The position numbers and the translations under genes are program-made. From assembly GCA_944324445.1 (NCBI GenBank), contig CALUWL010000005.1, positions 1-61,958 of the forward strand: DNA of 61,958 nucleotides. Reading direction: 5' to 3'. This document shows positions 1 through 61,958 of this stretch, piece after piece. This DNA is from Candidatus Gastranaerophilales bacterium. GTDB taxonomy: Bacteria; Cyanobacteriota; Vampirovibrionia; Gastranaerophilales; Gastranaerophilaceae. The notes under the pieces are model-generated. The model was given only the letters and a program-made list of their open reading frames with translations, was not told the DNA's origin and searched no databases. Position 1 is the first letter of the stretch; each line of letters begins with the position of its first letter.

Positions 1-74
1 GTCCACGTAGTTCAGATGGATAGAACGTCACCCTCCTAAGGTGAATGTCGGAGGTTCGAATCCTCTCGTGGACA
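1..74 (+). tRNA. tRNA-Arg (anticodon CCT)
   Basis: A full cloverleaf can be folded. The seven-base acceptor strand at 1-7 pairs perfectly with 67-73, the D arm is GTTC/GAAC, and the anticodon stem TCACC/GGTGA encloses a seven-base loop with CCT. The T arm is GGAGG/CCTCT around TTCGAAT. The discriminator base is A74. CCA is not encoded, since a T-run follows at once. The gene begins on the first base of the window, so its promoter is not visible. It should read the rare AGG codon. Confidence 0.95.
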
Positions 75-277
75 TTTTTTTATGATTCAGAAGGATAAAT
101 TACCGCCCTCAACAACGTAAAAGCCAAGGTTTTAATCCCCTTTTCGGAAATTTTTTATTTCAAAAATTTAAAATTAGTATTCCTTACTTTGCATTTACTT
201 GAATGTTCAACAATTGGCAAAAAATTTTGTTTACATGTTTTATACAAACGTATATCTATGAGAAAGGGTAAAAATTT

Positions 278-1735
278 ATGCGAGTTAATCCAATTGGGTT
301 AGGTTATGGTATTTTAAAGCCAAACAAAGTTGAAAAAAACAATTCAAGAGTTATGTCAAATCCTGTTGAAGATTCTGATAATTTTGCAAAAGTTTCTCCT
401 GAACAATTGCAAGGGATGAATAATATATCGTTCAAAAGTAATGGTCCTAACCAAGATGAAATAGAAGCGATTTTAAATTCTCCACTGCTAAAAACGGATA
501 GAGACGGTCGAACCTTCTTTCACAGAGCCTCAGCTGAAGATATAGAAGCAAGAAGACAAGAAATAACACCGCAATTATTAAGAATTGCAATGCCTATGCA
601 AGATTATGATAGCAATACTTGTTTGCATTATACAAAAGGATCTGAATTTGTAAATACTATAGCAGATATATTAGGTGATGAAGCACCTGAATTTATACCA
701 AAACTTTATACACTTAAAAATAAAATGAATAGAACACCTATTGATATTAAAGCCTGCAGAAAAAAACAAGACGAATTAGAAGCTTTATTTAAAATCCTAG
801 GCAATAGAACAACGAAATTTGTCAGAGAATATAGAAGTGCAAATGGCTCAACTATTTTCCACTACCCGCTAAAACCTGAAGTTGCTCAAATTATAATTGA
901 TAATATGGGTGATGAAGCACAGCAAGTACTGAATGAATTGCTGCCTATACAAGATGATGATAAGAATACATTATTACATAATATACAACGTCCTAAAACT
1001 TTGGAAATATATGCAGAAACATTAAAAGATAAAGCTCCTGAAGTATTTGCAAAAGCTTGTCTTGCTAAAAATAAAAAAGGCGAAGTCGCTATGAGTGCAT
1101 TACTTGCAAACAATAACCAAGGCAAACTAAAAATTATATTAAAAGCCTTAGGCAATAAAACAGCTGAAGTAGTGAAAAAATACAGAGGTGAATATAATGA
1201 AACAATATTCCACCATAAATTAGAACCTGATATTGCTCAAATTATAGTTGATAATATGGGTGATGAAGCACAGCAAGTACTGAGTGAATTGCTGCCTATA
1301 CAAGATGATGATAAATTTAATAAAAGTACATTCTTGTGCTATGAACAACACCCTGAAACTTTAGAGATATACGCAAAAGCATTAAAAGATAATGCTTCTG
1401 AAGTATTTGCAAAAGCTTGTATTAATGGTGATACTTTTTGGACCATTTATCGTAAGATAGGTGAGTTTTGCAGAGAAAAAGAATTAAATACTATATTTAA
1501 AATCTTGGGTAATAAGACAGCTGAAATAGTAAGAGATTGTAGAACTATTTTCCACCAAAGGCTAACACCTGAACTTGCTCAAATTATAATTGATAATCTT
1601 GGTGATGAAGCACAACAAGTGCTTTATGAATTATTGCCTATGGCAGAAGGTTGGAGATATACATTCTTACACACCAGACAAAACCCTGCAACTTTAAATA
1701 TATATAGAAAAGCATTAAAAAATGAAACTACTTAA
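278..1735 (+). CDS. Ankyrin-like tandem-repeat protein with N-terminal F-x-S tag
   Basis: This 485-residue protein has no catalytic motif that I recognise. From about residue 178 it consists of units of roughly 114-119 residues, starting near 178, 292 and 411; the last is shorter and a diverged unit precedes them. Each unit repeats the pattern GN-T, then TIFH, AQIIIDN-GDEAQQVL, ELLP and LH. The T-x-x-H spacing resembles degenerate ankyrin repeats, so a protein-binding scaffold or effector is plausible. The N-terminus lacks a classical signal peptide but carries NISFKS at residues 49-54, a tag also found on other proteins in this window. The start is supported by a GAGAAAGGG ribosome site about 10 bases upstream. 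The gene stands alone between tRNA-Arg and a hairpin terminator. Function is unknown. Confidence 0.75.
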   Translation: MRVNPIGLGYGILKPNKVEKNNSRVMSNPVEDSDNFAKVSPEQLQGMNNISFKSNGPNQDEIEAILNSPLLKTDRDGRTFFHRASAEDIEARRQEITPQLLRIAMPMQDYDSNTCLHYTKGSEFVNTIADILGDEAPEFIPKLYTLKNKMNRTPIDIKACRKKQDELEALFKILGNRTTKFVREYRSANGSTIFHYPLKPEVAQIIIDNMGDEAQQVLNELLPIQDDDKNTLLHNIQRPKTLEIYAETLKDKAPEVFAKACLAKNKKGEVAMSALLANNNQGKLKIILKALGNKTAEVVKKYRGEYNETIFHHKLEPDIAQIIVDNMGDEAQQVLSELLPIQDDDKFNKSTFLCYEQHPETLEIYAKALKDNASEVFAKACINGDTFWTIYRKIGEFCREKELNTIFKILGNKTAEIVRDCRTIFHQRLTPELAQIIIDNLGDEAQQVLYELLPMAEGWRYTFLHTRQNPATLNIYRKALKNETT

Positions 1736-1864
1736 GCATTTAAAAAAAATCGATTTTTTCAGTTAACTAAGTTTGGCTACAAACTTAATAAAAAGATAAG
1801 CCATAGCATAAAAAACCGGTTGAAAAAAACATAAAAGGCGAAAAAGTATAAATAAACTCCAAAA

Positions 1865-1897
1865 AACAACCCTTGTGAAATAATTTCAAGGGTTGTT
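1865..1897 (+). terminator. Hairpin terminator after the repeat protein
   Basis: An 11-base inverted repeat (arms 1865-1875 and 1887-1897, AACAACCCTTG and its complement) encloses an 11-base loop. The descending arm ends in GTTGTTTTG, so the U-run is weak. It separates the repeat gene from the helicase operon. A TATAAT at 1973-1978 lies just downstream and is a likely -10 box for that operon. Confidence 0.6.
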
Positions 1898-1994
1898 TTG
1901 ATAGAAAACAAATTTTAAAAACATAATAAATTAATAAATAGCAAAAAATTTTCTTCACCAACGTTTTTTAAGTATAATTACTTAGGAAAAAACA

Positions 1995-4736
1995 ATGATT
2001 AGACCTATTCAAAACATAAGCTTTGCACACTCAAGCAAATTAAAAACAAAAAAGATACAAAACAATTCTAAAAACTGTCCGGAAAATTTTAAATCAATAT
2101 ATAAACATAATATTTGTTTTACGGGCTTTATCAATAGTTTTGAACCTAATTTTCAAGAAACATTAGATAAAAACTACTTTCAACTTCCGCAAGTGCATTT
2201 TAAAGACGGCTCAACTTATCAATTAAGACCCGATAAATACCAATTTGATTGCGCAAAAGCACTGTATCAAGGCAAAAATCTGGCCTTCATTGCTCCAACC
2301 GGAACAGGAAAAACTGCTGTTGCGCACTATATAATCACAAAAAACCTTAAAAAAGGTAAAAAAACAATATACACTTCACCGCTAAAAGCCCTTGCAAACG
2401 ACAAATTAAGAGAATTTAGAAGAATATACGGAAAAGAAAACGTCGGACTTTTAACCGGAAGCACAAAAATAAACACAAATGCTCCAATTCAAATAATGAC
2501 AACCGAAATATACAACAACCAATCCTCTGAACTTGATAAAAACTCAAGAAACATAGGCACAGTCATTTTTGATGAAGCGCATTATATTTCAGACCCCGAA
2601 AGAGGAAATGCTTGGGAAAACGCGATTTTAAGCACGCCTTTCGATAAAATTCAAACTCTTTATCTTACTGCAACAATAGGAAACGGTGATGATTTTATTA
2701 ATTGGCTGCAATCTCTAAATCCAAACGTAGAAGCAGCTAAAGTAGAAGTAAACCCCGAAGAAAGATTTGTACCTCTAAAATGGCTTATATATGATAAAAA
2801 AGCTAAATCTGAAGATAAAAAATTTCTTCCTATTAAAAACGGTTTTATTAATACCGACTTAATAGATCCAAACAATCTTACAGAAAGACAAAAAAGGGCT
2901 TTTGAGGTAATTTTCAAAGCAGAAAACGACATTCAAGAATACTATGAAATGACCACAGAACAGTATAAAACTCAAGCACAGTCATTTAAAAACACTCTCG
3001 GCGAGTTTGAAAATTTACCCGAAGCGGATTTTAAAGAATTTTTAAAAGAAAATTACCCCAAACTAACAGAAAAACAACAAGAAGAAGTAACACAATTTCT
3101 TACAGATAAAAAAACCGAGCAAATAAATAAAATTCACACAAAACACCTGCCGGATAGCTATCCTGATTTAGTGTCGGATTTAAAAAATAACGATTTACTT
3201 CCCGCATTAATTTTTAAATTATCAAGAAAAAAATGCGAAGAAGTAGTGCAAAGCTTAAAAGACGCTGAAATTGACCTTACAAGCGATAAAGAAAAACAAG
3301 AAATAGAAAAAATTATTGATGAATACAGAAATAAAGGCAAATATCTCGGAACAAACTTCGATAAGAAAATGCTTTTATCAGGTTACGCCTATCACCATGC
3401 CGGAATATTACCTCAATACAAAGAATTAATTGAAGAATTATTTTCAAAAAAACTTCTAAAAACCGTTGTTGCAACTTCAACACTCTCAGCCGGCATAAAC
3501 ATGCCCGCAAGAACAGTTGTTATATCTGATACTTTATTTAAGAAATTTAATCCCCTGACAAAAGAAATTGAATACACAGAACTTTCTGCCAATGATTTTC
3601 ACCAAATGACAGGAAGAGCAGGCCGCAGAGGGGTTGATTCTTTAGGATATGTTGTTCTGTACAATTTAAACACTTCGGATTTTGGATTTAAAGAACGCAA
3701 AAACCAAAATATAGAAAATTTAGAAAACAAAAAAACAAAAAGGCAAATTGAAGAAGATAAAAAACCTGATGAATTAAGTCTGGCATACGATTTAATTGCT
3801 TCACCCGCAGACAAATTAAGAAGTCATTTCAGACCGGACTGGACAATGCTTGCAAAATATTATGAAAACAATACAGATAACGAAAACCTTAAAAATTTAA
3901 TTGCCTCATCATTCAAGGTTTCCTTATCTTTAAATCCTGAAAAAGAAGAACGTTCGCTTTTAAACAAATTTGAAAACTATAAAATTGCCTTATTAAAACA
4001 AGGATTTCTTGAAAAAAATAATAAAAATCAAATATTCTTGACTCCAAAAGGTAAAATTCTTACTCAAAGCCAAGGATTGAACCCGCTTGTGCTTGCAAGC
4101 TTAATATATGATGAAAAATTAAAAGGACTTGAAATAGAACAGCTTTGTCAAATTGCAAGCTATATTGCAGGTTCATCAAGTCAAGAAGAAAGCGATGAAA
4201 TATCAGCTTTAATTGATGAACGTTTTAAAACAACTATTGGTGATGAATTAGATTTCAATTCCAGCAAAAAAGATTTTGACACTACAAGAAAAATTTACAA
4301 AGAAACGGAAGATAAAATCTTAAAAAGCCAGCTTGAAAGCAGGGTTCCTGCTAATTTCATAATGCATTCAAATTCTTTCTGGGGCTATTGCGGCTATCTT
4401 TGGGCTTATTTAAACAATAAAGATAATAATTCAATATCAAACTTTAGGAAAATTACAGATTCAGGATACAGCCCCCTAACGCCCGCTCAACAAATGAATT
4501 ACAGGGAAGCAACCTCGGAATATACAAGATTAAGCTCCGAAGGAAACGTACATAACGTTATTTCTCAAACAGTAAGCATATTAAAACAAATCAGCAAGAT
4601 TTGTGATTTTGCTCTTGAACATGCTGATTTATATCCAAACCAAGATTACTACAACGAATTAAAAGAAAACGCAGAACTTGCACTAATTTTAACCAAACAA
4701 AATCCAATATATGATGAGACAGATTTATGCGAGTAA
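1995..4736 (+). CDS. Ski2-like superfamily 2 DExH helicase
   Basis: A 913-residue ATP-dependent nucleic-acid helicase. Visible motifs are Walker A APTGTGKT (100-107), DEAH (193-196), TAT (225-227), the Ski2-type motif V region TSTLSAGINMPARTVV (494-509) and motif VI QMTGRAGRRG (537-546). A long, charged, Lys/Glu-rich insertion of about 200 residues lies between the two RecA lobes. A further C-terminal region of about 350 residues follows. The first 45 residues hold two F-x-G/S-type tags, NISFAHS and ICFTGF, and are not part of the helicase fold. The stop codon overlaps the start of the next gene by 10 bases, so translation is probably coupled. Ski2-like enzymes unwind RNA or DNA in RNA decay, repair and defence; the substrate here is unknown. 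The start is preceded by TTAGGA and a TATAAT box. Confidence 0.85.
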   Translation: MIRPIQNISFAHSSKLKTKKIQNNSKNCPENFKSIYKHNICFTGFINSFEPNFQETLDKNYFQLPQVHFKDGSTYQLRPDKYQFDCAKALYQGKNLAFIAPTGTGKTAVAHYIITKNLKKGKKTIYTSPLKALANDKLREFRRIYGKENVGLLTGSTKINTNAPIQIMTTEIYNNQSSELDKNSRNIGTVIFDEAHYISDPERGNAWENAILSTPFDKIQTLYLTATIGNGDDFINWLQSLNPNVEAAKVEVNPEERFVPLKWLIYDKKAKSEDKKFLPIKNGFINTDLIDPNNLTERQKRAFEVIFKAENDIQEYYEMTTEQYKTQAQSFKNTLGEFENLPEADFKEFLKENYPKLTEKQQEEVTQFLTDKKTEQINKIHTKHLPDSYPDLVSDLKNNDLLPALIFKLSRKKCEEVVQSLKDAEIDLTSDKEKQEIEKIIDEYRNKGKYLGTNFDKKMLLSGYAYHHAGILPQYKELIEELFSKKLLKTVVATSTLSAGINMPARTVVISDTLFKKFNPLTKEIEYTELSANDFHQMTGRAGRRGVDSLGYVVLYNLNTSDFGFKERKNQNIENLENKKTKRQIEEDKKPDELSLAYDLIASPADKLRSHFRPDWTMLAKYYENNTDNENLKNLIASSFKVSLSLNPEKEERSLLNKFENYKIALLKQGFLEKNNKNQIFLTPKGKILTQSQGLNPLVLASLIYDEKLKGLEIEQLCQIASYIAGSSSQEESDEISALIDERFKTTIGDELDFNSSKKDFDTTRKIYKETEDKILKSQLESRVPANFIMHSNSFWGYCGYLWAYLNNKDNNSISNFRKITDSGYSPLTPAQQMNYREATSEYTRLSSEGNVHNVISQTVSILKQISKICDFALEHADLYPNQDYYNELKENAELALILTKQNPIYDETDLCE

Positions 4737-6985
4737 ATTTTCAAACAATAAAAATAAATACAAATTATACAAAAAAACAAACTAAAACTAATCCAATAAG
4801 TTTTGGCGCTTTTCGCTGCAGTGAAGAAAACTTCGAAATTAAAAAAATTCCATACCTGCACTGTCCTATATGCGGATTATTAATGTTAAAACCGGAAGAA
4901 CAAAAAACATTTGTAAACGATGTCGCATCAAAAAAAGGAGAAGCACTAAAAACAGCACTTGAAAAATACGAAGATGAAAGTGTATTTGTTAAAGACAATT
5001 CAAGCAACAGAAGAAAAACTATATATAGAGAACAAAAACAAGAAGTAGTTAATATCTTAAAACAAATGGCTCTTGAATACCCTGATTTAGCAATAGCAGA
5101 ACTTGTTCGTCTAAAAGCAAAAACGAGTCTTGATGAACTTATTAAAAAGCAATTTGTTGTTTTTGATGAAATTGAAAATTATATAAATACCTCCATCACA
5201 AACGAAAAAGAAAGAGAATTATCGCTTAGAATATTAAACAATTACAAAAAAAATGCAAAAGGAGAATCCTCAACCAAATTTAAAAGAAAAAGTTTTATAG
5301 AAAATATACAAGCCCCCATTTCAGATAAAATTCAAAAAAAAGAAATAAAAGCAATTGCAGAAAAACTCCCAACATCAGATAGTGAAATCAGTGCTTTTTT
5401 TGTTAAATATTCAGATCCCTCGCGATCATCAAAAGAAATTGCAAGTAAATTAGTTGAACAAACATTGCCAAGCACAGAACACCTTATACCTAAATCAAAA
5501 CAAGGACAAAACAAAACAAATAACTATATCTGTGATTGCAGAGATTGCAATTCTACAAGAGGAAATATTTTATTTGATGAATGGATAGAAGGTAAAGAAA
5601 TAACTATACAACAAGGGCTTCAACAATATCTTAAAGACGTTCAAAAAGCTATTGATACAGGTGTTGTTAATTCTAAATATGATGATTATATAGCAGAAAT
5701 TATTGAAACCATTTCAAGAATAAGTAATGGCGAAATAAAACTAACTATGCCGCAAACAACAAACAGTGAAAAACAACAAGCAATTTTTGAAAAAAGAAAA
5801 ATTGAAATAAATAAAATAGGGCGCAAATTAGGAAAAATGATAGAAAAAATCAGAGCGCTTAATAAAGAAATAGCATTTCTTGAAAAACACCCTCAATTTA
5901 ACAGCATTACCCAGCTTACAATAGTCAAAAGACGAATACAGGAACTAAAAAAACAAAATTTAAACCTTGAAAACAGTTTAGAAACAGAACAAAATAAAAA
6001 AGAGGAGTATCTTGCAATTTTAACTGAAATTATGGAGCTTGAAGCAAAACTTAAGGACTGCGACGAAAAAGAAGCGGCTTTAATTAACTTAGAAATTAAA
6101 AATATGAATAAAACTCTTCAATCGAACTTGCTAAATCAATGCGATGAAAGAATAATCCAAATATTAAAAAACATCGAATCTAATGAAGAAGAACTGTCAA
6201 ATCTTTCTCAAAAAGAAGCTTTACTGGAAAAAATACTTAATTCAAATTCACAACCTGCAATTCAAATTGATGAACTAAAAGCATTAATTAAAGAAATAGA
6301 ATCTATACAACGTCAAATTAAAAATTTAGAAAGCTCCTTGCTTGATAAACCAAATCTTGAAAAAAAATTAGCTGACCTTGAAAAAGAAAATAAAAAACTC
6401 CAATATGAAAATGAAACACTCTTAAAAGAAGCAAAAATAAACCCCGAAGATAGAACCGAATACAAAAAACTACTTCACTACAGAGCTCTTTACGAAGTTA
6501 CAATTAAATTAGGGCAATATCCCTCATCCAAAAACAAAGGTAACTCTCTAACAGATATACAAGAAATAGCTCAAATAGCACAAGAAGAAATACTAAAGAA
6601 AATTTTCGAGCTTTCCGAAAAAAATGAAATTAAATATTTTACTAATTCTGACACTATTCAAGCAAACGAAAAACAAATTGGTTTAATAAAATCTAAACTT
6701 GAAAAACTCGAAAAAGCAACGCAATCCTTAAATGAATTAAAAACAAAATATTCAAATTTAGGACAAGGTAAAAGCTTGGAAGAATTAAGAACACTGTATG
6801 AAAAATTACAATCTGAAGAAGCTGCAAGAAAAAAAATAGAAAACATACAAGAAATAAGAACAGAATTAAAGAATCTGGAAGATACACTTACATACAACCT
6901 TGAAATATTAGAAAAATTAAAAAAGGAATACAGATCGCTAAGCGAAGAACAATTCAGAACCCTAACAGGACTAATATACGCATAA
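4727..6985 (+). CDS. Zinc-ribbon HNH nuclease-like protein with long coiled coil (paralogue 1)
   Basis: A 752-residue protein. After an N-terminal tag (PISFGAF, 23-29) comes CPIC (46-49). About 200 residues later is an HNH core with E251-H252, then K-S-K, paired asparagines and C271-x2-C274-N-S-T-R-G. CPIC and the second CxxC probably form one zinc knuckle around the HNH beta-beta-alpha fold, as in McrA-like and Cas9-like HNH domains. The remaining 450 or so residues are almost pure Glu/Lys/Leu-rich coiled coil. It sits between the helicase (10-base overlap) and its own paralogue (1-base gap). A nuclease function is inferred from the motif only. An inactive structural zinc fold on an SMC-like stalk is the main alternative. 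Confidence 0.75.
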   Translation: MRVNFQTIKINTNYTKKQTKTNPISFGAFRCSEENFEIKKIPYLHCPICGLLMLKPEEQKTFVNDVASKKGEALKTALEKYEDESVFVKDNSSNRRKTIYREQKQEVVNILKQMALEYPDLAIAELVRLKAKTSLDELIKKQFVVFDEIENYINTSITNEKERELSLRILNNYKKNAKGESSTKFKRKSFIENIQAPISDKIQKKEIKAIAEKLPTSDSEISAFFVKYSDPSRSSKEIASKLVEQTLPSTEHLIPKSKQGQNKTNNYICDCRDCNSTRGNILFDEWIEGKEITIQQGLQQYLKDVQKAIDTGVVNSKYDDYIAEIIETISRISNGEIKLTMPQTTNSEKQQAIFEKRKIEINKIGRKLGKMIEKIRALNKEIAFLEKHPQFNSITQLTIVKRRIQELKKQNLNLENSLETEQNKKEEYLAILTEIMELEAKLKDCDEKEAALINLEIKNMNKTLQSNLLNQCDERIIQILKNIESNEEELSNLSQKEALLEKILNSNSQPAIQIDELKALIKEIESIQRQIKNLESSLLDKPNLEKKLADLEKENKKLQYENETLLKEAKINPEDRTEYKKLLHYRALYEVTIKLGQYPSSKNKGNSLTDIQEIAQIAQEEILKKIFELSEKNEIKYFTNSDTIQANEKQIGLIKSKLEKLEKATQSLNELKTKYSNLGQGKSLEELRTLYEKLQSEEAARKKIENIQEIRTELKNLEDTLTYNLEILEKLKKEYRSLSEEQFRTLTGLIYA

Positions 6986-6986
6986 A

Positions 6987-9134
6987 ATGAAAATAACAAG
7001 CATAAATAACACCTATAACATCATTAAAAAACCACAAAAAAATTTATTTTTTAAAGGTTTTGATTGCGCAGAACAAGATTTTGAAATAAAAAGACTGTAT
7101 AATATACCTTGCCCCATTTGCTCGGCTACCATGATACAAAGAAATCAAATTGATGCTTTTGTTGCTTTTCTTCAAAACGCAAAAGGTGAAGATATAGTCG
7201 ATATACTAACTAAATACAGAAAATTTTTTCACAAAAACGAAGCACTTGCAGCAGAAATATTAAGTATTGAAGCTCAAAAATACCCAAACAAAAATATTTC
7301 AGAACTGGCGCAAAATTATCTCAATGAAAAACTTCCTATATACAAAAAAGAAAAGCAGGAATTATTTGAAAAAATCAATCAATTAGCACAATATGCTCCA
7401 TCCCAACAACAAGGAAAATTATTATCAATAATTGCAAAACATGAAGAAAGCGCCCAACAAAACAATGATTTTGACAAAGAAGGATTTATAAAAGAAATAA
7501 ATGAACAAGTTCAAGGAACATTCTCAGTAAAAAAGAAAATAATTAAAATAATTCAAAATTTTCCGGATGTAAAAAAAGAAGGACTTGAATTCTTTATTAA
7601 ATATGCAAATAAAACTCAAGCAGAACTAGCTTCCAGATTTGTTACACCTTCGTTTGCCACTTGCGAACATATAAAACCTAAATCAAAAGGCGGAGAAAAT
7701 AATACTGCAAATTATCTTGCAGAATGCGAAGAATGTAATTCTAAAAGAAACGATACACCTCTTTTAGAATGGATTACAAACGTGCCTGCTTTTGTGAATA
7801 ATTTTAAATCATATATACAAACAATTGCTTCAAAAATTCAATCAGGAGAAATTCCTTCCAAATATTCAACATATTTAGATGATATCTCTCAAACAATCTC
7901 AAAAGAAACACAAGGTAAAATAAAAATAAAAACTCCAAAAATTACGCAAGAAAACTTTTTTACAGAAACCGGAACAGAAGAAAGAATAGCGCAATTAGAA
8001 AAAACTTTGCAAGAACAAATTGGTGAACTAAAAAGACTAGAAAAACTAAAAGAAGAACTTGACCAAGATGAACAATATGAATCAATTCTTAGATACAGAA
8101 CGCTTGAATCGAATAAAAGCGCATTAGAACAACGAAAAAAAGAAAAAAAAGAAGAAATAAATAAAAAAAGTTCCTTTTTTGAAAGGTACCGCAAAAAATC
8201 TGACGAACTGGATACAAAAAAAGAAGCTCTAAGGAATATGGATCCAACTTCACATGAGGCTAAAAATCTAGTAATCCAAATCCACAAATTAAAATCTTTC
8301 TTAAACTCAAAAAATCCCAAAACTTTAGAAGAACAAATTGAAGCAGCAAAAGTTGAATTAAGCAAAATTCAACAATCTTTATTAGATGTAAATGAGAAAT
8401 TAGAAACACTTAAAAAGCAAATTGAATTTCCGGAAAAAATAAAAGAACAAATTGCAGAGCTAAAAAGCAAACTGCAAGAAGTTATTTCAACAAAATATGA
8501 ATTAGATAATTTAATTTTATTATCAGAAGAAAATCCGGATATAATTCAAAAAATAAAAGAAAAAGAAGCTGAAATTCAAAAACTTCTTCAAGAAAATAGT
8601 TCATTGGAAATATCTCTGCATGGGGAAAATGATATTGACACATATTTAGCTATGACAGATGTAATTAAAAAAACTGATGAATATTTAAATAACGACAAAA
8701 ACCAAAATACACCGAAAAATACAACCGAAATAACTATATACGAACTTGCAAAACAAAAAGCAAATGAAATCATTGCCGGACTAGCCAAAATCAGCTCGGC
8801 AGTAAAAGTTCAGATAAATTTACAAAAAATTTCAGAACTTACTTCGCAATTGCACAACCTTTACATTGATTTTAACAATATACAAACCAATTTCTTAAAA
8901 GCTAAAACTCTTAAAGATAAACTTGACAAAATGCCTTCTGAAGCCGATCTAAAAGGAGAAATAAAAATCCTATCTGATGAATTAGAAATGGCAAAGAAAA
9001 GATTTGATTCCGTTGCGCTGGAAATAAAAATTAAAAATCTCAAAGAAGCAATCAAACACAAAGAAAGAGCTCTTTCTCAAATAAAAGCTGAAACATCAGA
9101 AGATGCCATAAGGCAAATTTTATCAACTATTTAA
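6987..9134 (+). CDS. Zinc-ribbon HNH nuclease-like protein with long coiled coil (paralogue 2)
   Basis: A 715-residue paralogue of the preceding gene with the same plan: tag LFFKGF (20-25), CPIC (42-45), HNH core with E227-H228, K-S-K-G-G, N-x-x-x-N, C247-x2-C250-N-S-K-R, then about 440 residues of coiled coil. The segment after the tag (D/E-x-DFEIKR, then CPIC) closely matches its neighbour's E-x-NFEIKK, so the two arose by tandem duplication. The coiled coils have diverged much more. It is the last gene of the helicase operon, with only one base separating it from the previous stop. Two different subunits may form a heteromer; this is inferred. No transmembrane segment is visible. Confidence 0.75.
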   Translation: MKITSINNTYNIIKKPQKNLFFKGFDCAEQDFEIKRLYNIPCPICSATMIQRNQIDAFVAFLQNAKGEDIVDILTKYRKFFHKNEALAAEILSIEAQKYPNKNISELAQNYLNEKLPIYKKEKQELFEKINQLAQYAPSQQQGKLLSIIAKHEESAQQNNDFDKEGFIKEINEQVQGTFSVKKKIIKIIQNFPDVKKEGLEFFIKYANKTQAELASRFVTPSFATCEHIKPKSKGGENNTANYLAECEECNSKRNDTPLLEWITNVPAFVNNFKSYIQTIASKIQSGEIPSKYSTYLDDISQTISKETQGKIKIKTPKITQENFFTETGTEERIAQLEKTLQEQIGELKRLEKLKEELDQDEQYESILRYRTLESNKSALEQRKKEKKEEINKKSSFFERYRKKSDELDTKKEALRNMDPTSHEAKNLVIQIHKLKSFLNSKNPKTLEEQIEAAKVELSKIQQSLLDVNEKLETLKKQIEFPEKIKEQIAELKSKLQEVISTKYELDNLILLSEENPDIIQKIKEKEAEIQKLLQENSSLEISLHGENDIDTYLAMTDVIKKTDEYLNNDKNQNTPKNTTEITIYELAKQKANEIIAGLAKISSAVKVQINLQKISELTSQLHNLYIDFNNIQTNFLKAKTLKDKLDKMPSEADLKGEIKILSDELEMAKKRFDSVALEIKIKNLKEAIKHKERALSQIKAETSEDAIRQILSTI

Positions 9135-9242
9135 AATTGATTAAGTTTTGTAACAAAAAAAGCTCTCTTTGAAATCGAACATTTTATATCGTTTTTATAT
9201 ACATGTAAGATACGAAATATATAAAATCTAAGGAGATAAAAA

Positions 9243-9416
9243 ATGTTTAATTCAGTAAGCCTTTCAAATTTTTCAAGCTCAAAACCTGAAACAGCAGGGA
9301 CTTTAGCAAATAAACCCGCAAGCGCACCTTCAATTTTTTCAACCGAAACAGCAGGATCAATCGCAAGCGCACCAAGCACCACATCTTCATCAAGCAGTTT
9401 TTGCGCAATGGCATAA
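9243..9416 (+). CDS. Small Ser/Ala-rich protein, 57 residues
   Basis: A short ORF with a very strong ribosome site, AAGGAG, seven bases before the ATG. The product starts MFNSVSLSNF and is made of Ser, Ala, Thr and Pro. It contains an internal repeat, ETAG followed by ASAPS, twice (around residues 16-29 and 35-45), and ends FCAMA. No signal peptide or membrane segment is seen. It begins about 110 bases after the HNH operon and 26 bases before a second small ORF. The family is not recognised. The ribosome site and clean reading frame argue that it is expressed. Confidence 0.55.
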   Translation: MFNSVSLSNFSSSKPETAGTLANKPASAPSIFSTETAGSIASAPSTTSSSSSFCAMA

Positions 9417-9442
9417 AAAATTAAAGAATAGAGGAAAATAAG

Positions 9443-9583
9443 ATGACAGAGTCAAAATTAACAAATCTTCTATTGGGAACAATGGTGTTAATTTCCTGCA
9501 CAATGTTTATTTGGACGCTAAGTTATATACAATCATCAAATACTATACAACCCCCAATAGCAATATCAGCATTTAACGCATAA
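9443..9583 (+). CDS. Small single-span membrane protein, 46 residues
   Basis: Starts at an ATG preceded by GAGGA nine bases upstream. Residues about 9-29 are hydrophobic (LLLGTMVLISC continuing to IWTL) and form one membrane span or an uncleaved signal anchor. A short polar tail ends AFNA. A Cys sits inside the span, without a good lipobox. It follows the Ser/Ala-rich small ORF by 26 bases and is followed by a hairpin and a terminator, so both small genes probably form one short transcript. Function unknown. Confidence 0.5.
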   Translation: MTESKLTNLLLGTMVLISCTMFIWTLSYIQSSNTIQPPIAISAFNA

Positions 9584-9588
9584 TTTAA

Positions 9589-9618
9589 GCCGTACGTGCA
9601 ATCGTTATGGCGTGCGGC
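9589..9618 (+). other. Hairpin in the 3' region of the small-ORF transcript
   Basis: GCCGTACG (9589-9596) pairs with CGTGCGGC (9611-9618) through one G-U wobble, leaving a 14-base loop. It lies between the small-ORF stop and the terminator and is clearly GC-richer than its surroundings. It could be a processed or structured 3' UTR or small RNA. No known riboswitch consensus could be fitted. Confidence 0.4.
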
Positions 9619-9650
9619 AAAGGCTACTAAACAGCGGAAAGAGGACAACA

Positions 9651-9683
9651 AAAAAGACCTAAATAAAAATTTAGGTCTTTTTT
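9651..9683. terminator. Bidirectional intrinsic terminator
   Basis: The arms AAAAAGACCTAAAT and ATTTAGGTCTTTTT form a 14-base perfect stem around a short A-rich loop, with a T-run on either strand. It serves the plus-strand small ORFs and the convergent O-methyltransferase gene, whose stop lies a few bases downstream. Confidence 0.85.
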
Positions 9684-9686
9684 GTA

Positions 9687-10298
9687 CTAATTTTTTCTTG
9701 AAATCATCATCCCTGCGCCCATTTCAATTATTTGCGATTGATAATTTTTATCACTAAACAACATATTTACATAAGGCAAGGTTTTTTCATAATGGGTTAA
9801 AATATTATCCGCAAGAATAATTCCGCCTGATTTTAAAATTCTATCTGCTATTTCAAAATATTCAACATATTCTTTTTTATTTGCATCTATAAAGACAAAA
9901 TCAAACTTTTCTCTTTTTAAAGCATTAATTTCTTCTTCTAGATCCTGCAAAACAACAATAGCAGAACCAATTTTAGGCTCTAGCGGAACGTTTGGCGCGC
10001 ATATTTTAAAATTCTTTCTTGCTATACTTTGTCTTTTTTCCCAAAACTCAATAGTGGTTAATTTTCCTTTTGTTTCTTCGAGTGCTTTTAATATCCAAAT
10101 TCCGCTATAACCATTTGATGTGCCGATTTCAAGAACATTTTTAGAATTGTTTATTTTAATCAGCATATTTAAGAAATTAGCGCTCGCTCTATCTAAATTC
10201 CAAAATTCACACCTTGTGCGCTCTAATGATGATAAAATTTCTTCAACTTCATCATCAAAATAAGCAGTGTTAACCTTTTTTATCTCGCAAGTTTCCAT
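9687..10298 (-). CDS. Class I SAM-dependent O-methyltransferase (family 3, catechol/caffeoyl-CoA type)
   Basis: 203 residues, the usual length for the family. The SAM-binding motif I is E57-I-G-T-S-N-G (57-63), followed by an acidic T-x-E at the second strand. FVFIDANK (135-141) contains the metal/catalytic Asp of this family, and ADN near 163-165 is the other conserved metal-binding pair. The methyl acceptor cannot be read from sequence. Its start lies three bases after the upstream beta-propeller gene, so it is the last gene of the grpE-dnaJ-propeller unit. Terminated by the hairpin at 9651-9683. Confidence 0.85.
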   Translation of the reverse strand: METCEIKKVNTAYFDDEVEEILSSLERTRCEFWNLDRASANFLNMLIKINNSKNVLEIGTSNGYSGIWILKALEETKGKLTTIEFWEKRQSIARKNFKICAPNVPLEPKIGSAIVVLQDLEEEINALKREKFDFVFIDANKKEYVEYFEIADRILKSGGIILADNILTHYEKTLPYVNMLFSDKNYQSQIIEMGAGMMISRKN

Positions 10299-10301
10299 AA
10301 T

Positions 10302-11756
10302 TTAGAGTTTTTGAGCCTTATCTATAATAATTATATTGTTTACATCTATATACGATTCTTGTTTTTTTACTATCTGCATTTTATCAAGACTGTATAAAAG
10401 GTAGTTTTTAGCATTTATTCCCGTTATTAAAATATTATTTTCATTAGGAATTAAGGTCATTTTTGAATAAAAACCATCTTTTGAAAGCTGTTCTCTTGAA
10501 ATAACTTTGCCTTCAACTGTATCGAAAATATCCATATAGCCTTCTTTTGAGCATAATATAAATATTTTAGTTCCAAACATAATGGCATCGGTTGGTTTTT
10601 TATCCAATTCGACAGTGTTAATCAATTTACCTTGTACCTTGTCATACACAAGAAGCTGATCTTGTGTCCTTGAAATGGCATAAATATTTGCAATATCAGC
10701 TAACAATTTTGAAACATTGTTAACTGTCCCCATAGGCTGAACAGCGTATTCACCGCCATTTTTTGTAACATTAAATACTTTTTGCAAATACTCATCATAA
10801 AAAGCAATAGAATCATCTATTTCGCTATATACAATCTTAGATGGCTTTTGATCCACCCTTACCACTTTAACAAGCGCCATGGAATCAAGACTTATAACAT
10901 AAATAGAATTTGCATTTTGACTTGTTACGTATGCCACATTTTCCTTTTTGTTATAAGCAACATCGGTTGCATTAGCATCAATCGGTATTGTTGCTATTGT
11001 TCTTTCATCTTTTAAATCAATGATTTCAAGATTCTTTCCGCTCCAATACAAAACAAGCGCTACTTTTGTTTTTTCAGATGTTAATATTTTTAAAGGCATT
11101 GATGATAATTTTAATTCGTACAAAGGATTTTGACTTGTTCCGTCATACACCTCTAAAAATTTTGAATTTCTTGGATTGATAAATGTTTTTTTGTCTTTAA
11201 AATCTACCGTAGGTATAAATTCATTTCGCTTAACCACAGGATTATACGGGCTTTTTGCCTTTTCTTTTTCAGAAGGATTAAGCGCAAGAGTATTTTCATC
11301 TTTTGAAGGAATTAAAAGATCACCCAAAGTTAATTTTAAACTCTCGGGAATTTTTAATCCTGCAGGAGTCAGCATATCTTGCGGCATCAAACCAAGTCTT
11401 ACTTTTATCGGTAAATCATCTTTTTTAGTTAAAGTATAATTTCCGTCTTTATCTTTAAAAACTTTCAATAAAGAATATCCGTTATTCAATAAAACAACTT
11501 CAGGATAAGCGCTCAGAGGCTTTTGCGGATAAGAATATTCGATTGATATTTTATCAACCGTCTTATCCGAAGGCGGATACAAAGGTATATACATTACATC
11601 ATCCGAAATAGTTATTACACTATCAAATCTTTGTTTTGCAGATGGAATTTGACTTTTTACAAAATTCCAAACATCATTTGGTAATTTTGAAGCAAAGACA
11701 GGATTTGAAACAAATAAAACAAAAATCAAAAATGTAATATATTTTTTTAAATTCAT
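10302..11756 (-). CDS. Secreted beta-propeller (YVTN/YncE-like) protein
   Basis: 484 residues with a clear Sec signal peptide: two lysines, a hydrophobic core, then FASKL with cleavage near residue 23. The first 180 residues are an unassigned region. From about residue 210 there are repeated blades typical of YVTN/40-residue propellers, with NLEIIDLK, VAYVTSQNANSIYVI, LLVYDK and YMDIFDT strands. Such proteins act outside the membrane as binding scaffolds. The ligand is not evident. It lies 22 bases after dnaJ, with an AAAGAGG ribosome site, and three bases before the methyltransferase gene, so it is co-transcribed with the chaperone genes. Confidence 0.7.
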   Translation of the reverse strand: MNLKKYITFLIFVLFVSNPVFASKLPNDVWNFVKSQIPSAKQRFDSVITISDDVMYIPLYPPSDKTVDKISIEYSYPQKPLSAYPEVVLLNNGYSLLKVFKDKDGNYTLTKKDDLPIKVRLGLMPQDMLTPAGLKIPESLKLTLGDLLIPSKDENTLALNPSEKEKAKSPYNPVVKRNEFIPTVDFKDKKTFINPRNSKFLEVYDGTSQNPLYELKLSSMPLKILTSEKTKVALVLYWSGKNLEIIDLKDERTIATIPIDANATDVAYNKKENVAYVTSQNANSIYVISLDSMALVKVVRVDQKPSKIVYSEIDDSIAFYDEYLQKVFNVTKNGGEYAVQPMGTVNNVSKLLADIANIYAISRTQDQLLVYDKVQGKLINTVELDKKPTDAIMFGTKIFILCSKEGYMDIFDTVEGKVISREQLSKDGFYSKMTLIPNENNILITGINAKNYLLYSLDKMQIVKKQESYIDVNNIIIIDKAQKL

Positions 11757-11778
11757 AAAATACCTCTTTACCTATAGG

Positions 11779-12903
11779 CTATTTTCCAAGCGCGGATTTC
11801 ATTCTATCCAAAATACCGCTTTGTTCTTTTGAAATATTAAACAATTCCTTATATAAAGCTTCTTCCTTGTTAGATAATTTCTTTGGAACGTTTACTTTTA
11901 TTGTAACGTAATGATTACCTTTTTGCGACTCGCTTCCAAGATAAGGAACGCCTTGTCCTTTTAGAGTAATTCTATCTCCGTTTTGAATGCCTGAAGGGAT
12001 TTTTGCTAAAACCTCACCGTGAATTGTCTTGATTTTAATTTCATCACCTAAAACAGCCTGTGGCGTTGAAATTTCAAGCTCTGTATATATATCAAACCCG
12101 TGGCGAGCAAATTCTTTTGAAGATTTAACATATACTACAACATACAAATCTCCGGGGCGGCCGCCATTTTTTCCGGCATTTCCCTCATGCGCAACACGCA
12201 TTTTAGAGCCTGATTCAATCCCTTTCGGAATTTTAATTGTTATTTTCTTTTCTTTTGCTACAGCTCCTTGGCCATTACAAACCTTGCAAAACGCTTTAGG
12301 ATTTTTTCCTGTGCCGTGGCAATTAGGGCAAGTTGTAACCGATGTAAAAGAACCCAGAATAGTTTGAGTGCTTTTTTGTATTCTGCCTTGTCCATGGCAA
12401 ACAGGACAAACCGTATCTTTTGCATCTTTATCAATTCCCGTTGAATTACAAGCTTCACAAGGTTCAAGATGTTTAATTTTTATTTCTTTTTCAAGCCCAA
12501 AACAAGCTTCCAAAAAATCAATTTCAATATCTAATCTTAAATCTTCACCATCAATCGGTGCGTTAGGATTTTGTTCGTAACCACGTGAAAAACCGCCAAA
12601 ACCGCCAAAAAATGATGAAAAAATATCTGATAAATCAATATCATCCATACTAAATGAGTGCGGATTAAAGCCTGCATTAGATAGACCCTCTTCACCGTAT
12701 CTATCATATATTTGACGCTTATTATCATCGGATAAAGTTTCGTAAGCTTTTCCGATTTCTTTAAATTTATCAGCAGCATCCGGTGCTTTATTAACATCAG
12801 GGTGATATTTTCTTGCCAGTGTGCGAAACGCCTTTTTTAATTCATCTTTTGTGGCGTTTCTATTTACACCCAATATTTCATAATAATCCATTGTACTATT
12901 CAT
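11779..12903 (-). CDS. dnaJ: Chaperone protein DnaJ (Hsp40)
   Basis: Co-chaperone that stimulates DnaK ATPase. The J domain contains HPD at 34-36, followed by a Gly/Phe-rich linker (about 98-110) and four zinc repeats, C149-x2-C152, C166-x2-C169, C192-x2-C195 and C206-x2-C209, each with the following Gly. The C-terminal substrate domains are complete, 374 residues in all. I place the start at 12903 because GAAGGA lies just upstream. A longer reading frame begins 24 bases earlier and an ATG four codons downstream gives the minimal MDYYEIL start. It overlaps the end of grpE by eight bases, so translation is coupled. dnaK itself is not in the window. Confidence 0.97.
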
Positions 12904-13480
12904 TTTCCTTCTTCTTTGCAACGCCAACCAGCGCCGGTCTTAAAACTTTATCTAATAATTTATAACCTTTTTGAGCAACAACAGCAACATGATCTTCTTC
13001 AAATTCATCAGTAGGAACTTGTGTTATTGCTTCATGTTCATTCGGATTAAATTCTTTCCCTAAAGCCTCAATTTCTTCCATTCCGGCTTTCTTTAAAGTA
13101 TCTAAAAGCTGCTTATAGGCCACTTCATAGCTTTCTTTTACAGTAGTACAGTTATCAATATCTTTAAGAGATTCTTTCGCTCTATCGAAAGTATCCAAAA
13201 CTGATATTAATTTAGCCAAAACATCCGCAGCAGCATACTTCAATAAATCTTGTCGTTCTGATGCCATTCGTTTTCTAAAATTATCAAAATCAGCGGCAAG
13301 CCTTAAATATTTATTATTCAAATCTTCATATTTTTTTTCAAAATCTTCCGCCGGCTCTTCCTGCTGCACTAAAGTTTCTTCTTGAGCTTCTTCTTTAGTT
13401 TCTTCATTATTTTCAATTTCATCAACTATATTTTCATTTTCTTTATCTTCATCATGGAAAGGATTTTTATTTTCTTCCAT
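12896..13480 (-). CDS. grpE: GrpE nucleotide exchange factor
   Basis: 194 residues, of normal length. An acidic, disordered N-terminus (about 45 residues) is followed by the long dimerising helix with the family pattern [14 protein letters not shown] and a beta domain ending [12 protein letters not shown]. It exchanges ADP for ATP on DnaK. It has an excellent ribosome site (AAAGGAGGA) and is the first gene of the grpE-dnaJ-propeller-methyltransferase unit. The promoter must lie between 13481 and the sepF terminator. No CIRCE-type inverted repeat was recognised there. Confidence 0.96.
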
Positions 13481-13570
13481 AATTTCCTCCTTTGTCTTTA
13501 AATAAATTAATTCTAGTAATATTATAAAATATGAATAAACAATGTCGAGTACTCAAGCGAAGTAATTTCA

Positions 13571-13597
13571 AAAACAAAAAGGCGCATAATGCGCCTT
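13571..13597 (-). terminator. Intrinsic terminator of the yggS-sepF unit
   Basis: On the minus strand the arms AAGGCGC/GCGCCTT, with ATTAT between them, are followed by TTTTTGTTTT. The hairpin is 50 bases past the sepF stop and isolates it from grpE. Confidence 0.8.
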
Positions 13598-13649
13598 CAT
13601 CAATTATATTAACTCTCTTTTATTCCGTAATGCTATTTTTACCCTTCAC

Positions 13650-14147
13650 TTAGGCTTTTGTCCACATAGCATCCGATGATAATTTTGAATTCACAAATTC
13701 TTGAGAAATATTTATATTAGATGGAGTGAAGATAAATACACTTTCACCGATTTTTCTTTGAGAACCTTCAAGAGCATGAGTACATCCGCAAAGAAAATCA
13801 ACTATTCTTTGAGATTGCTCTCTATCTAAAAGTTGCAAATTAAGGATAACGGTTTTTCTTTCTTTAAGAGCTTCAACGATTGTAATTGATTCATTGTATG
13901 CTTTAGGTTCAATTACAACAACTTCATAAGCACCTGCTTTTGGTTGAGGTAAAACTCTTAAATTAGCTCTGTTTTTTCTGATTGGATTAGTTTCTGTAAA
14001 GCTTGGTTGCAAAGCTGCATTTCTATCTGTCGGATATTCAGAATCATATCCGTTTTCAATTTCATCTTCATAGGTATCTTCACCCATAGGATTTAAAGAA
14101 TCCGTTAAAGCTCCGATAATTTCCTTAATTTTTTCTGAAAGTGCCAT
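13650..14147 (-). CDS. sepF: Cell division protein SepF
   Basis: 165 residues. An N-terminal amphipathic segment of about 20 residues, which anchors SepF to membrane, is followed by a variable acidic linker. The conserved core runs from about residue 70 (VVVIEPKAY, then ERKTVILNLQLLD, then RIVDFLCGCTHALEG) to IFTPSNINI. SepF links FtsZ filaments to the membrane in cyanobacteria and Gram-positives; FtsA is normally absent or redundant where SepF is used. It is 14 bases after yggS, the same order as in cyanobacteria and Bacillus (ylmE-ylmF), with an AAAGGAG ribosome site. Confidence 0.95.
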   Translation of the reverse strand: MALSEKIKEIIGALTDSLNPMGEDTYEDEIENGYDSEYPTDRNAALQPSFTETNPIRKNRANLRVLPQPKAGAYEVVVIEPKAYNESITIVEALKERKTVILNLQLLDREQSQRIVDFLCGCTHALEGSQRKIGESVFIFTPSNINISQEFVNSKLSSDAMWTKA

Positions 14148-14161
14148 CTTTTCTCCTTTAA

Positions 14162-14800
14162 TTATTCAAATAAAATTCTGCCTAATCTAATCATTGTTGC
14201 GCCGTTTTCAACGGCAATTTTATAATCATGACTCATTCCCATTGATAGTTCTTTTAAGTTAAACTTTTGTTTTAACTCATTCATTTGAGAAAAAAGTCTT
14301 TGAAGTTCTTCAATGTCATCCACTAAAGGCGCAATGTTCATTAACCCCTCTAGTTGAACGTTTTTCATTTCTGAAACTTCATTGATTAAATTTTCAATTT
14401 GCTCCGGGAAAATCCCGTATTTTTGAGGCTCATAAGCATTATTAACTTGGATTAGAATTTTTTGAACAATGCCTTGTTTATTTGCCTCCAGATTAATACA
14501 TTGAGCGATTTTTAAACTGTCTACGGAATGTATATAGTCAAAAAAACCGACTACGTATTTAACCTTATTCGTCTGTAAATGTCCTATAAAATGATATATC
14601 GATTGCGCTTTGGTTGTATCATCTATATTGCTGATTTTTTCAACACTTTCTTGCGCTCTGCTTTCTGCAAAATCTCTCAACCCTGCACTAAAAGCTTCCA
14701 TCATTTTATCTATACCATAGTATTTAGTAACTGCGATAATTTTAGGATTATATCCTTCTATATCTTTTAAAATTTTGCTCAGATTATTCCTTACAGTCAT
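14162..14800 (-). CDS. yggS: YggS/PipY-family PLP homeostasis protein
   Basis: 212 residues forming a single TIM-barrel domain without the second domain of alanine racemase. The PLP lysine is K26 in AVTKYYG. Other family signatures are FAESRAQE, YHFIGHLQTNK, LMNIAP and SMGMSHDYKIAVENGATMIRLG near the C-terminus. It binds pyridoxal phosphate and keeps vitamin B6 and amino-acid pools balanced, with no known catalytic activity. In cyanobacteria it is pipY, often next to pipX; no pipX is seen here. First gene of the yggS-sepF pair. Confidence 0.94.
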   Translation of the reverse strand: MTVRNNLSKILKDIEGYNPKIIAVTKYYGIDKMMEAFSAGLRDFAESRAQESVEKISNIDDTTKAQSIYHFIGHLQTNKVKYVVGFFDYIHSVDSLKIAQCINLEANKQGIVQKILIQVNNAYEPQKYGIFPEQIENLINEVSEMKNVQLEGLMNIAPLVDDIEELQRLFSQMNELKQKFNLKELSMGMSHDYKIAVENGATMIRLGRILFE

Positions 14801-14924
14801 TTTAAAAGCCTTAATAATACTCCCAATTATTCGCTCTCGGAAAGCAATTTTGCCCCTTGTTTTTATTATAAAATATTGTTTTCAACTTGCAAAAAATTTA
14901 TTTTAGTTGATTTTAGATAATTCA

Positions 14925-14959
14925 AAAACATGCCAAAATCATGTCATGGTGCATGTTTT
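14925..14959. promoter_or_regulatory. Interrupted palindrome upstream of the dCMP deaminase gene
   Basis: AAAACATGC (14925-14933) and its exact complement GCATGTTTT (14951-14959) flank 17 bases that contain another CATGTCATG. The right arm runs into TTGACA (14958-14963), a -35-like hexamer. A related inverse copy of CATGCCAAAA occurs as TTTTGGCATG around 15012-15021, just before a TATGAT -10-like box (15025-15030). It looks like a two-site operator over the promoter of the gene at 15060. The regulator is unknown. Confidence 0.45.
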
Positions 14960-15059
14960 GACATGTTGTAATTTATGTAATATTTCTTAATATGAAAGAT
15001 AGCAAAGACTTTTTTGGCATGCTTTATGATAACATTTTATTGAAAGAAGGATTTTACAA

Positions 15060-15530
15060 ATGGAAAACAATACACCAATAGAATGGAATGAATATTTTTT
15101 AGAAATAGCAAAAACAGTAGCAAGACGCTCAAATTGCCTAAGAGCTAAAGTAGGAGCCGTCATTGTAGGTCCGGATAAAAAAATTAAAGCAACAGGATAT
15201 AATGGAGTTCCTTCTAAAGTTGTTTCTTGTATGGAACTTGGAGAATGTTACAGAATAAAAAACAATATCCCCTCAGGAACAAGATATGAAACCTGCAGAA
15301 GTATTCATGCTGAACAAAATGCGATAATTCAAGCAGGGCAAGACAGATGTCAACAAGGCACAATGTATATATGGGGTCATAATTTTATTTGTATTTTATG
15401 TAAAAGATTTATTGTTCAATCAGGGATTGAAACAGTATATTTGAAAAAAAACGATTTCTCCCCAATTGAATGTGTTACGGTTGAACAATTAAGACAAGAG
15501 CTAACAAATGATGCTATGGTTAACATATAG
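15060..15530 (+). CDS. comEB: dCMP deaminase (ComEB-like cytidine/deoxycytidylate deaminase)
   Basis: 156 residues of the cytidine deaminase fold. The zinc site is H83-A-E85 with C111-x2-C114. In most relatives a Pro precedes the first Cys; here it is FIC. R-x-K-VGAVIV and the ATGYNG loop are typical of dCMP deaminases, as is the GxxxCYR insert with C57, C63 and C79 that holds a second zinc in phage T4-type and Bacillus enzymes. It deaminates dCMP to dUMP for dTTP synthesis. The gene is single, with an AAGAAGGA ribosome site nine bases upstream and a possible operator palindrome in the 259-base upstream gap. Confidence 0.9.
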   Translation: MENNTPIEWNEYFLEIAKTVARRSNCLRAKVGAVIVGPDKKIKATGYNGVPSKVVSCMELGECYRIKNNIPSGTRYETCRSIHAEQNAIIQAGQDRCQQGTMYIWGHNFICILCKRFIVQSGIETVYLKKNDFSPIECVTVEQLRQELTNDAMVNI

Positions 15531-15584
15531 GGTCATAAGCTTATATACTTTTTTACATAAAAACAACAAAGGACATATTTTATA

Positions 15585-16358
15585 ATGTATTTTATGAAAA
15601 ACAAAATTATTTTGGGAATTTCAATTTTAACTTTTTTAGGGTTCGTTATATGCCAAAAAGCTAATACTGAACCCAATTACGATTATAAAATATACACACC
15701 TCAAAATATAACAGGGGTAAGTCAAAGCGTTGCAAAAGCACAGAAAGATTCTCAGATAATTTTCATTGTAGATTTTTCAAATTCAATGAATGACACTATA
15801 GACGGCAAAACCAAAATTCAAATGGCAAGAAATACTTTGGCTGAAATTTTACCTAAAATTCCTGCAAACGTTAAAACAGGTTTAAGAGTATATGGTCATA
15901 AAGCAGGATTTACGTATCTTCAAGGCTGCCAAGCTTCTAAACTCACCGTGCCTTTAGCTCCAAGTAACTATAATGAAATTCTTGCAAGCTTGTACGCCAC
16001 AAACGCTACAGGCTGGACTCCAATTACATATTCGCTCAAACAAGCAATAAACAATGATTTTATCGGAACAACGGGCAAAAAGCATATAATTCTTTTAACT
16101 GACGGCGGAGAAAATTGCGATGAAAGCCCATGTACATACGTTATAAACCTTATGAAAACAAGAAATGACGTTAAAATTGACGTTATAGCTTTTGATATTC
16201 ATGATGTCGAAGCAAATAACCAATTAAGGTGTACTGCTCTTATGACAAGCGGAAAATTTTTAAGCGCACAAAATGAGCAAGATTTATCAAATTCATTATT
16301 TGAAACAGTCGGAATTAATAAAGATGTAAGAGGAAGTATTAAAATTCCACAAGAATAA
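15585..16358 (+). CDS. Secreted von Willebrand factor A domain protein
   Basis: 257 residues. A signal peptide or anchor (hydrophobic about 8-23, ending FVIC) precedes a VWA domain with the MIDAS motif D63-x-S65-x-S67, a conserved T (TGWTPIT region) and LLTDGGEN for the third metal-loop Asp. The Cys at 23 lacks a good lipobox. The domain binds divalent metal and mediates adhesion or complex assembly. Cysteines in the tail (QGC, ENCDESPC) may form disulfides outside the membrane. An AAAGGA lies 11 bases before this ATG; a second ATG three codons on is possible. Partners are not obvious from the neighbours. Confidence 0.85.
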   Translation: MYFMKNKIILGISILTFLGFVICQKANTEPNYDYKIYTPQNITGVSQSVAKAQKDSQIIFIVDFSNSMNDTIDGKTKIQMARNTLAEILPKIPANVKTGLRVYGHKAGFTYLQGCQASKLTVPLAPSNYNEILASLYATNATGWTPITYSLKQAINNDFIGTTGKKHIILLTDGGENCDESPCTYVINLMKTRNDVKIDVIAFDIHDVEANNQLRCTALMTSGKFLSAQNEQDLSNSLFETVGINKDVRGSIKIPQE

Positions 16359-16395
16359 TTTAGCTTAAATTAAAATTTTTTGCTAAAATTTTTCT

Positions 16396-17169
16396 ATGGC
16401 AAAAGAAAATCCAAAAATTAGCGCAATAATAAAAACTTTTAATTCCGAAAATACTTTATGCGAAGTTATAGAGGCAATTAAAGAAACAACAGAAATTATA
16501 ATTGTTGATAACCACTCAACAGATGATACGATTGAAATTGCAAAAGAATATAAAACAAAAATCATCTACGCTGATAGAGTTGAGCTTTCAAAAGGCATAA
16601 AAAATGCAATTGATGAAGCATCTTGTGATTGGATTTTAATTCTTGATGATGACGAGATAATTCCTCAAAAACTTCTTTTTGAGCTTGAAAAATACATTGA
16701 AAACCCTAAAAAAAACAAATTTGCGCTAACTTTGAGCAAAAAAACTTTTTATTTAGATAAAGAAATTAAAGCCGCAAGAATAAAAAAAGAATTGTGTTTC
16801 TTTAAAAAAGGTTCAATAACGATAAACGATGATTACAAAGCAAGTTTAAAAGTTACCTCAGGTAAAATATATAATTTTAATAAAAATTTCAAAATAAAAA
16901 ATGCATACAAATTAAAATATTCAAAAACAGATATTTCAAAAAGAATGAATAATTTAATCCAAGAAAATAAATTTTTATTAAAAACAATTAAATCAAAAAA
17001 GGCCTCTATTTTAATTAGACCGTTATTTACTTTTTTATACTGGTATATAATTAAAAAAGCCTTTTTAGACGGCAGATTTGGGCTTATTTTTGCAAAAGAA
17101 AAAGCAATTAAAGAATTTATTTTACAAATAATGATACTTGAAAAATTAAGGAGCAATTATGATATTTGA
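16396..17169 (+). CDS. Family 2 glycosyltransferase (WaaE/KdtX-like)
   Basis: 257 residues with a GT-A fold. The N-terminal strand SAIIKTFNSE starts the nucleotide-sugar site, followed by VDNHSTDDT and the D-x-D-type metal motif LILDDDE (82-87). The short length and the K/R-rich tail match the WaaE-like group that adds sugars to lipopolysaccharide core or other glycans; donor and acceptor are unknown. It overlaps the next gene by 11 bases. The start has no ribosome site. A TAAAAT box ends six bases before the ATG, so the message may be leaderless. Confidence 0.8.
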   Translation: MAKENPKISAIIKTFNSENTLCEVIEAIKETTEIIIVDNHSTDDTIEIAKEYKTKIIYADRVELSKGIKNAIDEASCDWILILDDDEIIPQKLLFELEKYIENPKKNKFALTLSKKTFYLDKEIKAARIKKELCFFKKGSITINDDYKASLKVTSGKIYNFNKNFKIKNAYKLKYSKTDISKRMNNLIQENKFLLKTIKSKKASILIRPLFTFLYWYIIKKAFLDGRFGLIFAKEKAIKEFILQIMILEKLRSNYDI

Positions 17170-17617
17170 TAGATTAAATAATGCAAAACAATATTTTAAA
17201 CTCGATGAAAACCTTAAAAAAGGCTTTGAATTTCTTTTAAATAACGATTTAAAAAGCCTAAAAGAAGGCAAATACGAAATTTCAGGCGATAAAATTTTTG
17301 CAAATGTTCAGAGCCTTTCAACAAAAGACAAATCCGAAAAAAAATGGGAAGTACACAGAAAATATATTGATATCCAATACGTTATAACAGGTGAAGAATG
17401 TATGGGATACGGAATTTTAAAAGATTTTAAAACAATAAAAGAAAAATACGATGAAAATAAAGATGTAGAATTTTTAGATGGCAATTCCTTTAACTACATA
17501 AACGTCAGAGAAGGAGATTTTGTTATTTTTTATCCGAACGATGTCCATGCGCCCATGTTAAGCGTCGAAAAATCCGAAAATATCAAAAAAGTTATAGTTA
17601 AAATTGCTATAAATTAG
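17159..17617 (+). CDS. yhcH: YhcH/YjgK/YiaL family protein (DUF386)
   Basis: 152 residues, the full family length. The N-terminus MIFDRLNN, the central W-E-x-H-R-x-Y-I-D-I-Q-Y motif and the late G-D-F-V-I-F-Y-P-N-D-V-H-A-P motif are all present. The histidines and acidic residues form the cupin-type metal site. Family members act in sugar catabolism (N-glycolylneuraminate and others) as suspected anomerases or isomerases. It is coupled to the upstream glycosyltransferase by an 11-base overlap with an AAGGAG ribosome site. It is tail-to-tail with comEC and overlaps it by 11 bases. Confidence 0.88.
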   Translation: MIFDRLNNAKQYFKLDENLKKGFEFLLNNDLKSLKEGKYEISGDKIFANVQSLSTKDKSEKKWEVHRKYIDIQYVITGEECMGYGILKDFKTIKEKYDENKDVEFLDGNSFNYINVREGDFVIFYPNDVHAPMLSVEKSENIKKVIVKIAIN

Positions 17618-20174
17618 CTTTTATAAAATCTTGAACGTATTTGCTTTTGTTAAAAGGAATAGGATTTAATCTATCAAACAAAACTTTTTCAAGTTTTTTT
17701 GATGTACTTTCATAGTGATAAAATTTGTAATCCAAATTCTTATCCAAAATTATTCTAACAAAACCATAATTTCTTGTTGAAATTGTCTTAATTTTATTTT
17801 CATTTAAAAGATTAATAGTAGAATAATGAGGATGTCCGAATTTATTTATTCCGGTTGAAATTAAAGCATAATCGGGATTTATGCGTTTTAATATTTCATT
17901 ATTTATAACATCTTTAGCGCCATGATGACCGATTTTTATAATATCAACTTTATCAGGTAAATATTTTTCTATGGATTTAAACCCTAAAATACCTACATCA
18001 CCCATAAAAAGAAAATTCTTATTCCTATATGTTACAAGAGTAACAATCGAAGTTTCATTATCAAATTTATCCTCATCATTTTTATTTTTGTAAACAGGTG
18101 TTAAAGTTTTAACTGTTAAATCGGGTTCAGAATATATAATTTCATTATTTTTAGCAATTTTATAATTAAAATTATTGCTTTTAATGAAATCAAGAATTTC
18201 TTTTGATAATTCTGATTTTGCCTTATCTTTTTGAATTATAATTTCATCTGTTTTGACCGAATTTAAAACATCAACCGCTCCGCCGCAATGATCCATATCA
18301 AAATGAGTTATAATAAGGGTTTTCAGTTTATTTATTCTTTCATTTTTGAAATAACGATTTAAGATTATCTCTCCGCTGGATAAACCTTTATAGGGTTTTC
18401 TTCCTGTATCAATTAAGATGTAGCGCTTGTTTGGAGTTTTAATTAAGAAACTATCCGCATTTTCAACATCAAACATAATTATTTCAAAATTATGCCTAAA
18501 ATCATCAACCCTGATAAAACTTAAAGCAAAAATCAAAACAAAAGAGATAAATATTATCAAATATTTTTTATTTTTGAAATCAGATTTCAAATTCAAAAGA
18601 AACAACAAAATCAAAATCCAAACGCCAAACATTTGAAAAATATTTAATCCGATAACTTTTAACATTGAATATTTAAAAGATGCAAAATATTCACTTGTTT
18701 TAACCAATAAAGTAAGCATTGGTTTTGCAATAATATCAAACAAAAATATCATAGGTCCGCTCAGATAAGGAATAAGAGAAATAATTGAGCTTATAAAACC
18801 AATAAAACTCAAAATCCCGATAAAAGGAATGACTGCAATATTTGCAATTACGCTAAATATTGCAAAATTGTTAAAATAATGCATCTGCAAAGGTACAACC
18901 CAAAGTTGAGCTACCAACGGAACACAAAGAGCAGATACAACATTCACCGGACAAAACGCATAAGCAAGATACCTTTTAAATGAAGATGAATTTTTAAATT
19001 TTTCCTTGAATTTCTTATCTTTTTCTACAATTTTTGAAACTATAACAGGACAAGAAACAATTAAACCTATAGTTACAATGAAAGACAATTGAAAACCGAC
19101 ATCAAATAACATCTTTGGATTAAATAATAAAATCAAAAATCCGACAAAGAAAACCAATGCAACCGAATTTACGTTTCTATCTATTAATTTTCCAAAAAGA
19201 ACAAATAAAAGCATACAAGAAGCTCTTAAGATAGACGGAGGAAAACCTGTCATAAAAGTATATAAAACAACAAACACAGCACCTGATAAAATTGCAAGAT
19301 TATAAGGAATACGAATTAACATTGCAATCCACCACCATATACCAAATATCAAAGCAACATTTAAACCGCTTGCGGCAAGCAAATGTAATAAACCCGAATT
19401 TTTGAAATCTTCTTTTATCTTTTCATCCGGATTTATTGTTTCATTACCAAAAACAATTCCGCCCAAAATCTCTAACTCGGGAGATTTTATATATTTTGCA
19501 TGACGCAGGATAATTTTATGTCTTGTAATTTCAAATTTCTTTAAAATGTAGTACCAGCTATCAGCAGGATTATGAAAATCGAAAACCGGTTCTTTAATTT
19601 TATTTATAGATAAAGGGTTAGCATACAAAACATTTATACAATCATTATTCAAAAGATATCTTCTGTAATTAAATTGATGAGGATTTTTGGCAGTTTTTGC
19701 AGGGGAGAGTTTTCCTTTTACCTCAATATAATCTCCGATTGTAATATTATCTTCACTATTATTTTCTTTAATAAAACTGACTAAAATTTTTGAATTAAGA
19801 TTGTCAAAAGTTTTGCCTGAAATTTCTATATCTTTAACATTTAAATAAAATCTTACTCTTTTATATCTGTTTGAAACTTCTTTTGATGTTACAACCTGAC
19901 CGTATAATTTTACATTATTTGAATTAACGTTTTCCAGAGATTTTTCAATATTTTCACTGTTTGACGCTCTAATTATTCCGACAAAGAAAATTAAATACAA
20001 AATAATAATTCTTTTGAAATCAAATTTTGTAAACAAAGTCATTAATATTAAAACAAAAAGCAAAATAACCGCAAAAATAAATGCAAGATTATAAAACGAA
20101 GCTGCAAGCCCAAATATATAAAAAGTCGAAAATAAAATTGTAAATATTTTTGTATATGAAAATTTTTCTTCCAT
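17607..20174 (-). CDS. comEC: ComEC/Rec2 DNA-uptake channel with metallo-beta-lactamase domain
   Basis: About 855 residues. Several N-terminal membrane helices surround an OB-like soluble segment (with NPHQFNYRRYL). The competence core follows (LLAASGLNVALI, then GFPPSILRAS) and many more helices. A C-terminal metallo-beta-lactamase-like domain has THFDMDHCGG near residue 620 and later GHHGA. The full three-part layout is that of ComEC, which passes single-stranded DNA through the inner membrane during transformation. The start is set at the ATG at 20174; a TTG two codons upstream overlaps the ftsY stop. It is translationally linked to ftsY and nusB. Confidence 0.93.
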   Translation of the reverse strand: MEEKFSYTKIFTILFSTFYIFGLAASFYNLAFIFAVILLFVLILMTLFTKFDFKRIIILYLIFFVGIIRASNSENIEKSLENVNSNNVKLYGQVVTSKEVSNRYKRVRFYLNVKDIEISGKTFDNLNSKILVSFIKENNSEDNITIGDYIEVKGKLSPAKTAKNPHQFNYRRYLLNNDCINVLYANPLSINKIKEPVFDFHNPADSWYYILKKFEITRHKIILRHAKYIKSPELEILGGIVFGNETINPDEKIKEDFKNSGLLHLLAASGLNVALIFGIWWWIAMLIRIPYNLAILSGAVFVVLYTFMTGFPPSILRASCMLLFVLFGKLIDRNVNSVALVFFVGFLILLFNPKMLFDVGFQLSFIVTIGLIVSCPVIVSKIVEKDKKFKEKFKNSSSFKRYLAYAFCPVNVVSALCVPLVAQLWVVPLQMHYFNNFAIFSVIANIAVIPFIGILSFIGFISSIISLIPYLSGPMIFLFDIIAKPMLTLLVKTSEYFASFKYSMLKVIGLNIFQMFGVWILILLFLLNLKSDFKNKKYLIIFISFVLIFALSFIRVDDFRHNFEIIMFDVENADSFLIKTPNKRYILIDTGRKPYKGLSSGEIILNRYFKNERINKLKTLIITHFDMDHCGGAVDVLNSVKTDEIIIQKDKAKSELSKEILDFIKSNNFNYKIAKNNEIIYSEPDLTVKTLTPVYKNKNDEDKFDNETSIVTLVTYRNKNFLFMGDVGILGFKSIEKYLPDKVDIIKIGHHGAKDVINNEILKRINPDYALISTGINKFGHPHYSTINLLNENKIKTISTRNYGFVRIILDKNLDYKFYHYESTSKKLEKVLFDRLNPIPFNKSKYVQDFIKANL

Positions 20175-20176
20175 TT

Positions 20177-21127
20177 TCAATCAAAAAGAGCATTTATAAA
20201 ATCGTTTTTACTAAATTCATTTATATCATCTATGCTTTCGCCTGTACCGATTAATTTTGTAGGTATTTTAAGATTTTTTGCAATAGAAAAAATTATTCCG
20301 CCTTTAGAACTTCCATCTAATTTAGTTATTGCAATAGAAGTTATATCAACTGCTTGAGCAAATACAAGTGCCTGATTAAGACCATTTTGCCCTTGTGAAC
20401 CGTCTAATACAAGGATTGTTTCTAAATTAGCATCATCAAGTTTTTTTAATATAACATTTTTGATTTTCTTTAATTCTTCAATCAGATTAAATTTATTTTG
20501 CAGACGTCCTGCACTATCAATTATAACAACGTTATAATTTTCTTTTCTTGCTAAATCTATCCCTCTATAAGCTAAAGAAGCACTATCTGCCTTATCTTCT
20601 CTTAAAATATCTACATCAGCCCTTTTAGACCAAATATCAAGTTGTTCTTCTGCTGCAGCTCTAAAAGTGTCCCCTGCAACGAGCAAAACTTTGTTTCCTT
20701 CTTTTTTGAATTTATTTGCAAGTTTACCTATTAAAGTAGTCTTTCCGGCGCCGTTTACTCCGACTACAAAGTATATATTTAGCTTATCTTTATCAAATTT
20801 AAGTTTTTCTTCTTTATCTATATTTAAAATTTCACTGAATTCTTTCTTTAAAAAATCCTTCAATTGCGAGGATTTAACCTTTTCGTCTTTTATTTTATTT
20901 ACTATCTCAACAGCTAAATCAACCCCCAAATCAGCCTTGATGAGGGTTGTTTCTATATCTTCCAATTCAAATTCATCAACCAATTTATCACCTGAGGTTG
21001 AATTTACAATGGTATTTACCAAGGTATTAGCGGTTTTAGAAAAAACATTTTTAATCGTACCAAAACCCAAGCTGTTTTTTGTTTGCTCTTTATTTTCTTC
21101 GTTTTTATTTTTGAAAAAATTAAACAT
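20177..21127 (-). CDS. ftsY: Signal recognition particle receptor FtsY
   Basis: 316 residues. A short charged A region is followed by the N domain and then the SRP-type GTPase G domain: P-loop GVNGAGKT (123-130), DTFRAAAEEQL (guanine/insertion box), IIDSAGR (near 200) and TKLDG. The C-terminus GTGESIDDINEF is diagnostic of FtsY rather than Ffh, and no methionine-rich M domain follows. It targets ribosome-nascent chains to SecYEG. The ATG at 21127 overlaps the nusB stop codon; a TTG four codons earlier is an alternative start. Confidence 0.96.
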   Translation of the reverse strand: MFNFFKNKNEENKEQTKNSLGFGTIKNVFSKTANTLVNTIVNSTSGDKLVDEFELEDIETTLIKADLGVDLAVEIVNKIKDEKVKSSQLKDFLKKEFSEILNIDKEEKLKFDKDKLNIYFVVGVNGAGKTTLIGKLANKFKKEGNKVLLVAGDTFRAAAEEQLDIWSKRADVDILREDKADSASLAYRGIDLARKENYNVVIIDSAGRLQNKFNLIEELKKIKNVILKKLDDANLETILVLDGSQGQNGLNQALVFAQAVDITSIAITKLDGSSKGGIIFSIAKNLKIPTKLIGTGESIDDINEFSKNDFINALFD

Positions 21128-21773
21128 ACTTTTCAACAACTCTTGCTAAAATACCATTTATAAATGAAGGCGAATCATCTGTAGAATATTTCTTTGCAAG
21201 CTCTAAAGCTTCATCGATTACAACTTTATGCGGAGCATCTTTTATAAAAGCCAATTCTGTTATAGCTATTCTTAAAATATCCTTATCAATTTTGAATAAT
21301 CTTTCAATATCCCATCCAAACGCAAATTCGCTTATCATTTTATCAATTTCTTGTCTGTTGTTTTGATATTCAAAACAAATTTTCATAATGTAGTCTTTAA
21401 CATCTTCTTTATTTGCTAAAGTACATAACTCAGCAATATCAAGCGCAGATAATGTTTTTTCCGCAGCATTTAACATAACGTCAATTTTAGCTTCCAAATC
21501 AGAAGTTAAAGGCATTTGAACAGGAATATTTTCACAATCTATCGGACGCGAAAGGTTGTCTTCGTGATTATTTTCAAATTCTATAATTTGATTTTTAATA
21601 TTATTTAATTCCGAAACACTCATCGAAACTTCATCATAAGAATTTGAAATCAAAGTTCTTACTGATTTTAAAACTATTGATGAAAAATCTTCATCTTTAT
21701 ATTTTTCTAAATTTTTATCTAATTGCGAAAATAATATTAATGCTAATTCTCTGCTTGCTCTTCTTGCTTGCAT
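21120..21773 (-). CDS. nusB: Transcription antitermination protein NusB (long form)
   Basis: 217 residues, longer than the usual 140-150. The start RRASRELALILFSQLD and the C-terminal half (FAFGWDIERLFKIDKDILRIAITEL, then KVVIDEALELAKKYS and FINGILARVV; given here in parts) are conserved NusB. An insertion of about 60 residues, acidic and polar, separates the two halves. Long NusB forms of this kind occur in cyanobacteria. It forms the rRNA antitermination complex with NusE (S10) at boxA. First gene of nusB-ftsY-comEC, with AAGGA before the ATG. Confidence 0.93.
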   Translation of the reverse strand: MQARRASRELALILFSQLDKNLEKYKDEDFSSIVLKSVRTLISNSYDEVSMSVSELNNIKNQIIEFENNHEDNLSRPIDCENIPVQMPLTSDLEAKIDVMLNAAEKTLSALDIAELCTLANKEDVKDYIMKICFEYQNNRQEIDKMISEFAFGWDIERLFKIDKDILRIAITELAFIKDAPHKVVIDEALELAKKYSTDDSPSFINGILARVVEKYV

Positions 21774-21839
21774 TTTTAATTCCTTCTTGTCAACTTTTTA
21801 AATAACTTTAAAAATATTATATTTTAAAAATATCTTATT

Positions 21840-22913
21840 TCATAGAATTTTTTTAATATTTTCAAAATATTTCGTTATAATTTTTTCTTTTTCAAAATTT
21901 TCAATAAAAGAGATTGCATTTTTGCTTATTTTATCTTTAGCGCAATTTTTTATTTTATTTAACGCTTTAACAACATTTGCTATATCAGGTTCAACTAAAA
22001 AGCCGTTTAAATTATCTTCTATAAAACCATCTATACCTGTATTTTTACTTGCAAGAACAATTAAACCTCTTGATAGTGCCTCAAAATAAGAAATTCCAAA
22101 AGTTTCATCGCGTGAAATTAAAACAAAAACATCACTTTCATCCAATTTTTCATAGATTTTATCGTGTTCAATATAATCATTTATTTTTATTTTGTCGCCT
22201 AAATTATATTTATTAATTAGATTTTGCAGGTATTTTTTTTCTTTACCTTGCCCAAAAATATTATATTCAAAATCAAAATCAACTTGTTTTAAGGCTTTTA
22301 TAACTAAATCAATATTTTTCCTTTTAATAAGTTTTGATAAAGTAATCAACCTTAGTTTATCGTTTTTAAATATTTTTTTGCTAACTATATTCTTTTTTTC
22401 AACAAAAGAAGGCAAAATAAAATCAGCGCTGAACTTTCTGGCTAAAACACAGTTCCTTGCACCAATTAAAGTTGAATTTTTAAGAGCATTTTTTAATCGT
22501 CTTTTAAAATAAAACCTGTATTTTATATTTTCTAAAAGTACTAAATCGCTCTGATGAACAATTGAAATATGAGGCAAATTAAGAATTTTATTAATTAAAT
22601 CCGAATAAATATGTCCTGATGGCATGTGGGAGATTATACAATCAAAATCTTTAAAATTTTCAATGAATTTTTTATTCTCAAAAATAAAAGGTAAAATAAA
22701 ATTTCTGTTATAAATTTTTATTTCATTTTTTAAATATGTCCCTGATTTTACAATTTTATGCTTTCTTAAAATTGTATTAACCAAAAAATTTGGTCTTATA
22801 ACTTCAATTTTATCAACTTTTTCTTTTAATCCAAGCGCAAAATCCTCAACAACAGAAGGTATTGACCTATCCGATGCAAGAGGATATAAATCGCTTATAA
22901 TTAAAATTTTCAT
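21840..22913 (-). CDS. Family 4 (GT-B) glycosyltransferase
   Basis: 357 residues. The N-terminal Rossmann lobe MKILIISDLYPL has a substrate-side loop. The C-terminal donor lobe has LITLSKLIKRKNIDLVI and the E-x7-E retaining motif in SRDETFGISYFEALSRG, where both glutamates sit near residue 275. A-S-K-N-T-G-I-D-G follows. This layout is characteristic of retaining enzymes using nucleotide sugars in envelope glycan synthesis. It starts immediately after the glyS stop with no gap, so it is co-transcribed with glyS. The exact substrate is unknown. Confidence 0.85.
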   Translation of the reverse strand: MKILIISDLYPLASDRSIPSVVEDFALGLKEKVDKIEVIRPNFLVNTILRKHKIVKSGTYLKNEIKIYNRNFILPFIFENKKFIENFKDFDCIISHMPSGHIYSDLINKILNLPHISIVHQSDLVLLENIKYRFYFKRRLKNALKNSTLIGARNCVLARKFSADFILPSFVEKKNIVSKKIFKNDKLRLITLSKLIKRKNIDLVIKALKQVDFDFEYNIFGQGKEKKYLQNLINKYNLGDKIKINDYIEHDKIYEKLDESDVFVLISRDETFGISYFEALSRGLIVLASKNTGIDGFIEDNLNGFLVEPDIANVVKALNKIKNCAKDKISKNAISFIENFEKEKIITKYFENIKKIL

Positions 22914-24971
22914 CTAAAGTTTTTCAAAATCACAAACCGTCGAATACTTTTCTTTCAAACAACCCAAAAGATTTAGACGATTGTTCTTAATTTTTTCATC
23001 TTTATCCATAACCAAAACTTTTTCAAAAAATTCGGAAGTAGGTTGTATTAATGATTTTAAAGACTTAATGTATTCTTCTAAATTATCAGAAGGCGTTTTG
23101 TGCGCTTTTATAGCATCATACAAGTTTCTTTCTTCATCTGAATTAAATAATGAAGAATCAACTTGCCCTGCTGGAGAATCCTTTAAAATCCTTAAAACAC
23201 GATTTGCATTTTCTTTTATTTTTATAAAGTCCTCATCATTTTGATATTTCTTTAAAATATCAGCTTTCAAAATAAATCCGACTAAATCCGCTAAAGGATT
23301 TGTTTTTTCAAGAGAAGCAAAAATCTTCTGATCATAAACATCTTCATACATTACAACAAGTCTTTGCATGAAAAATTCTTTCAGCTCATCTTTAATTGTA
23401 TCTTCAAGAGGAATAGAAAACTCATCAGACAACATTTTAAGAGAATAATCCATAATTTTATCAAGATTTATTTTTAAGTCCTTTTCAATTATTGTTCTTA
23501 AAATACCAATTGCCGCGCGTCTTGCACCCAAAGGATCATTTGAACCTGTAGGGCGTTTTTTCTTTTTATCTCCTTGAGTTGAAATAAATAAAGCACAAAT
23601 TGTATCAATTTTATCAGCAACAGAAACAATCTGTCCTTCTATAGCCGAAGGCAATATCGAATTTGCAGCCAAAGGAAAATAATGTTCACAAATACCTTTT
23701 GCAACATTTTGCTTTTCACCGTCGCATATTGCATAATTTTCGCCGATAAAACCTTGAAGTTCCGTGAATTCAAATACAAGACTTGTAGAAAGATCACATT
23801 TAGCAAGCTTTGCGCAGCGCAAAATGTCTTCTTTTTCTTTTATATTTAATTCATCACATATTTTATTCGATAAATTAACCATTCTTTCTGCTTTATCAAA
23901 CAAAGTTCCAAGACCTTTTTGGAAAGTCATGCCTTTTAATTTATCAAATTTATCAATTAATTTTGTTTTTGTATCTTCGTTGTAGAAAAATATACCATCT
24001 TCCAAACGAGCAGCAATAACTCTTTGATTACCTGCTTTTATATTAGAAAACTCGCTTCCTACATAATTTGCCATTGTAATAAATTTGTTTGAAAGTTTGC
24101 CTTCTTTTGTCCACAAAGGAAAATATCTTTGATGAGTTGACATAACAGTTGTGGTAACTATAGCCGGAATTTGCAGATATTTTTCATCAAACTCGCACAT
24201 AACGGCAACAGGCCATTCTGTTATATATGTAACTTCTTCTAAAAGCTCCGGTATATCTTCAAAATTAACACTAAGATTAGCTTCAGCTGCGCATTTAGAA
24301 GCATTTTCAATTATTAGTTTTCTTCTTTCTTCTTGATTTACAATTACATTAGCTTGTTTCATTAATTCAACATAATTTTTGGGCTCATCAATTGCAACTT
24401 CTCTATTTGAAGAAAATCTGTGTCCTTGTGTTTTATTTGTTGCTTTTTTATCCATAATTGATAAATCAACAATTTCATTTCCTAAAAGAGCAACAACATT
24501 TTCAATCGGACGAGAAAACTTCTCATCAAAATCCTTCCAACGCATAAAATGCGAGCCTTGAAGTTTTAAAATCAAATTTTGAACATTATTTTTAAGAATA
24601 TCAGAAGCAGAATTTCCTTTTATTTCAACTTTTGCCCATATATAATTATCTTTTTCATACAAAGCTGAAACATCTACACCGTTTTTCTTTGCAAAACCCA
24701 ACGCTGCAGGGGTGTAATTTCCATTTTCGTCTTTTGCAATATTTAAAATCGGTCCTCTGACATCTTTTTCAATATTTTCCTGATTTATCATCAAAGAATC
24801 GACCAAAACCGCAAGACGCCTTGGCGTTGCATATACTTTTATATCTTCATAACCAAGAGCATTTTCTCTAAAAAGTTTTTCAAATGAGCTTTTTAGTTGA
24901 CTTACAGCCGATGGAATAAATTTGTAGGGAAGCTCTTGAACCTGTATTTCCAATAAAAAATCTTTCTTCAT
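22914..24971 (-). CDS. glyS: Glycyl-tRNA synthetase beta subunit
   Basis: 685 residues, standard for the bacterial alpha2-beta2 enzyme. The N-terminus FLLEIQVQELP and YATPRRLAVLV are family signatures. An HD-like helical segment follows, then the C-terminal anticodon-binding helices. The beta subunit recognises tRNA-Gly. The catalytic alpha subunit GlyQ is not adjacent and must be elsewhere. No Shine-Dalgarno is seen; a TACAAT lies seven bases upstream of the ATG, which suggests a leaderless or near-leaderless message. Confidence 0.96.
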   Translation of the reverse strand: MKKDFLLEIQVQELPYKFIPSAVSQLKSSFEKLFRENALGYEDIKVYATPRRLAVLVDSLMINQENIEKDVRGPILNIAKDENGNYTPAALGFAKKNGVDVSALYEKDNYIWAKVEIKGNSASDILKNNVQNLILKLQGSHFMRWKDFDEKFSRPIENVVALLGNEIVDLSIMDKKATNKTQGHRFSSNREVAIDEPKNYVELMKQANVIVNQEERRKLIIENASKCAAEANLSVNFEDIPELLEEVTYITEWPVAVMCEFDEKYLQIPAIVTTTVMSTHQRYFPLWTKEGKLSNKFITMANYVGSEFSNIKAGNQRVIAARLEDGIFFYNEDTKTKLIDKFDKLKGMTFQKGLGTLFDKAERMVNLSNKICDELNIKEKEDILRCAKLAKCDLSTSLVFEFTELQGFIGENYAICDGEKQNVAKGICEHYFPLAANSILPSAIEGQIVSVADKIDTICALFISTQGDKKKKRPTGSNDPLGARRAAIGILRTIIEKDLKINLDKIMDYSLKMLSDEFSIPLEDTIKDELKEFFMQRLVVMYEDVYDQKIFASLEKTNPLADLVGFILKADILKKYQNDEDFIKIKENANRVLRILKDSPAGQVDSSLFNSDEERNLYDAIKAHKTPSDNLEEYIKSLKSLIQPTSEFFEKVLVMDKDEKIKNNRLNLLGCLKEKYSTVCDFEKL

Positions 24972-25133
24972 AATTCAAATTGTAGTATAAAAAAACTCAA
25001 AACAAAACATAATATTTAAAAAATTTATTAAGAAAATGCAACAAATTATAAAAAATCACCTCATTTTTTTTGAAAAATATTTTTGTATGTGTCAAATTAT
25101 AGTTAGGAAGTTATTGGTTTAGTTTAGAAACAA

Positions 25134-26750
25134 ATGTTGGACGTAGATATCATCGAAATAAGTGACGAACAAGCGCATAACGCCAAGCTTTTAGCAAGTG
25201 CTTTATCGACTCCGCAAATAAGAAAAAGAGGCATGATAGACATGCTCGGTATTTCTTGTGCGGTTAGCTATCTACATGCCAGAAAATTCAGAATAGATAC
25301 CAAAAGAAGCGTCTATAAAATACCTCTTTTATTTGAAGAATTCAAACTAAGCGACATCTATTACGGAAATTACAGAATAGATGTTATCACCCTATACAAA
25401 GAAAAAACAATTAAAATTCCAAAAATCCATGCAGATATGGATATTATGCCTCATTTTTACTTTGTTGTTCAAATAGGCTCAAAAATAAAAGAAGCAAAAA
25501 TGATAGGCTTTCTTGACGCTAAAAATATACCCTCTTCATCACATGATTCAAAATTCTACTATCCGACACTTGATATGATTTTTGATATTAAAAAATTTGC
25601 AACTTTAACTAAACACTCCATTACAACCAAAACTCTTTTAGGCAAACACGTTGATTGCATGGGATTATTTTTAAAATTTATTGATAATGATTTATCTTCA
25701 GTATACAAAAGACAATTAATTCAACATCTTATGAATTGCGATGCTTGCAGGGCTCGTTTTATCGACACGATTGAATTTGAAAAGCTTGCAAATAACATAC
25801 GCTTTTATCCAAACTTAATAAGAAAAAACGAAGCACAAACCGTTTCTGCTGTTTCTATCGGACACGAAAGACAAAACAATTTTGTTTCTTTTGAAGAAGG
25901 CTTAAACAACATCTCTCTTGAAGAGCCCTCTAAAACTGCTGTCCAACTAAAAGATTCAGAAGATTTTATAAATATTGAACAAAACGGTTATCAAAATGAA
26001 CCAAACGACAATAAACCAAAAACAGTTCAAATGTTTGACTTAACCGATAAAAACGATAAGAACCAAATAAGCAAAAAAGTAATTGATGCTATATTTGATG
26101 AAATTCCAAAAGTCGAACTTCCGCCCATAAAAACAATTGTGAGTGCTAAAAATAAGCGTATGCTAATAATTACGGTTGTTATGCTTTTTATTTTAGGAAG
26201 TTTTGCGCTGATTTCAATTAAAGGCACATCCGATATAATTGAAGAAAACAAAGAGATGGCATCTTTTGAAGAACCTTTTGAAGATTATGACGGAACTTAT
26301 GAAGAAAATTACAACTATCCGACAGGAAAAGCAAAATTAATTCCAAAGGAAAGAAGTATTGAAGAATTTTCAATCCAACAACCAACACAATCACAACCTG
26401 CTTATGCACCTACTATTACAAAAATAGCTTGGGAAGCACCCGAAAGTATAACCAAAAAGGATTCATACAAAAAATATCTTCAACTTGCAGGTAAAAATAT
26501 AAAATTAAATCTGCAAAATGAACTCCTGCTTGTTAATGACGTTCCTATAAATAAAACAGTTAAAGCAGACATAGAAATTGCTTCCAATGGCGATGTTAAT
26601 TCAATAAAAATAACAACCTCTTCAGGTTCTGAATTAATCGATATGGCAGTAAAAAAAGTTATAACCGATACAATCACATATATGAAACCGCCAAGCCACG
26701 GCATTATATCAAGATCAATTAATATAACCTTAGCCGTTGAAATGAATTAA
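25134..26750 (+). CDS. Membrane protein with HxxxCxxC zinc-finger-like motif and TonB-like C-terminal domain
   Basis: 538 residues with an unusual domain order. The first 165 residues are an unassigned soluble domain. An anti-sigma-factor-type zinc module follows, H172-x2-C175 and H198-x3-C202-x2-C205. A charged linker leads to one membrane helix at about 342-362. Then comes an acidic/Pro-rich periplasmic linker and, at about 450-538, a fold resembling the TonB C-terminal domain (ADIEIASNGDVNSIKITTSS, given in part, then ELIDMAVKKVI and a final ITLAVEMN). It could sense or transmit envelope state through a zinc switch. No sigma factor gene lies next to it. It stands alone, with no visible ribosome site. 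Confidence 0.65.
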   Translation: MLDVDIIEISDEQAHNAKLLASALSTPQIRKRGMIDMLGISCAVSYLHARKFRIDTKRSVYKIPLLFEEFKLSDIYYGNYRIDVITLYKEKTIKIPKIHADMDIMPHFYFVVQIGSKIKEAKMIGFLDAKNIPSSSHDSKFYYPTLDMIFDIKKFATLTKHSITTKTLLGKHVDCMGLFLKFIDNDLSSVYKRQLIQHLMNCDACRARFIDTIEFEKLANNIRFYPNLIRKNEAQTVSAVSIGHERQNNFVSFEEGLNNISLEEPSKTAVQLKDSEDFINIEQNGYQNEPNDNKPKTVQMFDLTDKNDKNQISKKVIDAIFDEIPKVELPPIKTIVSAKNKRMLIITVVMLFILGSFALISIKGTSDIIEENKEMASFEEPFEDYDGTYEENYNYPTGKAKLIPKERSIEEFSIQQPTQSQPAYAPTITKIAWEAPESITKKDSYKKYLQLAGKNIKLNLQNELLLVNDVPINKTVKADIEIASNGDVNSIKITTSSGSELIDMAVKKVITDTITYMKPPSHGIISRSINITLAVEMN

Positions 26751-26762
26751 TACATTCTTTAC

Positions 26763-26791
26763 TTGCAAAACACCGCTAAAAAAAGTATAAT
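26763..26791 (+). promoter_or_regulatory. Sigma70-type promoter of dapL
   Basis: TTGCAA (26763-26768), 17 bases, then TATAAT (26786-26791), ending 24 bases before the dapL ATG. The TTGCAA/TATAAT pair recurs upstream of the gene at 43427 and appears to be the housekeeping consensus here. Confidence 0.7.
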
Positions 26792-26815
26792 TCCAAATAA
26801 TGAAAGCGGGGTAAA

Positions 26816-27994
26816 ATGAAAGTAAATGAAAATTATAAAAAACTAGCCGAAAGCTATCTATTCTCAACAATTGCTAAAAAAGTAAGTGAATATTCTAAAA
26901 ATAACCCCGACAAAAAAGTTATCCGACTTGGCATTGGTGATGTTACAAGACCCTTGTGCAAAAGCGTAGTTGAGGCACTGCAAAAAGCAACACTAGAAAT
27001 GGGCACACCGGAAGGCTTTAGAGGCTACGGCCCCGAACAAGGATATGACTTTTTAAAAGAAAAAATTAAAAAATATTATGGAAAAAGAAATGTAGATTTG
27101 GAACTTGATGAAATTTTTATATCAGACGGAGCTAAATCTGACTTAGGAAATATTTTAGATATATTTTCAAAAGATAATACGGTGTTAATCCCCGACCCTG
27201 TATATCCTGTGTATGTTGATACAAATACAATGCAAGATAGAAAAATTGTATTCTTGGAAGCAAATCAGGATAATAATTTCCTTCCTATGCCAAAAGATGA
27301 ATTAAAGGCAGATATCGTATATTTATGCTCTCCTAATAACCCGACAGGAGCAGTTTATAACAAAGAACAGCTTGAAAAATGGGTTAAATGGGCAAAAGAC
27401 AATAACGCAATTATTTTATTTGATGCAGCTTACGAATGTTTTATTTCTGATGACAGTCTGCCAAGAAGCATCTTTGAAATAGAAGGAGCTGAAACTTGCG
27501 CTATTGAATTTTGTTCATTATCTAAAACGGCAGGTTTTACGGGTACTCGTTGCGGATACACCATTGTTAGAAACAATTTAATTTTTGACAATATGAACCT
27601 TAATAAAATGTGGCTTCGCCGCCAAACAACAAAATTCAACGGCGTTCCTTATATCATCCAAAGAGGCGCTGAAGCAGTATTCGATGAACAAGGTCAAAAA
27701 GAAATACATGAAAACATAAACTACTATAAAGAAAATGCAAAAATTATAGCAGAAACCCTTAAAAAACATAATATTTGGTTTACGGGCGGAATTCATTCGC
27801 CTTATATATGGTTAAAATGTCCAAAAAATATGACAAGCTGGGAATTTTTCGATTTTCTTCTTGAAAAAGCAGCAATAGTAGGAACCCCCGGAGCCGGTTT
27901 TGGCAAAAACGGCGAAGGATTTTTCAGATTGACTTCTTTTAATACAAACGAAAATACAAAAGAAGCAATGGAGCGTTTAGATAAAATTTTATAA
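26816..27994 (+). CDS. dapL: LL-diaminopimelate aminotransferase
   Basis: 392 residues, fold-type I PLP aminotransferase. The start NYKKLAESYLFSTIAKKV, RLGIGDVTRPL, GTPEGFRGYGPEQGYDFL (in parts), CSPNNPTGA and the PLP lysine K237 in SLSKTAGFTGTRCG are all diagnostic of DapL. It makes LL-DAP directly from tetrahydrodipicolinate, bypassing the succinylase route; this pathway is typical of cyanobacteria, chlamydiae and plants. It has a clear TTGCAA/TATAAT promoter and a GCGGGG ribosome site, and is followed by tRNA-Gly. Confidence 0.96.
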   Translation: MKVNENYKKLAESYLFSTIAKKVSEYSKNNPDKKVIRLGIGDVTRPLCKSVVEALQKATLEMGTPEGFRGYGPEQGYDFLKEKIKKYYGKRNVDLELDEIFISDGAKSDLGNILDIFSKDNTVLIPDPVYPVYVDTNTMQDRKIVFLEANQDNNFLPMPKDELKADIVYLCSPNNPTGAVYNKEQLEKWVKWAKDNNAIILFDAAYECFISDDSLPRSIFEIEGAETCAIEFCSLSKTAGFTGTRCGYTIVRNNLIFDNMNLNKMWLRRQTTKFNGVPYIIQRGAEAVFDEQGQKEIHENINYYKENAKIIAETLKKHNIWFTGGIHSPYIWLKCPKNMTSWEFFDFLLEKAAIVGTPGAGFGKNGEGFFRLTSFNTNENTKEAMERLDKIL

Positions 27995-28055
27995 AAGTAT
28001 TTGCAAATATTTTTTGTTTATACTTAAATAAATATACATGAAAATTGAATATGTT

Positions 28056-28131
28056 GCGGAAGTAACTCAATTGGTAGAGTACCTGCCTTCCAAGCAGGAT
28101 GTTGCGAGTTCGAGCCTCGTCTTCCGCTCCA
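28056..28131 (+). tRNA. tRNA-Gly (anticodon TCC)
   Basis: Acceptor GCGGAAG (28056-28062) pairs with CTTCCGC (28121-28127). The anticodon arm CCTGC/GCAGG has loop CTTCCAA with TCC. The T arm is GCGAG with TTCGAGC. The discriminator is T and CCA is encoded at 28129-28131, unlike the other two tRNAs of the window. It reads GGA and related glycine codons. Confidence 0.96.
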
Positions 28132-28312
28132 TATAAATAAAAACATATAGAATAATGGGTCAAATTAAAAGCAAATCATAAAAAAGCTTTTTATTTTTTT
28201 CAAAAAAATATTAAGAAATGTAAAAAATAAAAATATAATACATTTTCACAAGCAATTATTATTATTTTCAGTATTTTTATAAACATCAAAAGTAAAATAT
28301 AGGAGCCGTCAT

Positions 28313-30442
28313 ATGAACATAGATAAAATCTCATCTGTAAATGCAGTTCAATTTCAATCCAAAAAAAAGAAAGTTTCTAACCCTATCACAGATACCAGAA
28401 GTCAAGTTGACACAGTATCATTTAGCAACAAACAAAGAAAAAACAAACTTCTTGCATACATAACATCAGGCTTAATTGCTCTTACATCAATATTGAGCCC
28501 TGCCAAAACAAGCGCTGCAACTTTTGATAAAAGCATTAAAGACTATTCTAATTTAAATGCTGCTGCAATAACAGAAATTGCAGACGATAACAACTACCAA
28601 TTAGCTCAAACATTGGATGAACCTTCTATAACATTTGACCTAACAGGCAACTGGGAACCTGTTACTTATAAACCAATTACATCATTAGCATATTTTACAA
28701 AAGATATTGAAACAGGAAATGATTTTGCTAAAATTGATGACATATTAACTAATCTATATCCAAATTTACCTAATGATGATTATCATAAAAATTTAGGAGC
28801 TTTAGCTCTAATTAAAGCTAACCCTTGGATGCTTGAAAAAGTTACAGATGGACAAGTAGATTTCACTCAAGGTGATGTATCAAACGTTGACCCTGAATTG
28901 ATTAGAGCAACAGACTACACAACAGAAGGTGAAAAAACTATGATTCTTGTACCGGAATTTACCGCAGTACAAGAAACAATTGATAACGCCAAATCCACAA
29001 TGATGTATAGCACAGTTTTAAGACCAAATACAAACATATTAACATTAAGCGAACAAGAACTTGCGGCACTTCCAAGCGGCGAAGCAAAAATTAAAATGGT
29101 CAAAGATAAACTTGCTCAAATATACAACATAGACACAATGGAATCATACGCAGGAGATAGCATCTGGCATGCAATCAGCTTAAAAAAAGAAAATGAAGAT
29201 ATCTTCAAATATTCAAGCGAAGCAAACAATGATGAAGCGCTCCTATCATATATTAAATACTATGGTGATTTGAATTTAACTTGTCCTAATGTACCAATAA
29301 GTATAGTTGCTTCCGATTCTAAAGATTTCGTCTTCTTTAATGCTGATAATTTCTTAAAATCAGAAAGAGAAGAAGCTCCTGTAATAAGCTATATTTCTTC
29401 AGATAGAACAGTTGCAAATCTGGCAGATTTAAACGGAGCATTAACTACTCCTCTTGATATTTTGGATTTGTATGGATTAACAGATGATATAAGCTTAAAA
29501 GAAGCATATATGCAAAATCCCGCAAAAAATGCAGGTCTTCTAACTTCGGCTTATAGACAAATTATAGATAACGATAACCAGCTGCTTTCAATTTATGGTA
29601 ACAGAATAATAACAGAATCAGATTTATATACTCCTATTGGTTTAAGTTTATCTAACCCTGAAAACGCAAAAATAAATCTGCAGCCTTTGGCTTATGCTCA
29701 TGCTGAATATATTCCTGATTACAATTTAATATGTAATACACCAACAGCAGATCCAAATAATACTCCAACTGCTACTCCAACTCCAACAGCAACTCCTAGC
29801 GCTACTCCAAGCCCAAGTGCTGAACCAACAGCCACCCCAACTCCTAGCGCTACTCCAACAGCTACTCCAAAACCGACGGCTACTCCAAAACCAACAGCTA
29901 CACCAAAGCCAACAGCTACACCAAAACCAACAGCTACTCCAAAACCGACGGCTACTCCAAAACCGACGGCTACTCCAAAGCCAACAGCTACACCAACGGC
30001 TACTCCAAAACCGACGGCTACTCCAAAGCCAACTCCAACTCCAACTCTACCTCCTGTAAATCCTACAGATGAACCGATAGTAACCGCAGAGCCAACTAAA
30101 ACTCCTCCGGCTCCAACTAAAGAACCAACACCGGTTCCAACTAAGGAACCTACTCCGGCTCCAACTAAGGAACCTACTCCGGCTCCAACTAAAGAACCAA
30201 CACCGGTTCCAACTAAGGAACCTACTCCGGCTCCAACTCAAAAGCCAACTCCGGCTCCAACTAAAGAGCCAACTCCGGTTCCAACTAAAGAGCCAACTCC
30301 GGTTCCAACTCAAGAGCCAACATCAGATCCAACTCAAGAACCGACACCGGCTCCAACATACTGTCCTCCAATCACAACAGGCGATCCTGGTGATAGCGGC
30401 GACAATAATACCGGAGATGATGGTGCAGAATTCGGCGACTAA
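28313..30442 (+). CDS. Exported protein with long Pro/Thr repeat tail
   Basis: 709 residues. The N-terminus carries the shared tag (VQFQSK at 12-17, then VSFSNK). A hydrophobic segment follows at about 47-67 ([16 protein letters not shown], then AKTSAA), so it looks like a signal peptide or anchor with an unusually long N-region. Residues 70-470 form an unassigned globular domain. From about 480 to 682 the sequence is Pro/Thr repeats: first ATPKPT units, then PTKEPTPAP or PTKEPTPVP units, then a short acidic Gly/Asp end. The tail is a probable extended, possibly glycosylated stalk. The ribosome site TAGGAG is good. The repeats are nearly identical in DNA and may change in number. Family not recognised. 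Confidence 0.7.
29752..30360 (+). repeat. Pro/Thr-coding tandem repeat tract
   Basis: About 600 bases within the preceding gene consist of 18-base units coding ATPKPT (around 29865-30030) and then 24- to 30-base units coding PTKEPTPxP (around 30110-30350). Several units are identical in DNA (for example the block AAGGAACCTACTCCGGC repeated in tandem), which favours slippage or recombination. Not a CRISPR: the repeats are contiguous, coding and have no spacers. Confidence 0.9.
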
Positions 30443-30463
30443 ATAATAAAATAATCATAAAAT

Positions 30464-30490
30464 AAAAAGCAGGTAAAATACCTGCTTTTT
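30464..30490. terminator. Bidirectional intrinsic terminator
   Basis: AAAAAGCAGGTA (30464-30475), a three-base AAA loop, then TACCTGCTTTTT (30479-30490). It serves the Pro/Thr-repeat gene on the plus strand and the small gene whose stop is at 30493 on the minus strand. Confidence 0.88.
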
Positions 30491-30492
30491 AT

Positions 30493-30759
30493 TTATTTTT
30501 CACAGCACTTAAACGCAAATGTTTCTATATATTTAGAGGGAATATTAATCCATTTATATTCTTTAACATAATCTTCATTTCTACAAGTAACAATTGCATC
30601 TTTTAGAGTAATAATTCCATCATAGCATTTGTTTTCATGGAATTTACTGTCGCACATATGCAACTGCCCTTCAATTCTTTTGTTTCTTAAAAAACAAAGC
30701 AAAATATCAGATTCTGTATGCTTTGATAATTCATAAATAGCATCATACGTTTTGCACAT
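30493..30759 (-). CDS. Small cytoplasmic protein, 88 residues, unknown function
   Basis: The start is set at the ATG at 30759 because a strong GGAGG ribosome site lies directly before it; a longer frame from a TTG would translate through that site. The product has seven cysteines and no signal or membrane segment. The pattern G-x-L-x-M-C-D, then IITLKDAIVTC and W-I-N-I-P, hints at a small Sm-like beta barrel. That is only a visual impression. It lies downstream of gcvPA by about 80 bases and ends at the shared terminator. I do not recognise the family. Confidence 0.6.
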   Translation of the reverse strand: MCKTYDAIYELSKHTESDILLCFLRNKRIEGQLHMCDSKFHENKCYDGIITLKDAIVTCRNEDYVKEYKWINIPSKYIETFAFKCCEK

Positions 30760-30836
30760 AAAAACCTCCAAAATTAAATAATCAGGTTTTCATGTTATAC
30801 GCATTTTATTAAAAAATAATCAGCCCTATATAAAGC

Positions 30837-32102
30837 CTAATGAGCAATTCTAATTAAAGAAAGATTTTGAGCAGCTTTAATATATTCATCAATTTCGATA
30901 TCATCATTTAATTCTGATACTGAAACCAAAATCCTTTCACTATCTAATTTTAGACCAGCCAAAATATTTTTTTCTTTCATAAATGCTAAAAATTTATCGC
31001 TGCACCCTACATTAACTGTAAATTCATCAAAAAATTCTTTATTTTCAACTTCAAAGCCAAGCTCTGCAAGTTTTTTTGCTAAATTATGCGCATTATTATA
31101 AGAAGCATTTGCAACTTTTAATAATCCATCTTTACCTAATTTTCTTGCATACAAATTTGCCATAAAAGCAACAAGAGCCTGATTAGAACATATATTTGAA
31201 GTTGCTTTTTCACGTCTTATGTGTTGTTCTCTTGCTTGCAAAGTAAGACAATACGCAACTTTTCCGTTTTTATCCACTGTCTTACCTGAAATTCTACCGG
31301 GTAATTGACGCTTATACTCATCTTTACATGCAATAAAACCGGCGTAAGCTCCGCCGAAATTTAAACCAATACCAAAAGATTGAACATCTCCTACTGTAAT
31401 ATCAGCTTTTGGCGGTTCATATAAAACGCAAGACATTAAATCAACACAAGCTATAATTAATTCTTGAGCGTTTTTTTGAGGCATATCAGATAATTCACCA
31501 AACTTATTTGGAGTTTGATATAATTTAGCGCAAAGCTCAGCTTCATCAGTATCATCCCCCACAATAAGCTCTATATCATTTGCCCATAAATATGTTTTAA
31601 TTACTTCCATATAATTAGGATTAATTTTATCCGAAACAAAAGCTTTTCTTTTTTTGGTTAATCTTGAGGCCATTAAAATAGCCTCAGCACAAGCTGTTGC
31701 TCCATCATAGACAGAAGCATTTGAGACATCTTGATTAACAAGACTGCATATAACAGATTGAAATTCATACATAACCCTCAGCGAGCCCTGCGAAATTTCA
31801 GCCTGATAAGGAGTATAACAAGATAGAAATTCAAATCTCGAAGCTACATCAGCAATAACCGAAGGAACAAATCTTTTTTTAGCACCGCCGCCTAAGAAAC
31901 AAAGATAATCTGAATTGTTCATCTTTGCAATTTTTTTAAGATTTTTCTGAGCACTTATTTCATCAGAACCTTCAGATAAATCAAGCGAGGTCATTCTTGC
32001 TTCATTTGGAATAGAGGCATATAGCTCATCAATCGATTTAACGCCGATTATATCAAGCATTTGCGCTCTATCATCATCAGTTAATGCTTCATTATTATAC
32101 AT
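30837..32102 (-). CDS. gcvPA: Glycine dehydrogenase (decarboxylating) subunit 1
   Basis: 421 residues, the N-terminal half of the P protein in split form. Typical stretches are FLGGGAKKRFVPSVI, YTPYQAEISQGSL, YDGATACAEA and LQAREQHIRREKATSNIC (in parts). It acts with GcvPB, which carries the PLP lysine, to decarboxylate glycine and pass aminomethyl to the lipoyl arm of GcvH. gcvPB normally follows directly; here a small unknown gene and a terminator follow, so gcvPB is elsewhere or missing. Last clear metabolic gene of the folD-alr-gcvT-gcvH unit, 11 bases after gcvH. Confidence 0.95.
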   Translation of the reverse strand: MYNNEALTDDDRAQMLDIIGVKSIDELYASIPNEARMTSLDLSEGSDEISAQKNLKKIAKMNNSDYLCFLGGGAKKRFVPSVIADVASRFEFLSCYTPYQAEISQGSLRVMYEFQSVICSLVNQDVSNASVYDGATACAEAILMASRLTKKRKAFVSDKINPNYMEVIKTYLWANDIELIVGDDTDEAELCAKLYQTPNKFGELSDMPQKNAQELIIACVDLMSCVLYEPPKADITVGDVQSFGIGLNFGGAYAGFIACKDEYKRQLPGRISGKTVDKNGKVAYCLTLQAREQHIRREKATSNICSNQALVAFMANLYARKLGKDGLLKVANASYNNAHNLAKKLAELGFEVENKEFFDEFTVNVGCSDKFLAFMKEKNILAGLKLDSERILVSVSELNDDIEIDEYIKAAQNLSLIRIAH

Positions 32103-32113
32103 TTTTACCTTCT

Positions 32114-32491
32114 TTATTGAACTTCGTCTTTATAATCGTCATATTCCATTAAGCTTGCAGCATCTTCTTGATAATTAGAAGGCTTAACTTTTACAAGCCA
32201 AGCGGAATAAGGATCTTCGTTAATTAATTCAGGAGAATTAATTAATTGCTCATTAACTTCTAAAATTTCACCTGCTACAGGCATATAAATTTCACTTGCG
32301 GCTTTTACTGATTCGATTGTTGCAAATACTTCATCTTTGGAAAAACTCGAAGCAGCCTCGGGAAGTTCAATAAAAACAACATCCCCTAATTGTTCCACTG
32401 CCCAATCAGTTAAACCGACAAGTACTTCGCCATTTTCTTCAAGTACCCATTCATGAGTTTTAGAGCATAAAATCCCTTCTGGTATATTCAT
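32114..32491 (-). CDS. gcvH: Glycine cleavage system H protein
   Basis: 125 residues, normal length. The lipoylated lysine is K63 in ESVKAASE, with the typical start KTHEWV and the G-x-T-D-W-A-V-E-Q-L-GD motif. It shuttles the aminomethyl group from the P protein to the T protein. It has an AGGAGA ribosome site and lies 13 bases downstream of gcvT. Confidence 0.97.
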   Translation of the reverse strand: MNIPEGILCSKTHEWVLEENGEVLVGLTDWAVEQLGDVVFIELPEAASSFSKDEVFATIESVKAASEIYMPVAGEILEVNEQLINSPELINEDPYSAWLVKVKPSNYQEDAASLMEYDDYKDEVQ

Positions 32492-32504
32492 CTATTCTTA
32501 TCTC

Positions 32505-33677
32505 CTATTTTTCATAATTCTTTTTTACAAAAGGTTTTTTGGTTAATTTTGCATTACATAATTTATTTCTTACCATAATTTGTATAATCATGCCAAGACT
32601 TTCTTGAGGATTGTTAAGTCTTGTTACCAAATCGGAAGGCAGATTTTCAAATTCTATCATGCAAAAACCTATATTTTTTCCTAATGTCGGACTTGGCGCA
32701 CCGGATGTAACATATCCAGCCTTAATTCCTTCAACAAAAACTTCATACCCGTTTCTTGCAATTTGCCTATCTTCCATAATAAAAGCAAAAAGCTTTCTTC
32801 TTAAAGGCTCTTGCTTTAACTTTTGAGCCATAATAAGTTTTTTTCCGTTATATTCTTCTTTTTTATCCTTTGGAATAAAAAAGCCTAAAGAAGATTCAAG
32901 GGGTGTTGTTTTTTCATTTAATTCATGTCCATACAAAGGTAAACCCGCTTCAAGCCTCAAAGTATCCCTTGCACCCAAACCAACGGGGACAACACCGTAT
33001 TCACTTTTATAAGATAAAATCTTATTCCAAAGTTTAGCGGCATATTTGTTTTCAAAAACTATCTCAAAGCCATCTTCTCCTGTGTAACCCGTTCTTGTAA
33101 GTAAAACAGGTACATCATCAAGTTCTGTTTTTTTAATTGTAAAAAACTTTGGCTTTTCATCTAATTTTACATTCAATTTATCAATTATATATTTTGCATT
33201 TGGCCCTTGAAGAGCAAGCATTGAAAAATCATCACTTTTATTTATGACTTCAACATCAAATTTTTTCGCTTCTTCAATCATAAAAGGTATATCAACCTCT
33301 ATTCTTGAAGCATTAATTACAATAAAATAATCAGCGTCTATTTCAAGATTTTTAACATTATATATAATTAAATCATCGATTAAACCCCCGTCTTTATTTG
33401 GAAGTTGACAATATACGGCACAGCCCTCGTTTAAAGTTGAAATATCTTGCGGCACAATACTTTGCAAAAATTCAAGACTCTCTATACCTTTTATATAAAC
33501 TTCTCCCATATGCGAAACATCAAAAAGCCCTGCAAATTCTCTTGTTGCATTATGTTCTTTTATAATTCCTTCATATTGAACAGGCATATTCCAACCGCCA
33601 AAAGGCACCATTTTAGCCCCTAATTTAATATGTTCATCATATAAAGATGTCTTTTTTTCTTCTCCAACGACTTCCAT
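32505..33677 (-). CDS. gcvT: Aminomethyltransferase (glycine cleavage T protein)
   Basis: 390 residues. The N-terminus LGAKMVPFGGWNMPVQY, DVSHMGE and TGYTGEDGFEI are conserved, as is the substrate-side D-x-L-R-L-E-A-GLPLYGHEL region (split here). It transfers the one-carbon unit from GcvH to tetrahydrofolate and releases ammonia, making methylene-THF. The upstream folD gene processes the same product. The start has an AGGGG ribosome site nine bases from the alr stop. Confidence 0.97.
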   Translation of the reverse strand: MEVVGEEKKTSLYDEHIKLGAKMVPFGGWNMPVQYEGIIKEHNATREFAGLFDVSHMGEVYIKGIESLEFLQSIVPQDISTLNEGCAVYCQLPNKDGGLIDDLIIYNVKNLEIDADYFIVINASRIEVDIPFMIEEAKKFDVEVINKSDDFSMLALQGPNAKYIIDKLNVKLDEKPKFFTIKKTELDDVPVLLTRTGYTGEDGFEIVFENKYAAKLWNKILSYKSEYGVVPVGLGARDTLRLEAGLPLYGHELNEKTTPLESSLGFFIPKDKKEEYNGKKLIMAQKLKQEPLRRKLFAFIMEDRQIARNGYEVFVEGIKAGYVTSGAPSPTLGKNIGFCMIEFENLPSDLVTRLNNPQESLGMIIQIMVRNKLCNAKLTKKPFVKKNYEK

Positions 33678-33686
33678 TTTATCCCC

Positions 33687-34856
33687 TTATCTTACATATA
33701 TTCTAGGTAAACGCATCTTCAATCTGCAAGTTAATTCGTAATTAATTGTATCCAATTTTTGCGCCCACGTATCTATTGTGTCTTTTTTATTATTTTCACC
33801 CAAAAGTTCTATTATATCACCTTTGGCGCAATCAACTCCGCTTACATCAAACATCATTTGATCCATTGTAATGCGGCCAATTTGAGAAATTTCTTTTCCA
33901 TTTAAATATGCGGTTATTTGCCCTGACAATTTTCTTGCAACTCCATCAGCATAACCCAAAGGTATGGTTGCAACTTTTTTATCTTCATCTGCAATATAAA
34001 TATGCCCATAGCTTATGCCATCGCCCTTTTTTAAGGTGTGAATATTTGTAATTCTTGCTTTTAAACCCATAACAGGGAGCATTGATTTTATTTTTTCGTT
34101 TTCTTTTGAATTAGCTGAATAAGGGCTTAAACCCCACATAATTATACCCATTCTAACCATATCATAAGAATATTCTGGATAAGAAAAAATAGCGGGAGAA
34201 TTAAGGCAATGCACCTTTATACCTGATTGTTCAAATTCCTTTTTAAAAGGCTCGATTATGTTTTTAAAACAATTTATTTGTCTTTCAAAAAGCTCTTTAT
34301 TTTCAACATCTGCAAAATGAGTAAAAATTCCTTTTAATTCAATAAAATCTGAGCTCAGTACTTTTTTTATAAAATCATTTGCATACTCTTTTCCAAGCCC
34401 TATTCGATTCATTCCGGTATCAAGTTTAATATGAACCTTCAATTTTTTATTTAAACGTTTATATAATTGATTAGCAACATCTAAATGTTCATCGTTGAAA
34501 ATAGAAACCGAAATATCATACTTAATAGCATTTTCTAATGCCCACAAAGGACTGGCGCCAAGCACCAATATAGGAGCTTCAATTTTATTTTCCCTAAGTT
34601 CAATACCCTCATCTACGCTTGCAACGCCAAATTCGCTAACACCGCATGCTAATAACACAGGTGCACACATCAAAGACCCATGACCATATCCATCGGCTTT
34701 AATAACTGCAAAAATATCAGGTTGGTTGTTTTTTTTCGGACAATGAGCCAATAAATATTTCTTTATTTCAAGCACGTTATGTTCTAAATTTGCAAGATTA
34801 ATTTCAACCCACGCATCTCGATTTTTATTAACGTATGTTCCGCGAAAATTCTGCAC
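33687..34856 (-). CDS. alr: Alanine racemase
   Basis: 389 residues. The barrel begins AWVEINLANLEHNV, with the PLP lysine K53 in AVIKADGYGHG. The second catalytic base is the Tyr in ISYGHIY near residue 285, and the R-x-G-I-x-x-W-G-L-S-P-Y segment is conserved. It makes D-alanine for peptidoglycan. GTG is the start codon; no ATG exists before the catalytic lysine. It sits between folD and gcvT with 6- and 9-base gaps. A cell-wall enzyme inside a one-carbon operon is a little unusual. Confidence 0.95.
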   Translation of the reverse strand: MQNFRGTYVNKNRDAWVEINLANLEHNVLEIKKYLLAHCPKKNNQPDIFAVIKADGYGHGSLMCAPVLLACGVSEFGVASVDEGIELRENKIEAPILVLGASPLWALENAIKYDISVSIFNDEHLDVANQLYKRLNKKLKVHIKLDTGMNRIGLGKEYANDFIKKVLSSDFIELKGIFTHFADVENKELFERQINCFKNIIEPFKKEFEQSGIKVHCLNSPAIFSYPEYSYDMVRMGIIMWGLSPYSANSKENEKIKSMLPVMGLKARITNIHTLKKGDGISYGHIYIADEDKKVATIPLGYADGVARKLSGQITAYLNGKEISQIGRITMDQMMFDVSGVDCAKGDIIELLGENNKKDTIDTWAQKLDTINYELTCRLKMRLPRIYVR

Positions 34857-34862
34857 AGCCTT

Positions 34863-35723
34863 TTACCCTTTATTTTGCAATAAATATAATTCGTATGTAT
34901 TTTCCATTAAACAAGCAATCGTCATAGGCCCGACTCCGCCCGGAACAGGAGTTATATAACTTGCTATATCTTTAACTTTTTCAAAATCAACATCACCAAT
35001 TAATCTGCCGTCTAATTGTCTTGAAATTCCGACATCAATAACAACAGCACCCTTTTTTACCATATCAGCTTTAATTAATTTGGGATGACCCGTTGCACTT
35101 ACTATAATATCTGCTTTTTTAGTGTGTTCTTTTAAATTTTTAGTTTTGGAATGCGCTAATGTAACAGTTGCATTTTCATTTGTTAAAAGAGCTGCGACAG
35201 GTTTTCCTACAATATTGGAACGCCCGATAACCACAACATTTTTACCTTCAAGCTTAATTTTATAAGCTTTTAAAAGTTTTACTATGCCTTTTGGAGTACA
35301 GCATACTGCATAAGGATTTAATCCTGCATACAATTTTCCGACATTAACCGGATGAAAGCCGTCTACATCTTTTTTGGGACTAATAACTTCCAAAATCTCC
35401 CTTTCGCAAAGGTGCGAATACAAAGGCAATTGGACTAAGATTCCATTTATTTCAGGGTTTTCATTTAATTCATGAATTAAACTTATTAATTTTCCTTGAG
35501 TAATCGACTTATCAAACCTATAGACGCAAGACTTCAGCCCTAAAGCAATTGAGTGTTTTTCTTTGGATGCAACATATACCTTGCTTGAATAATCATCATT
35601 AGCTAAAATCACTGCTAATCCGGGTTTTTTATCCAATTTATCAATTTTTAATTTTAAGTCCTCTAAAAGCGAGAAAGCAACCTTTTTTCCGTCAATTATC
35701 AATACTTTTCCCCTAATTTTCAT
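34863..35723 (-). CDS. folD: Bifunctional methylene-THF dehydrogenase / methenyl-THF cyclohydrolase
   Basis: 286 residues. The catalytic motif Y50-x3-K54 in SSKVYVASKEK, PKKDVDGFHP, the NADP loop VVIGRSNIVGKPVA and the C-terminal PVPGGVGPMT are all present. It interconverts methylene-THF, methenyl-THF and formyl-THF. The ATG at 35723 overlaps the TAG stop of the upstream ATPase; a TTG one codon earlier is less likely. It links the glycine cleavage genes downstream to folate metabolism. Confidence 0.97.
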   Translation of the reverse strand: MKIRGKVLIIDGKKVAFSLLEDLKLKIDKLDKKPGLAVILANDDYSSKVYVASKEKHSIALGLKSCVYRFDKSITQGKLISLIHELNENPEINGILVQLPLYSHLCEREILEVISPKKDVDGFHPVNVGKLYAGLNPYAVCCTPKGIVKLLKAYKIKLEGKNVVVIGRSNIVGKPVAALLTNENATVTLAHSKTKNLKEHTKKADIIVSATGHPKLIKADMVKKGAVVIDVGISRQLDGRLIGDVDFEKVKDIASYITPVPGGVGPMTIACLMENTYELYLLQNKG

Positions 35724-36459
35724 CAATTTGCGGTAAATTCATTCTGGAATATACATTTTCAAGTACTTCCGTTATTTTATTATGGTCTGTTTCATTAAAG
35801 TTATCAAGATACTTTTCGACACATGCGATAATATCCAATTCCAGACTTTTTGCTATTTCATTAATTTCTTTTAATTTTTCTTTTTCAACTTTATTTACTA
35901 TAACGCCAAGCTGTCCATCAGTTGCATATTTTCTTGATGATTCCGCTATTTTTGAAGCCAACGACAAAGAAGTTTTTGAACATAAAGAAACAATAACTGT
36001 TTCATCAATCGGATAATCAACAAGTAAATTTAAATATTTTAAATCATATTCACAATCAAAAATAACGAAATCGTATCTTTCAATTAATTTTATAAGACTA
36101 TCACGCATTAATCTTGTCGAAGGACAAATGCAATCTTTTGGAGTAACAAACCAAGATGCTATTAAATCAACATTTTCATCAAGATTTACAATTATATCTT
36201 CAAGCGCCCATTCAATAAATTCTTGTTTGCTCATTCCTTCGGGAATCCCTGTTTTATATTCATGTTTTCCCGATTTTATACCGTATATTGTGTTTCTTGT
36301 TTTAATTCCGAAACTGTCTGATAATTCCAATGTTAAATCATTATCAACAAGTAGAATTGAAGAGTCTTTAAATTTTTTCTTTAATAATCTGCAAAAAGCC
36401 TTAACAAATGTGGTTTTACCGCTTCCCGATTTTCCGATTACCGCTATTGTTGATGTCAT
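35713..36459 (-). CDS. CooC/MinD-like P-loop ATPase
   Basis: 248 residues of the SIMIBI (ParA/MinD/CooC) class. The P-loop is GKSGSGKTT (9-17), followed by VDNDLTLELS (switch I-type Asp), VIFDCEYDLKY (Walker B position, where CooC has DTEAG-like residues) and GVIVNKVE near 190. CooC-type ATPases insert metal into carbon monoxide dehydrogenase. No such enzyme is in view, and the classical CxC metal site is not visible. It is the first gene of the folD-alr-gcv operon, with a strong AAGGAG site. Its role there is unknown; a maturation or partitioning role are both possible. Confidence 0.7.
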   Translation of the reverse strand: MTSTIAVIGKSGSGKTTFVKAFCRLLKKKFKDSSILLVDNDLTLELSDSFGIKTRNTIYGIKSGKHEYKTGIPEGMSKQEFIEWALEDIIVNLDENVDLIASWFVTPKDCICPSTRLMRDSLIKLIERYDFVIFDCEYDLKYLNLLVDYPIDETVIVSLCSKTSLSLASKIAESSRKYATDGQLGVIVNKVEKEKLKEINEIAKSLELDIIACVEKYLDNFNETDHNKITEVLENVYSRMNLPQIDEN

Positions 36460-36619
36460 AAAACTCCTTTTTAATATTCAAAACTTATTTTACAACAAAA
36501 ACAAAGCTTAAGTTATATTTATTGCAATAAATAAATAGTCCTAAAAATACGTATATTTGAATTATTGTTTTTAATTACTCTAAAAAGTAAAATAAGAATG
36601 TAAATAAATAGGTAATATT

Positions 36620-37858
36620 ATGTATCACAATCAAGTTTTAACAATGATTTTAGCCGGAGGGCAAGGAAAGCGCCTCTATCCTTTAACAAAAGACCGTGCA
36701 AAACCGGCAGTTCCTTTTGGCGGAAGATACAGAATTATTGATTTTGTTTTGAATAACTTTGTAAATTCAGGTTTTTATAAAATAAAAGTTTTAACACAAT
36801 ACAAATCCGACTCGCTAAACAAGCATATTTCAAGAGGTTGGAATTTGTGTCCTTCAATTGACCAATATGTTGATCTTGTACCTGCACAAATGAGAACCGA
36901 TGGCAACTGGTACAAAGGAACAGCAGATGCCATATATCAAAATAAAAACCAAATAACAGACGAAAATTTTAGCCATGTTTGCATTTTTGGCGGTGATCAC
37001 ATCTATAAAATGGATGTTCGTCAAATGCTAAATTACCATATAGAAAAAAATGCGGATTTAACAATATCTGCTATAGCTATTCCGATTGAACTTGCAAGCG
37101 AATACGGAATTATCGAGGTCGATGACGATTGGAGATTACAGAATTTTATAGAAAAACCGAAAACAACTCCCAAGCACATCCCAAATGATCCAACAAAATG
37201 TCTTGCTTCAATGGGCAATTATATTTTTAAACCTCAAAAGCTAATTGAAGAACTTGAATATGATGCAATCGATGAAGAATCAAGCCATGATTTCGGCAAA
37301 AATATTATTCCAAATATGCTAAAAAACGGTTCGAGAGTTTATATTTATAATTTCAGTTCAAATACATTCCAAGGTATGCTTCCAGCCGAACAAGGCTACT
37401 GGCGAGATGTCGGAAATGTAGATAGCTACTTCATGGCAAATATGGACCTGCTTAATTATTCTCCGGAATTAAACTTATATTCCGAACAATGGCCCCTAAG
37501 AACGTACAACTACAATTTTCCGCCTGCAAAATTCATCTGGGATGAAGATGAAAGAGTCGGCGTAGCAAAAAATTCGCTTGTATCAGAAGGATGTATAATC
37601 TCAGGCGGAACTATTTCAGGCTGTGTATTATCTCCAAAAGTCAGAATTAACAGCTATTCAAGCGTTGTGGATTCAATTTTAATGGAAAACGTTACGATAG
37701 GCAGACACTCTCAAATCAATCGTGCAATCATTGATAAAAACGTTGATATACCACCATATACAGAAATCGGCTACAACAAAGAAGAAGACATTAAAAGAGG
37801 CTTCTACGTTTCTCAAGGCGGCATAACGGTTGTTCCAAAAGGTGCAATAGTAGACTAA
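36620..37858 (+). CDS. glgC: Glucose-1-phosphate adenylyltransferase (ADP-glucose pyrophosphorylase)
   Basis: 412 residues. The nucleotidyltransferase signature is MILAGGQGKRLYPLTKDRAKPAVPF (in parts, residues about 10-34), with YRIIDFVLNN, the GTADA loop, FGGDHIYKMD (sugar/metal Asp) and IEKP. The left-handed beta helix (GCVLSPKVRI) closes the protein. It makes ADP-glucose for glycogen. Its stop is shared with convergent murI through a CTAA palindrome. It stands alone after a 160-base AT-rich divergent region. Confidence 0.96.
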   Translation: MYHNQVLTMILAGGQGKRLYPLTKDRAKPAVPFGGRYRIIDFVLNNFVNSGFYKIKVLTQYKSDSLNKHISRGWNLCPSIDQYVDLVPAQMRTDGNWYKGTADAIYQNKNQITDENFSHVCIFGGDHIYKMDVRQMLNYHIEKNADLTISAIAIPIELASEYGIIEVDDDWRLQNFIEKPKTTPKHIPNDPTKCLASMGNYIFKPQKLIEELEYDAIDEESSHDFGKNIIPNMLKNGSRVYIYNFSSNTFQGMLPAEQGYWRDVGNVDSYFMANMDLLNYSPELNLYSEQWPLRTYNYNFPPAKFIWDEDERVGVAKNSLVSEGCIISGGTISGCVLSPKVRINSYSSVVDSILMENVTIGRHSQINRAIIDKNVDIPPYTEIGYNKEEDIKRGFYVSQGGITVVPKGAIVD

Positions 37859-38634
37859 ACAAGCTCAATATCATCTTTTATATCAAAGAATATTTTTGCA
37901 CTTTTTTTAAATTCATCAGGATTTTTAGAAACATAAAATTTAATTTCGCCTTTATTATCCGCAATTATAGCTGTATTTTCTTTCACAATTTGCGCTAAAC
38001 AACCGGCGGGATTAAAATATTCAACATTAGAATTAATTTTTTTAAATATATCAATTAAATAAGGGTAGTGCGTGCAGCCTAAAACAACTTTTTTAGCACC
38101 TGATTTTTTAACTATATCCATTTTAGCTTTTATTAAATTAAAAGATTTTTCATCATCATATAATCTATTTTCAACAATTTCGACAAAACCCGTGCAATCA
38201 ATGCCTAAGACATTAATTTTAGGATTATATTTTTTAATTTCAATTTCATATTTTTTTGAATTAATAGTTGCACGAGTAGCTAAAATCGCAATCGTATCAT
38301 TGTCTTTCAGGTTTTCGGATGCTTTTTTTGCAACTGTTTGTATTAAAGGAAAAATCTTTAAATTATTTTTAAATTCTTCGCTTAATCTGTCGTAAACAAC
38401 GGCAGAGGTTGTATTACAGGCAAAAACAACATTTTTTACATTTTTTTCAATAAAAAAATTCAAAATATTTTTTGTATATGAATATATTTCATCGGGCGTT
38501 TTTGTACCATAAGGCATATTTTTTGTATCACCGAAATAAAGAAATCTACCTTCAGGCATAACTTTTATAAGTTCGGATAAAACGCTCAAACCCCCAACAC
38601 CGCTATCCAATACACCTATATATTCTTCAGCCAT
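37855..38634 (-). CDS. murI: Glutamate racemase
   Basis: 259 residues. The start IGVLDSGVGGLSVL is followed by the two catalytic cysteines, C73 in ACNTTSA and the Cys of GCTHYP near residue 187. The GDTKNMPYGTK loop is present. It makes D-glutamate for peptidoglycan without a cofactor. It starts one base after the stop of the AMIN-amidase gene, so the two cell-wall genes are one unit. Confidence 0.96.
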   Translation of the reverse strand: MAEEYIGVLDSGVGGLSVLSELIKVMPEGRFLYFGDTKNMPYGTKTPDEIYSYTKNILNFFIEKNVKNVVFACNTTSAVVYDRLSEEFKNNLKIFPLIQTVAKKASENLKDNDTIAILATRATINSKKYEIEIKKYNPKINVLGIDCTGFVEIVENRLYDDEKSFNLIKAKMDIVKKSGAKKVVLGCTHYPYLIDIFKKINSNVEYFNPAGCLAQIVKENTAIIADNKGEIKFYVSKNPDEFKKSAKIFFDIKDDIELV

Positions 38635-38635
38635 T

Positions 38636-40621
38636 TTATTTTAAATACTCCAATATACCCTTTGCAATTGAATCTGCAATTTGTTCTTGTCTTTCTTTTG
38701 TAAGCAGCTTTGATCTTTCTTCAAGATTTGAAATAAATCCCATTTCAATCAAAACACTAGGTGCTTCTGTATGATTTATAACATAAAAACAAGATTTAAT
38801 CACGCCTCTATCTTTTGTATCCCATTTTTTAAGATTTTTCTCACTTGCAAAAACAGAGTGAATTTTTTGGGCAAGCTCATAACTATCATCTTTGTAATAA
38901 TGTGTTTCAACCCCGAAAGAATCTTCTTTTACGGTTGAATTAGTGTGAATACTTACATATATATCAGGATTTAGCTCATTTGAATAATTAACCCTATCTT
39001 CAAGAGTCATTGTTGCATCTTTTGTTCTTGTCATATAGACAAATATATCTTTTTTTTCTAATCTTTCCTTAACAAGCTTTGCAACAGCAAGATTTAAAGT
39101 TTTTTCATAATATCCGCCGCCTATTGCACCGCTGTCTGCACCGCCATGCCCTGGGTCTATTACAACTTTTTTCATTGAACTTATAGTGGCTGTTTCTTTT
39201 TTCTTTTTCGGTTTTTCTACTTTTGGCTTTTCTTCATCCTTTGGAATATAAACAACATTGATATTTCCTGATTTGTATTCTTCTTCAATTTCTTTATCAG
39301 TATTTTTTGAAGCTATAACCACCTCATTTTTATCAACAGGAGCAGATACCGGTTTATCTTTAAAACACAATTTAATTGATTTAGAATTACTTTCAACATT
39401 TGCATAGGCAAAGTTTAAATCTTTCATAGGAATTATAAATCGAGTTTTATCCTGTGAAATTTTAAGAGCCTGAACTTTAATATTGCTTGTCTTTAGCATT
39501 TGTTCAAAAAGCAAAGTATTATAATCACCTAAATTATTAACATCTAAATAAAAATTATCATTCAATTCAAACACATCATAAGTAACAGCTTGATTAAACA
39601 CCAAATCAAATATGCTATATCCGTTTGAATTTTTAGTCATTTTATAAGAATTAACTTTTGCTGTATTAGTTGAAAAAATAGTATTAATTACATAAGTCCT
39701 GTGTGAGATAAACAAGCTCTGTCCATCGGGAGATACAACAAAACGAAAATCACGAACATTATCTGCTTCAACAGTCAATTTAACTTTTTTTTCAGTTAAT
39801 TTGCTTATAGTTAAAGAACCTTTTATTTTATTTGAGCTTGGGATGTTATATGTCTTATTTTCAAGCTTAGAAGCTAATGCTGCACTATCTAAAACAACCT
39901 GCGCAACAGTGTTTTCAGGATTATAAGAAGCCCTTTGCATTGAAATTTGCCCCAGACCTCTTAAAATTAAACCGTCTGAATTTTGACTTACCTGACTTAA
40001 ATAATATTTTGTTTTTAATCTGGGATTAATTTCAATAATATCATTTGAAGTATTATAAGCTAAAGTTGCAGAAGTATTTTGCAGCAAGGATGATTTATTT
40101 GAATCACCTGTTGGCGTGTAAAACTTATATTGAATAGCGTTATCAATAATTGAAGAATTATATTTAACAACTATATCTGTCCCATTGGTGTAAGTTTTAA
40201 ATTTGGATAAATCGGATTGCTTAGATAACGTAAAAACGATCCTGACTACATTTGGATTAACAGAAAACTGACTTAGCGCAATATTTTGTATGATTGAATT
40301 TTGAAGCTTATAGTTTCTGCTTGCTCCGATTAAAGTTGCATTCGGAACATCTATAACATAACGATAAGGAGAGCTTATCGTAAAAGTAGTTATATTATTT
40401 ATCAAATTAATTGAACTGTTTGAATTGGGAACAGGCGCATAAACAGCACTTTGCGCACCTTTAAAATTGCCTGTGCTTCTTATATAAATCAATCTATCCG
40501 AATTATCAATGATTAAGTCTTTTATCTTTAAACCTTCAGCACAAAAAGCGCTGCAAAGTACACTTTGCACCGCCAGCATAAATAGAAATACTATGATTGC
40601 TGTCAGTTTATTTAATTTCAA
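38636..40621 (-). CDS. Periplasmic N-acetylmuramoyl-L-alanine amidase (AMIN + Amidase_3)
   Basis: About 661 residues. A signal peptide (KLNKLTAIIVFLFML, with cleavage after AFCA) precedes several AMIN-like beta modules (about 30-440), a Lys-rich linker and a C-terminal Amidase_3 catalytic domain (IDPGHGGADSGA, zinc His and Glu, then SIHTNS and IEMGFISN). It cleaves peptidoglycan cross-bridge stems during division, as AmiC does. The start is uncertain. A TTG at 40621 sits six bases after AAAGGA and gives an ideal signal peptide; an ATG at 40651 adds ten polar residues and would be translated through that site. Confidence 0.9.
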   Translation of the reverse strand: MKLNKLTAIIVFLFMLAVQSVLCSAFCAEGLKIKDLIIDNSDRLIYIRSTGNFKGAQSAVYAPVPNSNSSINLINNITTFTISSPYRYVIDVPNATLIGASRNYKLQNSIIQNIALSQFSVNPNVVRIVFTLSKQSDLSKFKTYTNGTDIVVKYNSSIIDNAIQYKFYTPTGDSNKSSLLQNTSATLAYNTSNDIIEINPRLKTKYYLSQVSQNSDGLILRGLGQISMQRASYNPENTVAQVVLDSAALASKLENKTYNIPSSNKIKGSLTISKLTEKKVKLTVEADNVRDFRFVVSPDGQSLFISHRTYVINTIFSTNTAKVNSYKMTKNSNGYSIFDLVFNQAVTYDVFELNDNFYLDVNNLGDYNTLLFEQMLKTSNIKVQALKISQDKTRFIIPMKDLNFAYANVESNSKSIKLCFKDKPVSAPVDKNEVVIASKNTDKEIEEEYKSGNINVVYIPKDEEKPKVEKPKKKKETATISSMKKVVIDPGHGGADSGAIGGGYYEKTLNLAVAKLVKERLEKKDIFVYMTRTKDATMTLEDRVNYSNELNPDIYVSIHTNSTVKEDSFGVETHYYKDDSYELAQKIHSVFASEKNLKKWDTKDRGVIKSCFYVINHTEAPSVLIEMGFISNLEERSKLLTKERQEQIADSIAKGILEYLK

Positions 40622-40716
40622 TGGTTTTCCTTTATTTTCTAATTTTAACATTAACTTTTTAATATTAACTAATACGGATTGTTGAATTTTTATTCCAATT
40701 AATATAGTATTTACTT

Positions 40717-41586
40717 ATGGATTTGAAGAAAAATATCGGAGCTTATTTGTTTTTACTGCCGGCTTTTGTTGTGCTTTTAGTATTTTTCTTTATTCCTTTT
40801 TTTCAAACTATTTGGCTTAGTTTTTTTGATTATTCAAAAGACATTTATTCACCGAATTTCGTTTTTTTACATAATTATTTTGAACTTATAAAATCACCTC
40901 TGTTTTTAAAAACAATAATAAACACTTTTTATTTTTTAATTTTATGTGTACCTTTTTTGGTTATTTTTCCATTATTTTTGGCAATTTTAATCAATCAAAA
41001 CATAAGGTGCAAAAATATATATAAAATTATAATTTATCTTCCGGTTATAATTTCAATTGTTGTTGTTGCTATAGCCTTTAAATGGCTATATGCACCAAGC
41101 GGACTTTTAAACTTTTTTATTGAAAAAATCGGTCTTAACCCGATTGGCTGGTTATCTGATCCTAATGTTGCAATGATTTCGGTTGCAATAGTTACAATTT
41201 TTAAAGGGGTCGGATATTATATGATGATTTATTTAAGCGCATTAATGGGTGTACCGAAAGAGCTCTATGAAGCAGCAGAAGTAGATGGCGCCACAGGCTT
41301 TAAAAAACACATGTTAGTTACAATCCCTCACATTATGCCAATGATAGCTCTTGTTAGTACAATAAGCTCAATTTCTGCTCTAAAGGTTTTTGTTGAAATA
41401 TATGTTATGACAAAAGGCGGCCCTTTAGATTCAACAAAAACAATAGTCTATTATATCTATGAAAAAGCTTTTGAAAATTTGGATTTAGGTCTTGCAAGCG
41501 CAGGAGCGGTTATATTGCTTTTCATTGTTATGGGATTTTCGATTTTGAATATATTTGTTTTTGAAAAGGATAAATATAAAGTATGA
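40717..41586 (+). CDS. Sugar ABC transporter permease (MalF-like)
   Basis: 289 residues and six membrane helices of the MalF/UgpA type. The cytoplasmic EAA loop, which contacts the ATPase, is E-L-Y-E-A-A-x-V-D-G-A-x2-F, ending in IPHIMP. It overlaps the next permease by four bases, so the two form a heterodimer channel. No substrate-binding protein and no ATPase are in the window. The upstream region has TATAGT nine bases before the ATG and no ribosome site. Confidence 0.88.
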   Translation: MDLKKNIGAYLFLLPAFVVLLVFFFIPFFQTIWLSFFDYSKDIYSPNFVFLHNYFELIKSPLFLKTIINTFYFLILCVPFLVIFPLFLAILINQNIRCKNIYKIIIYLPVIISIVVVAIAFKWLYAPSGLLNFFIEKIGLNPIGWLSDPNVAMISVAIVTIFKGVGYYMMIYLSALMGVPKELYEAAEVDGATGFKKHMLVTIPHIMPMIALVSTISSISALKVFVEIYVMTKGGPLDSTKTIVYYIYEKAFENLDLGLASAGAVILLFIVMGFSILNIFVFEKDKYKV

Positions 41587-42425
41587 AAATAAAAATAAAA
41601 AACATTTTTACTCATATAATATTAATTTTTATTTGTATACTTTCTCTAATACCTTTCTTGTGGCTTTTATCAACAGCCCTTAAAGGAAGAAGCGAAAATA
41701 TCTTTGCATATCCTCCAATTTTTATACCCAAGGATTTTACACTTGAAAATTTTAAAGAAGTTTTAAGGCTTGTTCCTATAATAAGATATGTTATAAACAG
41801 TTTTATAGTGGCAGCTTCAACCGTTGTATTAAATGTAATACTTTCAGCTCTTGCTGCTTATCCTTTAGCAAGAATGGAATTCAAAGGAAAAAAAATTGCC
41901 TTCTTTGCAATTTTAGCAACCATAATGGTACCTTTTCAAACTATAATGCTGCCTGTTTATATAATCACTCTTAAATTGCACCTGATTGACAGTTATTCAA
42001 CATTTTCAGGTTATCTTGGAATGATTATGCCTTTTGCAGTTAACGCATTTGGAATTTTTCTTTTAAGACAAGCTTTCCTTACAATACCGAAAGAAATAGA
42101 AGAAAGCGCAGTTATAGACGGCTGCAATTCTTTTCAAATATTTTTTAAATTACTGCTTCCTATGATAAAACCATCCGTTGCGCTGCTTGCAATATTCACA
42201 TTCATAGGCTCTTGGGGTGAATTTTTATGGCCGAGCATTGTGCTTACAAATGAAAAATTATTCACTCTGCCTGTCGGAATAAACAACCTTTCAAGCGCAT
42301 TTAGCGCAGACTACAGACTTGTTGCCGCAGGCTCAATAGTAAGTATTATTCCTATTATCATATTTTTCCTTGCGCTTCAAAAATATTTTATATCAGGCTC
42401 AACCGAAGGAGCAGTAAAAGGCTAA
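41583..42425 (+). CDS. Sugar ABC transporter permease (MalG-like)
   Basis: 280 residues and six membrane helices. Its EAA loop reads IPKEIEESAVIDGCNSFQIF (in part), followed by LLPMIKPS. It is the MalG/UgpE partner of the preceding MalF-like permease, with a four-base overlap. Its stop codon shares four bases (CTAA) with the convergent era gene. A carbohydrate substrate is likely from the family but is not determined. Confidence 0.88.
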   Translation: MKIKIKNIFTHIILIFICILSLIPFLWLLSTALKGRSENIFAYPPIFIPKDFTLENFKEVLRLVPIIRYVINSFIVAASTVVLNVILSALAAYPLARMEFKGKKIAFFAILATIMVPFQTIMLPVYIITLKLHLIDSYSTFSGYLGMIMPFAVNAFGIFLLRQAFLTIPKEIEESAVIDGCNSFQIFFKLLLPMIKPSVALLAIFTFIGSWGEFLWPSIVLTNEKLFTLPVGINNLSSAFSADYRLVAAGSIVSIIPIIIFFLALQKYFISGSTEGAVKG

Positions 42426-43342
42426 TTATAGCCGAAATTTTTAATCGCATTTTTATCTTTAAGCCAATTTTTTTGAACTTTTACAAATAATTCAAGATAT
42501 ACTTTTTTATCTAATATTTTTTCAAGTTCAAGACGGGCATGTTTACCTATATTTTTCAACATTGAACCGTTTTTGCCGATTAAAATTCCTTTTTGGCTTT
42601 CATTATTAACAATTATTTTAGCTGAAATTTTATCAATTTTTTCTTCTTCTCTGTAACTATCCACTAAAACAGCGACACTATGGGGGACTTCATCTTTTGT
42701 ATTTAAAATTATTTTTTCTCTGATAATTTCCGCCGCAATTTCTCTCATATTAGAATCGCATATCGTATCTTCGTCATAAAATTTTTCACCTAAAGGAAGA
42801 TATTCTTTTATTTTTTTAATTAAATCATCGACATTTCTGCCTGTTTTAGCGCTGATTTTAATCGAATCTACATTTTCATTAAACATTTTTTTATAAGAAA
42901 AAAGATTTAATTCACGTTTATTTAAATCCTTTATTAAATCAACCTTATTTAAAACTAATAAAACAGGGGGTTTTGTTTGCTTTAAATAATTTTCATAAAT
43001 CCAATTATCACCAAGTCCGCAAGGTTCAGTCGCATCAACTAAAAACAAAATTAAATCCGCATCATCTATGGCGCTTCTTGATTGCTCGGATAAATATTTT
43101 CCAAGTTCATTTAAAGGTTTATGAACTCCCGGAGTATCTATTAAAATAATTTGAGAATTATTGTCTGTGTATATCCCTTTAAGATTTTTTCTTGTTGTTT
43201 GCCTTAAAGGAGTAGCTATTGCTACCTTTTGACCTAAAATTTTATTTAAAAGTGTTGATTTACCGACATTTGGCCTTGCTACAAGGACTACAATACCGGA
43301 TTTAAAATCCTTTTTATCATCTTTTTTAACTATTTTTTCCAT
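42422..43342 (-). CDS. era: GTPase Era
   Basis: 306 residues. GTPase domain: P-loop A22-R-P-N-V-G-K-S29 (the first Gly of the usual GRPNVGKS is Ala here), switch I with TPLRQTTR, DTPGVH, LVLNKVDL and SAKTGRN. The C-terminal KH domain has the GSMLKNIGKHAR loop. It binds the 3' end of 16S rRNA in 30S assembly. Everything else is typical. Its tail overlaps the MalG-like permease by four bases. It shares a divergent promoter region with the gene at 43427. Confidence 0.95.
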   Translation of the reverse strand: MEKIVKKDDKKDFKSGIVVLVARPNVGKSTLLNKILGQKVAIATPLRQTTRKNLKGIYTDNNSQIILIDTPGVHKPLNELGKYLSEQSRSAIDDADLILFLVDATEPCGLGDNWIYENYLKQTKPPVLLVLNKVDLIKDLNKRELNLFSYKKMFNENVDSIKISAKTGRNVDDLIKKIKEYLPLGEKFYDEDTICDSNMREIAAEIIREKIILNTKDEVPHSVAVLVDSYREEEKIDKISAKIIVNNESQKGILIGKNGSMLKNIGKHARLELEKILDKKVYLELFVKVQKNWLKDKNAIKNFGYN

Positions 43343-43359
43343 TAGCCAATATACTTCTT

Positions 43360-43387
43360 TTGCAATAATACATATTTATACTATAAT
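43360..43387 (+). promoter_or_regulatory. Sigma70-type promoter
   Basis: TTGCAA (43360-43365), 16 bases, TATAAT (43382-43387), about 40 bases before the TTG start of the gene at 43427. Matches the pair seen before dapL. Confidence 0.6.
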
Positions 43388-43426
43388 ATTAATAATTATA
43401 AATTAAAAATAAAAGGATAGTTAAAA

Positions 43427-45235
43427 TTGAACAGAGTTTTATTTAAAACAATTGCTATAACACTTGTAATGTTTATGGTTTCAACTGTTACTCAAGCACT
43501 TGAAGCTGAATATAAAAATTCTCTAAATAAAATTGAACTAACAAAAACAAACGAAAGTTCATACAACGTAAATTTATATACATCAAAGAAATTTACTGAA
43601 CCTGTTAAAGTAATTAAAAAAAGCGATTTAAGCTACTATATTCTGCTTCCGGAAACAAAAAACTCGACATCAACTAGCGCATATAATTCAGAAGATATTA
43701 GAAATATTAACACAAAATCCTACCAATATGCAGGAGCAGATGTTAATAACGGCTATACAAAAATCGATATTAATACAACAAAACCGATTAATTTTAATTT
43801 AGTATTAAAAGACAGCACTAAATCAGCTAATACAAATTCACAAATTGCTTCAAATAATACAAAAACCTCAACAAAAACCGATACAAATAACAGCGCAAAA
43901 GTTCAAAAAAAAAATTTGGATTTTCAAAAAAGTACAGAAAAACCAATAGTTTCAGCTAAAGCTGCAGCCAAAACAGCAGTCAATAAAACTATCCAAAAAA
44001 CAACAAAAAAGGATACAGTAAAACCAAAACAAAAAACAACAACTCCGATAAAAACAAATAGAACAATTCAACAGCCCCAAAAAAATGAAGTAAAAACTAA
44101 AACTGTTCAGCAGCCCCAAAAAAACAAAATAAAAACTGTTGAAAATAATTCAAATAAAATCGAACAACCAAAAGCAAAACCTGTTGTTGAGGTTGATAAA
44201 CCGATTGAACAAGAAACTATTCAGAACGAAATAGTTCAATCAACTGATGATAATATTGAGCCACAAAACCAACAATTAAAAGAAACAGAAGATATTACAC
44301 CAGAAGAAGACGAAGAAATTGTTGAACCTGAAAAAGATTTCTATGACTATTTCTTAATTGCAAAAAACAAATTAAGCTCAATTAAGCAAAAATTAATTAC
44401 AACAAAACAAAAAATATCATATAAATTAAGTGATTACGGCTTAAATATACGCGATATTATCCTTATGTTATTAGCAGGAATAGCAAGTTTTACTTTTATG
44501 CTTGTTGTTCTAACAAGAAAAACTCCTCAAGCAAGACTTAAAAATAAAGCGGATTTGTTTGATAAAAACGATAAACCGAAATTAACACCCAAAAAACAAG
44601 AAGAAATAAAACCGCAACCAAACAACGGTCAATACTTTATTTTTGATAAAAACATCAGACAAACAGGATTCTGCGATCCTGCAACATCAGCCATAAAGAA
44701 AAATTATGAACTTTCAAGCTATGAACCTGATTTAAAAAATAATTACAAAAGAGCAGATGTTGAACCATACGGAAACATAAAAGGAGCAACAAAAACAGAA
44801 AGCGAATATGATATAATTCAAAAAATACTAAAAGAAGATAGCTTCATCGAAATCGCACCTGATGAAATCGAAAAACCACAGAAAAAAGAAACTAAAACTG
44901 CAGTTACTTCTCCTATCGTTAAAGAAGAATTAAAACCACAGCTTCAAAAGGAAGAACAAGTTAAAGAACCTACGGTTCTATCAAGTGTCGAAATAGCTCC
45001 CGAAAGAGGTTTTATGTGTGTTTCATACAATGATAATATAAGCCTTATGGGATATATTTTTGATGATGTTTTTGCCCTGCATAATTTTAAAGCGCCAAAA
45101 CTTGAAAACTACGACATAAAATTCAGATTAACCGAAAAAGATTCTAAAACCGCAACTTTTATGGTCAAGGTAGATAAAACAAAAGTAGTTGTTAAAGTTA
45201 CAAAATCATATATGCAGCAGGAAGTTGTAATGTAA
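43427..45235 (+). CDS. Secreted or membrane protein with AMIN-like head and Lys/Gln-rich linker
   Basis: 602 residues. A TTG start is chosen because AAGGA lies nine bases upstream and the resulting N-terminus is a clean signal peptide (cleavage near QALEA). Residues 25-125 have an AMIN-like beta pattern. A 170-residue linker rich in Lys, Thr, Gln and Pro follows, then an acidic stretch. A single membrane helix (IILMLLAGIASFTFMLVVL) lies near residue 350, and a C-terminal soluble part of about 230 residues lies inside. This topology could couple the cell wall to the cytoplasm. A 50-residue gene follows two bases later. Family not recognised. Confidence 0.6.
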   Translation: MNRVLFKTIAITLVMFMVSTVTQALEAEYKNSLNKIELTKTNESSYNVNLYTSKKFTEPVKVIKKSDLSYYILLPETKNSTSTSAYNSEDIRNINTKSYQYAGADVNNGYTKIDINTTKPINFNLVLKDSTKSANTNSQIASNNTKTSTKTDTNNSAKVQKKNLDFQKSTEKPIVSAKAAAKTAVNKTIQKTTKKDTVKPKQKTTTPIKTNRTIQQPQKNEVKTKTVQQPQKNKIKTVENNSNKIEQPKAKPVVEVDKPIEQETIQNEIVQSTDDNIEPQNQQLKETEDITPEEDEEIVEPEKDFYDYFLIAKNKLSSIKQKLITTKQKISYKLSDYGLNIRDIILMLLAGIASFTFMLVVLTRKTPQARLKNKADLFDKNDKPKLTPKKQEEIKPQPNNGQYFIFDKNIRQTGFCDPATSAIKKNYELSSYEPDLKNNYKRADVEPYGNIKGATKTESEYDIIQKILKEDSFIEIAPDEIEKPQKKETKTAVTSPIVKEELKPQLQKEEQVKEPTVLSSVEIAPERGFMCVSYNDNISLMGYIFDDVFALHNFKAPKLENYDIKFRLTEKDSKTATFMVKVDKTKVVVKVTKSYMQQEVVM

Positions 45236-45236
45236 A

Positions 45237-45389
45237 ATGAAAGATTTGCGCCCCGATTTTATCAAAAAGAAAAAGAAAAAACCGAAATACAAAGATTTAA
45301 ACACAAAAAATTGGGGTATTGATTTCAACAAAAATGAATATCAAGAAATCATTCTATCTAATTCAAATCATCCTGAGATAATTAAATAG
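45237..45389 (+). CDS. Small basic protein, 50 residues
   Basis: Begins one base after the stop of the preceding gene, so it is probably translated by coupling. Nine lysines or arginines fall in the first 19 residues (IKKKKKKPKYK at its heart), then NWGIDF and an acidic/polar tail ending EIIK. There are no Cys residues or membrane segments. It stops two bases before the convergent coiled-coil gene. It could be a nucleic-acid or membrane-surface binder. Conservation of the downstream stop and the exact coupling support a real gene. Confidence 0.5.
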   Translation: MKDLRPDFIKKKKKKPKYKDLNTKNWGIDFNKNEYQEIILSNSNHPEIIK

Positions 45390-45390
45390 A

Positions 45391-45954
45391 TTATTTTTGT
45401 TCACCGCTCATCTGCTGCAAACTATCATTAGATTTCATTTCTTGAAGTCTTTGTTGGCCGTTCATTACAACCTGATATAATCTGTTTAAATCCTGTTCAA
45501 GATTATTTAAAAGCGCTTGAGCATATTCTTGGGATTCTTCTTTCATTCTTATTGAATCGTTTTTAGCATTTAATCTTAATTCTTGAGCTTCATTAAAAGC
45601 AGCCATTTTAATCTGCTGACATTCTTCAAACACAGTTTGTCTGAATTTTTCAGCATGTTCTTCCATCGCTTTATTTAAGCTTGATTCATTTAAAAGCTTA
45701 TATCTTTCGTTTTCAGCATCTTGAATTATTCTTTCTGCTTTTAATTTTGCATCTTGAATGATTTCATCTTTCTTTTTTAAGATGATTCTAGCATCTTGAA
45801 TTTCATCGGAAATTGCATTAGGAAAAGCATTAACGATTTTATAAAGTTCTTTAGTGTTAACTATCATTCTACCGGGGAAAATTGGTATACCGTCATCACA
45901 TAAAGTACTTAAATCATCTATTAAATCAAACATTTTATTTACTGATTCGGTCAT
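45391..45954 (-). CDS. DivIVA/V-ATPase-H-like coiled-coil protein next to coaD
   Basis: 187 residues, mostly one long coiled coil (about 55-170, repeated A-E-R-I-I-Q-D-A-E-type heptads). It has a short N-terminal head containing GRMIVNTKELYKIVNAFP, the lead typical of a Firmicutes-type family found beside coaD and often labelled ATPase. No nucleotide-binding motif is present. It starts directly at the coaD stop. It may scaffold division or envelope proteins, but the function is not established. Confidence 0.65.
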   Translation of the reverse strand: MTESVNKMFDLIDDLSTLCDDGIPIFPGRMIVNTKELYKIVNAFPNAISDEIQDARIILKKKDEIIQDAKLKAERIIQDAENERYKLLNESSLNKAMEEHAEKFRQTVFEECQQIKMAAFNEAQELRLNAKNDSIRMKEESQEYAQALLNNLEQDLNRLYQVVMNGQQRLQEMKSNDSLQQMSGEQK

Positions 45955-46464
45955 TTATCTTAATACCTTTCTTAAATCATCTTGTAAATATTCTACCACA
46001 TTTTTTGGAACAAATTTAGAAATATCAGTATTATATTTTGACAATTCTTTAACAATACTTGATGAAATAAAATTATGCTCCGGACGAGTAGATAAAAATA
46101 CTGTATCTATATCAGGCGCGATTACCTGATTTGTCTGACAAAGCTGAACCTCGTATTCAAAATCAGTTATAGTTCTTAAGCCTCTAATTAAAAAATTTGC
46201 ACCAATTTGTCTTGCATATTCAACTGTTAATCCGTCAAAACTTGCAACAGAAACATTATCCATATCCTTCGTAGCTTCTTTAATCAATTCAACTCTTTTA
46301 TCGGCAGTTAAAAAAGATTTTTTCTCCGGATTATTCAAAACCGCTATTACAACAAAATCAAACATTCTACGTGCTCGCTCAAGCACATCGATATGACCGT
46401 TTGTTATAGGATCAAAACTTCCCGGATAAAGTGCTATTTTTTTATTGGACAATGAATTCATCAT
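45955..46464 (-). CDS. coaD: Phosphopantetheine adenylyltransferase
   Basis: 169 residues. The nucleotidyltransferase motif is ALYPGSFDPITNGH, with the conserved RGLRTITDFEYE and the ISSSIVKE (ISS-S) ending. It makes dephospho-CoA from phosphopantetheine and ATP. The start has no ribosome site. A TTGAAC-N18-TATAAT promoter ends seven bases before it, so the message may be leaderless. A second ATG directly follows the first. Confidence 0.96.
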   Translation of the reverse strand: MMNSLSNKKIALYPGSFDPITNGHIDVLERARRMFDFVVIAVLNNPEKKSFLTADKRVELIKEATKDMDNVSVASFDGLTVEYARQIGANFLIRGLRTITDFEYEVQLCQTNQVIAPDIDTVFLSTRPEHNFISSSIVKELSKYNTDISKFVPKNVVEYLQDDLRKVLR

Positions 46465-46471
46465 AATTCAT

Positions 46472-46501
46472 ATTATAGTATTAAAAAAGAATTATGTTCA
46501 A
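46472..46501 (-). promoter_or_regulatory. Promoter of coaD, probably leaderless
   Basis: On the minus strand TTGAAC (46501-46496), 18 bases, TATAAT (46477-46472). The start codon at 46464 lies only seven bases past the -10 box, where transcription would begin. Confidence 0.6.
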
Positions 46502-46552
46502 CTTGAAACATTTATTTTTTAAATTTTTAATAAATTCTTTACATAAATTATT

Positions 46553-47116
46553 TTATTTAATATCAGGATGAAAATTTTCAATCAATTCAATTAATTTATC
46601 CTGCCAGCCGGTATCTTTTTTCAAAAATATATCCGCTCCGCCATTTAAACATTTAACTCTATTTTCCGCTTTATTTGAAGCAGTTATAACAACAATTTTT
46701 GTATCCAAATTATTTTTAGTAATTATTTTTTTTGTTTCATTTAAAAGAGTATAGCCTTCTTGCTCGGTTGAAACAAATAAATCCATAATAACAAAAGCAT
46801 AGTTAGAGCGAACAAAAGTATTTAAACCACTAAATATATCTTTTGCAACCTGTACATTATATCCTAAATTTCTCAATAAAATCTTTAATTGATATGTTAC
46901 AACGCCAATATCATCAATTACAAGAATATTATTTGAAGAAGGAGAAAAACCCTCGTGCTCATTTAAAGAAGAATTTTCAGATTCATCTGCGTTTTTCAAT
47001 TTATAAACAACTTCCAATAAATTTTCATCTGAAATTTCACTTGGTACATCAACTTTTGCTATTTTAAAAAGTTCTTTTAATATTTCCGCACTTACTTCAA
47101 TCTTTTTGCCGCTCAT
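46553..47116 (-). CDS. Response regulator receiver protein with N-terminal extension
   Basis: 187 residues. Residues 1-60 are an extra helical/polar region. A CheY-like receiver follows: D68-D69 acidic pair, phospho-acceptor D112 in IMDLF, T145 in VITAS and the K166 region in FLKKD. No output domain is present. Lying 17 bases after fliN, it is a candidate CheY-like regulator of the flagellar switch. Its histidine kinase is not in the window. Confidence 0.85.
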   Translation of the reverse strand: MSGKKIEVSAEILKELFKIAKVDVPSEISDENLLEVVYKLKNADESENSSLNEHEGFSPSSNNILVIDDIGVVTYQLKILLRNLGYNVQVAKDIFSGLNTFVRSNYAFVIMDLFVSTEQEGYTLLNETKKIITKNNLDTKIVVITASNKAENRVKCLNGGADIFLKKDTGWQDKLIELIENFHPDIK

Positions 47117-47133
47117 ATTTCACCCAACTTAAC

Positions 47134-47445
47134 CTAATTTTTTTCAGCTATATCAGTTATTCTTAAACCAAAATTATCTTCTATAATTACAACCTCACCC
47201 CTTGCAACTTCAGAGCCATTTGCAAGAAGTTTAATAGGTTCAACCGTTTTATTATCTAATTCAATTATTGACCCTTTAGTTAAATCCAGAACTTTTTTTA
47301 AAGAAATATCTGTTTCCCCTAAAATAGCGGACAACTCAAGCTCTACATCCAGCAGCAAATTGTATGTTTTAGATTTGGCTGCCTTAACAGGCTTTTCAAC
47401 ATTTTCCAATTTTGTTATATCAAGATTTTTAGGTTCTGTTGACAA
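47134..47445 (-). CDS. fliN: Flagellar motor switch protein FliN
   Basis: 103 residues with one SpoA-type C-ring domain: LDVELELSAILGETDISLKKVL, ending GSIIELDN (in parts), then PIKLLANGSEVARGEVVIIEDNFGLRI (in parts). It forms the lower C-ring with FliM. It starts three bases after the fliM stop. Confidence 0.95.
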   Translation of the reverse strand: MSTEPKNLDITKLENVEKPVKAAKSKTYNLLLDVELELSAILGETDISLKKVLDLTKGSIIELDNKTVEPIKLLANGSEVARGEVVIIEDNFGLRITDIAEKN

Positions 47446-47448
47446 AAA

Positions 47449-48423
47449 TTACTCCTTTTCATGATATTGTTCCATTATCTTTACGCAAACTTTCTTTTGC
47501 ACAATTCCCGGAACAACATAAAATTTTTCTTTCTTATTTACACAAGCAACAAGTTCTTCATCCAGTTTTCTGTCTAATTTTATAACGTCATCTACTTTTA
47601 AATCCAGAACATCGTTTATTTCAATGTTTGCTGTCCCCAATATAACAGACATTTCGAGTTCTGCTGTTTTAATTTTTTCTAAAGTTTCATTTTTTCCGAT
47701 TTCATTTGCCGCAACACTTGCATGTTGATATATATATTGCGGAGTTAACTTAGGTAAAACTGTTTCTAATACAGGATAAGGAAAGCATATATTCATCAAA
47801 CCAAAATTTTTCTGCCCTAAGCGAACTTCAAATGATATCAAAGTAACAATTTCTCCGCTTGTTGTAATAGGAACAGAATGATAGCCATTTGCAAGAGTAA
47901 CAAATTCGGATTTAACAGGTAAAATTGTTCCCCAAGCTTCTTCTAATATTTTTATTATTTTTTCTACAAATTTCGTTGTAAGTAATTCTTCTATCTGAGT
48001 TAATTCACGCCCATGATCATTCATTACACCGGCGCCGCCAAGCATTCTATCTAGTACCACAGCTAAAACCTCAGGGCTCATTCCCATTGAAATTTCACCC
48101 GACAGAGGATTTAATTTAAAAATCATATTCTGAACATGTGATGGCATTGAGCAAATATATTCTTCGTATGTCAATTGGTCAACCGAAATAACATCAATCT
48201 CTACTTCCATGCGAAGATATCCTGTTAAAACAGTTGCAAGATGGCGAACAAAATCTCTGTGTATATCTTGCAGAGCCTTCAAATGCTCCTTTGAAAACTT
48301 ATCAGGACGCCTAAAATTATATAATTTGCAGCCTCTTTTAAATTCATCAGACATTGAAACTTCAAGGCTGAAATTACTATCTTCATTTAAATTTTCATCT
48401 GTATTAAAATTCTGGTTTTCCAT
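47449..48423 (-). CDS. fliM: Flagellar motor switch protein FliM
   Basis: 324 residues. The CheC-like middle domain has the RMLGGAG motif (near 140), and the C-terminal SpoA domain ends in a strand with VKIMEQYHEKE. The usual N-terminal CheY-binding helix L-S-Q-x-E-I-D-x-L-L is not visible; the N-terminus is instead N/D/E-rich, up to residue 25, and leads straight to the YNFRRPDKFSKE segment. It heads a fliM-fliN-receiver operon. The genome therefore encodes a flagellum, with most genes elsewhere. Confidence 0.94.
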   Translation of the reverse strand: MENQNFNTDENLNEDSNFSLEVSMSDEFKRGCKLYNFRRPDKFSKEHLKALQDIHRDFVRHLATVLTGYLRMEVEIDVISVDQLTYEEYICSMPSHVQNMIFKLNPLSGEISMGMSPEVLAVVLDRMLGGAGVMNDHGRELTQIEELLTTKFVEKIIKILEEAWGTILPVKSEFVTLANGYHSVPITTSGEIVTLISFEVRLGQKNFGLMNICFPYPVLETVLPKLTPQYIYQHASVAANEIGKNETLEKIKTAELEMSVILGTANIEINDVLDLKVDDVIKLDRKLDEELVACVNKKEKFYVVPGIVQKKVCVKIMEQYHEKE

Positions 48424-48522
48424 CTTAAAAAAATATACTTTCCTAAATAAATAATACTATCCGTTTAATTCTTTGTCTATCATATTGAAAGTGGATAAAA
48501 ATTTTTTTGATATAATTTTTTT

Positions 48523-50313
48523 ATGGAAAAATTGGAACTTTTAGCACCTGCAAAAGATTATAAATGTGCACTCAGCGCAATAAATTCGGGAGCTGACGCA
48601 ATTTATATAGGTTCAATCAATTTCGGCGCAAGAAAAAACGCCTCAAATTCAATAGAAACAATTGAAAAAATAATAAATTATGCTCATCTATTTAACGTTA
48701 AAGTATACGTAACTTTAAATACAATTTTGAATGATGACGAATTGGATGAGTGCAGAAAATTAATCCAAAAACTATATGAAATAAAAACAGATGCAATAAT
48801 TATACAAGATTTTGGAATTTTAACTTTAGCTTATGAAAATAAAATTCCCCCAATTGTTCTTCATGCCAGCACGCAATGCGACAATAGAACAGTTGAAAAA
48901 ATTAAATTTTTAGAACAAATAGGTTTTAGACGAGCTATACTTGCAAGAGAATTACCTTTAAATAAAATCGAAGAAATAAGAAAAAATATAAACATCGAAC
49001 TTGAACATTTTGTCCATGGGGCATTATGCGTTTGCTACTCCGGACAATGTTATATGTCGCAATATATAGGCAAAAGAAGCGCTAACAAAGGAGAATGCGC
49101 TCAAGCTTGCAGAAAAAAATATTCCCTTTTAACAAAAGAAGGAAAATACATAGCAAAAAACAAATATCTTTTATCTTTAAAAGATAACAACCTATCCAAT
49201 CACCTTGATAAACTTGTAAAAGCAGGGGTAATATCCTTTAAAATCGAAGGAAGATTAAAGGATGAAAACTATGTAAAAAATGTTGTTTTATACTATAACA
49301 ACCTGCTTGAAAAATACCCCAGAATAAGCCATGGAAAAATCATTAAAGATTTTGACCCTGACCTTAAAAAAACATTCAACAGAGGTTTTTGCGATGATTA
49401 TTTATTCAATAAAAAGGATAATATCTATAATTTTATAACTCCAAAATCAATAGGAGAAGAAATAGGTCCAATAGATGGAATTTTTGAAAACGGATTGATA
49501 GTAAAAACAAACAAAGAAATAAATCCCCAAGACGGGCTTTTAATTCTAACGAAAGATGATTCCATAGGTTTTTTAGTTAATAAATCAGAAAAAACAAAAA
49601 CGGGAGTCAAAATATATCCCAATAAAAAACTCGATAAAAGCTTTTTAATTAAAGGATTAAAAATATACAGAAATTCAGATAAAAAATTTAATAAAATACT
49701 TGAAAATTCCAAAACAGCAAGAAAACTCGAAGTTGATTTTACAATTAACGAAGACACATTATCAGTTAAAGACACAAATAACAATAAAATTGTTCTTGAA
49801 TTAAAATACAATGAAATCGCAAAAAATCAAGATAAAATGAAAGAAAATTTTATTAAATCATTATCTAAAACAGGAGATAGCCCGTATCTTACAAGAAAAA
49901 TAGAATTCAAAACAGACAAACTGCCGTTTTTACCAGTAAGCGAAATAAACGAACTAAGACGTGAAATTTTAGAAAAATTAAGCGAAAAAATCTTAAAAAA
50001 TTATAAAACCAAAAAACAAAGACCGCTAAATTTAGCTGAATTCCCTGAAAAGGAAGGAAATTACAAATTAAATGTTCACAATAAAAAAGCAGAAGAATTT
50101 TACGAACTTTCAGATTGCAAAGTATCAGAAAGAAGCTTTGAAAGCCAAAATAACCATAAAAATAAAGAACTTATGGTAACAAAACATTGCCTCAAAAGAG
50201 CATTTTTAGGCTGCAAAAATAATGACGAATTATATCTTGAAGATGAAAAAGGTGTTAAATATCCGCTTGTATTTAACTGCAAAAATTGCGAAATGAAAAT
50301 TATAACTCCATAA
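48523..50313 (+). CDS. rlhA: U32 family protein, likely 23S rRNA hydroxylase RlhA
   Basis: 596 residues. The N-terminal barrel (LLAPAKDYKCALSAINSGADAIYIG in parts, then HASTQCDN) is followed by the U32 signature E-x-F-V-H-G-A-L-C-V-C-Y-S-G-Q-C and the cysteine pair GECAQACRKKY. The length and C-terminal extension match E. coli RlhA rather than the shorter TrhP type. RlhA hydroxylates C2501 of 23S rRNA, with prephenate needed. A TATAAT (48511-48516) ends six bases before the ATG and there is no ribosome site, so the transcript may be leaderless. A second C-x2-C at the C-terminus is extra. Confidence 0.75.
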   Translation: MEKLELLAPAKDYKCALSAINSGADAIYIGSINFGARKNASNSIETIEKIINYAHLFNVKVYVTLNTILNDDELDECRKLIQKLYEIKTDAIIIQDFGILTLAYENKIPPIVLHASTQCDNRTVEKIKFLEQIGFRRAILARELPLNKIEEIRKNINIELEHFVHGALCVCYSGQCYMSQYIGKRSANKGECAQACRKKYSLLTKEGKYIAKNKYLLSLKDNNLSNHLDKLVKAGVISFKIEGRLKDENYVKNVVLYYNNLLEKYPRISHGKIIKDFDPDLKKTFNRGFCDDYLFNKKDNIYNFITPKSIGEEIGPIDGIFENGLIVKTNKEINPQDGLLILTKDDSIGFLVNKSEKTKTGVKIYPNKKLDKSFLIKGLKIYRNSDKKFNKILENSKTARKLEVDFTINEDTLSVKDTNNNKIVLELKYNEIAKNQDKMKENFIKSLSKTGDSPYLTRKIEFKTDKLPFLPVSEINELRREILEKLSEKILKNYKTKKQRPLNLAEFPEKEGNYKLNVHNKKAEEFYELSDCKVSERSFESQNNHKNKELMVTKHCLKRAFLGCKNNDELYLEDEKGVKYPLVFNCKNCEMKIITP

Positions 50314-50371
50314 AAAAGCAAATTTTATTATTTACAACTTTTAAACAAATATCAAAGAAAGGACATTAATT

Positions 50372-51073
50372 GTGAAAATAAATTCAATATCAGCCGCTAT
50401 TAACAAAAACAAGTACATACAAAACAAAAACAACAAACCTTATACATATTTTACAAGCAAAGCAAAACCCGAAAGCGCTAATTCATCATACGGATTATCA
50501 GGCAAAATAAAAGACACATACAAAAACTTTAAAAGAAGAGTTGAGGACTTTTTGGATGACGTAGCAGAAAATCTTGATAACACGGAAATTATACAAAAGA
50601 CATCAAACGGAGAAAAAAGACTTATAAAAATAATTGGAAAAAGCCAATACGATGTCTATGACAGCAAAATTAATCGTATCGGCTCAATGAATATAGGTGT
50701 AGATTCAATAGAACAAATGTGGTGCGATGACAGTTTCTACAAAAATGCAAGAAAAGGCTCAATTATAATTAATAACGTATACGGAAAAGATGAAGAAACA
50801 GAAAACCTCTTAATTCAAGAAGCCATAAAAAAAAGTAAAAAACTGGGACTTGAAGGACGCATTATAACATACGCATATAACACAGACAGAAATTATGCAG
50901 CACCGGTGCCTTTCTATAATAAAAAAGGATTCATAGCCTTTAAACCTGAAATTCAAAGAAAAATTGAAACAGGAATGGAAAACCTTGATAACTATGGAGA
51001 ATACACAGGTCCAAAAGCTACCTATATGTATCTTCCTAAAGAAAAAATCAATGAATATCTATCAAAACATTAA
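50372..51073 (+). CDS. GNAT-like acetyltransferase domain protein with N-terminal F-x-S tag
   Basis: 233 residues, GTG start with AAAGGA upstream. The N-terminus MKINSIS and YTYFTSK (24-30) fit the tag shared with five other genes here. The rest looks like a GNAT fold: strand IIINNVYG, then LLIQEAIKKSKKLGLEG, then N-Y-A-A-P-V-P-F-Y-N-K-K-G-F, which matches the usual FYxKxGF end strand. The acetyl-CoA loop is not crisp, so catalysis is uncertain. It follows the U32 gene by 58 bases and overlaps the convergent MFS gene by four. Confidence 0.65.
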   Translation: MKINSISAAINKNKYIQNKNNKPYTYFTSKAKPESANSSYGLSGKIKDTYKNFKRRVEDFLDDVAENLDNTEIIQKTSNGEKRLIKIIGKSQYDVYDSKINRIGSMNIGVDSIEQMWCDDSFYKNARKGSIIINNVYGKDEETENLLIQEAIKKSKKLGLEGRIITYAYNTDRNYAAPVPFYNKKGFIAFKPEIQRKIETGMENLDNYGEYTGPKATYMYLPKEKINEYLSKH

Positions 51074-52314
51074 TCATATTTATCTTTAATTTTAAAAGCA
51101 CAAATGACTTCTAAGATGCTTAAAATTAAAAATAAAGAAAATACGAGTAAATATGAATTATTCGAATAAATTAAAACTCCGTCTACATTTTTGGGTTCAA
51201 AGACATTCATCAACATGCCTGATACCATGCCCAAAATTCCAACCATCATAAAATATCCGAAATTTTGGATACTAACTGCCGTAGCTGAAACTTCGTATCT
51301 ATTTAAAAGATGCAATGTTGTAATTAAAAGAGGTGAAATACTGCCTATAAAAGAAGGAATGCAGAATATTAATGCTATCAATTTAGTATGAATATCTAAA
51401 ACAAGAAATAAAGTTACGGATAAAATTGATACAAAAGACAATATAGAGAACACTTTAAATATTATTGCGCGCTTATTGTTCATGCATTTTGAAATAATAG
51501 CCGTAATTGTCCCTGCAAAAGCAGAAATAACAGCCATTAAAGATAAAATCAAAGCTGCCTTATTAACTCCGATATAACAAAAATCCTGCAAGAATTTTTT
51601 TCCTATAACAGTCTGCAAAACATAATATAGACCGTAATTTATGCTTCCAAACAAAAACACAACTATATTTTTTTTATTAGATAAAACTTCTCTAAAAGGA
51701 ACTAAAGTAATATGTGTATCTGCTTCAATATGTACCGGTTTAAACATATAAAGAACCGCAAGATAAAAAACAGCAAGAAATAAAGTAAAAAATCCTAATA
51801 AATATAGAGAATTTCGCCAACCTACTTCATTAGCACACATAACAAAAGGAGCATTTGCAATTATTCCGCCGCTATATCCTATAAATAAAATATATGAAAC
51901 CGCCAGAGAAAAGTTTCTATCTTTTGCATATTTTTTTACCTCGCGAATTACGCTTAAATAAAATGTTGCAGCGCCGAATCCCATAAAAGCTCTTGAAAAA
52001 TACAGCCCCATAACGCTTGACGAGTGCGGAAATATTATAGAGCCTATTGCAAACATAATACCGCCTATTGCAATAACTCTAAAACCGCCTATTTTATCTA
52101 CCATAAGCCCGACTACAAGCTGGGTTATTGCATATACATAGCAAAATATTGCGCCAAGAAGAGTAATTTTAGAAGCACTTGCAGAAAAATCGCTCTGCAA
52201 AAGGTCGAATATAGCTCCCGGGATTGCCACTCTTTGAACATTAGCCAAAAAATAAAATATTGTTGCAATAAAAATTAAAATAAATCGATAATGATGTTTT
52301 TGATGGAGTGTCAT
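51070..52314 (-). CDS. Major facilitator superfamily transporter
   Basis: About 414 residues and 12 membrane helices. Between helices 2 and 3 is the motif G-L-M-V-D-K-I-G-G-F-R. It resembles small-organic-anion or hexose-phosphate-type MFS members in size, but the substrate cannot be read. The ATG at 52314 is chosen; a TTG four codons earlier is possible. It follows the DUF486 gene by 15 bases. Confidence 0.88.
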   Translation of the reverse strand: MTLHQKHHYRFILIFIATIFYFLANVQRVAIPGAIFDLLQSDFSASASKITLLGAIFCYVYAITQLVVGLMVDKIGGFRVIAIGGIMFAIGSIIFPHSSSVMGLYFSRAFMGFGAATFYLSVIREVKKYAKDRNFSLAVSYILFIGYSGGIIANAPFVMCANEVGWRNSLYLLGFFTLFLAVFYLAVLYMFKPVHIEADTHITLVPFREVLSNKKNIVVFLFGSINYGLYYVLQTVIGKKFLQDFCYIGVNKAALILSLMAVISAFAGTITAIISKCMNNKRAIIFKVFSILSFVSILSVTLFLVLDIHTKLIALIFCIPSFIGSISPLLITTLHLLNRYEVSATAVSIQNFGYFMMVGILGMVSGMLMNVFEPKNVDGVLIYSNNSYLLVFSLFLILSILEVICAFKIKDKYD

Positions 52315-52329
52315 AAATTTTACCAAAAA

Positions 52330-52668
52330 TTATTTCTTAAATATAAAAAATACCGCAAGAACTATAAAAATAAAACCTATCAAATAATTCCAACGAAATT
52401 GTTCTTTTAAATATAAAACGCTGAAAATTGAAAATACAATAAGCGTTATAACTTCTTGAATAGTCTTTAATTGAACAACGTTATAGACTTCGTGCCCGAA
52501 TCTGTTTGCAGGCACTTGAAAACAATATTCAAAAAATGCTATAAGCCAAGATACCAATATTACAACCCACAAAGCGGAACTTTTATGCCTTAAATGCCCA
52601 TACCAAGCAAAGGTCATAAAAATATTTGAAATTGTTAATAGAATTATCGGCGTAAAATATTTAATCAT
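52330..52668 (-). CDS. DMT-like small membrane protein (DUF486)
   Basis: 112 residues and four membrane helices. The F-x-T-F-A-W-Y-G-H-L, A-F-F-E-Y-C-F-Q-V-P-A-N-R and LKTIQEVITL motifs are diagnostic of the DUF486 group of the drug/metabolite transporter superfamily. Function is not known. It is immediately upstream of the MFS gene on the same strand. A TAAAAT box ends six bases before the ATG. Confidence 0.85.
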   Translation of the reverse strand: MIKYFTPIILLTISNIFMTFAWYGHLRHKSSALWVVILVSWLIAFFEYCFQVPANRFGHEVYNVVQLKTIQEVITLIVFSIFSVLYLKEQFRWNYLIGFIFIVLAVFFIFKK

Positions 52669-52783
52669 ACGAATATTTTAATATAAAAATTATTGGTTTA
52701 AATCACTTTTGAATAATTTTAATTTGTCCTTATAAAAAAAGTATGCGTATAATAATATTAATAAATATAACGGATGGAGGATT

Positions 52784-53428
52784 ATGAAAAAAAGTATAGT
52801 TTGCGCAGTTATTTTATCTTTTTTGTTTGGAAATAATGTTTTTGCAATTCAAGAAAATGTTCCTGCTCAAAAAATAGATGATAACATCATAAAAGAATAT
52901 AAAAATGTAACCGAAGATATTAACGTCATAGAAGCAGTTGAACTGTTGAAAGATACAACAGGAAAATATTCAAGAGAAGCAATTTTAGGAAAAAACTTAA
53001 CCAAAAGACCTATAAAAATTGAATTTGCAAATTTAAGCACAATTAACCCGATGTATGCTAACTTTGATGCACTGGGCTGGAAAAAAAAGAAAAATCTTTG
53101 TATTTATATAAATGAAAAACATAAAGACGCGCCAATTGAAGCACTGAGTGCAATTTTAGCCCATGAAGCAATTCATCAGGATGAATTTAATTCTCTAAAC
53201 GAAGAAACATACGCTTGGACACTGGAAGCAGCGGTTTGGACTCAGCTAACCGAGAACAATCCCGAATTAGAAAAAATCTCACATCCTTTGGTGGAACGTG
53301 AGAATGTAATTAAAAAGTTGTTCGTTAGAGGAAACTACACGAGCAAATACATCCACAAATTTGTCATCACAAATAAAGGATATCAAAACCTGCCCGAGCG
53401 CTCCTATGGCTTTGAAGAATTACTTTAG
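52784..53428 (+). CDS. Secreted zincin-type metalloprotease-like protein
   Basis: 214 residues with a clean signal peptide (KKSIVCAVILSFLFG, with cleavage near VFA-IQ). The zinc motif is H127-E-A-I-H131, followed by Q-D-E-F and E140/E141 within a helix, the third-ligand position of gluzincins. The catalytic module is short, about 100 residues. It may act on envelope proteins. The ribosome site GGATGGAGG is strong. It stands alone and abuts, tail-to-tail, a small minus-strand gene. Confidence 0.75.
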   Translation: MKKSIVCAVILSFLFGNNVFAIQENVPAQKIDDNIIKEYKNVTEDINVIEAVELLKDTTGKYSREAILGKNLTKRPIKIEFANLSTINPMYANFDALGWKKKKNLCIYINEKHKDAPIEALSAILAHEAIHQDEFNSLNEETYAWTLEAAVWTQLTENNPELEKISHPLVERENVIKKLFVRGNYTSKYIHKFVITNKGYQNLPERSYGFEELL

Positions 53429-53584
53429 TTACTTACCGTATGAATTTACCCAACGGGAAGCAAGATGAGCAAAATATGCCGCTCTGAATTCTTCTGAGGA
53501 TAAATTTTCAACCACAGCAGGAATAATTACAAGAAATGTGTATACAATCATTCCAAAAAATACAAGACTAAACAATTCTAACAT
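53429..53584 (-). CDS. Small membrane protein, 51 residues
   Basis: Starts at the ATG at 53584 with GCGAGG about eight bases upstream. Residues 5-26 are a membrane helix (LFSLVFFGMIVYTFLVII, then PAVV). The soluble tail E-N-L-S-S-E-E-F-R-A-A-Y, then HLASRW ends NSYGK. It abuts the stop of the zincin gene. The length, ribosome site and clean composition support a real gene, but the family is not recognised. About 250 bases of AT-rich DNA with no other feature separate it from the next gene. Confidence 0.5.
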   Translation of the reverse strand: MLELFSLVFFGMIVYTFLVIIPAVVENLSSEEFRAAYFAHLASRWVNSYGK

Positions 53585-53831
53585 TATATAACCTCGCTTT
53601 CGCTTGTCATCATATTTAACTTAGACGGTCAGGAAAGAGTGAAACTTTATACTATGTAAACTTTTTTTAATAAAAATTTACATATTAATTGACGAAATTT
53701 TACTGTTTTTGTTGCCTGTATTTAAATAAACACACCTAAAACACGCCAATATTATAATACAAAAAAAGTCAATATTCAAGTTTATTAGTCTAAAAGTTTG
53801 TATTAAAATACACACATAGAGGTCAACAAAT

Positions 53832-54695
53832 ATGAAAAAAATTATTCTTGTTTTAACAATTATTTTTATTTTTATAAATCCGCTTTTTGCAAAAGATTTT
53901 CTTCAATATTGCCCCATAAACAACGCTCAAAAAACATTTTCAGGCAATATAGCAAGTCTTTTGGGAGTTAATTTTTTAAGCAGGAATATAATCGAACATG
54001 AAATATCAAAAAATTTAAAAAAACAGACAAATTCAAATTTCAAAGTAAGTGTCGATAATTTCTACGGAATAAACGTCCTTGGCGGAGAATTTAAGTCCCT
54101 CAAAGCAAACAGCAAAAATTTCAACTACAACGGTTTATATACATCAAACTTAAATATAGAAACACTTTGCCCATATAATTCAGTTTTATTCAAAGATAAC
54201 GAATTATTTTTTAAAGAAAATATGGTTTTAAAATATTCAACCGATATCACGCAAAATGACCTTGATAAAACTTTTGAATCAAAGGAATATAAAAGCGTTA
54301 TCGACAAAATGAACAATGATAAAATTTTATCTTCCATTTTAAAAATTCAAAATTCAAAAGCTGAAATTAAAGATGATAAGCTTGTTTTTAAATATGAAGT
54401 AATGCCTGTAAGCCATTTAAATTATCTTCTTCCTTTTACTTTAAAACCGGCTAAAATTGCTTTTAGTACCAATTTAAAAGCAAACAACGGAAAACTCGAA
54501 TTATGCGATTTTGAGTTAAATTCAAAAAAATATTATAGCAGCTATTTTCTTCCTATAATAAACCTTTTAAATCCTCTTGATTACGGTTTTTCACTGGATA
54601 AAAATAATAGAGGCGAAAACGAAATTCAAACAGTAAAAATTGCAGATTCTAAAATAAAAATAGACGGCATGATTTTAATAAAGAAAAACTACTAA
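53832..54695 (+). CDS. Secreted protein resembling LmeA/DUF2993 lipid-binding proteins
   Basis: 287 residues with a signal peptide (KKIILVLTIIFIFI, with cleavage after LFAKD). The rest is a run of amphipathic beta strands with the pattern L-G-G-E-F-K-S-L-K-A-N and ending K-I-K-I-D-G-M-I-L. This is reminiscent of the TULIP-fold DUF2993 family, common in cyanobacteria. It could bind or move lipids in the periplasm. The similarity is judged by eye only. An AGAGG ribosome site is present, and a terminator follows. Confidence 0.55.
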   Translation: MKKIILVLTIIFIFINPLFAKDFLQYCPINNAQKTFSGNIASLLGVNFLSRNIIEHEISKNLKKQTNSNFKVSVDNFYGINVLGGEFKSLKANSKNFNYNGLYTSNLNIETLCPYNSVLFKDNELFFKENMVLKYSTDITQNDLDKTFESKEYKSVIDKMNNDKILSSILKIQNSKAEIKDDKLVFKYEVMPVSHLNYLLPFTLKPAKIAFSTNLKANNGKLELCDFELNSKKYYSSYFLPIINLLNPLDYGFSLDKNNRGENEIQTVKIADSKIKIDGMILIKKNY

Positions 54696-54697
54696 AA

Positions 54698-54716
54698 ACG
54701 GGGCTTTAAGCCCCGT
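54698..54716. terminator. Shared hairpin terminator
   Basis: AACGGGGCT, a three-base loop, AGCCCCGTT. Lies between the convergent secreted-protein genes. The T-run is short on both strands. Confidence 0.75.
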
Positions 54717-54722
54717 TAATTC

Positions 54723-55310
54723 TTATTTACAGCAATCAGTGCAAGGGAATTTATAAACTTTTGCATATTTTGCAAGTTTTTTCATCTTGCTTTTTTCGCA
54801 GCGTTGGAATTTTCTAAATGCTGAATATTGATTTTTACATAATTGTTCTTTAACATCATCTCTGAATTGTTTGCATTTTTCTTTAGCTTCTTTTTTCATT
54901 TCTTTCAAAACTTTTGCCTGATCTTTCCAACAATCATTGTTGCATTCAATCATAGTTAAAAGCTTATCTTTTTCTGTACGATATTTTGCATGGCAAGCTT
55001 CCATGTCGGTTTTAAAACTTCTGTAAATATTATCTATGCATGCTTCTTGTTTTTTTGTTAAACATAATTCTTTTTTCATTTTTTTATATTGTTTATCAAA
55101 GAAACATTGATTATAAACGCAATATTCATCATCATCTACGCTGCATTTATCACAAGTTGTCTTGCTATCACAAGGATTTGCTTTTTCGCAACCCGAAGCA
55201 GGTGCTTTTGTACAATCTGATTTTGAGCATTTATCCACACTACAAGGTGCAGCCAAAGAAATTGAACTAAAAACCGTAAGTGCCAAAAAAGTAAACAATA
55301 ATTTTTTCAT
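54723..55310 (-). CDS. Secreted cysteine-rich LTxxQ (Spy/CpxP-like) protein
   Basis: 195 residues. A signal peptide (KKLLFTFLALTVFSSISLA) is followed by a mature part with 20 cysteines. Residues about 20-75 are Cys/Asp/Lys-rich and unstructured-looking. From about 88 the sequence is helical, with ELCLTKKQEACI and many K/E repeats, the layout of the LTxxQ family (Spy, CpxP). Those proteins are small periplasmic chaperones; CpxP and Spy have few or no cysteines. The ATG at 55310 is preceded by AAAGG. The even cysteine number suggests disulfides or metal binding in an exported setting. Confidence 0.65.
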   Translation of the reverse strand: MKKLLFTFLALTVFSSISLAAPCSVDKCSKSDCTKAPASGCEKANPCDSKTTCDKCSVDDDEYCVYNQCFFDKQYKKMKKELCLTKKQEACIDNIYRSFKTDMEACHAKYRTEKDKLLTMIECNNDCWKDQAKVLKEMKKEAKEKCKQFRDDVKEQLCKNQYSAFRKFQRCEKSKMKKLAKYAKVYKFPCTDCCK

Positions 55311-55490
55311 TTTATAACCTTTCAAAAATCGTATATTTAAAAAATATCAAACCGCAATAAATAGTTAAATCAACTATCGGGCAATGTCTTAAAGGATAAT
55401 ATTAACTTTTTTTAAAAAAATATTTGACGTAAAATTTTGTTCTTGATATATTAAATAGGCAGTTAAAAATTACTGTTTATAAGTTATTTG

Positions 55491-55621
55491 AAAATTAAAT
55501 AAAGTATAAAGTTTGCGTCCAATGCTCAGCACTCGGTGAAGCTTGCTGAAACGGTAAAAAATAGCACTCGCTCTACCTGCTGAAGCGGACAAAATTGAAA
55601 ATTAAATAAAGTATAAAGTTT
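55491..55621 (+). repeat. Direct repeat and inverted tRNA fragment in front of tRNA-Lys
   Basis: A 30-base block ending TTTGCGTC occurs at 55491-55520 and again, identically, at 55598-55627, the second copy running into the first bases of tRNA-Lys. Between the copies lie GCTCAGCAC (a partial D-arm copy in the normal direction) and GCTCTACCTGCTGA at 55571-55584, the exact complement of TCAGCAGGTAGAGC in the tRNA D arm. The whole is best read as a broken, partly inverted duplicate of the tRNA gene start. The rest of the 310-590 base gap around it holds no ORF that I can support. Confidence 0.75.
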
Positions 55622-55694
55622 GCGTCTGTAGCTCAGCAGGTAGAGCACTCCCCTTTTAAGGGATAGGTCGCGCGTTCGAATCGCGCCAGACGCA
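55622..55694 (+). tRNA. tRNA-Lys (anticodon TTT)
   Basis: Acceptor GCGTCTG (55622-55628) pairs fully with CAGACGC (55687-55693). The D arm is GCTC/GAGC, and the T arm GCGCG/CGCGC surrounds TTCGAAT. The anticodon loop CTTTTAA gives TTT. The anticodon stem has one C-T mismatch at its top (CTCCC against GGGAT). The discriminator is A55694 and CCA is not encoded. Confidence 0.95.
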
Positions 55695-55824
55695 AATTTT
55701 TTATACCCTTTCATAAACTTATCTACAAAGTCCGGTACTTTCAAGTGGGTTGCGCATTAGAATCACGCAGTAACGCGCAAAATACCCATTTCACCCTACT
55801 TAAATTTAGCCAAAAAACAAAATA

Positions 55825-57276
55825 CTAAATTTTTCCTAATATATTAAGTTTATAATCGCTTGCTATTTCTTCAAAACAAATCACAGGAACATCCATAAAA
55901 AGCTGCGAAACGAGAATAAAAATAACTTGCCTAAATTGCTGAGGAGCAATAAGAACAGCATTTTTTTCGATTATTTCTTTTTTCATCTCTTTCAAGACTT
56001 TTTTCAGCTTACTAAATTTAGATAAATCAATTTTAACATTTGTTTCTTCTTTATTTGCCTGCATTTCAAGCAATTCAATAGTTTCATCATCAATTTCATA
56101 GGCGCATATTTCTTTTTCTTTTGAAGCAACACTCTCTGAAATTTGCCTTGAAAGAGCCATACGAAGCTTTTCCAATAAATCAGCCTTAGAAGGGTCATCT
56201 GAAAAATCGTTCAATTTTTCAAAAATATAAGTAATATCTTTGATGCTTACTCTTTCTCTAATAAGTTGAGTTAAAATATATTTTAATTCAGATATGCTTA
56301 TGTATTCTCCTAAAATCGTCTCCGTTAAAAACGAATTCTGATTAGTAACAAAATCAACATATCTGTTTAAATCGTTATAATCGAAAATTTCATCGACATG
56401 AACAATTGCAAAATAACTCAAATAATTAGCAATGTAATCCGTAGGTTCTATTCCTTCAATCCAATAATTTTCACACTCATTCTTAGGAATCCAAATAAGT
56501 TTTCTTTTTGTAAGAGGATCTTTTGTTCTATATGAATCCTTTGGAGCTTTTTCGATATTCAATTCATCCTCAAAAAAGGCAAGATGATTAGGATAAGCTA
56601 AAGAGCGCATAACGCCGACCCCATGAATATTAATCGAAAACTCGAATTCATCCAGTGAAGTGTTTTCAATAAATTGAACTTTGGGGATAATATATCCTAA
56701 TTCTTTAGTGAGTTCCTGACGAACTTTAACTATTTGAGATAAAAGATTTTTTTCTTTCTGCGGGTTGCATAAAGAATAATTTTCTTGCGAAAGACTGATA
56801 GAAAGTTTTTCCTCGCCTAAAAATTTAGCCATTTTCGAAGGTGCTAAAACCTCTTTTAAATCTCTTTTCAGGTCATTTAATTCATCAATATCTTTTCTTA
56901 TTTCATCATTTAATAATTCTCTCTCGGAATCTTTAGAGCTTTCTAAAAACTTTTTAACACGCTCTATTTTTTCTTTTTTATCCCTTATTTTCTTTTGCAA
57001 ATTCAAACAAAGTTCATAAGGTTCTTCTTTTGAATAGAGCATTTTTTCAACTTGCGAACGGAAATTTACCAATTCATCATCAATTTCATCCGATAAATTT
57101 TCACTTTCTTTTACAAAAATACAATTGTAAACTATTTTTGAATTTTGTTCTGCTTCATAAATTGAATAAAGCTCCCAACCGCCATTTGACATTGAATTTA
57201 AAGTATTTTCAAGCAAAACAGCATCATCAGTTGGTATTTGTTTTATGGAAAATTCTTGTCTAAATTGTTTATTCAT
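55825..57276 (-). CDS. Soluble FlhA-C-like protein with DUF4177-like N-terminal domain
   Basis: 483 residues. Residues about 1-58 resemble the small DUF4177 fold (alternating strands with LNSMSNGGWELYSI and CIFVKE). A coiled coil runs from about 90 to 145. Residues about 175-385 match the cytoplasmic domain of FlhA/type III export-gate proteins: QIVKVRQELTKELGYIIPKV, SINIHGVGV, Y-P-N-H-L-A, a late L-I-R-E-R-V-S-I-K-D, then LRMALSRQIS. A helical C-terminal tail follows. The six to eight membrane helices of FlhA are entirely missing. It could bind export substrates or compete with real FlhA. Monocistronic, downstream of tRNA-Lys on the opposite strand. Confidence 0.65.
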   Translation of the reverse strand: MNKQFRQEFSIKQIPTDDAVLLENTLNSMSNGGWELYSIYEAEQNSKIVYNCIFVKESENLSDEIDDELVNFRSQVEKMLYSKEEPYELCLNLQKKIRDKKEKIERVKKFLESSKDSERELLNDEIRKDIDELNDLKRDLKEVLAPSKMAKFLGEEKLSISLSQENYSLCNPQKEKNLLSQIVKVRQELTKELGYIIPKVQFIENTSLDEFEFSINIHGVGVMRSLAYPNHLAFFEDELNIEKAPKDSYRTKDPLTKRKLIWIPKNECENYWIEGIEPTDYIANYLSYFAIVHVDEIFDYNDLNRYVDFVTNQNSFLTETILGEYISISELKYILTQLIRERVSIKDITYIFEKLNDFSDDPSKADLLEKLRMALSRQISESVASKEKEICAYEIDDETIELLEMQANKEETNVKIDLSKFSKLKKVLKEMKKEIIEKNAVLIAPQQFRQVIFILVSQLFMDVPVICFEEIASDYKLNILGKI

Positions 57277-57343
57277 AAAATAATTTTAACATAAATATAT
57301 AAACTTACCCTTAAATCAAAAACAAAGTATAATCTAAATTGTC

Positions 57344-57949
57344 ATGTTTAGTAAAATTAAGAATTTTAATAAATATTTTGATTTAAAGTTACAAAAAACT
57401 GATATTTTAGCCTTTTTGGCAATAATTTTTAGCATAATATACATTAAAATCTTTAACTTAACTGAAATTGTTGAAAACGGTTTTCTTGAAAACATATCTC
57501 TGATTCCGTTAAGTTTCGGGGTTTTTATATGTTGGAAATCTAAAGATTGCAAAATTTTTTTTAAAGTCGTTTCATTAATTTTCTTTCTGATGCTTATGAG
57601 AGAATTAAGCTATGGAAGAGTTATATTTTGCGCAATACCTGATCAACCAAACGAATTTTACCCTTGGCCACATTATAAATACGGTTATTTGGCGCATATT
57701 TTTGTTGGAATTTATATTTTCGGAATATTTATATATGGTTTTTTAAATAAAATTTGGCTTGATATAATAAAAATAATAAAAAAAGTTAAATTACCAATTT
57801 GGACTTTCTTATACTCTTTTATTTGTATTTTCTTGCAAATATTTTTTGAAAGAGCCGGAAACACATTAATAGAAGAAACATCGGAACTTGTTTTATACTG
57901 TCTTATGATTTCAATTTGCCTAATTTATATAAACAAATTAAAACAATAA
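57344..57949 (+). CDS. Multispan membrane protein of unknown function
   Basis: 201 residues and about six membrane helices. The conserved-looking polar residues within or between helices are MLMRELSYGR, YPWPHYKYG and FERAGNTLIEETSEL, which suggests a buried catalytic or ion site. The family is not recognised. TATAAT at 57328-57333 ends 10 bases before the ATG, without a ribosome site. Confidence 0.65.
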   Translation: MFSKIKNFNKYFDLKLQKTDILAFLAIIFSIIYIKIFNLTEIVENGFLENISLIPLSFGVFICWKSKDCKIFFKVVSLIFFLMLMRELSYGRVIFCAIPDQPNEFYPWPHYKYGYLAHIFVGIYIFGIFIYGFLNKIWLDIIKIIKKVKLPIWTFLYSFICIFLQIFFERAGNTLIEETSELVLYCLMISICLIYINKLKQ

Positions 57950-57953
57950 AAAA

Positions 57954-57980
57954 AGGCTCTTGTTCTCTCCACAAGAGCCT
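57954..57980 (-). terminator. Hairpin with minus-strand T-run
   Basis: AGGCTCTTGT and ACAAGAGCCT pair around seven bases. Only the minus strand has a strong T-run after it (seven or more Ts at 57953-57947). It stops plus-strand transcription only weakly, and no minus-strand gene lies directly upstream of it. A minus-strand TATAAT is present at 58007-58002. Confidence 0.55.
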
Positions 57981-58146
57981 AAGTAGCAAATACGGCATTT
58001 GATTATATAGACGTTAAAAATACAAATTTGTTCCTTCACAAATTTCATTAACTTTTGTAAACATTTCAATCTTTTTTGCAATTAATAAACTTTTAAAAAC
58101 TTTATTAGAATATAAGGTTTTTATATTAACGATTGAGAGAAAAGTT

Positions 58147-58353
58147 ATGACAGAATTAGAACTCAATGCTTTATTTAACATTTCCCCTGAAAGAGTCGAA
58201 AATGTTTATGCGACAAACACAATTAAAAGCGTTCAAGAAATCCAAAGAATCGTAAAGATTTTTTCTATTGCAAAAGAACAAAGAAAAACTTCAAAATGCA
58301 TCTCAGCACGAGGCTTAGCAGCTTTTAGAACAATAATGACAAGCAACAACTAA
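58147..58353 (+). CDS. Small cytoplasmic protein, 68 residues, unknown function
   Basis: Starts at an ATG with GAGAGAAAAG before it. The sequence is polar and helical, beginning M-T-E-L-E-L-N-A-L-F-N-I-S-P-E-R-V, which looks like a helix-turn unit, with a basic centre and IMTSNN at the end. It has one Cys and no membrane segment. It ends three bases before the convergent diguanylate cyclase gene. The family is not recognised. Confidence 0.55.
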   Translation: MTELELNALFNISPERVENVYATNTIKSVQEIQRIVKIFSIAKEQRKTSKCISARGLAAFRTIMTSNN

Positions 58354-58355
58354 AA

Positions 58356-59972
58356 CTAGTCTAATTGCGATTGGATATCAATATTTATTTGTTCAACCTT
58401 CTTGCAACCGTCTTTTTCATAAGTAGAAACCATATTCTTACCATTATGTTTTGAATAATAAAGAGCGGTATCTGCAGCATTAATAAGTTCCTTAGCTTCT
58501 TGACCGTCGGTTGAATATTGTGCGACACCAACTGAGATTGTGGGTGAAAGGTCTTGCGTTTCGTTAACTTTTACCACAATTTGAGAAACATTTTTTCTTA
58601 TACGCTCAGCTATAATACAAGCATCTTCCTTATCTGTTTCAGGCAATATAACAACAAATTCTTCGCCGCCATATCTTGCGGGAATATCAATTTTTCTAAC
58701 GCTTTCCTGAAGAACAATAGCAAGATTTTTTAATATGGTATCACCTGTAAGATGCCCATATGTGTCATTAATCCGTTTAAAATTATCAATATCCATCATA
58801 ATTAATGACATATTTCTCTTGTATCTTGAACATCTTCTGATTTCATTTTCAAGTAATGTATAGAAATGACGATAAATATATAGCTTTGTCATACCGTCTT
58901 TTGTTGCAAGCTCATATAATTTTGCATTATCGATTGCAATAGCCGCTTGATTTGCAAGAGATGTTATAAATTCTAAATCTTTTTGATTAAAAAGCTTATC
59001 ATGCTTTTTATTTGTTATATTTATAACGCCTATAACTTCACCTTTTGCAATCAAAGGAACACACAAAAGAGATTTTGTATTTGATAAAACTTCTTTTACA
59101 ATAAACCTTGGATCAGCAGAACCCAGATTCGTTATTATCGGTCTTCTTTCTAAAAATACTGTCCCTGCTATTCCTTCTCCTACGCCAATTTTTGCACACT
59201 GAACAGCACCATTATTTATTGCTTCTTCAAGCTTTTTATCCTGCAAACCGGATACTATCCTAACCTGCAGAGCATTCAAAGAATAATCATACAGCATTAG
59301 AGAACCTTTTTCGGCATCTAAAGTAACAAGCGCCTTTTGAATAATAACTTGCAAAAGTCTTTTAAGGTCATCAATGAAATTAACCGCTTGTGAAATATTA
59401 TAAAGTATTGAAATATTATGTAAAGACTTTTGCAATTGAGCAATCTCTTCGTCTTTTTTAATTTTGCGATGATATTTTGCAATTATAGGTTCAATATAAT
59501 CAAACGCATAATTTAAATTCTTAAATGTTTCATTAGAAATAGGGTTATTAGGATTTTCTTTGATAAAAATAAAACAAATAGGCACAGAATTATGGAAAAA
59601 CACTCTTACATGACTGGGATCAAGAGTCAATATATTATTCTGTTCCAAAAAGGGTTTAAAAAGATGAGCACCCTCAGAATTTTTCATTGCAGTCAATTTT
59701 GCCTTATTGACCACATCCCAAAAAGGGGAATTTCCTTCTTCGCACTCAAAAAATTCGTTATTTCTTGATCTTTCATTTGTATAAATACATTTAAAATGTT
59801 GATTTTCAAGAAGATACACGGTTATATCTTTTGAATCGATTTGTTCTGCTACATAATCTTTTAATCTTCTTAAAAGCTCGTATACGTCATCTGTTTGATT
59901 AGCAATTGTGCTAACTTCAAACATCATGCTAAGATATTTTATATTATTTTCCATTGATTGTTCTTCAGGCAT
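58356..59972 (-). CDS. GAF-GAF-GGDEF diguanylate cyclase
   Basis: About 538 residues. A first GAF-like domain (about 10-165), a short helix, a second GAF domain (about 185-340, with GVGEGIAGTV, LCVPLIA and INITNKK), then GGDEF with the active-site RYGGEEF near 432-438 and MMDIDNFKRIND for metal binding. R-K-I-D lies exactly five residues before GGEEF, so the inhibitory I-site is present. It makes c-di-GMP in response to a GAF signal. The absence of membrane segments places it in the cytoplasm. The start is taken at the ATG at 59972; a TTG two codons earlier is possible. Confidence 0.93.
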   Translation of the reverse strand: MPEEQSMENNIKYLSMMFEVSTIANQTDDVYELLRRLKDYVAEQIDSKDITVYLLENQHFKCIYTNERSRNNEFFECEEGNSPFWDVVNKAKLTAMKNSEGAHLFKPFLEQNNILTLDPSHVRVFFHNSVPICFIFIKENPNNPISNETFKNLNYAFDYIEPIIAKYHRKIKKDEEIAQLQKSLHNISILYNISQAVNFIDDLKRLLQVIIQKALVTLDAEKGSLMLYDYSLNALQVRIVSGLQDKKLEEAINNGAVQCAKIGVGEGIAGTVFLERRPIITNLGSADPRFIVKEVLSNTKSLLCVPLIAKGEVIGVINITNKKHDKLFNQKDLEFITSLANQAAIAIDNAKLYELATKDGMTKLYIYRHFYTLLENEIRRCSRYKRNMSLIMMDIDNFKRINDTYGHLTGDTILKNLAIVLQESVRKIDIPARYGGEEFVVILPETDKEDACIIAERIRKNVSQIVVKVNETQDLSPTISVGVAQYSTDGQEAKELINAADTALYYSKHNGKNMVSTYEKDGCKKVEQINIDIQSQLD

Positions 59973-60069
59973 AATCAAGACATCTTATTAAAACTAACAC
60001 TTTAAATTATAAAGGTTAAACAATCAAAAATCACATTTTAAACTTTAAATACAGCGTTTGGAGGAAAAA

Positions 60070-60936
60070 TTGAGCGAAATTTGCAAAAATTGGTCAACTT
60101 GGCTTAAAAAAACCAGATTTTCATATATGGATGAACAGCAAAAAGAGCAAACTCTTAATTGGCTAATAGCAGTAAGGGACAGTGTTTTAAATCTTGCCGA
60201 TTTAAAAGAAGGACAAAAAATAGCTGATTTTGGCTGCGGTTCAGGACTTTTAGCATTTGGAGTGCTGGAGAGATTTGAAGATAAAGTTGAACTAATTTTT
60301 TCGGATAAATTTCAAGACTGTCTTGATGAATGTAAAAAAATACTGAATGAAACAAATATTAAAAATAATGCAAAATTTCTAATATCCGATGTATCTGATA
60401 TAAAGCTTGAAAAAAACTGCTTAGATAGACTCATGACAAGGTCTGTTCTTGTACATGTAAAAGAAAAACAGCCCGCTTTCAATGAATTCTGTAGAATTTT
60501 AAAACCAACAGGAATTTATGCTGCTTTTGAACCTATAATATCTGAAAATACAAGATATTATGAGCTTCTTAATTCCAATCAAATAAGCGACTACAATGAT
60601 TTTCAAAAAGCTGAAAAAGAATTTATGGAAAACCCCAATGATCCATTAGTTAATTTCAACGCAGAAAGCTTAGATAAAAACTTATATGAAGCAGGATTTA
60701 CAGATGTAACAGTAAATGTCCAAGAAGCAGCATCAAAATACATCCCAACAAAAGAAGCCATTTTAAATTGGCTCATAACTCCGCCTGCGCCTGATCAAAA
60801 ATCAATGAAGGAAAGATTTTTAGAATATTTTGACGAGAAAAAAGTCGATAATTTTATTCTGGAAGTTCAAAACGCACTTTCACAAAAAGAAGTAAAAATC
60901 ACATCAAAAACAGCTTTTATAAAGGCAATGAAATAA
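60070..60936 (+). CDS. SAM-dependent methyltransferase (class I)
   Basis: 288 residues. The TTG at 60070 is chosen because GGAGGA lies five bases before it; a TTG four codons earlier lies within that site. SAM motif I is IADFGCGSGLL, followed by an acidic loop and LDRLMTRSVLVHV. The C-terminal third is a helical acceptor-binding domain. It resembles UbiE/methyltransferase-11 proteins. It overlaps the start of ylxR by one base. The substrate is unknown. Confidence 0.85.
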   Translation: MSEICKNWSTWLKKTRFSYMDEQQKEQTLNWLIAVRDSVLNLADLKEGQKIADFGCGSGLLAFGVLERFEDKVELIFSDKFQDCLDECKKILNETNIKNNAKFLISDVSDIKLEKNCLDRLMTRSVLVHVKEKQPAFNEFCRILKPTGIYAAFEPIISENTRYYELLNSNQISDYNDFQKAEKEFMENPNDPLVNFNAESLDKNLYEAGFTDVTVNVQEAASKYIPTKEAILNWLITPPAPDQKSMKERFLEYFDEKKVDNFILEVQNALSQKEVKITSKTAFIKAMK

Positions 60937-61199
60937 TGAAAGAAATAAAAAGAAAATGTCAGGGCTGCCTAAAAATCCAAGAAAGAAGCCTCATGATTAA
61001 AATAACAAAACTAAATGACGGTAAATTAAAAATTAATCCCTTATCAAATGAGCTCGGAAGAAGCATTTATGTATGCAAAAATGAAGACTGTATTAAAGCT
61101 TTAATTAAAAAGAAAAAATTAAAAACGGCGCTTAAATATTCAAATATGGATGAAATAGTAAAAATAGAAGAAGAACTAAAAAAAATGCTCTCTATCTAG
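60936..61199 (+). CDS. ylxR: YlxR family RNA-binding protein (DUF448)
   Basis: 87 residues. R-K-C-Q-G-C near the start, MIKITKL, then a GRSIYVC and C-I-K-A-L-I-K-K-K-K-L segment are diagnostic. Family members bind RNA and often sit between nusA and infB. Here it follows a methyltransferase instead, coupled by a one-base TAATG overlap. Its last codons lie inside the terminator stem. Confidence 0.9.
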   Translation: MKEIKRKCQGCLKIQERSLMIKITKLNDGKLKINPLSNELGRSIYVCKNEDCIKALIKKKKLKTALKYSNMDEIVKIEEELKKMLSI

Positions 61200-61210
61200 A
61201 GAGCATTTTT
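61181..61210 (+). terminator. Intrinsic terminator overlapping the ylxR stop
   Basis: AAAAATGCTCTCT and AGAGAGCATTTTT form a 13-base perfect stem with a four-base loop, and the T-run follows. The ylxR stop codon (61197-61199) is within the hairpin. Confidence 0.88.
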
Positions 61211-61228
61211 AAAGCTTTTTAAAAGAAA

Positions 61229-61510
61229 CTATTTCTTTTTAGCTACCATTTCTTTGAATTTTTTACCGGCAGAAAAAGCTGGAACTGTTTTAGCAGCAAT
61301 TTTAATTTCTTTACCTGTTTGAGGGTTTCTACCAACTCTTGCAGCTCTTTTTCTTGGTTCAAAAGTACCAAAGCCTACTAAAGTAACTTTTTTACCTTTT
61401 GAAACTGTTTTTTGAACTGTTTCAATTACAGCACCGATTACTTCAGCTGTTTCTTTTTGAGAAAGTTTAGCACTTGCAGCAACTGCTTTTACTAATTCTT
61501 CTTTGTTCAT
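61229..61510 (-). CDS. hup: HU DNA-binding protein
   Basis: 93 residues. The N-terminal helices MNKEELVKAVA are followed by the HU signature G-F-G-T-F-E-x-R-x-R-A-A-R-x-G-R-N-P-Q-T-G-x-x-I (residues about 46-70). It bends and compacts DNA. A strong AAGGAG ribosome site is present. Monocistronic. Confidence 0.97.
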   Translation of the reverse strand: MNKEELVKAVAASAKLSQKETAEVIGAVIETVQKTVSKGKKVTLVGFGTFEPRKRAARVGRNPQTGKEIKIAAKTVPAFSAGKKFKEMVAKKK

Positions 61511-61616
61511 ATCTAACTCCTTTTAAGTAATACAACATCATTATACATATTTTTCAAGCTTTTGCAAGCTTTTTTATCTTGGAAAATCATTATTTTAAGT
61601 TATTTACAAAAAAAAA

Positions 61617-61958
61617 TTAGTCTTCTTTAGGCTTCAATCTTGAAAAACTGATATCTTTATAAAAATAATTCAAGATTTGACGAGCGCTGAAACCTTTATT
61701 AGCTAAATTATTTGCGCCATATTGGCTCATTCCCACCCCATGGCCGTTTTTCCTTATGCCTCTATCAAAACTTTCAACCGATTGAATATAAGGAAGATCA
61801 TGGTTCCACACTTCACCTGCCGATATTGTTCTTCCGCCTGCTGCCGCATGATAATAAGCAGGAATTATCTTATTATCATAAGTTAAAACTTCACCTCTGG
61901 TTGAAAGAACAGCCCTTGTTGTTTGAGGCGTTTCACTGCTGGCACCGCCATAGGCTTG
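61617..61958 (-). CDS. SpoIID/LytB-domain protein, partial (C-terminal part)
   Basis: The frame runs open to the window edge, so the N-terminus is missing; 113 codons are visible. The SpoIID domain signatures are TPQTTRAVL, TRGEVLTYDNKIIPAYYHAAAGG (in parts), then the catalytic-region GHGVGMSQYGA and an end with ILNYFY. SpoIID/LytB-type proteins are peptidoglycan lytic transglycosylases or stimulate amidases, and here a role in septal or stalk peptidoglycan is likely. No sporulation context is visible. It ends in a short acidic tail with KPKED. Confidence 0.85.
   Translation of the reverse strand, partial: QAYGGASSETPQTTRAVLSTRGEVLTYDNKIIPAYYHAAAGGRTISAGEVWNHDLPYIQSVESFDRGIRKNGHGVGMSQYGANNLANKGFSARQILNYFYKDISFSRLKPKED

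What the first reader, a model, noticed from the sequence alone, without database searches (positions are those of the whole stretch)
1995..9134. Operon of a Ski2-like helicase and two paralogous HNH/coiled-coil proteins
Three genes overlap or abut (10-base overlap, 1-base gap). The helicase motifs are intact. Both partners combine a split CxxC...CxxC zinc knuckle, an HNH core and about 450 residues of coiled coil. A helicase with an SMC-like, nuclease-tipped pair is an attractive design for a nucleic-acid processing or defence system. I do not recognise this arrangement as a named system. The same operon carries the N-terminal tag, so its products may instead act at a special location.
Basis: partly seen in the sequence, partly recalled or inferred. 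Interest (0 to 1): 0.72.

Follow-up and report, generated by a model that had tools for sequence, protein, structure and literature searches.

The report
Tagged RNA-type helicase with HNH nucleases
In one family of non-photosynthetic gut cyanobacteria, a second copy of an RNA-exosome-type helicase is encoded head-to-tail with one or two nucleases that look active; the pair is conserved across at least 18 genomes and is not a named system, but what it does in the cell is not known.

Summary
Window 1995-9134 carries a 913-aa helicase, then two paralogous HNH/coiled-coil proteins (752 and 715 aa), with a 10-base overlap and a 1-base gap. The host is a Candidatus Gastranaerophilales genome. The helicase is an SKI2/MTR4-type DExH enzyme. 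It is a lineage-specific paralogue of an untagged, housekeeping copy that the same genome also has. The nuclease heads are Cas9-like HNH domains. Their catalytic His and second Asn are kept in 85 of 85 relatives. Full-length relatives occur only in this family, in 138 of 146 genomes. Helicase and HNH gene abut in 18 genomes from at least four genera; 27 other tagged helicases stand alone. It resembles Hachiman and AbpAB in plan, but the nuclease is unrelated and the helicase branch differs. Defence is possible but not shown: no PADLOC family fits the set, most loci lie among housekeeping genes, and no phage or plasmid copy was found. All products carry a disordered N-terminal tag with a near-invariant Phe, shared with unrelated proteins, which points to targeted or exported action.

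The parts
1995..4736 (+). SKI2/MTR4-type DExH helicase, 913 aa, tagged paralogue
   Evidence: DEAD 3e-25, Helicase_C 4e-9, DSHCT above cut-off; PDB SKI2 3e-63; model aligns to Mtr4/Ski2 Z 26-30 over residues 50-912
1995..2138 (+). disordered N-terminal tag region of the helicase (ISFAH, ICFTG)
   Evidence: pLDDT <50 for residues 1-48; absent from the housekeeping paralogue
2292..2315 (+). Walker A APTGTGKT (residues 100-107)
   Evidence: alignment A3, all but one position invariant
2571..2582 (+). DEAH box (residues 193-196)
2880..3149 (+). helical insertion before RecA2 (about residues 296-385), absent from the housekeeping paralogue
   Evidence: pairwise alignment, helices in the model
3603..3632 (+). 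motif VI QMTGRAGRRG (residues 537-546)
4727..6985 (+). HNH-B: tag + HNH head + coil, 752 aa; the clade found in all g1 linked operons
4862..4873 (+). first CxxC (CPIC) of the split zinc knuckle, HNH-B
5477..5566 (+). HNH core EHLIPKSKQGQNKTNNYICDCRDCNSTRGN of HNH-B
5759..6982 (+). coiled-coil region of HNH-B
   Evidence: by alignment to HNH-C, modelled
6987..9134 (+). HNH-C: tag + HNH head + coil, 715 aa; second paralogue, present in 6 of 18 linked operons
6987..7061 (+). N-terminal tag of HNH-C (NLFFKGF; F22 kept in 82 of 84 heads)
7110..7121 (+). first CxxC (CPIC) of HNH-C
7665..7754 (+). HNH core EHIKPKSKGGENNTANYLAECEECNSKRND of HNH-C
   Evidence: E/D227 and H228 85/85, N242 84/85, N251 85/85; fold match to Cas9 HNH, Z 9.8 and 9.2
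7965..9131 (+). long helices / coiled coil of HNH-C
   Evidence: model residues 327-714
9648..9685 (.). 17-pair inverted repeat with T run, likely bidirectional terminator ending the unit

Best explanation
The three genes are one co-expressed helicase-nuclease module (gene order and overlaps shown; complex inferred). The helicase, an SKI2/MTR4-type translocase that is a lineage-specific paralogue of the cell's own housekeeping enzyme (homology and fold shown), binds and unwinds structured or damaged nucleic acid (inferred). The Cas9-like HNH heads of the partners (active-site conservation and fold shown) then cut the exposed strand (inferred). The long coils probably pair or oligomerise the nucleases and hold them on the helicase (inferred). 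The disordered N-terminal tag carried by all three products (shown) sends the machine to a place where other tagged proteins also go (inferred), so it works apart from the untagged housekeeping Ski2-like helicase of the same cell. Its likely job is to destroy or survey nucleic acid at that site, with foreign DNA or RNA as one candidate target.
For: Overlapping or abutting helicase-HNH pairs in 18 genomes of at least four genera, in two separate helicase clades. Helicase: PDB SKI2 3e-63 and Mtr4/Ski2 Z 26-30, motifs invariant. Nuclease: catalytic residues kept in 84-85 of 85 heads, Cas9 HNH fold match spanning model residues 27-311. Purifying selection on all three genes, dN/dS 0.11-0.34. Tag disordered and above shuffles: 15 of 28 helicases against 3.0 expected, 36 of 68 heads against 6.0. 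Untagged paralogue in the same genome; tagged and untagged split 100/100.
Against: 27 tagged helicases have no HNH neighbour, and most heads have no helicase neighbour, so each can act without being linked. A physical complex, nuclease activity and the substrate were not tested. HNH enzymes usually cut DNA while SKI2/MTR4 enzymes usually act on RNA, so the substrate is unclear. The coil is lost in G145 and absent in G051 and G015.
Confidence: 0.55

Rival explanations
1. It is an anti-phage or anti-plasmid defence system working like Hachiman/AbpAB: the helicase senses damaged or foreign nucleic acid and unleashes the HNH nucleases.
For: Same plan as HamAB, where a Ski2-like helicase activates a nuclease (PMC12278908). 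The operon diverges faster (48-63% identity) than flanking genes at the same locus (75-97%). Variable composition and several chromosomal locations. Type I R-M genes nearby in G021, DuOB and DUF488 in G051. Weak HamB profile match of the helicase, 2e-27.
Against: No PADLOC family fits the nucleases. The helicase is far closer to SKI2 (3e-63) than HamB (4e-12). Most loci sit among housekeeping genes and several stay in place (dnaJ/grpE locus in G000, G057, G127, G107, L162, L178). Heads are near-universal in the family. No full-length viral or plasmid copies. dN/dS well below 1.
Confidence: 0.3
2. The products are exported effectors. The tag is an N-terminal secretion signal, and helicase and nuclease act on nucleic acid of a neighbouring cell or host.
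For: Tag is N-terminal, disordered and shared by ankyrin-like and other fast-evolving proteins. All 39 genomes sampled from the order have a flagellar-type export gate gene (FliQ family), most of them in two strong copies. Many members are reported to lack a complete flagellar gene set (PMC4040986).
Against: Tagged proteins include an AAA+/M41 protease and a protein with a hydrophobic anchor-like stretch, which are unlikely effectors. An ATP-driven 913-aa helicase is an odd effector. No VirB4-type T4SS. No direct evidence of export.
Confidence: 0.15
3. It is an ordinary nucleic-acid maintenance module (RNA decay, R-loop or DNA repair) specific to this lineage, with the tag as a nucleoid or membrane localiser.
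For: SKI2/MTR4 fold, vertical inheritance at a fixed locus, strong purifying selection, chromosomal and near-universal heads.
Against: Absent from most relatives in linked form; variable composition; fast divergence.
Confidence: 0.35
4. The adjacency is incidental: a lineage-specific HNH family and a tagged helicase that happen to lie together and share only the tag.
For: 27 tagged helicases lack an HNH neighbour; most heads are alone or in tandem pairs.
Against: 18 genomes with overlapping or abutting ORFs, in two separate helicase clades and several chromosomal neighbourhoods; HNH is the partner each time.
Confidence: 0.15

Closest known systems
SKI2/MTR4 (DOB1, HelY-type) RNA helicases
   Same: Sequence (SKI2 3e-63), DSHCT domain, whole-length fold (Z 26-30).
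   Different: N-terminal tag and a helical insertion before RecA2; matches best to arch-truncated Mtr4; operon with HNH nucleases; no exosome partner in the operon.
Hachiman HamAB and AbpAB
   Same: Ski2-like helicase encoded with a nuclease (PMC12278908).
   Different: HamA is a DUF1837 nuclease with a D-E(X)K motif; here the nuclease is HNH. The helicase is on the SKI2/MTR4 side and HamB is far (4e-12). Tag and coils are not part of Hachiman.
Cas9/IscB-type HNH domains
   Same: Core with conserved His and Asn residues, split CxxC/CxxC and the following W; fold match to AceCas9 and AnaCas9 HNH, Z 9.8 and 9.2; IscB profile hit 1e-5.
   Different: No RuvC, bridge helix or guide-RNA parts; about 170 residues are inserted between the first CxxC and the HNH core; a coil follows.
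BREX type 2 BrxHI and BREX-associated HNH effectors
   Same: Ski2-like helicase; HNH genes reported as auxiliary effectors (PMC12839542).
   Different: No PglZ, BrxC or methylase in the operon; the BrxHI profile hit is weak, 4e-11.
SMC/Rad50/Wadjet/Lamassu
   Same: Long antiparallel coil (Z 8-12 to coil segments).
   Different: No ATPase head; matches at that Z are usual for long helices.

Membership tests
SKI2/MTR4-type SF2 helicases | two RecA domains with SF2 motifs I-VI | tested here: met
SKI2/MTR4-type SF2 helicases | C-terminal DSHCT domain and whole-length fold | tested here: met
   DSHCT 2.7e-5, over the Pfam cut-off; Z 26-30 over residues 50-912
SKI2/MTR4-type SF2 helicases | arch domain | tested here: inconclusive
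   best Foldseek match is arch-truncated Mtr4; bacterial members vary
SKI2/MTR4-type SF2 helicases | 3'-5' RNA unwinding | not testable with these tools
   -
HNH (His-Me finger) nucleases | catalytic His and metal-binding residues | tested here: met
   85/85 His, 85/85 E/D, 84-85/85 Asn
HNH (His-Me finger) nucleases | HNH fold | tested here: met
   Cas9 HNH Z 9.8, rmsd 3.4 over 111 residues
HNH (His-Me finger) nucleases | nuclease activity | not testable with these tools
   -
Hachiman | HamA (DUF1837) as partner nuclease | tested here: not met
   operon partners are HNH proteins, no HamA match at E<=1; genome-wide PF08878 search empty, but its control did not ring
Hachiman | HamB-type helicase | tested here: inconclusive
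   HamB profile 2e-27, but SKI2 3e-63 against HamB 4e-12 in PDB
Hachiman | phage protection | not testable with these tools
   -
BREX | PglZ/BrxC/PglX genes in the locus | tested here: not met
   the three operon proteins match none and the neighbouring ORFs read as housekeeping genes; neighbours were not all profile-searched
SMC-like (Wadjet, Lamassu, Rad50) | ABC ATPase head with Walker A and signature | tested here: not met
   no Pfam SMC/ABC family matched; only coil-type matches to SMC-related profiles, E 0.003 or worse
IscB/Cas9 | RuvC plus HNH and guide-RNA parts | tested here: not met
   only the HNH portion matches

The most novel reading that the evidence does not exclude
Gastranaerophilaceae have a tag-addressed set of proteins: second copies of core enzymes (SKI2-type helicase, AAA+/M41 protease) and a lineage-specific nuclease family, each carrying a disordered N-terminal [IV]-S-F-[KG]-[GA] signal. 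The signal sends them to a discrete site or out of the cell, perhaps through a flagellar-type export gate. The operon is then the nucleic-acid-processing arm of an undescribed compartment or secretome.
Probability: 0.25. Interest if true: 0.8.

Novelty: new variant of a known kind. Interest (0 to 1): 0.52.

Why it matters
It adds a helicase-nuclease pairing (SKI2/MTR4-type helicase plus Cas9-like HNH with coil) that the family libraries searched here do not name. It is confined to a common but mostly uncultured gut lineage of non-photosynthetic cyanobacteria. If the tag is a targeting signal, the untagged paralogue in the same genome gives a built-in control, so both the location and the function become directly testable.

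Tried and rejected
SMC-like pair: rejected, no ATPase head. Hachiman member: rejected on the partner nuclease. RNA-guided (IscB/Cas9) nuclease: rejected, only the HNH part matches. Phage or plasmid origin: no full-length relative in viral contigs, plasmids or phages; the one phage hit is a 108-aa generic HNH. The 46-aa membrane peptide downstream as a fourth component: rejected, it occurs away from the operon in G021, G145 and g26. Positive selection as a sign of an arms race: dN/dS 0.11-0.34, and dS is near saturation. Secretion by T4SS: no VirB4. Promoter scan: 45 sites found against 43 expected, uninformative. HamA genome search had no ringing control. Foldseek on the whole HNH-C model gave no match at E<=0.001 because the coil dominates; the second look by VIA-align was used instead. 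A literature search for a named Ski2-like plus HNH defence system returned only a BREX survey.

Full report
WHAT IS THERE. The window contains three same-strand ORFs at 1995-4736, 4727-6985 and 6987-9134. The first two overlap by 10 bases and the second and third are one base apart. Downstream, a 17-pair inverted repeat with T runs at 9648-9685 separates them from a convergent housekeeping block that includes dnaJ and grpE. Close full-length relatives come from MAGs titled Candidatus Gastranaerophilales, from animal gut and rumen sources where the title tells. The window is a whole contig of a 1.8 Mb genome.

HELICASE. Pfam finds DEAD, Helicase_C and a DSHCT domain over its cut-off. In the PDB the nearest sequences are SKI2 (3e-63) and MTR4/DOB1 (5e-55); HamB of Hachiman is far behind at 4e-12. 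The AlphaFold model (pLDDT 81.9, pTM 0.78) aligns with Mtr4, FRH and Ski2 at Z 26-30 over about 630 residues and with Hel308 at Z 21-24; the top Foldseek match is an arch-truncated Mtr4. Motifs I-VI are intact. The same genome has a second, 776-aa Ski2-like helicase that starts 28 residues before Walker A and has no tag. Matches of that kind occur in nearly every genome sampled from the phylum (193 of 194 at E<=1e-25, tagged and untagged together). A tree separates 30 tagged helicases from 13 housekeeping ones with 100/100 support, and places the g1, g3 and g39 helicases, those next to HNH coiled-coil genes, in one clade of ten (100/100). Some long branches make the deeper order unsure. The tagged forms differ by an N-terminal extension of about 60-125 residues and, in the window protein, a helical insertion before RecA2.

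NUCLEASES. The two partners are 25% identical paralogues. Their heads match HNH_5 and HNH weakly. Across 85 different heads the catalytic His is present in 85, the preceding Glu/Asp in 85, the two Asn in 84 and 85, and the Arg/Lys in 85. The AlphaFold model of HNH-C (pLDDT 89.6, pTM 0.46) has a confident head (residues 27-311), a flexible joint (320-328) and long helices to the end. VIA-align matches the head to the HNH domains of AceCas9 and AnaCas9 (Z 9.8 and 9.2, about 110 residues); the coil matches many long coils, which at Z 8-12 is not specific. The first CxxC and the HNH core are separated by about 170 residues, mostly helices. The family is found in 138 of 146 family genomes, usually as 310-520-aa proteins without a long coil, and in none of the sampled genomes outside the family at E<=1e-6 (79 of 194 phylum genomes, all in f1). 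Outside, only the roughly 50-residue core is recognisable. No full-length relative was found in viral contigs, plasmids or phages.

LINKAGE. I examined 45 tagged-helicase loci. In 18 genomes an HNH gene follows at once on the same strand: G000, G057, G127, G107, G021, G145, G002, G042, G039, G069, G051, G015, and L162, L163, L164, L169, L177, L178. In 27 it does not. The g16 pair (G051, G015) lies outside the g1/g3/g39 helicase clade (only G051 was in the tree, on a long branch) and has a coil-less HNH, so the association recurs. Six operons carry both HNH-B and HNH-C (G000, G057, G127, L162, L163, L164); single-nuclease operons of the window's genus carry the B type. G145 lost the coil (385 aa). 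In g3 a tagged AAA+/M41 (FtsH-like) protease gene overlaps the start of the helicase gene. The two-nuclease coiled form is therefore one variant of a helicase-HNH module.

EVOLUTION. At the same locus, operon proteins are 48-63% identical between close genomes while neighbouring genes are 75-97%. All three genes are under purifying selection (dN/dS 0.11-0.34, against 0.04-0.17 for neighbours), heads change less than coils, and dS is near saturation. This shows functional proteins that evolve fast, not a proven arms race.

TAG. All three products have a disordered start (modelled for the helicase and HNH-C) with a motif close to [IV]-S-F-[KGT]-[GAS]; the Phe is kept in 82 of 84 heads. The motif exceeds shuffles in tagged helicases (15 of 28 against 3.0) and heads (36 of 68 against 6.0). 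About ten of 403 proteins sampled from this genome look truly tagged (my reading of the list), and unrelated tagged proteins include ankyrin-like proteins and the AAA+/M41 protease. What the tag does is unknown. As a lead only: 39 of 39 genomes of the order have a FliQ-family export-gate gene, most of them in two strong copies; in the three genomes examined (G000, G145, G301) one copy lies in a FliPQR-FlhB-FlhA cluster and the other in a separate FliO/P/Q/R-like cluster (gene names by inspection, not by profile search, apart from FliQ). No VirB4 was found. Many Gastranaerophilales are reported to have incomplete flagellar gene sets (PMC4040986).

MECHANISM. The best-supported reading is a helicase that opens or threads nucleic acid for HNH nucleases held together by coils, at a tag-defined place. 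Shown: gene order, conserved linkage, helicase class and motifs, nuclease active-site conservation, tag. Inferred: complex, cutting, substrate, location, biological role. Defence by a Hachiman-like plan is a real rival. Hachiman is a Ski2-like helicase that activates a nuclease (PMC12278908), and two linked lineages have R-M, DuOB or DUF488 neighbours. But the nuclease is unrelated, the helicase is nearer SKI2, most loci are ordinary, and the nuclease family is nearly universal in its host family. In the paper library, one paper holds the terms Ski2-like, HNH, helicase and defense system together; it concerns BREX and the passages read do not describe this pairing.

VERDICT. A real, conserved, lineage-restricted helicase-nuclease module of unknown role, a new variant of a known kind. 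The tag is the part most likely to lead to something larger.

Noticed in passing
window 278-1735; 28313-30442; L059:11177-14116; L060:2286-5258; L054:12148-13179: Unrelated proteins share the N-terminal [IV]xF[KG][GAS] tag: ankyrin-like repeat proteins, a divergent AAA+/M41 protease, a Pro/Thr-repeat protein with a hydrophobic anchor. Roughly 3% of sampled proteins look tagged.
   Followed up: partly
L272:7124-12186 (G000:C21) and L271:82-3751 (G000:C81); L273, L275: Two flagellar-type export-gate gene sets: one FliPQR-FlhB-FlhA, one separate FliO/P/Q/R-like set with a 400-aa FliM/SpoA-like(?) gene and a long FliQ (163-181 aa). Most of 39 genomes of the order have two strong FliQ-family copies.
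   Followed up: partly
L059 and L060 (g3): Tagged AAA+/M41 protease gene overlaps the start of the helicase gene, giving a protease-helicase-HNH operon.
   Followed up: partly
window 9243-9416 and 9443-9583: Two short downstream ORFs with RBS-like sequences: a Ser-rich 57-aa protein with ETAG(T/S)IA-type repeats, and a 46-aa single-TM protein. Both conserved in several relatives; the TM gene also occurs away from the operon.
   Followed up: partly
L072-L075, L079-L084: HNH heads without coil often occur as tandem divergent pairs or triplets in other genera (g25, g7, g35, g22, g6); in some (L083) one copy has lost the second CxxC.
   Followed up: no
L055:997-3803 (G021); L089:4473-6220 (G051): Linked operons near type I R-M genes (hsdM, hsdS) and next to a DuOB protein with two DUF488 genes.
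   Followed up: partly
L056:4787-7623 (G021:C17): Two extra HNH genes in tandem beside an N6-methylase/HSDR_N protein (R-M-like).
   Followed up: no
window 278-1735 against L054:12148-13179: The upstream tagged ankyrin-like gene is only 26% identical to its positional counterpart, and no counterpart was matched in G057, so tagged genes turn over fast at this locus.
   Followed up: no
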